NCBI GenBank assembly: GCA_029856235.1
Contig: JAHQWP010000081.1
Span: forward strand, 1-37,745
Source of the DNA: Promethearchaeia archaeon
GTDB lineage: Archaea > Asgardarchaeota > Lokiarchaeia > Sigyniarchaeales > SOKP01
Direction of reading: 5' to 3'
DNA: 37,745 nt
Shown here: positions 1 to 37,745 of the stretch, in pieces
How the letters are laid out: every line of letters begins with the position of its first letter
How positions within the stretch are numbered: position 1 is the first letter of the stretch
Notes under the pieces: model-generated
Told to the model about the DNA's origin: nothing
Database searches by the model: none
Seen by the model: the letters and a program-made list of their open reading frames with translations, nothing else
Program-made: the position numbers and the translations under genes

Positions 1-46
1 TTCCAATATGTATTTAAATATATTTTACTATATAGTATCATAGAAA

Positions 47-289
47 ATGTCAGATATTATCGAAACTAATCCGCAAATTCTGGGAGGAAAGCCTGTCATA
101 AAAGGTACTAGGATTCCTGTTGCCTTAATCTACGAGTTAATTGGATTGAATTATACTATCGCAGAAATTCTAAAGGAATATCCCCATTTAGATTCAAAAA
201 TAATTTTGACACTCCTTAAGATTGGAAAAGATGCCAACGAAAACCTTATGAATGTTGATCTTGACGACATTATCAGTAAAGAGGTTTAA
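47..289 (+). CDS. DUF433 antitoxin-like protein
   Basis: This 80-residue protein matches the DUF433 family throughout. The diagnostic stretch IETNPQILGGKPVIKGTRIPV is near the N-terminus (about residues 5-25), followed by the helical segment ending in LLKIGKDANENL. DUF433 proteins are small helix-turn-helix-type proteins usually encoded directly before a DUF5615 (PIN-like) nuclease and thought to act as its antitoxin. Here the DUF5615 frame begins 3 bases after this stop codon, and the GAGG at 281-284 inside the 3' end can serve as its ribosome-binding site, so the two were a coupled operon. The partner is broken by an in-frame stop, so this antitoxin may now be an orphan. Confidence 0.85.
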   Translation: MSDIIETNPQILGGKPVIKGTRIPVALIYELIGLNYTIAEILKEYPHLDSKIILTLLKIGKDANENLMNVDLDDIISKEV

Positions 290-292
290 TAT

Positions 293-649
293 TTGATTTT
301 TCTTCTCGATGAGAACGTCCCAATTTCTGTTAAGGATTAAATTCATGAATTAGGTTTTGATGTTTTTACCTTACATGATTTCAATATGTTAGGCATAATA
401 AATGGTGAAGTAGCAAAACTGGCTTTAAAAGAAAAAGCTATTATTATCAGCTTAGATTCTGATTTTCTACAGTTAAATAAAAGTCTTCAGAAAAAGAGCT
501 GTATAATATATTTCAAAATACATCCAAGAGATCCAAAAAAAATTAGAGATTTACTCTATAATGGTTTAAAAAAATATGCTTCCAAGTTAAGTACCCCATG
601 TAAGTTAATTATTTCTGAAGAAAACATCATTTTGGACGAGATGCGGTAA
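293..649 (+). pseudogene. DUF5615 PIN-like toxin with in-frame TAA
   Basis: The frame from TTG 293 reads LIFLLDENVPISVKD, then TAA (338-340), then continues without a shift as IHELGFDVFTLHDFNMLG and on to 649. The N-terminal LLDENVP block with its acidic residues, the ELGFDV strand and the later IIISLDSDF block (about residues 62-70) are the conserved PIN-like motifs of DUF5615. Only one codon of an otherwise intact domain is a stop, so this is either a recently inactivated toxin, a base-call error, or a read-through product. An initiation at ATG 386 would lack the first catalytic acidic cluster and should be inactive. It sits immediately behind the DUF433 antitoxin gene. Confidence 0.75.
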
Positions 650-766
650 AGTAAATTAAAATTTTGTAACAACGATTATTTCACGAAAATTTTAAAATCT
701 AAAATTTGAGAGTGTTCCAAACATAAAGATTAATTTAGTTGAATTTCTTATTTTTATTTGAGCAAT

Positions 767-1000
767 ATGACACAAGTTAAATTGGATAAATCTCTGGCTG
801 AAGATTTACTCACGTCTAAAATGCGACTGCTTCAGCAATATATTAATGAGATTTTAGAACGCTGGAGTGAAACTTCTTCTAAAGAATTTCTGGAAAAAGC
901 AAGAAAGGGTGTCCATGAGAATGCCGAAGAAGACGCTATTGAATTACGACAAATACTAGTAGATTACACTAAATTACAAGAAATTCTTAATAAATTATAA
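767..1000 (+). CDS. small helical protein of unknown function
   Basis: A 77-residue protein starting at ATG 767; a TTG three codons earlier (758) is possible but less likely. The sequence opens with the short strand-like MTQVKLDKSL and is otherwise predicted all-helical and highly charged (KMRLLQQYINEILERW, later EEDAIELRQILVDYTKLQEILNKL). I do not recognise the family. Size, composition and position next to a toxin-antitoxin pair would fit an antitoxin without its toxin, but no DNA-binding signature is convincing and no toxin follows; the next gene is on the other strand and unrelated. Confidence 0.6.
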   Translation: MTQVKLDKSLAEDLLTSKMRLLQQYINEILERWSETSSKEFLEKARKGVHENAEEDAIELRQILVDYTKLQEILNKL

Positions 1001-1007
1001 AATATAC

Positions 1008-1032
1008 AGTAAAAAAATTAAAAAAAAAGGAA
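1008..1032 (-). terminator. poly-T terminator of the 1722-1117 gene
   Basis: Read on the minus strand, the region downstream of the stop at 1117 contains runs of nine and seven T separated by two A (forward 1014-1029). T-runs of this kind are the usual archaeal termination signal. No stem-loop is needed or seen. Confidence 0.5.
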
Positions 1033-1116
1033 TTCAAGCCAAATTTCTGTCTTCGTTCCTTATATTAAATAGATATTGGATAATCGTTCCATTTACAACA
1101 TGTACAATTTTTATGT

Positions 1117-1722
1117 TCAGACATGTATATATTCCACCTCTGCGTACATAACTCCTACTGCTCGTGTCGCTTCGTTTAATTTTAAAGCAAAAGAAAGCCA
1201 ATCGTCATTTTCTACATCTGCGGCATCGAAAGTATATTCGTATATAAACATTACTGTTGCTGTCGCGTTAAAACTAATAGCTACCCCATTATCTATGTTC
1301 CAAGTAAAAGTGGCTGTGGTTGTATTATCTGTTTCTGTATGAGCTCCATATATTAGCATTTGTAAAGTCGCGTCTGTTTGTGCACAATTCATAATAAATC
1401 TAAATATTACATCTTCGCTAGTATCTACTACATCGCTATTTGCGAAAAAAGTAGCATACATATATTCATCTATTGCATTAAGGTCAATCCAAATACCTTT
1501 AAGTGTAGCTCCACTATCCAGTGCTGGAAGATATGCAATTGGTTTAATAATGTGTTTTCCTGTATTATTAGATTGCTCGATTACAGTGTTATTGTAGTAA
1601 TAGTTGTTAATTTCCGTAATCCGTGTCGGTTTTTCCATCATAGACACTATGCTTGTCGGGAGTGAAACACCAGCGATTATTAACGCCAAAATCAAAGCGA
1701 CATTCTTTACATTTTCTCTCAT
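1117..1722 (-). CDS. membrane-anchored or secreted beta-rich protein
   Basis: A 201-residue protein with an N-terminal hydrophobic segment (residues about 6-27, VKNVALILALIIAGVSLPTS) acting as a signal peptide or anchor. A short Asn/Tyr-rich linker (NNYYYNNT) follows, then about 140 residues of alternating hydrophobic/polar pattern with Thr-rich strands (TTTATFTWNIDNGVAISFNA), suggesting an extracellular beta-sandwich. Asn-x-Thr sequons are frequent. I do not recognise the family; viral fibre/decoration-like domains look similar but nothing viral is adjacent. A palindrome of the same form as the operators between 4456 and 4559 lies 45 bp upstream of the start, so this gene probably belongs to the same regulon as the radical SAM and condensation genes. 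Confidence 0.7.
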   Translation of the reverse strand: MRENVKNVALILALIIAGVSLPTSIVSMMEKPTRITEINNYYYNNTVIEQSNNTGKHIIKPIAYLPALDSGATLKGIWIDLNAIDEYMYATFFANSDVVDTSEDVIFRFIMNCAQTDATLQMLIYGAHTETDNTTTATFTWNIDNGVAISFNATATVMFIYEYTFDAADVENDDWLSFALKLNEATRAVGVMYAEVEYIHV

Positions 1723-1766
1723 TTCTTATCAACTTATTTTATTAGATGTCTACTCTACTAAGCCAT

Positions 1767-1783
1767 CTTCACGAATCGTGAAT
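1767..1783. promoter_or_regulatory. fifth TTCAC-N5-GTGAA operator-like palindrome
   Basis: The 15-bp core TTCACGAATCGTGAA (1768-1782) has perfect 7-bp arms and the same half-sites and spacing as the four operators at 4456-4559. It is 45-61 bp upstream of the start of the 1722-1117 gene, next to an ATTATAATT element that could be its promoter. It implies control of that gene by the regulator encoded at 3311-4417. Confidence 0.6.
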
Positions 1784-1916
1784 TATAATGCTTAAATTAA
1801 CATTTTAGTCTAGATATTTAAGATAAAGTAATACCATTATATGGCACTATGAGCAGCTCAATACCTCGGTTTTTTCACGAAACCCCTAAATTCTAAGTCT
1901 CAACCAATTTTAAAAT

Positions 1917-3260
1917 TTATTTTCTATAATCCAGATTTGGAAGGTTATTAATGGTATAAGGTAGGGTAGCATCATCCGGTATTGGATTGATATACATCTC
2001 TCTAAATTTTTCATTCTGCATTCTACAAAATGAACTACGATGCTTGTAAGCCTGATGGTGGATCATTTTTTTCCAGATTTTTTTTAAAGGAGCATCTCGA
2101 ATATTACCAAAAGAAATTGGGGTAAAATCGCAAGGACTTACGTCGCCATATGCAGACACATAGTATTGAATATATGCTGCTAAGCATCCAATACCTCCAA
2201 GATATGATTCAATGGAATTTTGCCAAGATTGTGCTGAAAGTGGAGGAATTATTTGATTTTGCCTAATATACTCTGAATATTGTCGAATTTCTTCACGTTG
2301 TTCCATTTTAAGTAATTCACTTGTATCTTTAAGCATGTTCCCTGTGGGAACACCATCAAAAAGCATTACGTTGTGTAAACCCAATTCTTTTGCTAAATTA
2401 TGTATTTCTTTATACATACCTGCTTTTGTTGATGATTGAGTTGCATAAGAAGATAATCCGACAAACATCTCTTTTTCTTTCGCAATTCTAATTCCCTTTA
2501 AGGCAGTATCAAATAGACCAGGCATCCCACGCAATTCATTATGCTCATCTGGATTTGGACTATCTATACTCACATATAAACAGAACAGTCCTGCATCTGC
2601 CAATTTGTTAACATTCTCTTCAGTTAAAAATTGTCCGTTAGTAAATATAACGGGAACAGCCTTTTTTTTATCAACGTACTTAATCAGATCAAAGATATCT
2701 TCTCTAAGTAATGGTTCTCCTCCAGTAAATGCCAATACTGATATACCCAAATTTAGACTATCGTCAATTAGTGTTTTAGCCTCTTCTGTAGTTAATTCTG
2801 GAATATCTGTTCTATAATGTTTCCCAGCACTGCAATGAACGCATTTACATTGACAATCATATGTAACCGCAAAAGTCATCGCTATCGGACGAGCATGACG
2901 CAAGATACGCCCTCTTAAGACGTTCTTCATAGCGCGAAGCATCGCTCTGCTACCTACAGGTGGAGCAAAAGTGTTAGCAACTCTTTTTCCACGCCATCGG
3001 CCTAAATCATAATTTTTATAAAATTTACCTTGAGCAATAAACATCGTGATTAATCGAAATCTGTCTACCAATGGATTTAAAAACCCGCTACCAACAATCG
3101 TTCCATCATCAAGTTTTTTATAACTAACGAGTCTTTTACCAAAAACTTTCCAAATTACTCTTTCTCGAATCATAATAAAATTAACAGCTAATTGATTAAT
3201 TTGAGAACTAGAGTTATAAATTTTATCCTTAATTTTAGTAAGAGTTGCAAATTCAAGCAT
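1917..3260 (-). CDS. radical SAM/SPASM-domain protein
   Basis: A 447-residue radical SAM enzyme. The [4Fe-4S]-binding CxxxCxxC is at C136, C140 and C143 and the SAM-binding GGEP at residues 180-183. The C-terminal third resembles a SPASM region (GCLAAY, SPCDF, FGNIRDAPLKKIW, FCRMQ), with three cysteines visible, fewer than a full two-cluster SPASM domain. Homologues of this architecture modify peptides or act as heme/PQQ-type maturases; the substrate cannot be told from sequence. The first 120 residues form a basic, partly hydrophobic extension (FRLITMFIAQGKFYKNYDLGRWRGKR) that may bind membrane or partner. It starts 50 bp downstream of the tandem winged-helix regulator on the same strand, so the two are probably co-transcribed from the autoregulated promoter. 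Confidence 0.85.
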   Translation of the reverse strand: MLEFATLTKIKDKIYNSSSQINQLAVNFIMIRERVIWKVFGKRLVSYKKLDDGTIVGSGFLNPLVDRFRLITMFIAQGKFYKNYDLGRWRGKRVANTFAPPVGSRAMLRAMKNVLRGRILRHARPIAMTFAVTYDCQCKCVHCSAGKHYRTDIPELTTEEAKTLIDDSLNLGISVLAFTGGEPLLREDIFDLIKYVDKKKAVPVIFTNGQFLTEENVNKLADAGLFCLYVSIDSPNPDEHNELRGMPGLFDTALKGIRIAKEKEMFVGLSSYATQSSTKAGMYKEIHNLAKELGLHNVMLFDGVPTGNMLKDTSELLKMEQREEIRQYSEYIRQNQIIPPLSAQSWQNSIESYLGGIGCLAAYIQYYVSAYGDVSPCDFTPISFGNIRDAPLKKIWKKMIHHQAYKHRSSFCRMQNEKFREMYINPIPDDATLPYTINNLPNLDYRK

Positions 3261-3310
3261 GAAGGTATGGTTGAATCTCCTAATGATTTGATGATTAAAA
3301 TTTTCCTTCT

Positions 3311-4417
3311 CTAATTTGGATTAAATTGATCAAGGGCGTTCTTGAATGATATAGTAAATTTATCCACTAAGGGTTTTGCTTTTAAAAACTCGTTTATACT
3401 TCTTTGGATGGCATTAAACCCATTCAAATTTTCTAATTCTTCCTTCTTTGCTTCTAATTCATCATTAATTTCCTTTAATCGGCTATATTGGTTCGAAATT
3501 GAGTTGAAGCGACGATAATACCTAAGATAACTATAAAAAGCAATTGAAGGTAAGCTATAATATCTTTTTCTTACTCCTTTAATTTTCTGCAATTCAATAT
3601 ATCCTTTTTGAATAAAATAATTCAGCCCTTCAGAAACCAGACCTGCTGATAAACCCGTAAGCGTCCTTAATTTATCTTGCGTTAGCTGTTTTCTTGTTAG
3701 AAAATATGCCATTGGTAATGCGTATCGTGTCTCCTCGATTACAAACAACGGACAATCTAAAATAAATTTAATAATTTCGTTTTCAATAACACTTAGATGC
3801 TTTTTTTTTTCAACTCTATTGGCTCCTTTTGAATTATTCATTACAACATTTGAATTTCTTGTTCTTTTTGAATCAAGATCATCTAGGAAAGAAGCCTTGT
3901 GAAAAGTAAAAAAATCAATTATCTCTTGTACTCTTTCCATCATAATCTTTTTTAAAGATTTCTCCTCTTCATTTTTGTGGTCATATCTTTCAAGAGATTT
4001 TAATTTCATCCTTAAAAACGAGTTATATTTGTCGATCTCCTGTATTCCAAATCCCACAGCAGTAGACATTAACTGATTGAGAAGTCCAGACATTGAATAT
4101 TCGAACGCATTCTTTTTGTGTGCTATTTTTCTTTTTTTTAATACTTGATATTGCCCGTAAAGATTTATGATTTTAGAAATAGTCCCTTTGGAAATACCTG
4201 CTTTAGATTCATCTTTATAATAAATCTGCGATAATGCTCTAATATCATCTTGAGTGAGCCATAATCCTTCTCTTAATAAAAGATAAGCTAGTATATGAGA
4301 TTCCATATCCGTCCTTCTTTTACTTTCTCCAGACTCGACAATGAAATCTATGATTTCTTGCTCATATTTTCGAACTTTTTTGTCGTAGAAAGGAGTGATA
4401 CTTTTTTTTGAGGGCAT
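3311..4417 (-). CDS. tandem winged-helix (GbsR/MarR-like) regulator
   Basis: A 368-residue DNA-binding protein with two MarR/GbsR-type winged-helix domains. The first spans about residues 40-125 (ILAYLLLREGLWLTQDDI, then GISKGTISKIIN as recognition helix). The second spans about 205-295 (ALPMAYFLTRKQLTQDKL, then LSAGLVSEGLNYF and a wing at GVRKRYYSL). A helical dimerisation or linker region separates them and the C-terminus is a charged coiled coil (NDELEAKKEELENLNGF). The duplication in one chain is unusual for the family. The gene is transcribed divergently from the condensation-domain gene. Four palindromes fill the shared promoter region, which implies autoregulation and recognition of more than one palindrome per protein. 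The start is almost leaderless relative to the predicted TATA box. Confidence 0.8.
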   Translation of the reverse strand: MPSKKSITPFYDKKVRKYEQEIIDFIVESGESKRRTDMESHILAYLLLREGLWLTQDDIRALSQIYYKDESKAGISKGTISKIINLYGQYQVLKKRKIAHKKNAFEYSMSGLLNQLMSTAVGFGIQEIDKYNSFLRMKLKSLERYDHKNEEEKSLKKIMMERVQEIIDFFTFHKASFLDDLDSKRTRNSNVVMNNSKGANRVEKKKHLSVIENEIIKFILDCPLFVIEETRYALPMAYFLTRKQLTQDKLRTLTGLSAGLVSEGLNYFIQKGYIELQKIKGVRKRYYSLPSIAFYSYLRYYRRFNSISNQYSRLKEINDELEAKKEELENLNGFNAIQRSINEFLKAKPLVDKFTISFKNALDQFNPN

Positions 4418-4444
4418 TAGTTAATGATATTATTCTTATTCTCA

Positions 4445-4452
4445 TATATAAA
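4445..4452 (-). promoter_or_regulatory. box A (TATA) of the regulator gene
   Basis: On the minus strand this reads TTTATATA, a good archaeal box A about 28-35 nt before the regulator start at 4417. Transcription would begin only a few nucleotides before the ATG. The palindrome pair 4456-4489 begins 3 bp upstream of it, over the BRE position. Confidence 0.6.
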
Positions 4453-4455
4453 TTT

Positions 4456-4489
4456 TTTCACATCATGTGAAATTTCACGATTGGTGAAA
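4456..4489. promoter_or_regulatory. paired 17-bp operators A and B
   Basis: Two abutting palindromes: TTTCACATCATGTGAAA (4456-4472) and TTTCACGATTGGTGAAA (4473-4489). Both fit TTTCAC-N5-GTGAAA. They occupy the BRE side of the regulator promoter and lie just upstream of the box A of the condensation-domain gene. The likely ligand is the tandem winged-helix regulator encoded next to them. Confidence 0.8.
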
Positions 4490-4492
4490 AAC

Positions 4493-4500
4493 TTTAAATA
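4493..4500 (+). promoter_or_regulatory. box A (TATA) of the condensation-domain gene
   Basis: TTTAAATA preceded by the purine-rich GAAAAAC (BRE-like). Transcription should begin about 4523-4527, which falls on the first base pairs of operator C, so a bound repressor would cover the start site. Confidence 0.65.
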
Positions 4501-4525
4501 GTTATTGTGTTTATTATATATTAAC

Positions 4526-4559
4526 TTTCACTGATCATGAAAATTCACAATCTGTGAAA
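4526..4559. promoter_or_regulatory. paired 17-bp operators C and D
   Basis: Two abutting sites, TTTCACTGATCATGAAA (4526-4542) and ATTCACAATCTGTGAAA (4543-4559), each with one deviation from TTTCAC-N5-GTGAAA. The pair repeats the A/B arrangement exactly 70 bp further on and covers the predicted transcription start and leader of the condensation-domain gene. Confidence 0.75.
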
Positions 4560-4582
4560 GAATTGTAAAGAGGTGTTATAAA

Positions 4583-5983
4583 ATGAACCAACTACAAACA
4601 GTCCAGTATAAAAAGTTTGAGAGGAAACTGATACCTCATGAGAGGAGACTCTTTAGAGTTGGGCTCTCTAATATATCCATGATAGCTAGGTTAAAAGGCC
4701 TCATTTCTAAAGAAGAATTGGGAGATGCAATAAAAAAAGTAAGAGAACAACATCCTTTAGTAGGAGTTCGAGTATATCTTGATGAAAATTACGATGCCTG
4801 GTTTACATCTGAAAATGTTCCAGAAAATCCATTAAAGGTCATTCAGCGCAATTCAGAAAAGGATTGGTATCAAGAAATCTTGAATGACTACAAGGACCGA
4901 TTTAAACTCGAAAAAGGACCGCTTGTTCGCTTTTCGTTATTACAGTCCTCTGAGACTTCTGAAATTATCATTACATGCCATCACGTTATCTGCGATGGGA
5001 CTTCTTTAGCGATTCTGGCACGAGATCTGTTGTTATACCTTGGAGATCCCGGTCAAAAAGTAAAACAAATGACAGAACCTCCCCTAGCAACTCCAGACAA
5101 TTTTCCTACAGATGTTACCCCTAGCAAAACGATCTTATTTGCAATTAATAAAATGAACAAAATGTGGCAGAAGAAGAAAGTAATTTTTGACGAGGAAGAT
5201 CTAGACAACATTTTTCGAGCATACTGGGAAAATTTTGACTTTAAAATAATCCCTGTCGAGTTAAACAAAAAACAAACCTCAGATCTTTCTGAACTATGCC
5301 GACGGCATGGCGTGACGATCAATTCTGCTCTAAACATGGCATTTCTTGCTGCACGCTACGAAATTAGAGGTCACTTTAAAGGAGGGAGACAAAACATCTT
5401 GATTCCTGTGAACACTCGAGAACGCTATAAAAAACCTGTCGGTGATCATTTTGGTCTTTATGCGGCAGGATTTCAATTCAAAATGACTTATAATCCTAAA
5501 GTAGATTTTTGGGAGAATGTTAAGCTTTTCACTAGAGAAGTCAGAGAAAAACTTGACATCAATCAAGTATTTAAGATGGTAGCTCTGATGGGTCTCATGG
5601 ATAAATCTCTCACAGACTCTCAATCTTTTAGTTTTTTAGGTAAGTTTGTGCCTTCACACTTCAGCAGATATGAAAAAATTCATTCCTTTTGTAATGATAA
5701 AAAAAATATAGCCAATAAAATGATTCAAAAAAAAATTGCTAAAGTGCCTGGTCTATCAATTACTAATCTTGGATTATTAGATTATCCCTCAAAATATGGT
5801 TCGCTGGAATTAGAGCGTTTTATCTTTGTTACTTCAACTTCACCTATGATGGAGCTTGTAATATCTGCAGTCACGGTCTCAGGAAGACTCACCTTTTCTA
5901 TTAATTATATAGAAGAGACAACAAACACCCCAACTATGCAGAAAATAAAGAATAAGGCTTTAGAATACTTAAAAATCCAATAA
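4583..5983 (+). CDS. condensation-domain acyltransferase
   Basis: A 466-residue stand-alone condensation-domain protein of the NRPS-C/PapA/WES superfamily. The catalytic HHxxxDG is present as HHVICDG at residues 133-139. The N-terminal half keeps the family layout (LIPHERRLFR, ISKEELGDAIKKVREQHPLV), and the C-terminal half carries a long linker followed by LSITNLGLLDYP and FSINYIEE strands typical of the second lobe. Proteins of this type transfer acyl or aminoacyl groups to an alcohol or amine; no carrier protein or adenylation domain is fused, so the donor is unknown. Translation uses GAGGTG eight bases before the ATG. It is divergent from the regulator and radical SAM genes and controlled by the operators A-D; it may act in the same pathway as the radical SAM enzyme. 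Confidence 0.8.
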   Translation: MNQLQTVQYKKFERKLIPHERRLFRVGLSNISMIARLKGLISKEELGDAIKKVREQHPLVGVRVYLDENYDAWFTSENVPENPLKVIQRNSEKDWYQEILNDYKDRFKLEKGPLVRFSLLQSSETSEIIITCHHVICDGTSLAILARDLLLYLGDPGQKVKQMTEPPLATPDNFPTDVTPSKTILFAINKMNKMWQKKKVIFDEEDLDNIFRAYWENFDFKIIPVELNKKQTSDLSELCRRHGVTINSALNMAFLAARYEIRGHFKGGRQNILIPVNTRERYKKPVGDHFGLYAAGFQFKMTYNPKVDFWENVKLFTREVREKLDINQVFKMVALMGLMDKSLTDSQSFSFLGKFVPSHFSRYEKIHSFCNDKKNIANKMIQKKIAKVPGLSITNLGLLDYPSKYGSLELERFIFVTSTSPMMELVISAVTVSGRLTFSINYIEETTNTPTMQKIKNKALEYLKIQ

Positions 5984-5995
5984 ATATAAAATATC

Positions 5996-6007
5996 TATTT
6001 TTTTTTT
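5996..6007 (+). terminator. poly-T terminator after the acyltransferase
   Basis: A run of ten T (5998-6007) begins 15 bp after the stop codon. This matches the usual archaeal termination signal. Confidence 0.55.
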
Positions 6008-6030
6008 ACCTTTTAGAATACAAACTAATC

Positions 6031-6050
6031 AAATGGAATAGGTTCCATTT
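6031..6050. promoter_or_regulatory. inverted repeat upstream of the M28-like gene
   Basis: Arms AAATGGAA and TTCCATTT, perfect over 8 bp, flank a TAGG spacer. The element lies 100 bp upstream of the start at 6152 and after the poly-T of the previous gene, so an operator or upstream activating site is more likely than a terminator. No second copy was found in the window. Confidence 0.4.
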
Positions 6051-6151
6051 TCACAAAAGAACATTTATTTTCAAATTATTTTTCTTAAAATCTTTCCATA
6101 GCATTCTTGAAATTAATTTTAATTAAATAAAAAGAAAATAATATTTTAATT

Positions 6152-7717
6152 ATGAATGAAACTCAAGTAATTTCTGAGGAAGTTACAGAATTCCGCCTAT
6201 CTAAAAAGAAAATTCTTTTTAACTTAATTAGGCTAATCCCAAAAATGAAAAAGATTAGGAAAAACGCTGAACAAATTCTACTTGAAGCTGAACCACCGAA
6301 ATTGAAAGTTAAGGCACCAGCCTCAGAGTTAATTCAGGAAGATTTAATGGAGGTTTGTAAAGTTCCACATCGAAGAATTGGGACAAAACAAGCTCATGAG
6401 ATTGAGGATTATTTGGTAAATAAATGTAATGAATTAGGATTGGAATCTGTGAAAAAAGAACCTGTTGAAGTTATAAATTGGAGTGCGAAGAATTGGAAAT
6501 TAATAATATCAGCAGGAGGAGATAAGATGGAGGTACCATGCTTTTACGTGCTTAATACAGGATTTACAGCAGAAAAAGGCATAACAGCTCCATTGGTTTA
6601 CGTTGGTACGGGACAAGAAAAAGATTTTAAGAAGATAGATGTTAGCGATAAGATTGTTGTTGCAGATATTGAATTTCCAACATTGCCTTTAGGAACATTA
6701 CTTAAGTTAACAAAACTCTTTTATGTTTCTGATCCGTCTAAGGTGATTGATAAAACTACTGAAATCATCTTAACATTTGTATTAACTAACTTTCCTCCGC
6801 AAGCTTTAGGCGGAAAAAGAAGAGAAGATTCTGTATACTGGCGTGCATTTGATAGAGGTGCATTAGGATTAGTATTAATTTTAAGAGATTATCCTTCCAA
6901 TATAAATAGTCACTGGGGTCCTTATGATGGTGTTATGAAACCAATTCCTTCGGTATATGTTGGTAAATATGATGGAATGAAAGTTCGAGAGGTAGTACAG
7001 GAAGGAAATGCTCAAGGCACTATCATACTTGAAGGCAGTAAAGAACCAAGCATCGCGCATAATATTTGGGGCATTTTACCCGGAAATTCTGAGGAAATGA
7101 TAATGATTTCAAGTCATCACGATTCAGCATTTAAAGGAGCCTCTGAGGATGGTACAGGAGTAGCGATGGTCTTAGCTCAACTAAGAGCATGGGCACAAGT
7201 TCCAAAAGAACAACGTCCGAGAAGCTTACTTTTTTGCTTATCGGCAGGGCATCTATATGGGGGTATTGGTGCTGAAACTTTTGCCCGTAAATATAAGGAT
7301 ACCTTATTAAAAAACGTACTTGTAGATTTAAACTTAGAACATATGTGTGCTAAAGAAGTTGTAGAAGATCCGAATACTCATGACTTTAAAATTACAAATA
7401 ATTTATCATTAGGAGCAACTTTTATCTCACGAAATGAAAATTTAGTAGCTCCTGTTATTAAAGTCTGTAGGGATTATAATATTGAAAATATGATCTTAAT
7501 TCCAGATAACTTTTTCGCAACACCTCCAATCGGAGAAGCAGGGCATTTTGCATCTCAATCTGATTTACAAGTTATTCATTGGATTAGATCACCTTACTAT
7601 TTACTGACAGCAGAAGACACACTCGATAAAATTGATACAGAAAAGCTCCATTCTACCGCTCAATGTATATCTGATTTAATTGTTTCATTGATGAATATAC
7701 CCAGAGAAGATTATTAG
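6152..7717 (+). CDS. M28-family peptidase-like protein, altered active site
   Basis: A 521-residue protein whose C-terminal half has the M28 (aminopeptidase/PSMA) fold. The motif SSHHDS gives H322 and D324, and ASEDGTG gives the bridging D333. The middle region (about 142-290) resembles the inserted PA domain of this family (APLVYVG...DKIVVADI). Two key positions differ from classical M28 enzymes: the catalytic Glu-Glu pair is replaced by SAGHLYG (G366-H367), and the C-terminal metal His, normally in a YYHT-x-x-D context, is Leu484 (YYLLTAEDT). The metal-ligand Asp after it is Glu396 (NLEHMC). I recall a GH-type M28 subfamily, so this may be a consistent variant rather than decay. No signal peptide; a basic amphipathic N-terminus (KKKILFNLIRLIPKMKKIRK) suggests peripheral membrane contact. 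Confidence 0.75.
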   Translation: MNETQVISEEVTEFRLSKKKILFNLIRLIPKMKKIRKNAEQILLEAEPPKLKVKAPASELIQEDLMEVCKVPHRRIGTKQAHEIEDYLVNKCNELGLESVKKEPVEVINWSAKNWKLIISAGGDKMEVPCFYVLNTGFTAEKGITAPLVYVGTGQEKDFKKIDVSDKIVVADIEFPTLPLGTLLKLTKLFYVSDPSKVIDKTTEIILTFVLTNFPPQALGGKRREDSVYWRAFDRGALGLVLILRDYPSNINSHWGPYDGVMKPIPSVYVGKYDGMKVREVVQEGNAQGTIILEGSKEPSIAHNIWGILPGNSEEMIMISSHHDSAFKGASEDGTGVAMVLAQLRAWAQVPKEQRPRSLLFCLSAGHLYGGIGAETFARKYKDTLLKNVLVDLNLEHMCAKEVVEDPNTHDFKITNNLSLGATFISRNENLVAPVIKVCRDYNIENMILIPDNFFATPPIGEAGHFASQSDLQVIHWIRSPYYLLTAEDTLDKIDTEKLHSTAQCISDLIVSLMNIPREDY

Positions 7718-7885
7718 AGGATTTATAAAGATTTAGGATCTAATTACCGTTGAAGTTCTTTAGAATTGCATTCTTTTTTATTTGAAGGAATAAGAACTAT
7801 CTAATGAGACAATGAACTAGATAAGTGATTAAGTTATACATTTAGATTAAACATTATTTTTTTATCATTTAATTTTAATATTCGG

Positions 7886-8098
7886 TTATTTTATAAATTC
7901 GTGCTCCTTATACTTTTTTAGACAAATCTTATTAGAAATTAATACAAGAGGATTTTCAACATCTTGATATCTGCCCGAATGTTCAAGTCCTCCATGTACA
8001 AGCTAAATAACAGTTTTAGGACCATCTGGAATCCAGACTTGATAAAAAAACTTTAAATAATTTACTCTTTTGAATTCAACCTCTATATGTTTCAAATG
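7886..8098 (-). pseudogene. relic of a monoacylglycerol lipase (alpha/beta hydrolase) gene
   Basis: The minus strand from 8098 reads HLKHIEVEFKRVNYLKFFYQ, then VWIPDGPKTVI, a TAG stop (8005-8003), then LVHGGLEHSGRYQDVENPLV. This is the unmistakable N-terminus of the Hydrolase_4/monoacylglycerol lipase family (W-x-P-x-G, LVHG-x-x-EHSGRY). After about 53 residues homology ends and the frame stops at 7886, so the nucleophile elbow, the catalytic Asp and His and most of the protein are gone. The relic fills much of the 408-bp gap between 7717 and 8126; the rest of that gap shows nothing recognisable. Confidence 0.75.
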
Positions 8099-8125
8099 TG
8101 AATAAGAAAATTATCTAAAATTAGA

Positions 8126-8641
8126 TTATTTTTTGGTAAATTCGTTGATTAGATCGCATATTTTTTGCGGATTTTTTGTAGAGAAGACAAATGGTCTGCC
8201 ATATTGAAAGGTTAATTTTACAGCTTCTCCGAAATCTGTGTTATATGCCCTTGAACCATCTAATCCAAATCGAATTCCTACTCCCCCGTAAACTCTAAAA
8301 TTTGCTTTAGTTATATCACAACTAGTTATTGTGTTTAAGGGAATCTTCTTATGGTTAAAAATACCATATACTACTTCAAATTGATTACTAATTAAGGTGA
8401 TTTGTAGCCCCCTGTAGTTCCAATACATAAGAAAAATAATTATACTTACGGAACCGAGTATAATACCTATAAATACCAATTCCTTGGGTATAAAAATAGT
8501 AATTATAATACCAAGAGATAGAATTAATAAGCATACAAATATAATTACAGCTTTTACAAATTTTCCCGAAGGAACCCATTCTGCATATAATATATCATCA
8601 TTTTTTTGGAGATTATTTTCTTTAACTATTCTATTCACCAA
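8126..8641 (-). CDS. membrane protein with bacterial PH-like domain
   Basis: About 170 residues. Two transmembrane helices occupy roughly residues 29-51 and 54-74 (VKAVIIFVCLLILSLGIIIT; VFIGIILGSVSIIIFLMYW). They are followed by a small beta domain ending in a helix, with the bPH signature VYGGVGIRFGLDG and then AVKLTFQYGRPFVFSTKNP before QKICDLINEF. Such proteins are common in prokaryotic membranes; their role is unknown. The start is TTG 8641 or GTG 8638. The monoacylglycerol-lipase relic begins 28 bp downstream on the same strand. Confidence 0.75.
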   Translation of the reverse strand: MVNRIVKENNLQKNDDILYAEWVPSGKFVKAVIIFVCLLILSLGIIITIFIPKELVFIGIILGSVSIIIFLMYWNYRGLQITLISNQFEVVYGIFNHKKIPLNTITSCDITKANFRVYGGVGIRFGLDGSRAYNTDFGEAVKLTFQYGRPFVFSTKNPQKICDLINEFTKK

Positions 8642-8849
8642 TTTAATTTTATGTTTTTACCCATACTACATATGCATATAATTGGATTTAAATTTTTTTA
8701 AGTAAATCCTAATCATCTTTAGGTATCTTAGCTCTAAAAACGATCCCTCACGACTTAAACTTAATATTGCTTTTCCTGTAGGCGTAGTTATATTCGTACT
8801 ACTCTTGATATATTTTATTAAAGGATTTATAAAGCTTTTAAACTAGACA

Positions 8850-8876
8850 TAAATAAAAAAAATGAAAAAAAAATGA
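8850..8876 (-). terminator. poly-T terminator of the propeller gene
   Basis: On the minus strand, T-runs of eight and nine follow the stop codon at 8890. They are the likely terminator of the 10191-8890 gene. Confidence 0.5.
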
Positions 8877-8889
8877 AATTATAGGTTAT

Positions 8890-10191
8890 CTATATTTTTT
8901 TATAGCTCTTTCTTTTAATGACAATAAGTGCAACAAATGTTGGTAAAGCAAATAGAATGAACCAATATCCGAAAGAAATTCCTGCTGGAGATATCGTTAA
9001 TATATCTTGAAAGAAGAGATATACTTGTTGATCTTCACCACCAGCGGTAATAAAAGCACCGTTTGCAGACATAGCAACAGCATAGATTATTCCCCCCGTA
9101 GTATAATTCCATAGTGGAATTGGGCTTGACCTTTCAAAAACATAGATATAATTATCGTTACTCCCTACAGCGAGGTATTTACCATCCGCGGAGATATCTA
9201 TACAATGAGGATGGTCAGTATCACCAATTTGGGCACCGGTAGTATAATTCCATAGGGGTGTTGAGCTTGATCTTTCGAAAAAGTAGATAGAATAATCATT
9301 CCCCCCTGCAGTAATATAATTTCCGTTAGAATTTATAGCAACAGAATATACTGAATCGCCAGCAGTATAAGACCAGATTGGTACATTGCTAGAAGGAGCA
9401 AAAAGCAACACTTTAGAATTTTGTGTTCCTGCAACAAGATAATTTCCATCATCGGAAATCTCTACGACGTTTACAGCATTACCTTCTGTAAAATTCCATA
9501 ATGGAGTCGAGCTAGCTTTTTCAAACAGATATAAGTGGTCATCTTCGCTGGCTACAGCAATATAATTTCCATCAGCAGAAATAGAAACTGACCAAACGCT
9601 AGTTCCTGTGGAAAAACTCCACATTTCAGTTTTAGGGTTACTATATGTGCTATTAAATAGATAGACGGTCCCATCATCTGTAGCTGCTACGATGTAATCT
9701 CCATTAGCAGACATAGCAATATCATTCGGAAAATCTGAGGTTGGAGAAAATTCCCATTCTGGTCTTTTGGGGGAAGTTATTGAATCATTAAAATACATAA
9801 CATTTTGTTCGTCACTGACTGCAGCTATGTGATTTCCGTCAGGAGTAATATCTACGCCATACGCGCTATTAGTTGCGTTATAGGTCCACAGCGGAATTTT
9901 TGATTCAGATGCCTCATCGTTAAATAGGTAAATTAACCCATCATCGGAATAAGTACTAGCAGCAACCAAATCTCCATCAGCAGTAATTGTAACATCTCGA
10001 ATGTTATCATTTGTCGTGTAATTCCATCGAAGTTCAGCAACATCGGGATCCAAACTAGATGAGGGGGAGGAAACTTTAATATCAGCGTCAGCTAGAGCAA
10101 CTGAGAAAATATTTATGCCACTCAAAAATAGCATTATTACTAACACGAATTTGAAACTATTAGAAGTTTTTGTCAAAAATATCAATTCCAA
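8890..10191 (-). CDS. secreted eight-bladed beta-propeller with C-terminal anchor
   Basis: About 430 residues. A signal peptide (FKFVLVIMLFLSGINIFSVALA) is followed by eight WD40/PQQ-like repeats of roughly 42-48 residues. Each has the pattern D-x-S-x-D/N-G-x-Y-I/L-x-A-x-x-x-D-x-x-x-Y-x-F followed by PLWxYTTG. The C-terminal hydrophobic segment (about 402-424) ends in KRKSYKKI, a stop-transfer anchor. Asn-x-Thr/Ser sequons in nearly every blade suggest an exposed glycosylated surface protein. Start choice is uncertain: the frame opens at TTG 10191, TTG 10176 gives a neater signal peptide (MTKTSNSFKFVL), and an ATG at 10221 with a perfect AAGGTGG site is in frame but separated by TAA (10194-10192). 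The function is probably binding or scaffolding, as no enzyme motif is seen. Confidence 0.8.
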   Translation of the reverse strand: MELIFLTKTSNSFKFVLVIMLFLSGINIFSVALADADIKVSSPSSSLDPDVAELRWNYTTNDNIRDVTITADGDLVAASTYSDDGLIYLFNDEASESKIPLWTYNATNSAYGVDITPDGNHIAAVSDEQNVMYFNDSITSPKRPEWEFSPTSDFPNDIAMSANGDYIVAATDDGTVYLFNSTYSNPKTEMWSFSTGTSVWSVSISADGNYIAVASEDDHLYLFEKASSTPLWNFTEGNAVNVVEISDDGNYLVAGTQNSKVLLFAPSSNVPIWSYTAGDSVYSVAINSNGNYITAGGNDYSIYFFERSSSTPLWNYTTGAQIGDTDHPHCIDISADGKYLAVGSNDNYIYVFERSSPIPLWNYTTGGIIYAVAMSANGAFITAGGEDQQVYLFFQDILTISPAGISFGYWFILFALPTFVALIVIKRKSYKKI

Positions 10192-10221
10192 TTATTGTAT
10201 TGATGTATTAAATAAATTCAT
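10192..10221 (-). other. short in-frame leader ORF before the propeller gene
   Basis: ATG 10221 is preceded at six bases by AAGGTGG, the best ribosome-binding site in the area. It encodes MNLFNTSIQ and then TAA, immediately followed in the same frame by the TTG of the propeller gene. Either a termination-reinitiation leader, or a nonsense mutation that moved the effective start downstream. The remaining stretch to 10403 holds nothing recognisable apart from A/T-rich sequence. Confidence 0.4.
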
Positions 10222-10460
10222 GGACTTCCACCTTTATTAATTTTAAGTTTTAATTGCTAAAAGAAAAACAACCCTTAGTTTAATTTCTTTAGCGTAAAAA
10301 TCTTTAAAGCAAATAGCAATACAAAAATAAAAAAAACAAAGAAGTCTGTTTATCGAACTAGGTTCAAATTAAGAATTTTGAGGAGATAATTCGTTTTTTG
10401 TAAAAGTATAATCTTTTTGACGATAAAATCATATCGATACTTAACGAACGAAATGTTGAG

Positions 10461-10829
10461 TTGGAAATTAAGTTAGTTTTTCAAGACCATTCTATTGCGA
10501 TGGAGATTCAAAAAAAACTTCCAAAAGTGGAAGTACGAATTCTTGAATCCCCCGCTTTGAATAACATTCAGAATCTTTTTGGCAAAATTGGAGACTTTCT
10601 TCAACCCGACCAAAGGAAATCTTATACATATCAAATCATTAAGAATATCATATTAAAATTAGAAGAGATTTTCGGATTAATTGTCATAGATGATAGAAAA
10701 AGTTTCTTTAAAATCCCTATTCCGATTGATTTACCGATGGCTATTTTCAGTACATCTCAAGAAGTTGTGCAATTTCATTCAAAAGGTATCAAAGAAATTT
10801 TAGCTTCATCCATTAAAATAAAGAAATAA
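10461..10829 (+). pseudogene. C-terminal fragment resembling TrmB/PLD-like regulators
   Basis: A 122-residue frame from TTG 10461. Coding similarity seems to start earlier: the same frame is open back to 10404 (KYNLFDDKIISILNERNVEL), and beyond a TAA (10401-10403) it continues to GAGGAG plus ATT at 10389. The pattern of helix, then KVEVRIL, then FGLIVIDDRKSFFKI, then a final helix resembles the PLD-like effector domain of archaeal TrmB-family regulators (EVR-x-L, then a xxIVDD/G-x-E strand). The N-terminal winged helix expected for that family is absent, so I read it as a truncated remnant, although a free-standing small protein is not excluded. Confidence 0.4.
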
Positions 10830-10896
10830 CACATCTGAAAGCTAAAAAATAAATAATAATAATATAAAAATATTTCAGTAGGTAGCGTTCTTACAA

Positions 10897-11556
10897 ATGT
10901 CTTATGTATATATGAAAGCGTTGGAAAAAAGAGCAGAAAAATACGATAAGGGAATAAACTCTATAACACTTGGGCGCCTTCCTAAAATTAAAAACTATAT
11001 CTCAAGTACTTTAGTGCATAAAAACGAGAAAATTTTAGATATTGGGATGGGTACGGGAACTTTTGCCATTCTTTGTGCTGAAAAAGGAGCATTTTTTACC
11101 GGTATTGATAATTCCGATAAAATGCTTGAGGTAGCAAGAAAAAACATTGAACTAGAAGGATTAACCGAGAGGATTCAAATCATCAAAATGCCCGTTATTG
11201 AACTAGATAAACAGTTTTCTGACAAATCTTTTGATAAGATAACAGCTATTTTGATACTTAGCGAACTTTATCGAGCTGAACAAGATTTTTGCCTTAACCA
11301 AATCTATAGAATCTTAAATGACGATGGAGAATTTATTTTAGTTGATGAGGTTAAACCAAAGAAAATTTGGAAGAAAATTGTCTATTTTGTTATTAGAGTT
11401 CCCCTAGTAATTATCACATATTTTAAATCACAGCTGACTACTCAATCTTTAAAGAATACAGAAAAAAGACTTGAAAGTCATAATTTTTCTTTAATTGAAG
11501 AAAAACATTATTTATTAGATTCCTTGAAATTATTTAGGCTGAAAAAAATAACCTAG
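10897..11556 (+). CDS. class I SAM-dependent methyltransferase
   Basis: A 219-residue Rossmann methyltransferase. Motif I is ILDIGMGTGTFAIL (about residues 47-60), followed by the acidic ribose-binding FFTGIDNSDKMLEVAR and motif IV region FDKITAILILSEL. The C-terminal part has one hydrophobic stretch (VYFVIRVPLVIITYF) and ends in LFRLKK. It is 28 bp upstream of the HgcAB-like fusion and on the same strand, so the two form an operon. Methyltransferases of this kind next to corrinoid proteins have been annotated as corrinoid-protein-associated; a role in methylating or maintaining the neighbouring corrinoid protein is inference from position only. Confidence 0.8.
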   Translation: MSYVYMKALEKRAEKYDKGINSITLGRLPKIKNYISSTLVHKNEKILDIGMGTGTFAILCAEKGAFFTGIDNSDKMLEVARKNIELEGLTERIQIIKMPVIELDKQFSDKSFDKITAILILSELYRAEQDFCLNQIYRILNDDGEFILVDEVKPKKIWKKIVYFVIRVPLVIITYFKSQLTTQSLKNTEKRLESHNFSLIEEKHYLLDSLKLFRLKKIT

Positions 11557-11584
11557 TATATAAAAAGGATTAGATGAGAGTAAA

Positions 11585-12676
11585 ATGAACTTAAAAAAGG
11601 CCTTTAACTTATTCTTAAGTTACTTTTTAAGGTGGACAGGTTTTCCTGTTGAACCAACCCTTTTAAAAATTGGGAATCCTACTAAAGAAAGTCCCGTTTT
11701 GGTCACTTGTAATTTTAATCTCACGGTAAAACGAGTTTTAAAGGCAGTAAAGAATATTGACTGTTATTTATTAATTGCTCCCTCCAAAGGGATAAATGTA
11801 TGGTGTGGTGCATGTGGAGATGATTTTCACACCGATTCTGTCTTGTCGATTATAAAAACTAGTGGAATTGATGATCTTGTGGCTCATAGAACTTTGATTT
11901 TACCGCAATTAAGTGCACCTGGTATAAATCCAACTGTTATTAAGAAAAAATCGGGATGGAACGTTAAATTTGGACCTGTATATGCTAAAGATATCCCTTC
12001 TTATATAGAACAAGATTTCAGTAAATCAGAAGCACATCGGATAGTGAGATTCCCAATCTCAAATAGATTAGAAATGGCTTCGCTATATTTCTTTCTTTTA
12101 CTTCTGTTAACTTCCGTTATATATTGGATCGTAGCTATTTTTTTACCAATTTTGAATTTATTACTCTTTTTAGATACTATTTTGATTTTTGTGGGTCTAA
12201 TTTACGGTCCTATGTTAATTTTGCCGAGTATTACCTGGAAAACGGGAAAACAAAAAATATGGATCTATGAAGTGATAATTCTTTTGATAATATTGCTATT
12301 TAACCTTTTTATTAGATTCGATCTATTATATCTAATTTGGAATATAGTCGCTTCTCTTTTAATTACAATGATTATGGCTGAAGATCTTCATGGTTTAACT
12401 CCAATTTTTAAAAGTGAATTAGGTGAAAAGACTTGGGAGAAAGGTGGTGAAAAAATGAAATTTTTGTTCAGCGAATATAAATTACAACCATACGGTCAAA
12501 TAATTCTGGAGAGAGATAAATGTATTGGATGTATAGTGTGTATTGAAGTATGTCCTAGAAATTTATATGTATTTAATGAAAAAGATGAAAAAGTGGATTT
12601 AAGAAACTCTGAGAAATGCATAAATTGTAACGCTTGCGTTAAAAGATGTTTAGCTCAATGTCTTGAAATAAAATAA
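11585..12676 (+). CDS. HgcA/HgcB-like fused corrinoid iron-sulfur membrane protein
   Basis: A 363-residue fusion. Residues 30-145 match the corrinoid-binding domain of HgcA: SPVLVTCNF, then the cap-helix motif INVWCGACGDDF with Cys74 at the cobalt-ligating position, then HRTLILPQLSAPG and SGWNVKFGPVYAKDIP. Residues about 164-265 contain four to five transmembrane helices, as in HgcA. Residues 295-363 form an HgcB-like ferredoxin with two clusters (CIGCIVCIEVCPRN at C313-C323; CINCNACVKRC at C345-C355). The canonical HgcA signature is NVWCAAGK; here CAAGK is CGACG, and HgcB's C-terminal cysteine pair is missing. HgcA and HgcB methylate Hg(II) using a corrinoid methyl group; fused forms known from thermophiles were, as I recall, not mercury methylators. 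The physiological methyl acceptor is unknown. Confidence 0.85.
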   Translation: MNLKKAFNLFLSYFLRWTGFPVEPTLLKIGNPTKESPVLVTCNFNLTVKRVLKAVKNIDCYLLIAPSKGINVWCGACGDDFHTDSVLSIIKTSGIDDLVAHRTLILPQLSAPGINPTVIKKKSGWNVKFGPVYAKDIPSYIEQDFSKSEAHRIVRFPISNRLEMASLYFFLLLLLTSVIYWIVAIFLPILNLLLFLDTILIFVGLIYGPMLILPSITWKTGKQKIWIYEVIILLIILLFNLFIRFDLLYLIWNIVASLLITMIMAEDLHGLTPIFKSELGEKTWEKGGEKMKFLFSEYKLQPYGQIILERDKCIGCIVCIEVCPRNLYVFNEKDEKVDLRNSEKCINCNACVKRCLAQCLEIK

Positions 12677-12728
12677 AAATCATTAAAGATTAGGTCAAAC
12701 ACATAAAAATTATTTTATGGTGGTTATA

Positions 12729-13286
12729 ATGTCTAAATCAAATGAAATTAACTTGAATAACGAAGAATTACCGCGTCCTGGATCAGTGTTGTTTAATTTT
12801 AATTATCAAGATGAAGCATCCAAGAAAAAGATGTTAAAAAAATGGAAAAGATTAAATAAATATTTAATGATACCATTGTACAGAGCAAGATTGTTGCCGT
12901 TATTGGGGTTCGGAAAAGTATTTCTAATTTTAAAAACAAAAGGATGGAAAACGGGAAAAGTAAGAAGAACTCCATTAGAATATCGACGATACAAAAGACC
13001 TATTGTTATCTTTGCTGCAAGAGGGGAAAACGCGACTTGGCTAAAAAGTATGCGCGCAAATCCAGACGATGTGTCAGTCACATATGGATTTCGTAAATTC
13101 ATTCCGCGTATAGAAATTTTGTCAGATATGGACCAAAAAATTACAATTATGAAATGGTATGTGACGAATTTTAGTAAGGCAGCAAAACTACTATTTGGTT
13201 GGGACCCCAAGCTCGATAATCTGGAAACTACTAATTTCTTAAAATTAGCAACTCTAATAACTATAATTCTACTTCATAAAGGTTGA
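12729..13286 (+). CDS. deazaflavin (F420)-dependent nitroreductase family protein
   Basis: About 185 residues of the Ddn/F420H2-dependent reductase family (split beta-barrel). The core LTTKGxKTGxxRxTPL pattern appears as LKTKGWKTGKVRRTPLEY, followed by IVIFAARGENATWLKSMRANPDDVSV, which corresponds to the usual GGAPKNPAWYHNLRANP block. Known members bind F420 or other deazaflavins and reduce quinones, nitro compounds or unsaturated lipids. ATG 12729 is preferred over 12717 because GGTGG precedes it by five bases. It lies 52 bp after the HgcAB-like gene on the same strand, so a shared redox role is possible. Confidence 0.8.
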   Translation: MSKSNEINLNNEELPRPGSVLFNFNYQDEASKKKMLKKWKRLNKYLMIPLYRARLLPLLGFGKVFLILKTKGWKTGKVRRTPLEYRRYKRPIVIFAARGENATWLKSMRANPDDVSVTYGFRKFIPRIEILSDMDQKITIMKWYVTNFSKAAKLLFGWDPKLDNLETTNFLKLATLITIILLHKG

Positions 13287-13340
13287 TCTTAATACTAAGG
13301 TGATTTTTAGAATCATTCATGGATGAGTTCCTTTTATCTC

Positions 13341-14210
13341 TTATTCTCTCCCTAGTATGAAATTAAGAAATGAACCTAAGTCTCTCATATGGACAAAAAA
13401 CGCAGGTGTTTTTTTCCTATATTCCACGTATGAATCTCCAAATCGATTGATCAATTCTTTTTCTTCTACATAATGGACATGTATATACATTCCAAAATAC
13501 AAGATCAGAAAGAATGAAATTGAATAGAGAGTTAATTGAATGATCGTTCCTCCAAGGCAAACCAACAACATTCCACTGTATGCTGGATGCCGTAGCACTG
13601 AGTAAATTTGATGATCCTGTAATTCACTCTCTTCAGGAAAGTAAAGGTAAGTAACAGTCATATAGTCAAATCCAAAAGTAAAAATAGCTCGAGCCATCGT
13701 CGAAGCTCCCAAAATACAAAAAAACACTCCTAAAAAGAAACGGATATATCCAAGGAGTAGAGAAATTGGAGTAAGATATGAGCTTAAAGGGGTAATGAAT
13801 ATTTTGAAGGGAAATTGGGTCCAGAAATTAAGATCGTATTGATAAAAAGGGATGAAATTATTCACTATAATGCTAAAGAGAATGACGACACCTGCGAATC
13901 CCGCTAGGAATATTCTCTGATACGATAATTGACCGTATTTTGCTTTTAAACGATCCCGTCGAGACCACATTTGATATACTAAAAGTATCCCTATAGCTCC
14001 CATCAGCGCAACTCCCAAAACTGGAAAAATGATTGTAAAATATCCCAATGTTCCATTTTCAGGAATTATAGATGGGAGTAAATCAAAGTAGATTTGAATT
14101 GTTAAACTAAGCACCAAGACCACAATAACATAGATCGGAAGGATAATTATCTTTTTACCCGATAATTTCGGTATTCTTTCCAGAAATTTATCTAATCCTT
14201 TTAGTTTCAA
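13341..14210 (-). CDS. isoprenylcysteine carboxyl methyltransferase-like membrane protein
   Basis: A 289-residue integral membrane protein with about six or seven helices. The C-terminal part carries the ICMT/phospholipid methyltransferase signature: IYSVLRHPAYSGMLLVCLGGTI, then VEEKELINRFGDSYVEYRKKTPAFF. In this family the RHPxY and EExxLxxxFGxxYxxYxxxxP elements bind SAM. The substrate in archaea is unclear; lipids or quinones are possible as well as prenyl-cysteine. The start is TTG 14210 with no clear ribosome-binding site; TGACGTCA, a perfect 8-bp palindrome, lies directly upstream. Confidence 0.8.
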   Translation of the reverse strand: MKLKGLDKFLERIPKLSGKKIIILPIYVIVVLVLSLTIQIYFDLLPSIIPENGTLGYFTIIFPVLGVALMGAIGILLVYQMWSRRDRLKAKYGQLSYQRIFLAGFAGVVILFSIIVNNFIPFYQYDLNFWTQFPFKIFITPLSSYLTPISLLLGYIRFFLGVFFCILGASTMARAIFTFGFDYMTVTYLYFPEESELQDHQIYSVLRHPAYSGMLLVCLGGTIIQLTLYSISFFLILYFGMYIHVHYVEEKELINRFGDSYVEYRKKTPAFFVHMRDLGSFLNFILGRE

Positions 14211-14315
14211 ATGACGTCACAGATTTAATATATGAGATGTCAATATTCTTAGAGACTTAAATACTTTCTTGAAATCGTTATTACAAATAAAACCATCTAG
14301 TAAATGTTAGTGAAA

Positions 14316-14347
14316 ATAATAAAAAAATAAAGAAAAATGAAAAAATT
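14316..14347 (-). terminator. poly-T rich terminator of the 15398-14378 operon
   Basis: On the minus strand, several T-runs (five to seven T) lie directly beyond the stop at 14378. They are the probable terminator for the membrane protein and winged-helix pair. Confidence 0.4.
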
Positions 14348-14377
14348 AATTGTTTATAACTTCGATTATTACACAGT

Positions 14378-14644
14378 CTATTTTAAATCGAAGTAATCAT
14401 TAACGAGGGAATAAAATCTTTTTAATACTTCTTCCCCTCGGGCTGTTGTGTGATATTTTGTAATATCATCGTCATTTAGTTGTTCAATTAGTTTTCGGGA
14501 GATGAGAAAATGAAGAGTTTCTTTTATTGCACTCGTTTTTAACCGTGTTTCGCGTAATAACCACGTTTGAGTTCTTTTTGCTCTTAGACAAAATTCCAGA
14601 ATTTCTGCCCAAATTTCAAATTTATTACGTCTTGAAGAACTCAT
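14378..14644 (-). CDS. small archaeal winged-helix regulator
   Basis: An 88-residue single winged-helix domain of the archaeal HTH_45-like type. KFEIWAEILEFCLRAKRTQTWLLRETRL gives helices 1-2, SAIKETLHFLISRKLIEQ the recognition helix, and ITKYHTTARGEEVLKRF the wing and last helix. The phrase T-x-x-G-x-x-x-L is typical of this family. It follows the membrane-protein gene by 22 bp on the same strand, so the two are one operon and the regulator may sense or control the membrane protein. Confidence 0.8.
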   Translation of the reverse strand: MSSSRRNKFEIWAEILEFCLRAKRTQTWLLRETRLKTSAIKETLHFLISRKLIEQLNDDDITKYHTTARGEEVLKRFYSLVNDYFDLK

Positions 14645-14666
14645 TGATGTCTCACCTTAATAAGAA

Positions 14667-15398
14667 TTACGGGCGTGCCTCCTCGTCAAATAAAATTGAA
14701 TTTTCGGAAGAAAATTGTTCTAATTCTTGAGCCCATTCTTCTAGTTTAGGGAACAGTTTTTCCCATCTGACAATTTCCTTTTGAATTTTAAATGAGGTCA
14801 ACAAACTTATGAACCAAAAGGTTAGTAGTAATAGAAATATTATTACCATAGATATATTTATTAAAACATAGGCACTTCCAATATCTAAAATACGTGTAAA
14901 TAAGAAGATTACGAGAAAACCAAAAAAGAAATTAAAGAATAGGAAAGTTTCCACGAGTTTAACCAAAGTTGTTTTTTGTTTCGAATAGCGCTTAAAAAAC
15001 GCAGAGAAATTGGTAATGTATGGGACGATTCCGTCGTAGAGAGTAGTCTTTGGCGTTTTATCTCCTTTAGACTGTTTAAGAGAACGATTTCCTCTGATTA
15101 TGAATAATCCATAAAAAATTATCTGTATTCCTATCTCTATAATTAGTAGAAAAAGAACTGAAGCTATCAGAATAGTCACTATGGTTCCAAATAAGCCGTA
15201 TATTTGGGCTAGCTCCGGGATTGTTTGTCCTGTAACTACTAAATATATCCAAAGAATAATATACCCTAATGCCAATAAAAATAGCAAGGTTAAGGACGAG
15301 AAATGAATTTTAAATAGGCGATTTATTCTTTTGAATTTTGTATACAATGATTTTTGGCTCTGAATTAAGCCATTTTTTTTATTTTCGGTTTTATCCAT
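14667..15398 (-). CDS. four-helix membrane protein of unknown function
   Basis: A 243-residue protein with four transmembrane segments in two pairs, about residues 36-57, 66-92, 154-174 and 180-203 (SSLTLLFLLALGYIILWIYL; FLFFNFFFGFLVIFLFTRIL). A basic cytoplasmic loop lies between the pairs (NRSLKQSKGDKTPK) and the tail is acidic. I do not recognise the family. It is co-transcribed with the winged-helix gene that starts 22 bp downstream. Upstream, on the minus strand, a CTTAAATATC box and AAGGTGG before the ATG mark the promoter and ribosome-binding site. Confidence 0.65.
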   Translation of the reverse strand: MDKTENKKNGLIQSQKSLYTKFKRINRLFKIHFSSLTLLFLLALGYIILWIYLVVTGQTIPELAQIYGLFGTIVTILIASVLFLLIIEIGIQIIFYGLFIIRGNRSLKQSKGDKTPKTTLYDGIVPYITNFSAFFKRYSKQKTTLVKLVETFLFFNFFFGFLVIFLFTRILDIGSAYVLINISMVIIFLLLLTFWFISLLTSFKIQKEIVRWEKLFPKLEEWAQELEQFSSENSILFDEEARP

Positions 15399-15604
15399 AA
15401 TTCCACCTTAGAAGTTATCATTATATACAAGGGCGCAATGATATTTAAGTATGTAAGGGCAAATTGTCGCTAGGCACCTAGAGTCCTCCCTGATAAAAAT
15501 CAGTTTTTCTATATTAATACAAATAAATGTAAGATGACATAAATCAGATATTATATTAGGATAGTAGCAATAAATTGTGAATTCATATGAAATCGCAAGG
15601 AAAA

Positions 15605-15631
15605 TTTAGAAAAAAATAATAAAAAAAAAGA
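15605..15631 (-). terminator. poly-T terminator of the BAR-like gene
   Basis: T-runs of nine and seven on the minus strand lie within 25 bases of the stop at 15632. Confidence 0.5.
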
Positions 15632-16279
15632 TTAAATTTTTGATTCTTCTTCAATCTTTATGGCATCGGCTTTTACTTTTACTGTTGCTACGGAATCGAG
15701 AATCTTTTTATGAAAAACGGTTTCAATATCCACCATATTTTTAAGAATAGCTTGCATGTCTGCTAATTTAGTTTTATTGAATTCCTCAGTTGCTACTTTT
15801 ACATCGTTTTCTTCTTTAGCATTTTTATCTTTCGCAGCTTTTAATTCTGCTTCAGCTGTTTGAATTTCGTTTGGCTTTAATTTTTCTTTTGGTTTGCTTT
15901 GGACTTTACTTAAGTGTTTTTCAGCTTTTTCTAATTCTCTCGTAGCTTTTTGAGCTTCATCTTGTTCAGTCTGGAGTTTTTGAAGTCCAATTAAGAGGTC
16001 GTTGAGGGGTGCTATATATTCTTCCCGAAGTCTTTTGACTTTTTCGGTACTTTCCTTTTCAATAATCTCAAATGTAGAAGCTAACGACCCTACTGCCTGC
16101 CCTAAAGAAGGAGTCTCCGTTTCAGCGTACCCTTTTAATGCAGCAACAGTTTTTTTAATTTCCTTTGTGACATTTTCTACTGCGTTAATATACTGATTGC
16201 TTCCTTTAATTAACTCACTAATCTTATTGCTTGTAATTCCTAAAGCGTTTGTCAAATTATCCATAAATTTTTTAAACAT
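15632..16279 (-). CDS. BAR-domain-like coiled-coil protein
   Basis: A 215-residue protein starting at ATG 16279, chosen because AAGGTG precedes it by seven bases; the open frame runs 25 codons further without a ribosome-binding site. The chain is almost entirely helical. MFKKFMDNLTNALGI is amphipathic like the H0 helix of N-BAR proteins. The remainder has three long helices in the BAR rhythm: SLGQAVGSLASTFEIIEKES then EEYIAPLNDLLIGLQKLQ (helix 1); KATRELEKAEKHLSKVQ, a basic Pro-containing turn (SKPKEKLKPNE), and AEAELKAAKDKNAKEEND (helix 2); and KLADMQAILKNMVDIETVFHKKI, whose last part resembles the 'AQxxYH' block in helix 3 of eukaryotic BAR domains. BAR domains dimerise and bend membranes. 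I recall BAR/IMD-like proteins being noted in Lokiarchaeota. A generic coiled coil is the alternative. Confidence 0.6.
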   Translation of the reverse strand: MFKKFMDNLTNALGITSNKISELIKGSNQYINAVENVTKEIKKTVAALKGYAETETPSLGQAVGSLASTFEIIEKESTEKVKRLREEYIAPLNDLLIGLQKLQTEQDEAQKATRELEKAEKHLSKVQSKPKEKLKPNEIQTAEAELKAAKDKNAKEENDVKVATEEFNKTKLADMQAILKNMVDIETVFHKKILDSVATVKVKADAIKIEEESKI

Positions 16280-16507
16280 TTTTAAACACCTTCTATATGA
16301 TTTGAGATCTAAATTACACATGAGTTTAAAACATTTTTGATTATGAATAATCAATTATAAATGAAAATAAACTCAAATATTCGAAATATGCTGAATTATT
16401 GATTCAGAAAATACTAAAAATAGAACTCACACTGAGGAACCTGAGAAATTTATTGAAGCCGTGCTTAAGCTTCTGAAGAAATTAAATTTAAAAGCGGGGG
16501 TCTTAAT

Positions 16508-16675
16508 CTATGTTGAAGTCCATTTTTCATAATTAGCGACTTCTTCTTCGTTCACAGTCTGAGTAGGATGACCCGCGTGAGCTTTATCAAACAGTGATAG
16601 ATCTCTACTGTTATTAAAATCATTCTCACGGATAGGTATGTATTGCTTGCATTTAAAACATAATTTAACTCTCAT
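16508..16675 (-). CDS. small CxxC protein, 55 residues
   Basis: A short gene with GGAAGTGAG eight bases before its ATG. The protein begins MRVKLCFKCKQYIPI, a single CxxC zinc-knuckle-like pair, and has a C-terminal part with LFDKAHAGHPTQTVNEEEV, containing conserved-looking His residues that could complete a metal site (C-x-x-C plus H-x-x-H, residues 6, 9, 33 and 36). Similar small proteins with a 'CFKCKEYV ... H-x-GH ... V' layout occur in several archaea. The function is unknown. Confidence 0.65.
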   Translation of the reverse strand: MRVKLCFKCKQYIPIRENDFNNSRDLSLFDKAHAGHPTQTVNEEEVANYEKWTST

Positions 16676-16835
16676 CAAGCTCACTTCCTATAAAATAAAA
16701 ATCGATCCAATATATTCACAATAATTTCAATATTTAACTTTTACCCTAATTTTTCATTTTTGTATAGCCATAATGCAGGAATGGATTTTACGACATAATT
16801 AGGCTCATCATTGTTATGTTTTTAATACTGACTTA

Positions 16836-17159
16836 CTAATCAGTTATTCGAAGGAGCACCATTTCAAGCATATCCTTTGATTTCTTGGTGCCTACGACAA
16901 ATTGCTTGGGTTTTCCTTTTAGAACGGGATATTGGACATAGATGTCGATGGGAAATTTGTGTTTTTCGGCTTTTTCCAGATTTCCTTCTCTTGGAATCAT
17001 ATTTCTTTCGGTAAGGTGGAGATAATACACGCTTGCACTACTGTTGCACTTAGGACATCCCGGAATAAATTCAGAACTAATAAAAATGACGGGATCCTCG
17101 AATTTGGGCAAATTTAACGTAAAAAACTCGCGCAGTTCTCCCATTGCAATAATTTCCAT
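16836..17159 (-). CDS. hypothetical 107-residue protein
   Basis: A 107-residue protein (102 if ATG 17144 is used; neither start has a clear ribosome-binding site, so a leaderless transcript is possible). It contains one CxxC (GCPKCNS, about residues 34-40), an alternating strand pattern and a basic C-terminal half (VLKGKPKQFVVGTKKSKD). I do not recognise it. It lies divergent from the NYN nuclease gene, with 124 bp between them. Confidence 0.5.
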   Translation of the reverse strand: MEIIAMGELREFFTLNLPKFEDPVIFISSEFIPGCPKCNSSASVYYLHLTERNMIPREGNLEKAEKHKFPIDIYVQYPVLKGKPKQFVVGTKKSKDMLEMVLLRITD

Positions 17160-17283
17160 ACAAGAAGATTAATTAAATTTGAAATTTTAACTTGCTCCTT
17201 ATGATTTAGAAAAAATTGAAATCAACGCTAGAGCGTATTAGATATCTTATAGATTTATAACGAATTAAAGATTAGAATTTAAA

Positions 17284-17781
17284 ATGGAGCGAATTACGAT
17301 TTTTATAGACAATAGTAATATCTTCAAGGGTTTTCAGAAGTATAATGTCCAGGCGGACTACGAAAAGTTGAAAACTCTTATAACTCGGGGTCGTAAATTA
17401 GATGCGATATACTTATACGAGGGCGTCGTATATCCTATGAGTCCAGAGAAAAAGCGTTGGTATGAACAGTTATCCATTCGAAGCGGTTACATTATTAAAG
17501 CGAGTTTTGATAAGATTGTGAAAAGCGGAGCAATTGAAAAAAAAGTTGATATTAATATAGCGATTGATGTTGTCTCATTAGCTTTTGAGGACGCTTACGA
17601 CACAGCAGTATTGGTAACAGGGGATGGCGACTTTTTGCCGGTGGTTAAGAAAATTAAAGAATTGAATAAAAAACCGGAAGTCTGGGCGTTTAAATATTCC
17701 CTTGCTAACGCTCTAATGGAAGAACTTGATGAGGATAGAATTTTTCACATTGACGATATTCTGAATGAAATAAAGCTGTAA
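17284..17781 (+). CDS. NYN-domain (LabA-like, PIN-fold) nuclease
   Basis: A 165-residue protein covering one NYN domain. Acidic catalytic positions are visible in ITIFIDNSNIFKG (D9, N10), VDINIAIDVVSLAFEDAYD (central Asp pair) and VLVTGDGDFLPVVKKI (GDGDF). Members are metal-dependent RNases of the PIN superfamily related to LabA/DUF88. The gene stands alone, possibly leaderless, on the plus strand. Confidence 0.85.
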   Translation: MERITIFIDNSNIFKGFQKYNVQADYEKLKTLITRGRKLDAIYLYEGVVYPMSPEKKRWYEQLSIRSGYIIKASFDKIVKSGAIEKKVDINIAIDVVSLAFEDAYDTAVLVTGDGDFLPVVKKIKELNKKPEVWAFKYSLANALMEELDEDRIFHIDDILNEIKL

Positions 17782-17878
17782 CAAGAATTTTTATACCCTT
17801 AAAAATTGTCTTAGCATATATCGATTGAAAAAATTAATAGTTCTTTTAAAATTATTAAAATGATAAAGGGGATTAAAA

Positions 17879-19126
17879 GTGAGAGAAGAAAACTTACAAC
17901 CAGAGCCAGTTAAAAAGGGGAATATTGGCGGAATAAACATCCTAAATGTGAGAGAACCTATTTTTAAAAATCCAATAGAGGATGTGCATACCGCAGCTCT
18001 TCCAATCGCCGGATGTGCGTGGATCGACACTAAGGATGGAGTTGTTTTAATAGACACACTACTTTATCCAAAGGCAGCTGAAAAGGTGATGGAGCGAATT
18101 AAGGGAAAAATCCAGTTCATTATTTACACGCATGGACATTACGATCATGTAGGTGGAACAAAAGCTTTTATGAAAGATAATCCTGAGATTATTGCTAGTA
18201 AATTTTTGCCAGATCGCCTTGACAGGTACGAAATGTTAGCGCCCTACCGAGCTCGAATTTCCGCGATGCAGTTTAACATCCCTGAAACCGATAGACCCGT
18301 AAGAAAAATAGTACGCCCGACCAAAACTTTCTTAGGGGACATGATCTTTACACTAGGGGGTAAAACATTTGAACTCCACACAGCAATCGCTGAAACCGAC
18401 GATGTGTGTTGGGTTTTCATTCCAGAGCTCAAAGCCGCTTTTATTGGAGATTTACTAATTGGAAATCATTTTCCGAACATTGGGAATCCTTGGAAACCAA
18501 CTCGATATGCATTAAGTTGGGCTAAAGAGCTTGAACGAGTTAGAGCGCTCGAACCTGAGCACGTGTTTTGTAATGGAGCGGGTACACATTTTAAAGGGAA
18601 AGAAGTCATAGCAGCATTAGATGCAAACATCGAAGTCATTCGTTCAATGCACGATCAAGTAGTTGAATATATCAATCAAGATATGCACATCTCGGAAATG
18701 ATCCACGCCGTGAAAATTCCAGACCATCTCAAGAAGAGTCCATATTTAAGGACTTTCTATTCTCGACCTGAATTTTTCGTATATAATGTGTATAGATGGT
18801 ATCACGGATATTTTGACCATAATCCCGCTCATTTACTTCCACGACCTGAGAAAGAAGTAATGAACGAGATTTTTGGGCTTATTTGGGATTCAGAGAAAAT
18901 TATTAATAGAGTCGAAGAGCTTTTTAGTAAAGGGCAATCGCAACTTGCATTAGAGGTACTGGATGTGTTAATACAATCAAAACCAGACGATATCGAAGCT
19001 AGGAAGCTGAGGATTAAACTTCTGAAGGCAATTGGAGAAAATGATATGTGTTTGATGTCTCGTAATACATGGCACTATTTCATCAATAAAGATAAAGAAA
19101 CTATTCGTTCTCATAATAAAGTGTGA
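17879..19126 (+). CDS. metallo-beta-lactamase-fold hydrolase, alkyl-sulfatase-like
   Basis: A 415-residue protein starting at GTG 17879 with AAGGGG seven bases upstream. Residues 30-270 form an MBL-fold domain with the di-metal motif THGHYDH (H85, H87, D89, H90), a later ETDDVCWVFIPELKAAFIGDLL (Asp ligand) and CNGAGTHFKG in place of the third His block. Residues about 275-360 match the alkyl-sulfatase dimerisation region (SPYLRTFYSRPEFFVYNVYRWYHGYFDHNPAHLLP), and the C-terminus forms a helical TPR-like part (QLALEVLDVLIQSKPDDIEARKLR). Family members hydrolyse alkyl sulfates or related esters; a sulfatase role is likely but not certain, as the protein is shorter than SdsA1-type enzymes and has no signal peptide. 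Confidence 0.8.
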   Translation: MREENLQPEPVKKGNIGGINILNVREPIFKNPIEDVHTAALPIAGCAWIDTKDGVVLIDTLLYPKAAEKVMERIKGKIQFIIYTHGHYDHVGGTKAFMKDNPEIIASKFLPDRLDRYEMLAPYRARISAMQFNIPETDRPVRKIVRPTKTFLGDMIFTLGGKTFELHTAIAETDDVCWVFIPELKAAFIGDLLIGNHFPNIGNPWKPTRYALSWAKELERVRALEPEHVFCNGAGTHFKGKEVIAALDANIEVIRSMHDQVVEYINQDMHISEMIHAVKIPDHLKKSPYLRTFYSRPEFFVYNVYRWYHGYFDHNPAHLLPRPEKEVMNEIFGLIWDSEKIINRVEELFSKGQSQLALEVLDVLIQSKPDDIEARKLRIKLLKAIGENDMCLMSRNTWHYFINKDKETIRSHNKV

Positions 19127-19288
19127 TTGCAATTAATTTTAATAGGGAATGAATTTTGCATTTTGTCATTTTATCCTTTTTTTGTAGAAGTAGAAATATT
19201 CCACAAAAATGTTAAAATATAAATAGTTACCTAAACTACTTTTTCCTACCAAGAAATCTAACTTAATTATCAGTAGAGGTAATAAAAA

Positions 19289-19597
19289 ATGGGCATCTAT
19301 ATGCTGACGGTTTGGTATCCACCAGACAAAAATCCTGATATGGCAAAGTTATATTTGAAACAATCGAGAGAGATACCATTCGTTACTAAATGGAGAGTTT
19401 ATAATACATCGGGAGGAACAGACGGTATTAAACAATATCATCTCATTTATACAGAGAGAGGTAAAGCGGAAGAAGCGATGGGAGAAGTTACCAAATACTT
19501 TATGCCTTTCCTTAATGTTGAGGGTTTCAGATATCTTTTTGAACCATTAATGGGGGTTTCCGATAGCTACGCTCTAATGGGGATGAAATGGGAGTAA
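19289..19597 (+). CDS. small alpha/beta-barrel-like protein
   Basis: A 102-residue protein (ATG with AGAGGTAAT upstream). It has a ferredoxin-like pattern: strand YMLTVWYPP, helix DMAKLYLKQSR, strand KWRVYNTSGGTDGIKQYHLIYTE, helix KAEEAMGEVTKYFMPF, and a final strand FRYLFEPL. This suggests a dimeric alpha/beta barrel protein. I do not recognise a specific family and see no catalytic motif. Confidence 0.6.
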   Translation: MGIYMLTVWYPPDKNPDMAKLYLKQSREIPFVTKWRVYNTSGGTDGIKQYHLIYTERGKAEEAMGEVTKYFMPFLNVEGFRYLFEPLMGVSDSYALMGMKWE

Positions 19598-19753
19598 TTT
19601 CAGCGTGCTTTGATGAAGAATTCGTAAACTCTATTTCTATTAAAAATTAAAATCCTTTTTTTTTATAGTCAAAAAGTAACTATGCTAATTGATATTAAAA
19701 AAGTTAAAACTATAATTCAAAATATATTTGCCTGATTTTAATATGCTAGGTAA

Positions 19754-21487
19754 TTAGTTTTTTTCATATTTATGTAAAATTTCTTGCTTTCTATGCCTCA
19801 AACTATCGAAATCGTAATTTTGTTCAAAGAAAAAATCAAATGGGTCCTTGATATTCTCCATTAGTGGTTCTGAGTAGAACTTTTCGTATATATGTTTGCC
19901 TTTTTCAGTTAATTTTACCATATTATGATTTTCTTCTCTCAATAAGCCGTTGTTTATTAAGTTTTTAATTACAGAATTAATTCCATTTTCTTTGAATATA
20001 TAAAGACCAAAATATGCAAAATTTGTATAAATTTCTTCGCTCTTCCTTAAAGAATGTTGAAATTCCTCGTTAAGCTCATTCAAGGGTAGCAATTTTTCGT
20101 TTTTATCAATAAAAACTGATAAAATCCATTTATTAATATATTCCTCGAAGTTTTCTTCAAAAGACATTTGGAACTTCTCAAATTCAATCTCTTCTTCTTT
20201 TCCCGTTATGAATTCGCTAATAATCTCGTAAATTTCTTTAAAAATGAAGAAACTTACTAAAATTGCTATAATTGGATCAAAATAAAAAAACCACACATTT
20301 CCTTGAAGTCTCCCGAATTCAGAAAGAAGGGCACCTAAAATTATACCAATAGAAATTATTATATTTATTCTTGAATCTATAGCGCTTGCGACTAACGAAG
20401 AATTTCTATTCTTTTTTCCCACAAAACTTTTCAATGTACGTAAATAAGTGTTTAGGAATATAGATATTATAGCAATTATTATGATAATATGGGCCAAGTT
20501 AATCGGTTCTGGCCCCCGTATTAAAGATACGATTGATTCATAAAGTATTGTTCCGCCAGCAAACGCCATTAAGATTATCAAAATAATGTTAACCAGTTTT
20601 TCTTTATTGAATCTTATTCCTATACCAATTAATACTACTGCGATGCAATCTAGAAAATTCTCAATACCTTCAGCATGAAGTGAATCTGAATTAAAATTTC
20701 CAATAAAAATTTTCAGCAAACTAAGAATTAATAATCCAATAAAGGATCTAATTAAGACTCCTCTACTGTTTAAAATCTTATTATATCTTTTTATTTGATT
20801 TTGTAAAGTTTCATTCCATAATTTGACCTTTTTTTTTCCTTTATTATTTAATGTAACAATATTGTCTTCATTAATATCTGCTAGTCGAATGCCACATAAA
20901 TGATATATTGAAGAAGCTGCAGTTTCATCGTTAAAATAACCTTCTGGTATAAAAATATTGAACAACCCCTTGATCCTACTTTTTAAATTACCGAATTTCA
21001 TTATCCCTTCTTGACTTAAATATTTCATAGCCGCATATTCTACTCTGTTTATTGGAAATAAATCTGTTTTTCTTCGATGGAAAGCAACAGCAATTATTCT
21101 GATAAGGTGATTGATCGATGCTAAAATAAGGATAATAATGCCTAAAAGTAGTATGAAGCTTGCTACTATCCCGAAGCCGATATATTCATGATAAATGAAA
21201 TAATAAGGTATGAAATATACTTGAACATAAACAAATATAATTCCAAATATTATCCAAGGTGTTAATAGATTTCTTACTACTTTTCTAATGTGAAATTGTA
21301 TAAAGAATTCATTAATGGCTCTTCTCAAATGGGGGGCAACGAAAAACACCCCAATGTAGGTTACCATAAAACTCCATCTAAAAGTACCAGTCAATATAAT
21401 TTCTATAATAGATGATATTAGAGATAGTAAAATGTAAGAAAGAAGCACTTTTTTATAATCTAACTCCCAAAATTTGTTAATCCACAT
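19754..21487 (-). CDS. CDF-like cation transporter fused to two winged-helix domains
   Basis: A 577-residue fusion. Residues 12-135 contain about four transmembrane segments of no known family. Residues 147-222 form a soluble winged-helix-like domain (INRVEYAAMKYLSQEG, then VTLNNKGKKKVKLW). Residues 244-428 are a six-helix cation-diffusion-facilitator unit with NSDSLHAEGIENFLDC in TM2 and NSSLVASAIDSRINII in TM5. Residues about 470-537 form a second winged-helix-like domain (FAYFGLYIFKENGINSVIKNLINNGLL, then VKLTEKGKHIYEKF), where CDF proteins normally carry their metal-sensing dimerisation domain. Aligned with the HxxxD sites of Zn transporters, TM2 reads E276xxxD280 and TM5 D371xxxN375, so metal choice should differ. 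A paralogue on the other strand lies 1.6 kb away (23120-24991), with the EFR1 operon between them. Confidence 0.75.
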   Translation of the reverse strand: MWINKFWELDYKKVLLSYILLSLISSIIEIILTGTFRWSFMVTYIGVFFVAPHLRRAINEFFIQFHIRKVVRNLLTPWIIFGIIFVYVQVYFIPYYFIYHEYIGFGIVASFILLLGIIILILASINHLIRIIAVAFHRRKTDLFPINRVEYAAMKYLSQEGIMKFGNLKSRIKGLFNIFIPEGYFNDETAASSIYHLCGIRLADINEDNIVTLNNKGKKKVKLWNETLQNQIKRYNKILNSRGVLIRSFIGLLILSLLKIFIGNFNSDSLHAEGIENFLDCIAVVLIGIGIRFNKEKLVNIILIILMAFAGGTILYESIVSLIRGPEPINLAHIIIIIAIISIFLNTYLRTLKSFVGKKNRNSSLVASAIDSRINIIISIGIILGALLSEFGRLQGNVWFFYFDPIIAILVSFFIFKEIYEIISEFITGKEEEIEFEKFQMSFEENFEEYINKWILSVFIDKNEKLLPLNELNEEFQHSLRKSEEIYTNFAYFGLYIFKENGINSVIKNLINNGLLREENHNMVKLTEKGKHIYEKFYSEPLMENIKDPFDFFFEQNYDFDSLRHRKQEILHKYEKN

Positions 21488-21640
21488 ATGTTTCGACCCT
21501 CTACAATTAATTTGATTATATAATGTAGATAATCGAATTATGAATATATATTCTTTTATCGTATCCTTAAAAATTCTCTAATGTATTCTAAGATTTTAAA
21601 TGGAATTGGATTGGAATATACTCCAATTTGGATAATAAGT

Positions 21641-22453
21641 TTAAAATATTATCTTACTTCTCTTATTTTCGACCACATCTTCAGTCAATCCGAAACGTTT
21701 TTTAAATTTCTCAAATAACTGAGACACATCACCAATGTGGATTGCCTTGTCCGGACAGATTGATACGCAGTGCATACACTGGATACATCTTTTTCTGTTA
21801 GGTTCACCTAAAAGAGCATCAAAAGCTTCTACTGGACATTCTTTTTCGCACATATAACACATGCTACAATCATCAGTATCTCTCAAAGGATAAAAATTCT
21901 TCCAAAATCCATGAGATTCCCTAACCTTTTTAGATTTATAGGTAAAATCTGATAAATCTATATTAAATTTAGAGTCCCTTTTAAACTGAATAATTGTCTG
22001 TAATGCAAATTCTGTTGCAACATCAAAATCTAATTGATTAGGCCTGCCTTCTGCTAGTGACCATCCTTTTGCGACATTGAAAGAATGTTTTCCGATAAAT
22101 TCTGCTGACAAGACAACTTTAAAATTCGCCTGTGTTAATAAATAAAAAGTAACCTGATGTGCCAGTTCTAAATCTCGGGCCCCGTATGTAAAAAACATGG
22201 AACATTTCTGATTCCTACCATTAAGTGTTTTCATCCACTCTTCAGCAATAGAGGGCGGCCGTCCTCCGAAGACGGGAAATCCGAATATACACGCATCAAA
22301 TTCAAGGAAATCAACTTGAGAGCGTCTACTATTGGGTATAATGATGTTTTTAAGTGTAATAGAGTGGCCTTCTTTTTCTAATATCGTAGCAATGTGATTT
22401 GAAACGGTTTCAGTTATCCCTGTTGCTGAGAAATAAAAGATTGCAATATTCAT
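21641..22453 (-). CDS. EFR1-type flavodoxin plus 4Fe-4S ferredoxin
   Basis: A 270-residue protein starting at ATG 22453, where MNIAIFYFSATGITETVS is the expected flavodoxin FMN-binding start; the longer open frame upstream belongs to the overlapping gene. The flavodoxin-like domain covers about residues 1-160 (FPVFGGRPPSIAEEW, FFTYGARD). Two 4Fe-4S motifs follow: CSMCYMCEKECPVEA and CIQCMHCVSICPDKA. EFR1 proteins are electron carriers of anaerobes with partly unknown partners. The start codon overlaps the stop of the preceding membrane-protein gene (ATGA, 22450-22453), so the two are translationally coupled and probably work together. Confidence 0.85.
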   Translation of the reverse strand: MNIAIFYFSATGITETVSNHIATILEKEGHSITLKNIIIPNSRRSQVDFLEFDACIFGFPVFGGRPPSIAEEWMKTLNGRNQKCSMFFTYGARDLELAHQVTFYLLTQANFKVVLSAEFIGKHSFNVAKGWSLAEGRPNQLDFDVATEFALQTIIQFKRDSKFNIDLSDFTYKSKKVRESHGFWKNFYPLRDTDDCSMCYMCEKECPVEAFDALLGEPNRKRCIQCMHCVSICPDKAIHIGDVSQLFEKFKKRFGLTEDVVENKRSKIIF

Positions 22454-22896
22454 TCGCTTTTTTTTCTTTTCTTGATGAGATAATACACCAATACAGCTAC
22501 AAAAGTCCAAAAAAGGATTCCCATTATCCAACCTAGCGTCGCATCAAGATATATAGTGCCAAATAAGAAAGAAAAAGCCGCAGCCCATTCTAAGATTATA
22601 TAGGGGACATGAGTAATTGCTTTTGATCGAAAATCATATTTGAAAACCCTATCAAGTACGAATTCTGCCATGAGATAAATGAAAATTAAGACAATATAAG
22701 TAATAAATCTCAGCTCTTTTCCGAAGGCAATATAATTTATCAAAATAGCAACTATTGGAAGCATCAGAACTGCAAGAATCACACCAAATATTAAAACAGT
22801 CTTCATTTTGTTATTGGCCATTAAGAATAGTGCACTAATCATCGAAATGAAAAAAATAATGCCTGAGATGATAAACATCCAATCAAATAAATCCAA
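22450..22896 (-). CDS. small five-helix membrane protein coupled to EFR1
   Basis: A 148-residue hydrophobic protein with about five transmembrane segments and a basic C-terminus (YYLIKKRKKSE). I do not recognise the family. Its stop codon overlaps the start of the flavodoxin-ferredoxin gene (ATGA), which suggests the membrane protein is the anchor or redox partner of that electron carrier. Confidence 0.65.
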   Translation of the reverse strand: MDLFDWMFIISGIIFFISMISALFLMANNKMKTVLIFGVILAVLMLPIVAILINYIAFGKELRFITYIVLIFIYLMAEFVLDRVFKYDFRSKAITHVPYIILEWAAAFSFLFGTIYLDATLGWIMGILFWTFVAVLVYYLIKKRKKSE

Positions 22897-23119
22897 CTTA
22901 AATTCTCCCTTATAATATAATTAACTTATTACTATACCAATGTGACATTATTTTTAAATTTTCAAAATAATTATCCAAAATCACAATCCTTTTTTACAAT
23001 GAATTTCTAAACAAATTCGTAAAAAAATGGACTCCTCATATCTTATATTGTACTAAATCCAAAATGATCTTGTGAATTGACACAATAAAGATATTTTTTT
23101 TGATTGGTGGCGCTAAAAA

Positions 23120-24991
23120 ATGAAATGGACCTATTTCTTAATTGGTTTGGGCTTAAGTATCGTCTTAATTACGTTTTTTATAGTAGAATTTCTATTTTTT
23201 AAAACGATATATTGGAGTTTCTTAGTTAGTATAGGGGTGATATTAAATTTTGCACATGTTCTTACACATAAATTTAATTGGGAGTTAGATACCAAAAAGG
23301 TGCTTTCGCTTTATTTTAGTATCTCTACAACATCGATAATCGTCGAATTTATGATAACAGGAAGTTATCTTTGGAGTTTTTCATTAACGGTTATGTCGCT
23401 TTTTTTTATAGGACACTATTTAACGAGTGGTTTTAACATTCTCTTTAAGCAATTCCACGTAAAAGAAATATATCGGGGATTAGTTAGTTTTTATTTGGTC
23501 TTCATTTATTTTTACATATTATTGTATATATTTCTTCAAACTCTTAATCAAAGCATTTTACTAATCGAATTTACTTTTATTTTTTACATATCTCTTATTT
23601 GTATGATTCTGCTAACGATAAATTCGCTAATTAGAATAATTGCAGTTGCTTTTCATAGAAGGAAGTCCGAATTGTTTCCAATTAATCGGATAGAATACGC
23701 TGCGTTATATTATTTAAGAAAAACAGATAATAATCTTCTCAATTTTTCGGAATTAAAAAAGAGGATTAGTGGAATATTTAACATCTTTATAGAAAAGGTT
23801 TATTTTGACGAAGATGTAGCTAAGTCTAGCATTTATTCTCTTTGTGCACTAGGATTTGCTGAGATTAAAAATACTGAAGTAAGCCTTACCGATGTAGGTA
23901 AACAGCAGGGTAAACTGTGGTATGAAATGTTAAACAACCAAATGAAGAATTTTAATAAAATTTTAAATAGAAATACTGTATTGATAAGGTCTTTCATCGG
24001 GTTATTTATTCTTAGCCTTCTCAAAATTGTAATAGGATTTTTCAATTCAGAATCATTGTTCGCAGAAGGGTTCGAAAACTTACTTGATTGTATCGCAGTT
24101 ATTTTAATTGTATTAGGTATTAAATTTAAAAAAGAAAAAGTAGTTAATGTAATCATTATAAGTTTAATGGCATTTACAGGAGGTTCAATTTTAGTAAATT
24201 CGATTCAATCCTTATTTTACGGTCCTGAACCCATTTCTAATGTAATATATATCGTGATAATCGCTATCCTATCAATTTTTTTAAATGTTTATTTACGGAT
24301 TTTGAAGAATTTTGTGGGGAAAAAAAATAGAAACTCTTCACTTATCGCTAGTGCGATAGATTCGAAGGTAAATATTATATTATCAATCAGTATCATAATA
24401 GGTGCTCTTTTATCGTATCTTGGAACTTCTCTGGGAATGCCCTTCTTTCATTATTTTGATCCAATTATCGCAATTTTTGTGTGCTTTCTCATATTTAAAG
24501 AAGTTTTTGAAATATTTCGTGATTTAATTACTTCAAAAGAAGAGGAAATTGAATTTGAGCAATTCCAAATGAATTACGAAAAGAATTTTAAAGAATACAT
24601 AACTAAGTGGATACTTACTGTGTATAATGATAATTCGAACGCGGAATTTACACCTAAGCAATTATCAGAATATTTTCAAAAATCGCTGAAGCAGGGTGAA
24701 GAGGTTTACACTGAGTTTGCTTATTTTGGGCTATATTTATTTAAAGAAAAAGGCATAACTTCTGTGATAAACGACCTACTTAATGAGAACTTGTTATCAC
24801 TCTCAGGGGGTGGCTTTCTCAGATTAACACCAAAAGGAGTATACTTCTACGAACATCTCTACTCTAAAGAATTAGTGAAAGATCTTAAAGATCCTTTTGA
24901 TTTCTTTTTTGAACAGCAAATTAGTTTTGATAGTTTAACATCGAGAAAGATTGAAATAATAGAAAATTTACATTCAATTACTAGTAAATGA
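23120..24991 (+). CDS. CDF-like cation transporter fused to winged-helix domains, paralogue 2
   Basis: A 623-residue paralogue of the 21487-19754 protein with the same order of parts: about five N-terminal transmembrane segments (two more at the start than its relative), a winged-helix-like domain at about 187-262 (INRIEYAALYYLRK; VSLTDVGKQQGKLW), a six-helix CDF unit at about 286-470, and a C-terminal winged-helix domain at about 505-590 (FAYFGLYLFKEKGITSVINDLLNENLL; LRLTPKGVYFYEHLY). The putative metal sites are E319xxxD323 in TM2 and D414xxxN418 in TM5, the same departures from HxxxD as in the paralogue. Sequence conservation runs over the entire chain, so the fusion predates the duplication. 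GGTGG precedes the ATG. Confidence 0.75.
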   Translation: MKWTYFLIGLGLSIVLITFFIVEFLFFKTIYWSFLVSIGVILNFAHVLTHKFNWELDTKKVLSLYFSISTTSIIVEFMITGSYLWSFSLTVMSLFFIGHYLTSGFNILFKQFHVKEIYRGLVSFYLVFIYFYILLYIFLQTLNQSILLIEFTFIFYISLICMILLTINSLIRIIAVAFHRRKSELFPINRIEYAALYYLRKTDNNLLNFSELKKRISGIFNIFIEKVYFDEDVAKSSIYSLCALGFAEIKNTEVSLTDVGKQQGKLWYEMLNNQMKNFNKILNRNTVLIRSFIGLFILSLLKIVIGFFNSESLFAEGFENLLDCIAVILIVLGIKFKKEKVVNVIIISLMAFTGGSILVNSIQSLFYGPEPISNVIYIVIIAILSIFLNVYLRILKNFVGKKNRNSSLIASAIDSKVNIILSISIIIGALLSYLGTSLGMPFFHYFDPIIAIFVCFLIFKEVFEIFRDLITSKEEEIEFEQFQMNYEKNFKEYITKWILTVYNDNSNAEFTPKQLSEYFQKSLKQGEEVYTEFAYFGLYLFKEKGITSVINDLLNENLLSLSGGGFLRLTPKGVYFYEHLYSKELVKDLKDPFDFFFEQQISFDSLTSRKIEIIENLHSITSK

Positions 24992-25088
24992 TTTGGATTA
25001 ATATTATTATCTAAGTTACTCATTTTGTCTCCTTACTACAACTTATCTCCACTTCTCTTATTTATAATATGATATTTATTCCAAAAAA

Positions 25089-25102
25089 TTAGGCATGCCT
25101 AA
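25089..25102. promoter_or_regulatory. DtxR/MntR-like palindromic operator
   Basis: TTAGGCATGCCTAA is a perfect 14-bp palindrome with TTAGG/CCTAA half-sites as seen in DtxR/IdeR-type metal-regulator boxes. It abuts a perfect box A, TTTAAATA (25104-25111), so binding would block TFB/TBP. It controls the operon beginning at 25200. No DtxR-family gene is in the window. Confidence 0.55.
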
Positions 25103-25103
25103 A

Positions 25104-25111
25104 TTTAAATA
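25104..25111 (+). promoter_or_regulatory. box A (TATA) of the 25200 operon
   Basis: TTTAAATA, 89 bp before the start codon at 25200. Transcription should start near 25135-25138, giving a leader of about 62-65 nt that contains the CTGGG/CCCAG hairpin. Confidence 0.5.
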
Positions 25112-25183
25112 TTAAAATCAATTATATATGATCAAAAAACTACAATGGTGATAAAAAGTTAAACAACTAATAAATTATGGAAA

Positions 25184-25195
25184 CTGGGTCCCCAG
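25184..25195 (+). promoter_or_regulatory. leader hairpin over the ribosome-binding site of the 25200 gene
   Basis: CTGGG-TC-CCCAG, 5-bp perfect arms, G/C-rich in A/T-rich surroundings, ending 4 nt before the ATG at 25200. The GGG arm is the only Shine-Dalgarno-like sequence, so pairing would hide it. A DNA operator is an alternative. Confidence 0.35.
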
Positions 25196-25199
25196 AAAC

Positions 25200-25922
25200 A
25201 TGATATATCTCTTTATTTTCGTTTTTTTGATTTTATTGATTCCGACTTTGTTCCCAATAGTCCCTTTACTAAAAATAGTTTTATGGGTAATTGCGGGCAT
25301 TTGGGTTCTACCTTTCACATATCTCTTACATCTTTATTCTTTCTTTTCAGCAAATAACAAAGAAATACAATATAAAATCTGGGATTTAGTTATAGAGAAA
25401 TTACCCTGGAATGGACAGGGTAAAGCACTTGATATTGGTACAGGAGCAGGGGGCTTAGCAATACAACTTGCTAAAAGATTTCCTGAATCTAATGTATGGG
25501 GAATTGATTATTGGGGAAAAACCTGGAATTATTCTAAGCAGCAGTGCGAAAAAAACGCTAAAATTGAAGGCGTGGCAGAACGACTCATTTTTCAGAAAGC
25601 AAGTGCTTCAAACTTACCCTTTAATGACAGCGAGTTTGATGCTATTGTAAGCAATTTTGTATATCATGAAGTTAGAGACACGAAAGATAGAAGAAAACTT
25701 ATAAATGAATCCTTGCGAGTCTTGAAAAAGGGAGGCAATTTTTCTTTACAGGATACTTTTAATAATAAGAAAAAATATGGAAAACTCGAGGATTTAATAA
25801 ATCAAATTAAGGAATGGGGTATTCAGCAGGTTACTTTTGCTGAAATTTTAGACGAGATATCAGTACCCAAATTGATTAAACCAGAATTGAAAAATATGGG
25901 TGTATTATATGGAAATAAATGA
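25200..25922 (+). CDS. membrane-anchored SAM-dependent methyltransferase
   Basis: A 240-residue protein. Two hydrophobic segments at the N-terminus (about residues 2-22 and 26-48, IYLFIFVFLILLIPTLFPIV) anchor a class I methyltransferase domain. Motif I is ALDIGTGAGGLAIQLAKRFP (about residues 78-97), followed by the acidic loop VWGIDYWGKTW, then LPFNDSEFDAIVSNFVYHEVRD and LRVLKKGGNFSLQDTF. The motif pattern resembles small-molecule or lipid methyltransferases (UbiE-like). It is the first gene after the DtxR-like palindrome and is followed 28 bp later by the reductase gene. Confidence 0.75.
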   Translation: MIYLFIFVFLILLIPTLFPIVPLLKIVLWVIAGIWVLPFTYLLHLYSFFSANNKEIQYKIWDLVIEKLPWNGQGKALDIGTGAGGLAIQLAKRFPESNVWGIDYWGKTWNYSKQQCEKNAKIEGVAERLIFQKASASNLPFNDSEFDAIVSNFVYHEVRDTKDRRKLINESLRVLKKGGNFSLQDTFNNKKKYGKLEDLINQIKEWGIQQVTFAEILDEISVPKLIKPELKNMGVLYGNK

Positions 25923-25936
25923 ATTGGTATTATGTG

Positions 25937-25944
25937 AGAGGTGA
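25937..25944 (+). promoter_or_regulatory. ribosome-binding site that sets an AUU start
   Basis: AGAGGTGA ends six bases before ATT 25951. It is too far (18 bases or more) from the next conventional start, GTG 25963. An in-frame TGA at 25942-25944 rules out any start further upstream. Confidence 0.6.
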
Positions 25945-25950
25945 GTCACT

Positions 25951-26880
25951 ATTAAAATATTAGTGTATGGAGCAGGAGTAATAGGGAGTATTTTTGCGTT
26001 TAAATTAAAAAGTGGTGGGAATGACGTCACTATTTTAGCTCGTGGTGAACGTTTCGAATACTTAAAGAATAATGGAATTAATCTGAGGGATGATTTGAAA
26101 CACGAAAGTTTTCAAATACATATTGATGTGACGGACAAACTCAATCCTGAAGATGTTTACGATTTAATCCTTGTTATAATGCAAAGACAGCAAATTACAA
26201 GTATTTTACCTATTTTAAAGGAGAATCGAAAAGTACCTTCTATAATATTTGTGGGGAATAATATGGAGGGAGCAGCTGAGTATTCGAAAATTTTGAATGA
26301 AGATCGGATACTATTAGGATTTGGAGGAGTAGGAGGATATCGGGAAAATCAATTAATTATTACCGCATATTTAGACCAAATTTCTTTTTATGTAGGCGAA
26401 CTCGATGGGAAAATAAGCGATCGCTTAAAACAATTAGAAGGTGTGTTTACAAATGCTGGAATAGAAGTAAAATTGAGCGATGATATTGACGCGTGGTTAA
26501 AAACACATGTTTCCTTTATAAGCCCATTAGCCATGGGGAGTTATGCCGCAAAGAAACGCAATACAACATTGGGAAGAGATATTGAACTACTAAATCTTTC
26601 AATTATTGGCATTCGAGAAAATATTAAAGCGTTAAAAGAACTTAATATTCCTATACTTCCAAAAAAATTTAAGACGCTTTCTTGGCTCCCTAAATTTATA
26701 ATACGAGGAAAACTTCTTGAACTCCTAAATTCTGACTACGGAAAGATTGCACTATCAGGGCACGCAAGAGCAGCTAAAAATGAAATGGCTAGAATTACCG
26801 AAGATTTTAGAGATTTTATAAAAGGTGTAAAAACAGACTTCAGCGCAAACAATAAGCTTTACGAATTAAGTTTTGCTTGA
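25951..26880 (+). CDS. ketopantoate reductase-like (ApbA/PanE) oxidoreductase
   Basis: About 309 residues of the ApbA/PanE family. From ATT 25951 the protein starts IKILVYGAGVIGSIFAFKL, the first strand and GxGxxG of the NADP-binding fold, exactly as expected (MKILVYGAG...) for the family; the first conventional start, GTG 25963, would delete that strand. GAGGTGA lies six bases before the ATT. Further family features are VTILARGERFEYLKNNG, FVGNNMEGAAEY and a C-terminal helical domain (DIDAWLKTHVSFISPLAMGS, with the likely catalytic Lys). The family reduces 2-oxo acids such as 2-dehydropantoate; distance from other CoA genes leaves the substrate open. Confidence 0.8.
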   Translation: MKILVYGAGVIGSIFAFKLKSGGNDVTILARGERFEYLKNNGINLRDDLKHESFQIHIDVTDKLNPEDVYDLILVIMQRQQITSILPILKENRKVPSIIFVGNNMEGAAEYSKILNEDRILLGFGGVGGYRENQLIITAYLDQISFYVGELDGKISDRLKQLEGVFTNAGIEVKLSDDIDAWLKTHVSFISPLAMGSYAAKKRNTTLGRDIELLNLSIIGIRENIKALKELNIPILPKKFKTLSWLPKFIIRGKLLELLNSDYGKIALSGHARAAKNEMARITEDFRDFIKGVKTDFSANNKLYELSFA

Positions 26881-26980
26881 ATTAAGGCAAAATAATAAAA
26901 ATTTGAAGCTTCAAATAAATTTGTATAGATTTATTTACTTATCTGTAATAATAAAAAGTAAATTCATTTTAGGATTATTT

Positions 26981-27628
26981 ATGAAAAAGAAAATATTTAC
27001 TGTTTTAGCAATCATTTTTATAGCTATCGTAGGATTAGTTGTTGTACTGATTTTTACAAGTAATTTGGATAAATTACCCGACGGAGGTAACGGTGATAAC
27101 GGTGATAACGGAGGATACGAGGACACTTTACCACTAGGAAGCGATCCCGTTTTAGAGTTTCCCTATAATACTTCAGAGTTTATATTTCATATAAGCGGAT
27201 TCAATCCTAGCCATCAAGGATTTGATTTGAATGTAAATCACTCCGTAGGACTTCTTGCCATGCACGACGCTTATGTAACTAATGTAATGACTTTCTGGAA
27301 TGGAATAGGAGGTCATTATAACACTAATCTGATGTTTCGTTTAAACGATGACTGGTGGTACGAATATAAATTAGAACCGTGGACAGATAATCTAACTTGG
27401 GCGATGTATCAAGAAAACAACCTTACGATCAGCATAGGTGATAAAGTCTTAGCGAATCAGAGTATTGGACCATTATTGTATTTAGATCCACAATGTCATA
27501 TAGATTACACACTTTATTATCAAGATGCTCCAGTATGTCAATACCCGTACTTTTCAGTAACCGCTAAAGCAATATTTGATCCTGTATGGGCTAGATATGG
27601 TAATTATCCTGGTTCTCCTTGTCAATGA
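26981..27628 (+). CDS. secreted M23 (LytM)-like domain protein
   Basis: A 215-residue protein starting at ATG 26981 (AGGA six bases upstream); the longer open frame from 26873 has no ribosome-binding site. An N-terminal transmembrane segment (IFTVLAIIFIAIVGLVVVLIF) is followed by a Gly/Asn/Asp-rich linker encoded by a short tandem repeat (GGTGATAAC), then a lysostaphin/M23-type domain: PSHQGFDLNV (the HxxxD zinc pair), a hydrophobic core, IGDKVLANQSIGPLLY, and CHIDYTL at the HxH position. The second metal motif reads H-x-D rather than H-x-H, so activity is doubtful. M23 proteins normally cut peptidoglycan, which archaea lack; here the target may be another cell-surface polymer, or the domain may only bind. 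Confidence 0.6.
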   Translation: MKKKIFTVLAIIFIAIVGLVVVLIFTSNLDKLPDGGNGDNGDNGGYEDTLPLGSDPVLEFPYNTSEFIFHISGFNPSHQGFDLNVNHSVGLLAMHDAYVTNVMTFWNGIGGHYNTNLMFRLNDDWWYEYKLEPWTDNLTWAMYQENNLTISIGDKVLANQSIGPLLYLDPQCHIDYTLYYQDAPVCQYPYFSVTAKAIFDPVWARYGNYPGSPCQ

Positions 27629-27779
27629 GTTCAATTAATCTATAGGGATTGGATGAGCACAACGCCTAAATCATATTCAATTTCTAAATCGAGAAACGAA
27701 TTTGGAAGGAAAATCCTTAACAATTAAATAAGAGGAGTCCCAACCTTAGATTAATTAACATAAAAAATAAGGAGAGATT

Positions 27780-27941
27780 ATGAAAATGAAAGAATATAAA
27801 GTGGAAATTGTAGGAAATATTTATTCCAATACAAAACACGCTAAAGACTTTGAAAAAATCTTAAATGATCAGGCAATGGAAGGCTGGGAATTTAAATTAG
27901 CTGCTTCAATGTATTTGGTTTTTGAAAGAGAGAAAAAATAA
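27780..27941 (+). CDS. DUF4177 small protein
   Basis: A 53-residue protein with AAGGAGAG directly upstream of the ATG. The pattern KEYKVEIVGNIYS, a helix with LNDQAMEGWEFKLA, and YLVFEREKK matches DUF4177 (YxYKxV ... LNxxGxEGWELV ... FxR). Members are about 50-60 residues and their function is unknown. It lies 151 bp after the M23-like gene on the same strand. Confidence 0.8.
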   Translation: MKMKEYKVEIVGNIYSNTKHAKDFEKILNDQAMEGWEFKLAASMYLVFEREKK

Positions 27942-27961
27942 AAGGTTTATCAATTTAAACT

Positions 27962-29044
27962 TCAAGAATCTCTATTTTTTTTTAAAAGTCTGCGTTTAGA
28001 AAGGGTAAAGATCGATAATACTAATGCGATAATTGATATGAATATAAGCAATGGATACCCCGGTACTAGTGGATCTTCAGCAAACAGAGAAGCAATACTA
28101 ATTTCTTTAAAGTACAATTGATTTTCTTCAAAAACATCTGTTCCTCCGCGTTGAACGCTCGCCAATTCTGAACCAAGATTTAAAGAAACTCTCTGGTTGA
28201 AATTGCGTTCATAATAAAGATGTATTTTTTGATTAATAGGGTCAAAAATGTTACTATATTTTGTAGCATACTGCCCTTCTATATGGACAGCATCTAAAAC
28301 ATCTCTACACGCATCGACAGTAAGATCTTCCTCGGTGGTTATTTGACCAAGCATGTTAGTCGCCGTATTATATCGGCTACAAGGATAATAACCGTTGCTA
28401 TAATCTGCCAGGTTAAAATTTGTGGATACTAAATAATGGATTGAAGATTTATTGGTAAAAACAAACTCCCGATCTGCAACACTTACTACTATAGCATCTC
28501 CATTTGCGTCTGCGAAGTGTATTTGACTGTTCCATGTGGAGCCTAAGTAATGAGTCTGAAACCAATTAATGACTTCGCTCACGTTAGCACATTCAAGGAG
28601 AATTTGCATTAAAGCGGTTATAAAAAGGCGTTCTCGACCAGGGTATGAATTCATTGGCACGCTTGGAAGTCCATTTCCATCTAGACAAAGACCTTGATCA
28701 TTCATTCCACCCTGTGGATATCCATCAGCAGGATCGCCATTATGGTTGAATCCAAAACTAACGACGCCATAAGTATCAATACGACCCGATAGAGTAAGTA
28801 TATCTTGAGGGGGATAAAGCCGCATGTATGTGTTTGGTAGAAGATAATCCTCGTTGTTTCCAAAATATACTGTATCGCTGATGTTTACCGTGAAAATAGT
28901 ACAAGAATTAGGAATGAAAGGATTCTTTGAAACCGTAGCAAATACTGAATAATCAGAGGACGCTTTAATTGTCGAGATTTGGGCGAAAAGAGGCATTAGA
29001 AAAACTACGACAAGAACTATTCTTAAAAATTTATAAAACTTAAT
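27962..29044 (-). CDS. Ntn-hydrolase (linear amide C-N hydrolase-like), secreted
   Basis: About 360 residues starting at ATT 29044. This start gives the N-terminus IKFYKFLRIVLVVVFLMPLF, a classical signal peptide, and GGGAG stands six bases upstream; the first conventional start (ATG 28996) lies inside the hydrophobic core. Cys48 in NSCTIFTVN, followed by FGNNEDYL, is the expected nucleophile and oxyanion region of choloylglycine-hydrolase/C45-type Ntn enzymes, which activate by cleaving before the Cys. Further family elements are GFNHNGDPADGYPQGGMNDQGL and NSQIHFADANGDAIVV. The C-terminus carries a transmembrane anchor (LLIFISIIALVLSIFTL) and a basic tail. Substrates of this family include bile salts, N-acyl-homoserine lactones and penicillins; the natural substrate here is unknown. 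Confidence 0.75.
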   Translation of the reverse strand: MKFYKFLRIVLVVVFLMPLFAQISTIKASSDYSVFATVSKNPFIPNSCTIFTVNISDTVYFGNNEDYLLPNTYMRLYPPQDILTLSGRIDTYGVVSFGFNHNGDPADGYPQGGMNDQGLCLDGNGLPSVPMNSYPGRERLFITALMQILLECANVSEVINWFQTHYLGSTWNSQIHFADANGDAIVVSVADREFVFTNKSSIHYLVSTNFNLADYSNGYYPCSRYNTATNMLGQITTEEDLTVDACRDVLDAVHIEGQYATKYSNIFDPINQKIHLYYERNFNQRVSLNLGSELASVQRGGTDVFEENQLYFKEISIASLFAEDPLVPGYPLLIFISIIALVLSIFTLSKRRLLKKNRDS

Positions 29045-29050
29045 TTTAAT

Positions 29051-29055
29051 CTCCC
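29051..29055 (-). promoter_or_regulatory. ribosome-binding site that sets an AUU start
   Basis: On the minus strand GGGAG is followed by six bases (ATTAAA) and then ATT 29044. No ATG, GTG or TTG in the right frame occurs before 28996. Confidence 0.55.
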
Positions 29056-29179
29056 ATTTATTATAGATCTAGGTATAAGATTAATATGAAGATAATATTG
29101 TTGACGTATCCATTTATAACTTTGTCCTATTTTTTTTTGCAATCCCCACTTTATTGATTCACTAGAAGCTGCTCATAAA

Positions 29180-29533
29180 TCAAGGGAATGCAATAAGAAG
29201 AGCAACCAGGACAGCTAAAAACGTGGAAACTATAAGCCTCTTCATAATCTTAGATTTAAATTTCGTTTTTTCTTCCTCAGTTAGTAATTTCATTGTTCGC
29301 AATACATATCTCGCGCCAGAAATAAGCAAGACAAATCCAATTATTATTGGTAGAGCACAAAATCCAAGGAAAATATAGTTATCGAGCGCTGTTTTAGGGC
29401 GACATTCCCCTGGGTCCTCACATACAATAGGATTAATCAAGAAGTAATATAAAATTATACTAGAAAAAGTAAAAATACAAGCTCCATTAGTTAATCTTCC
29501 AGGAACACGAATTTCTCGCTCTTCATCTAACAT
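29180..29533 (-). CDS. small three-helix membrane protein
   Basis: A 117-residue protein with three transmembrane segments, about residues 16-35, 52-74 and 95-116 (ACIFTFSSIILYYFLINPIV; IFLGFCALPIIIGFVLLISG). The outer loop has two Cys (CEDPGEC) that may form a disulfide. The loop between helices 2 and 3 is charged (LTEEEKTKFKSK). I do not recognise the family. It is divergent from the PH-like gene at 29744. Confidence 0.6.
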   Translation of the reverse strand: MLDEEREIRVPGRLTNGACIFTFSSIILYYFLINPIVCEDPGECRPKTALDNYIFLGFCALPIIIGFVLLISGARYVLRTMKLLTEEEKTKFKSKIMKRLIVSTFLAVLVALLIAFP

Positions 29534-29743
29534 TGGGATTAATTCACTATTTAAGATGGGTACAAGTATATATTATTTGTTTATTTACATGATTTGCATA
29601 AGAGAAAGATGTATTTAAACTTTCAAAATAAAATACATTTTAGTACAAGAACTAGAATTTACAAAGAAGAAATTTATTAATAAGACAAAAATCTCATTTC
29701 AGAACATTTTAAAAAAGAAAATCAATTGTAATTTTGGTTTAAT

Positions 29744-30403
29744 ATGGAGAATATTAATCATCTGTTAAGCAGTGAAAATATCCTATGGGAAACGTCCCAT
29801 CGTGCAAAATTTGACGAGCGTTTACGATATTTACCAATAATTTGTATGCTAGTTTTCGTAAATTTATTATTTATATATTATCCAATTCAAATTGGTGCTT
29901 ATTTTTTGCTACCTATTATGCTATCAATAGGAATTTTTATGGATCTTGTGATTATAGCCGTTACGCTGACCAGTTTTTTTAGTACAAGAAGAGATATGAA
30001 AAAAGGACAATTAACTTGGAAGGATTTAAATAAATACGAAACTAAATGTATTTTAACTGATAAAAGATGGATTCAGAAAGGTTTAGACATTGCAAAACTA
30101 AAAGATACTGATTATTCAATAGGGGATATTGAGCATTACAAAGATTTCGTCTTAATAAGGTTAGAATTAATAAAACATATTGAAATTACAGAATATAAAG
30201 AATTTGGTAAAATGAAGTATATTTTAAGTTTATTCTTTAGTTATGATAAAAGGCTACCCAAAAAAGTATTTCTTGGGATTAAATTTAGCTCTGAAGACCA
30301 ATTTCAGATTCTAATAAATAACATAAAAAGAGTAATGGAAGTAAAACGCGAAGAAAAGCACCATCGTAAAAGTGGATCGAATAATTATTATTTCTATTTC
30401 TAA
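29744..30403 (+). CDS. membrane protein with PH-like domain
   Basis: A 219-residue protein with two transmembrane helices (about 28-48 and 52-76) followed by a soluble domain that reads as a bPH fold: KCILTDKRWIQKG (strand 1 with the common 'LTxxR' turn), IEHYKDFVLIRLEL, and a final helix EDQFQILINNIKRVME. The C-terminus is basic and His/Asn/Tyr-rich. It resembles in layout, but not obviously in sequence, the 8641-8126 protein. The function is unknown. Confidence 0.55.
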   Translation: MENINHLLSSENILWETSHRAKFDERLRYLPIICMLVFVNLLFIYYPIQIGAYFLLPIMLSIGIFMDLVIIAVTLTSFFSTRRDMKKGQLTWKDLNKYETKCILTDKRWIQKGLDIAKLKDTDYSIGDIEHYKDFVLIRLELIKHIEITEYKEFGKMKYILSLFFSYDKRLPKKVFLGIKFSSEDQFQILINNIKRVMEVKREEKHHRKSGSNNYYFYF

Positions 30404-30594
30404 GAATCTTTATGACAATTAAAGAGATTCCAAAACTCACCATAAAAAAAGAAATTTTCACTCCTCTCTTAACCAACCAGTTTGGAAGATCATCTTTTAT
30501 GATAAATTATATGACTGGCAATGAACTCCTATAGTTGCTTCATCTTATATGAAAAATTGTTTTATCTTTTATCATAAGTTACATCAGAATTGCA

Positions 30595-31680
30595 TCATTT
30601 TATGACTTTTCTTATCGCTTTTGCAATTGCTTTAGCCAATAAGGGGGGAACCGCGTTTCCAATCTGTTTGTATCTATCCCTCATGCTCCCAAAAAACCAA
30701 TAATCGTCAGGAAATGACTGAAGTCGCGCAGCTTCTCTAATTGATATTGCTCTATCTTGAGTAGGATGAATAAACCTCCCTGGAGCGCTTACGCAGCCAC
30801 AATTACCGGTTATGGTATCTGCTGGTTTATCTAAGTGGAGTCTGCCATAAATATTTGGATATCCTCCCTTTAGTTGAAATCTTTTTGGTAAGGAAGCGTG
30901 ATTCTGACCTTGTTCTATATGTGCGATTCTTTCAATAACTTTTTCACTGTGATCCGGGGCTACATGGTCATAGAGTTTATCTGAGTTCTTCCTTAAAAAT
31001 TCTTGATATTTTGTCTTTGGAAGTTCATTATAGTCAAGTTCTAACTTCTTGCGATTCGATTTATTGAGAGGAGTAATATCTAGTATATCTGAAAAAGCAT
31101 CTTTGACTTTAAGAAAGGGTGGTAAAGAATTTTCGTGATTTGTTTTTTTTATTTTTAGATTTTGAATGCGATTATCCTTCGTCCCAATGAAGAAAACTCT
31201 TTCTCTCAGCTGTGGTACACCGTATTCCGCGGCGAGTAATACTTGTGTTTTACACTTATAACCGATGTCATTGTACATTTTCTTAATCTTTTCGACTACT
31301 TGTCCTTTACCCATAGTTAGTATCCCTTTAACATTTTCCATAACGAAAAAACTAGGTTTGAAATGTTCTACCCATTTTATAAAAAAGAACACTAGCATAT
31401 TGCGGGGATCGTCTGGCCTTCTGTTCCCAACTGTAGAGAATCCTATGCATGGAGGGCCTCCAATTATTCCTTCAACCTGCTTCCCTCTAATATAGGTATC
31501 GTCCATCTTTTCGCATTTCAATTTTGTAATATCTTCGTTAAGGTTTAGACTTTTAGGGTGATTGAACTTATAGGACTCAAAATAGTTTTTTTCCAACTCT
31601 ATAGCTAAATCTATATTAAAACCTGCTAACTCAAATCCACGAGATAAGCCACCTGCTCCCGAAAATAAATCTAAAATAAT
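30595..31680 (-). CDS. C5-cytosine DNA methyltransferase
   Basis: A 361-residue complete m5C methyltransferase when started at ATT 31680 (or ATT 31677). Motif I is then DLFSGAGGLSRGFE at residues 4-17; starting at the first conventional codon, TTG 31596, would delete it. GGTGAGG precedes the ATT by five bases and an in-frame TAA closes the frame 15-17 bases further up. Other motifs are IV (GGPPCIGFS, catalytic Cys; the usual Gln after Cys is Ile), VI (FFVMENV), VIII (QLRERVFFIG), IX (SIREAARLQSFPDDY) and X (QIGNAVPPLLAKAIAKAI). The region between VIII and IX is the target-recognition domain. No restriction enzyme or second methyltransferase is adjacent, so it is a solitary enzyme for DNA modification. 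Confidence 0.9.
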   Translation of the reverse strand: MILDLFSGAGGLSRGFELAGFNIDLAIELEKNYFESYKFNHPKSLNLNEDITKLKCEKMDDTYIRGKQVEGIIGGPPCIGFSTVGNRRPDDPRNMLVFFFIKWVEHFKPSFFVMENVKGILTMGKGQVVEKIKKMYNDIGYKCKTQVLLAAEYGVPQLRERVFFIGTKDNRIQNLKIKKTNHENSLPPFLKVKDAFSDILDITPLNKSNRKKLELDYNELPKTKYQEFLRKNSDKLYDHVAPDHSEKVIERIAHIEQGQNHASLPKRFQLKGGYPNIYGRLHLDKPADTITGNCGCVSAPGRFIHPTQDRAISIREAARLQSFPDDYWFFGSMRDRYKQIGNAVPPLLAKAIAKAIRKVIK

Positions 31681-31685
31681 TATTC

Positions 31686-31692
31686 CCTCACC
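31686..31692 (-). promoter_or_regulatory. ribosome-binding site that sets an AUU start
   Basis: GGTGAGG on the minus strand, five bases before ATT 31680. The ATG within the same region (31695) is in another frame and meets a stop after four codons. Confidence 0.65.
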
Positions 31693-31900
31693 ATCTTAAT
31701 TGATAATGCTTTTTTGTTTAGTACTGTTGGACGCTTAATCAATAGATATTATCGTACTATTCTACAATATTTTAATCATTTTTTTTTAAGATATACTTTA
31801 TAAATCTGAAGGGATATAACTATATTTTGAGATCAAACTAATAACAATAACAGTAAATCTACAGTGTTTTTTTAACTATCATAATGTAAACTTGATTAAA

Positions 31901-32599
31901 ATGCCCACCTGGAATGTTAAACTAACAGAAATAATCAAAAGAACCTCCGATATTACGAGTTTTAGGTTTAATTTGCCCGAAAATCTCTTCTACCTCCCGG
32001 GACAATTCTTTTTTGTATATATCCCCACTGAAGTCGAAGGGAGTATGATGCATCATTTTTCTTTCTCCAGTTCTCCGTCCGAACCCTTTATAGAATTTAC
32101 AACCCGCATCCGTGATAGTCCGTTCAAGAAAAGATTAAACCAATTAGAAATTGGAACAATTGTCATGATAGCTTCAGTTTCTGGGCAATTTTCTGTAACC
32201 AAAGAGATGGAAAAAGTAGTATTTGTTTGTGGAGGAATCGGAATTACAGCGGCCAGATCAAATATAAAGTGGGTTATAGATTCTCGTTCGACGGTCGATG
32301 TAATATTACTATACGGCAATCGGACATTTGATAACATTGCGTTTAAGGATGAGTTAGACAAATTTATAAAACACAATTTTAAAACTTTTCATATTCTCTC
32401 CGATCCTGAGGATGGTTGGGCGGGCCCAAAAGGATTTATAAACGCCGAATTTATTTTATCGTCAGTTCCAGATTTAAATGAAAGAATCTGGTTTATTTCT
32501 GGACCCACAGCAATGGTTAAATCAATTAAGGATATTCTAAAGACTGTCCTCTGTATTCCTGAAGGAAAAATAAAAACTGAAAACTTTGTTGGGTATTAA
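31901..32599 (+). CDS. FNR-family NAD(P)H-flavin oxidoreductase, LuxG/Fre-like
   Basis: A 232-residue ferredoxin-reductase-type protein starting at ATG 31901. The FAD/FMN-binding lobe covers residues 1-100, with HHFSFSSSP (the RxYSxxS motif with Arg replaced by His) and FKKRLNQLEIGT. The NAD(P) lobe follows with VVFVCGGIGITAARSNIKW and ILLYGNRTFDNIAF, then the terminal ISGPTAMVKSIKDIL. No iron-sulfur domain is attached, and the length equals that of LuxG and Fre flavin reductases. It precedes a LuxE-like gene by about 100 bp on the same strand, which fits a supply of reduced flavin or electrons to that pathway. Confidence 0.8.
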   Translation: MPTWNVKLTEIIKRTSDITSFRFNLPENLFYLPGQFFFVYIPTEVEGSMMHHFSFSSSPSEPFIEFTTRIRDSPFKKRLNQLEIGTIVMIASVSGQFSVTKEMEKVVFVCGGIGITAARSNIKWVIDSRSTVDVILLYGNRTFDNIAFKDELDKFIKHNFKTFHILSDPEDGWAGPKGFINAEFILSSVPDLNERIWFISGPTAMVKSIKDILKTVLCIPEGKIKTENFVGY

Positions 32600-32630
32600 T
32601 TTCTAAATTTTCCTCTATATTTGTATCCAA

Positions 32631-32658
32631 AATTGTTAAAAACCTCATTTTAACAATT
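32631..32658. promoter_or_regulatory. 11-bp inverted repeat before the LuxE-like gene
   Basis: Arms AATTGTTAAAA (32631-32641) and TTTTAACAATT (32648-32658) are perfectly complementary over 11 bp with spacer ACCTCA. It lies just upstream of a TATA-like element (TTATATTTAA at about 32672-32682), 20-30 bp before the start at 32702. It could be an operator for the LuxE-like gene or a stem-loop at the 3' end of the reductase transcript. Confidence 0.5.
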
Positions 32659-32701
32659 CATAAGAAATAGGGTTATATTTAATTAAAAATTAGGTACTAT
32701 A

Positions 32702-33892
32702 ATGAGTTTTAGCAAAGTTTTAGACGATTTATCAATAGTAATACGGGAAACTGCTGGCGATTGCGAACTTTATAAGAAACAAAGTAATGAAGTCGAATTT
32801 GATTTTGATACAACTATAAAAGAATCAAACCTTGGCGAAATCCCATATATTCCTTGGAGTTTTTTTAAGCAATCCAATAATATTTTCAAAGAACTACTAC
32901 GAGGAAACACCTTTGATAGGTTAAATTATTGGATGGAATCATCCTCTACGTGCGGTGATCCAAGCATTCTTGGGAGGTTAGATAGCGACATCGAGGTATT
33001 AAAAGCAAATTATAACGATGTTTTTAACTCATTTTCAAAAAAAGAAGAAGTTAAAAATTTAATCTTGTTTGCTCCTGGCATGAGTATAATTAAGAAAATA
33101 AGACACAACTTCTATGGCAAGAACGCCTATCTTTTATATAAGAGTATTGTTGATATTTGGGACGGTAAAAACGTTAATTTCTTATTACAGTTTTTTCCAG
33201 GGAAAACTGTCAGGAAAATGATTACAACTTTCAAAGCTCGAGCTGTAATCGGGATTAATGGAAAATTATTAAAGTCTGAATTAAATCGCGTTGAGAAGAA
33301 GAATATTCCAACAATTATGGCAAACTCACCCTTATGGATGCACAAAGTGTTAAACGATTATTATCAAAAAGAGAATAGAACATTTGATTTAAGTGAGAAT
33401 TTTTATATTATTACCGGCGGAGGAGGATGGGACGGTACAAAAGGACGCGTTAAATTAGGGCATAGCGTTAATAAGGGAGAATTCATCGAGCGAATGTGTG
33501 ATATGTTCAACATTTCAACTGATAAATTTTGCGATAATTTTGCAGCTACTGAAAGCCCATTAGCGTGCGGCGGTCATTGGTCAAAGCAACATAACGATTT
33601 TTTACTTCACGTTAATCATAGCAAGGGGCGTATAGTACTTCGTGATATAGATTCGTTAGAACCCATTAAAACGACGGGAAAGCCCGGAATTCTAGAGTTG
33701 ATAACCCCCTATGGTGTTGACAGTTATGCAGGGGTAGCAGTCTTATTAGATGATGTTGTTCAAGTAGAAAACTGGAAACGATGTCCTGAATGTGGTAGAG
33801 AAGGAGCAATCTTTAGAGTTTTAGGCCGCTTAACTCCATCAATAGGGAAAGGATGTAGCTCTATATTCAGTTTAGATTCCTTTAAATTGTAA
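32702..33892 (+). CDS. LuxE-like acyl-protein synthetase
   Basis: A 396-residue protein of the LuxE/acyl-protein synthetase family, an adenylate-forming group. IPYIPWSFFKQSN near residue 46 is the LuxE N-terminal signature, SSTCGDPSILGRLDSDIEVL (about 80-99) stands in the place of the P-loop motif, and GGGGWDGTKG (about 239-248) is the LuxE glycine loop. FAATESPLACGGHW and GKPGILELITPYGVDSYAGVAVLLDD follow, and near the end CPECGREGAIFRVLGR and IGKGCSS. Cys385 lies 12 residues from the C-terminus, where LuxE keeps its acyl-accepting cysteine. LuxE activates fatty acids as acyl-AMP and transfers them to itself for reduction; no LuxC reductase is seen here. Confidence 0.75.
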   Translation: MSFSKVLDDLSIVIRETAGDCELYKKQSNEVEFDFDTTIKESNLGEIPYIPWSFFKQSNNIFKELLRGNTFDRLNYWMESSSTCGDPSILGRLDSDIEVLKANYNDVFNSFSKKEEVKNLILFAPGMSIIKKIRHNFYGKNAYLLYKSIVDIWDGKNVNFLLQFFPGKTVRKMITTFKARAVIGINGKLLKSELNRVEKKNIPTIMANSPLWMHKVLNDYYQKENRTFDLSENFYIITGGGGWDGTKGRVKLGHSVNKGEFIERMCDMFNISTDKFCDNFAATESPLACGGHWSKQHNDFLLHVNHSKGRIVLRDIDSLEPIKTTGKPGILELITPYGVDSYAGVAVLLDDVVQVENWKRCPECGREGAIFRVLGRLTPSIGKGCSSIFSLDSFKL

Positions 33893-33938
33893 AAAATTTT
33901 GATACGATTCCAAAAAATAATAAAAAAAAATATAATTA

Positions 33939-33977
33939 ACCTGTTGGAGAAAAGACTCCTCCAAACACTAACCAGGT
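33939..33977 (+). promoter_or_regulatory. possible structured leader before the adenylate-forming enzyme
   Basis: ACCTG (33939-33943) pairs with CAGGT (33973-33977) and, inside it, GGAG (33946-33949) with CTCC (33956-33959) around an AAAAGA loop. The G/C-rich elements stand out from A/T-rich flanks, 26 bp before the start at 34003. It may be a leader RNA structure or a protein-binding site; short arms limit confidence. Confidence 0.3.
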
Positions 33978-34002
33978 AAAAATGTTTTAGAGATTAAAAA
34001 GT

Positions 34003-35685
34003 GTGAACCAGTTATTTAGAATGAATCCATACGATTTTGACCCAAACCTACAGGAAATTTTTAATAAAACTTTTGGAAGTATTGCTTCAGTTGATTGGGG
34101 AAATTGGTTAAATATATCATCGAGTAAAGAATATGAAGAAGTTTGCTTGGAACTTGCAGATTTATCAGGAGTAGTAGATATTTTCAATAAACTCAAGAGT
34201 GAACAAACTGATTTCAGGGAATTTTCTATTAATATTAATGAGTTTCTGGAAAATAGTTCTAGCTCAGAACCTTTAATATTCTGTCATTCATCTGGAACTA
34301 CGAGTAACAAGAAATCTGCTCTCAAATGGTTTCATATGTCAAAACATTTTGTTCGGAGAAATTGGGCACCAGGAATGCAAGCAATTTTTGAGTCCAGCGG
34401 CTTAGATTCGAGATCAACAGCGATTATTTTTGTGCCTTCACGAGTAGATTTTGATGGTATCAACTATGAAAATGGGAAGAAATATGTTAAAATGTACACA
34501 TCAGAATTTTCGCAAAGATTAATGCTTTCCTTGATTAAACCAAAATCCTATTTATTATATGAATATCGTAATTCTAAAAACCTTGAAATTATTTCAAAAA
34601 TTTTGGCTCTTGACGATGTAAACGTTATTTCAGCACCTGCAGCTACGGTTTTAGGTTGGATAAACTTAGAAAAATTTAAAGCGGGTATAAATTTGTCATT
34701 AAAAACAGAACCTGCTACTATGAATCCAATTTATGAAGAACTTGTATCATTAATTAAGCAAGATGGTCTAGCTGATGCTACAAAAAAGATACAAAGTTTG
34801 TTATTTAAGAAACTTGCGAATTCTTGTTTAGTTTTTAGTATTAGTTCTCTCTCAGAAGATGATTGGTCGCAGATAAGAAAATATATGAATTGGCAAAAAG
34901 GAAATGAGAAATTTACAAATCTTTATGTGGCTTCGGAAGTGGGACCTGTTGCCGCGAGCCTACATAAGGGCAGTTTTAAGTTAGCTCGAGAAAGAAAAAT
35001 GGTGTTGTTTCCTTTATTTATGGCTGTACTTAAGCAAGAAGGCCAAAAAGAGCTTATTTCTAGATCAAACGCAAATAGGGGAGAATTGTGCATTTCACGG
35101 TTAGAAGATAATTATCCCCTCATAAATGTTGAACTAGGAGATGTAATAAATGTATTATCTAAAGAAGGATTACCTCAGATTGATGGAACAATTTTACGAT
35201 CTAGTTTTACACTAAAATATCCTATAACTATCTCAAAGGAAGTGACATACCCCTCGAAACATTATGTTCTTGTAGGAGATTATTTTAAGTTCAAAAATTT
35301 GGAGATCATCGATCCCAAAAGAATTAAAAACTGTCTAAGTTCTAATTTAGACAACGATTTAGATTCGCTTCTATTAATCAAATCCGATACGAATGACCAT
35401 TCTCATTGGATTTTATACCTAAAACAAAATTCTAAAAATGAATTAAACAAAAGATCAAATATAAATGAAATAATGCTAGATTGTAACGACGAGCTAACCA
35501 TAGAAGAAGCTTTAAGGGGAGGGCATTTAGAAATACATATGACCAAAGAATCACCTATATCCTACCTTTATCCTCGGTCCGAAATGTTGAAAAAGGTTCA
35601 AGATGGTGAAATACCAAAAGGGATTCTGAAGAAGTGGCCTCTTTATGTACTTATTCCAAATCTATCAAAAAATAAAATAGAGTAA
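34003..35685 (+). CDS. adenylate-forming (ANL-like) enzyme
   Basis: A 560-residue protein related to the adenylate-forming superfamily. The ATP-binding P-loop is FCHSSGTTSNKKSALKWFHM (about residues 94-113; SSGTT matches, the following Gly is Ser). LYVASEVGPVAASLHKG matches the A5 region ending in Glu, and LINVELGDVINV and YVLVGDYFKFKN match the GD-containing A7/A8 region. The C-terminal swing domain is short or divergent. Start is GTG 34003 or ATG 34021. With LuxG-like and LuxE-like genes upstream it forms a three-gene set for activating and perhaps reducing acyl chains; the substrate is unknown. Confidence 0.65.
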   Translation: MNQLFRMNPYDFDPNLQEIFNKTFGSIASVDWGNWLNISSSKEYEEVCLELADLSGVVDIFNKLKSEQTDFREFSININEFLENSSSSEPLIFCHSSGTTSNKKSALKWFHMSKHFVRRNWAPGMQAIFESSGLDSRSTAIIFVPSRVDFDGINYENGKKYVKMYTSEFSQRLMLSLIKPKSYLLYEYRNSKNLEIISKILALDDVNVISAPAATVLGWINLEKFKAGINLSLKTEPATMNPIYEELVSLIKQDGLADATKKIQSLLFKKLANSCLVFSISSLSEDDWSQIRKYMNWQKGNEKFTNLYVASEVGPVAASLHKGSFKLARERKMVLFPLFMAVLKQEGQKELISRSNANRGELCISRLEDNYPLINVELGDVINVLSKEGLPQIDGTILRSSFTLKYPITISKEVTYPSKHYVLVGDYFKFKNLEIIDPKRIKNCLSSNLDNDLDSLLLIKSDTNDHSHWILYLKQNSKNELNKRSNINEIMLDCNDELTIEEALRGGHLEIHMTKESPISYLYPRSEMLKKVQDGEIPKGILKKWPLYVLIPNLSKNKIE

Positions 35686-35763
35686 TTGTTTTTATCTCCA
35701 ATCTACTTATGTTATTCCTACAATTATCAATCTAATTAGATCCAATCTGTATTTAAGCGAGAA

Positions 35764-35795
35764 TAATTTTTCACTACGTTCGTTAAAATTATTTT
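35764..35795. promoter_or_regulatory. inverted repeat between the ANL-like gene and clpB
   Basis: Arms AATAATTTT (35764-35772) and AAAATTATT (35787-35795) are perfect over 9 bp with a 14-bp loop. It lies 79 bp after the previous stop and 92 bp before clpB. It is either a terminator-like hairpin or a stress-regulator site. Confidence 0.35.
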
Positions 35796-35886
35796 GATTA
35801 ATCCCTTATTGTTGAGTAATGAATAAAATATAATACGAATTTATGTATTTAATAGAATAATATTTTATGATCTTGGGTTATTTAAA

Positions 35887-37745
35887 ATGATGAAGTTTGA
35901 TAAATTCACGATAAAAGTTCAAGAGGCTCTAATAGCAGCTCGATCTTTAGCTCAAAATAACGATAATCAACAAATTGAACCAATTCATTTGTTATTAAGC
36001 TTAATTGACCAAGAAGATGGGATTACAACGCCACTTTACCAAAAATTAGGATTGAACCTCGACCAATTATCAAGCGATTTAAAATTGGAATTAGAGAGAA
36101 TCCCAAAAGTCAGAGGAGCTGGTGCTACAGAGGTGGTGTTAAGCCCAAATGCAAGCAAACTTTTTAATCTCGCCTGGAATGAAGCAGAAACGTTGAGAGA
36201 TCAATTTTTAAGTACGGAGCATATAATTTTAGCTTTTACTCAGTTCGAATCGCGACCGATAAAGGAAATCATGAATAAATATGGAATCACAAAAGATAGA
36301 ATCATGCAAGCTTTAGCTAGCGTTCGTGGAAATCAAACGATTACGGATCAAGATCCTGAAGGTAAATATCAAGCGATAAAAAAATATAGTAGAAACCTCA
36401 CAGATTTAGCACGAAGAGGAAAAATCGATCCAGTCATAGGAAGAGACGACGAAATTAGGCGTGTTATGCACATTTTATCGCGTAGAACTAAGAACAACCC
36501 CGTTTTGATAGGAGAGGCAGGTGTTGGTAAAACGGCGATAGTGGAAGGATTAGCACAACGGATAGCAAATGACGATGTACCCGGCTCCTTGAAAAATAAG
36601 GAATTAGTATCATTAGATTTAGCAGCGATGATAGCGGGAGCTAAGTATCGTGGTGAATTTGAGGATAGGTTAAAAGCATTCATTAAAGAAGTCGAAAAGG
36701 GAGCAGGAAAATATATCTTGTTTATCGATGAGTTGCACACTCTTGTTGGAGCGGGAGCTGCTCAAGGGGCGATTGACGCGTCTAATATGTTAAAACCAGC
36801 GCTTGCTCGAGGTGAATTGCGAGCAATAGGAGCTACAACCTTAGATGAATACCGTAAATATATTGAAAAAGATGCTGCATTAACTCGACGGTTTCAAACG
36901 GTTTTTGTCGCCGAACCGAGCGTGGAGGATTCAATAGCAATTTTGCGGGGATTAAAGGAAAAGTACGAAATCCATCATGGAGTTCGCATTACCGATTCTG
37001 CTATAATCGCGGCCGTGACTTTATCTCATAGATACATTGCTGATAGGTTCTTACCCGACAAGGCGATCGATCTAATGGACGAAGCTGCATCGCGTTTGAG
37101 AATCGAGATTGATAGTATGCCCACTGAAATCGATGAAATTGAACGAAAAATAATACAATTGGAAATCCAAAAAGAAGCGTTAAAAAAAGAGAGCGATAAA
37201 TCAATTCAGGAGAAAATGAAGAAGATAGACAAAGAATTGCGGAACATGCGAGAAGAAAGCGATAAACTCAAGATACAATGGAAAAACGAAAAAGAAATAA
37301 TAACAAAAATAAATGAAATCAAAAAGCAAATGGAACATACTAAATTAGAAGCGGAAAAAGCGGAAAAACGAGGAGACTTAGGAAAAGCGGCAGAATTAAC
37401 ATACGGAGTTTTGAACCAATTAAAGAAAGACCTAGAAGAAAACAATACAAATCTAGCGAATATCCAAAAGAATAAAACTATGCTGAAGCAAGAAGTTGAT
37501 AATGAAGATATTGCAAATATCATATCTCAATGGACAGGAATTCCAGTTTCAAGAATGCTTGAAGGTGAACGCGAAAAGTTATTAAAGATGGAGAATCGCT
37601 TAAAAGAACGAGTTGTTGGACAAGATGAAGCATTATTAAAGATTTCAAACGCAATTAGGCGAGCTAGAGCAGGAATACAAGATCCTAACAGACCAATTGG
37701 GTCCTTTATCTTTATGGGGCCCACAGGAGTAGGAAAAACAGAAAC
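35887..37745 (+). CDS. clpB: ClpB AAA+ disaggregase, cut by window end
   Basis: The frame is open from ATG 35887 (or 35890) to the last base, 619 codons, without a stop. Residues 1-150 are the double Clp_N repeat ([40 protein letters not shown]). AAA-1 follows with [20 protein letters not shown], Walker [10 protein letters not shown] (209-216), the [10 protein letters not shown] pore-loop region, Walker [10 protein letters not shown], and the arginine-finger region DAALTRRFQ. The coiled-coil middle domain runs from about 415 to 545 and distinguishes ClpB/Hsp104 from ClpA and ClpC. AAA-2 begins with [13 protein letters not shown] and its Walker A GPTGVGKT is at 611-618. ClpB works with Hsp70 to resolve protein aggregates. 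It occurs only patchily in archaea and is usually seen as bacterial-derived there. Confidence 0.95.

Follow-up and report, generated by a model that had tools for sequence, protein, structure and literature searches.

Two neighbouring genes of a Promethearchaeia archaeon are predicted, from their sequences and from structure models, to encode CDF-like metal-ion transporter proteins in which the transport unit is framed by two winged helices, the C-terminal one replacing the usual metal-sensing CDF tail. The winged helix is a fold chiefly familiar from regulators that bind DNA. To judge by sequence, the same unusual build recurs in many related archaea. The two proteins, P1 and P2, belong to a subfamily of divergent CDF proteins in Promethearchaeota, and the best explanation, to which we give a probability of about one half, is a metal-transporting or metal-sensing CDF dimer whose cytosolic module has been rebuilt from winged helices.

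In the ORF list of the window, the 37,745-nucleotide stretch of DNA that was analysed, both reading frames lie where the original prediction placed them: the 577-residue P1 at 19754..21487 on the reverse strand (ORF, Cation_efflux and relatives) and the 623-residue P2 at 23120..24991 on the forward strand (ORF, Cation_efflux and model). Pfam Cation_efflux matched both above its cut-off (61.9 and 68.9 bits versus 26.6). The NCBI superfamily model TIGR01297 scored below its cut-off in both (61.3 and 70.0 bits versus 82.35), and the proteins were therefore filed as divergent homologues, a CDF variant rather than canonical CDF transporters. On the reverse strand, P1 begins with an extra N-terminal membrane domain of three hydrophobic stretches by hydropathy (residues 1-135; 21083..21487), followed by the N-terminal winged helix (about residues 136-238; 20774..21082; alignment and the fold of the paralogue P2), the CDF membrane unit with site residues E276, D280, D371 and N375 (20198..20773; Cation_efflux and site alignment) and the C-terminal winged helix at the expected place of ZT_dimer (19841..20197; weak HTH_45 match and the fold of the paralogue's domain). 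The forward-strand P2 has the same order: an extra membrane domain of six helices predicted in the model (residues 2-165; 23120..23659), an N-terminal winged helix (residues 181-281; 23660..23962; model and fold match), a CDF membrane unit with E319, D323, D414 and N418 (23963..24532; alignment, site rows and fold match) and a C-terminal winged helix (residues 472-592; 24533..24895; models and fold match). A Pfam scan found no family for the extra membrane domain, and the CDF membrane unit of the P2 model matched the fold of YiiP. The CDF unit of the original prediction is borne out by the Pfam score and the YiiP match, and its extra N-terminal membrane domain by the hydropathy of P1 and the model of P2.

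Fold comparison had been proposed for the two flanking domains, and both domains of the P2 model indeed had a winged-helix fold, which upholds the claim that winged helices flank the CDF unit at both ends. DSSP of the models, together with the matches, gave the helix-strand-helix-helix-strand-strand topology, strand 1 being a mere bridge in the C-terminal domain. The folds of both domains were best matched by MarR/PadR regulators (identity 8-19% among the matches listed), and the best matches of the C-terminal domain were PadR/MarR proteins. Pfam gave weak winged-helix matches in P1 (HTH_45, 0.0046; DUF4364, 0.00028; both below the Pfam cut-off) and none in P2, and NCBIfam a weak Sso10a match in P1 (0.0022). 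HTH_45 matched 26 of 47 winged-helix CDF members at E 0.05, with one (L003) of nine scores inspected above the cut-off; in one scanned set a PadR model picked out 1 of 11 members (E 0.016), in two other sets none, and no MarR model was listed. Profiles of the N- and C-terminal winged helices over all subgroups matched each other (95.6%, E 1e-8, 79 columns), but most single subgroups showed no such match (3.1% in long, 3.0% in EH and 16% in short), the DH subgroup being the exception at 90%. On these profiles the two winged helices are probably homologous.

The ZT_dimer tail of YiiP dimerises and responds to metal. It was detected at E 0.05 in 0 of 47 winged-helix members, a few of them truncated, and in all three other CDFs scanned, including one of two other CDFs of this genome; in no subgroup did the winged helix resemble the tail of ordinary CDFs (no probability above 1.1%). 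The absence of the usual tail, already claimed for P1 and P2, is supported by these results, a winged-helix fold standing where no ZT_dimer is recognisable. Purifying selection acts on winged helices (0.09-0.24) and core (0.08-0.24) alike; one short tail segment gave 1.6, on tiny dS.

Typical, though not strictly defining, CDF ligands are H/D..D on TM2 and H/D..D on TM5, whereas both window proteins carry E..D on TM2 and D..N on TM5; the site is H..D/H..D in CDFs or, in the accessible part of PMC1868760, D..D/H..D in FieF. All 47 rows of the long and short classes had E/D/D/N, 8 of 8 rows of one subgroup E/D/E/H, and 7 of 7 of the divergent subgroup D/D/D/H; at least one gene, L048/L079, enters these counts twice. 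L093, the sole differing winged-helix row, kept the canonical H/D/H/D site, so that the altered site does not strictly accompany the winged helices. In 62 of 63 winged-helix rows the last TM5 ligand was Asn or His and the other three positions were acidic; in 22 of 22 rows without winged-helix profile matches (two being pieces of L112) the last ligand was Asp. This subgroup-wise conservation argues for a metal chemistry that was kept but changed; by sequence, Asn for Asp on TM5 could also mean that transport was lost.

P2 was matched in 76 of 196 genomes of the phylum at E 0.001 and in 46 at 1e-15, a distribution that is patchy within the genus too. Loci fetched from 45 of these 46 genomes (G035 left out), some ending at contig ends, fell into four builds: long, with the extra membrane domain of the window's proteins; short, with a C-terminal membrane helix, to which the third copy of this genome (L003) belongs; an E..D/E..H subgroup; and a divergent D..D/D..H subgroup. 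By eye, two members of the last are extended at the N-terminus by one more winged helix and a membrane region, and two others have additions at the C-terminus. L085 and L087 (679-685 aa) seem to carry, ahead of the winged helix-CDF-winged helix unit, one more winged helix at the N-terminus and a membrane region of several helices. A strict pattern scan of an 84,980-species collection returned 24 loci, all titled Lokiarchaeota or Lokiarchaeia, and three of the five Cation_efflux genes of this genome are of the winged-helix kind. The search for the architecture in other archaea thus found it in separate assemblies of the phylum. Since it occurs there and also in this genome's third copy, which sits on a different contig, misassembly was rejected as the source of the domain order.

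In a tree of 69 CDF cores, which omits 15 of 84 rows (near-copies, truncated or very long; L112 had been left out earlier and L118 fell under the profile threshold), one branch separated 50 winged-helix rows from 19 others with support 96/94, and a core of 42 rows was set off with support 100/99. The first tree, of 84 rows, gave the same split (support 96). A single origin of the winged-helix CDFs is likely on these sequences, and no firmer than likely because the other CDFs in the tree come from this phylum only, several rows are long and the program warned of long-branch joins.

Known CDF topology puts the regions flanking the core on both terminal sides in the cytosol, and PadR/MarR proteins dimerise via helices around the winged helix. 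In the rebuilt CDF dimer, the six-helix core would most likely form a YiiP-like homodimer, bind a divalent cation at the altered intramembrane site (E..D on TM2, D..N on TM5) and move or sense it. One winged helix would stand at the place of ZT_dimer and a second, probably homologous one before TM1; both should be cytosolic by that topology. Their main task would be less to bind DNA than to hold the dimer together in place of the tail and to link metal occupancy with gating or with a partner in the cytosol. Sequence and prediction carry the architecture, the fold, the altered and conserved site, purifying selection and the one supported branch among the sampled CDFs; what we infer is the dimer, its metal, the way in which the metal moves and what the winged helices do.

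In the long class, to which the window's proteins belong, the marked recognition-helix segments had mean charges of 0.0 and -1.1, with no net positive, and the C-terminal domain was acidic (mean -4.4; -4.8 by another cut). The short class differed (C-terminal domain +4.4, N-terminal -2.0). In the control, the winged helices of a tandem membrane regulator that neighbours the short class, the recognition helices had +2.6 and -0.6, and since one of them is not basic the charge test is weak; recognition-helix charge speaks weakly against DNA binding by the window's proteins. When the upstream regions of 25 short-class loci were aligned, four of them truncated or of unsure start, no operator stood out, which makes a weak test. 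In 4 of 5 subgroups the mean net charge of the N-terminal winged helix had the opposite sign to that of the C-terminal one, the DH subgroup being the exception; this pattern would suit winged helices that pack against each other, and may be chance. Given the charges, the lack of a visible short-class operator and the selection that keeps the domains, we prefer, with moderate confidence, winged helices that serve mainly for structure and coupling rather than for DNA binding. The original prediction had offered a membrane regulator or cytosolic interaction modules, and the latter fit better with the non-basic recognition helices and acidic C-terminal domain.

P1 and P2 lie on opposite strands, and between them on the reverse strand are genes for an EFR1-type flavodoxin/ferredoxin (21641..22453; ORF and family scan; start assumed at an internal ATG of an ORF reaching 22531) and a 148-residue hydrophobic protein (22450..22896; ORF; no Pfam or NCBIfam match below E 0.1). 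No ORF in the fetched stretches of 44 other loci clustered with EFR1 (blastp E 1e-10, half length), and the small hydrophobic gene recurred among them in L057 only; in the set of loci compared, EFR1 with its small neighbour is confined to the present surroundings. The EFR1 link drawn in the original prediction accordingly did not prove meaningful. EFR1 was rejected as a functional partner, its neighbourhood not being conserved, and is probably not part of the winged-helix CDF system. In L057, from a genome of the same genus, the search matched beside the P2 orthologue no more of the P1 orthologue than 132 residues broken by a stop, at about 12115-12510 (G002:C77:26114-26509), with no EFR1-cluster gene among the ORFs listed. 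Long-class neighbourhoods vary, and no conserved partner gene was seen beside this class among the loci compared. Those of the short class are more conserved, with a nitroreductase in 16 of 25 loci, a protein with tandem winged helices in 13 of them and many loci with an M24 peptidase (families assigned from the L076 copies; several loci end at contig ends). The tandem protein of L076 (9700-10950, reverse strand), beside a short winged-helix CDF, has two winged-helix matches, HTH_HVO_0163_N and HTH_24, and by eye a membrane anchor; its relatives in the 13 loci, of which the L076 copy alone was scanned, lie downstream on the other strand.

A membrane-integrated one-component regulator, whose CDF core senses or transports metal while a conformational change sets winged-helix DNA binding at the membrane, is rather unlikely. 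The MarR/PadR regulators that best match both folds include some solved with operator DNA, the N-terminal domain has weak profile matches to metal-dependent regulators (4o5v, 5zr4, ScaR and SloR; E 0.04-0.4), and both the tandem protein downstream of short-class genes and their net positive C-terminal domain would fit; however, the charges of the window's proteins, the unseen short-class operator and the varying long-class neighbourhoods count against it. Quite improbable too is an Asgard metal "transceptor", a single protein that moves the ion and, through the four cytosolic winged helices of its CDF dimer bound to DNA at the membrane, reports ion flux directly to genes. Winged helices are building blocks of ESCRT, Asgard archaea included (accessible part of PMC11188069), and some members by eye have added winged helices and membrane parts. 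A role as docking platforms for other proteins, as in ESCRT, which would bring a metal transporter to a machine in the cytosol, is nevertheless unlikely: the loci compared show no conserved partner gene beside the long class. A core that no longer transports and merely anchors the winged helices would fit the Asn or His that stands for the second TM5 Asp in all but one of the 63 winged-helix rows, but the acidic residues kept at the other three positions, their conservation per subgroup and purifying selection on the core make this highly improbable.

Other winged-helix proteins are encoded in this genome. A stand-alone Sso10a-like winged helix at 14381-14647 of the window (reverse strand) has the genome's best HTH_45 match (45.8 bits) and adjoins a 243-residue hydrophobic protein (14667-15398, reverse strand); relatives of both occur together in L056. 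The 14 HTH_45 matches of the genome include two CDF proteins (L129, L131) and one stand-alone window protein (L122). Eight more, in six frames (L123, L124+L130, L125, L128+L134, L132, L133), had no hydrophobic helix in the part fetched; at L126 and L135 the longest frame is not the matched one. L123, L124, L125, L128 and L133 are large and by eye have tandem N-terminal winged helices and a TPR-like C-terminal part, with no hydrophobic helices in the part read. In L117 (1444-2700, forward strand), another CDF of this genome, a Nitro_FeMo-Co-type domain comes after ZT_dimer.

CDF proteins occur in every domain of life. YiiP/FieF and other CDF (ZnT) transporters have ZT_dimer, a typical though not universal feature, whereas P1 and P2 have two winged helices instead. 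PadR/LmrR and MarR regulators are soluble DNA-binding dimers; both domains of P1 and P2 share their predicted fold, but the DNA-contact features of these regulators are not evident in them. HVO_0163-like archaeal proteins also have winged helices tied, by eye, to a membrane part, but lack a transporter unit, and their winged-helix profiles gave no clear match to those of the CDF proteins (at most 8.5%). ZnT9 has a coactivator role. In the accessible part of PMC1868760, ZnT9 (SLC30A9/HUEL/GAC63) is a CDF protein with a DNA-binding-like region, XPA-like according to a title in the reference list; a region so described differs from the two winged helices that frame the core of P1 and P2. A survey of Asgard transporters reports that each of the five proteomes has CDF homologues and that a Heimdall proteome has a homologue of ZnT9, and the terms "DNA-binding", "winged" and "helix-turn-helix" do not occur in its accessible text (PMC7997004). 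The architecture was unfamiliar when it was first predicted, and a search, largely of literature outside subscription journals, on CDF proteins with winged helices, Asgard archaea and DNA-binding domain fusions found no report of such a build among the papers listed.

The cytosolic CDF tail is a model for metal-controlled gating. With winged helices at the place of that tail, two per chain, and changed ligands, these proteins would offer a natural experiment on coupling in the CDF dimer. If the winged helices bind DNA, they would be a direct switch from transporter to gene, in the archaea closest to eukaryotes.
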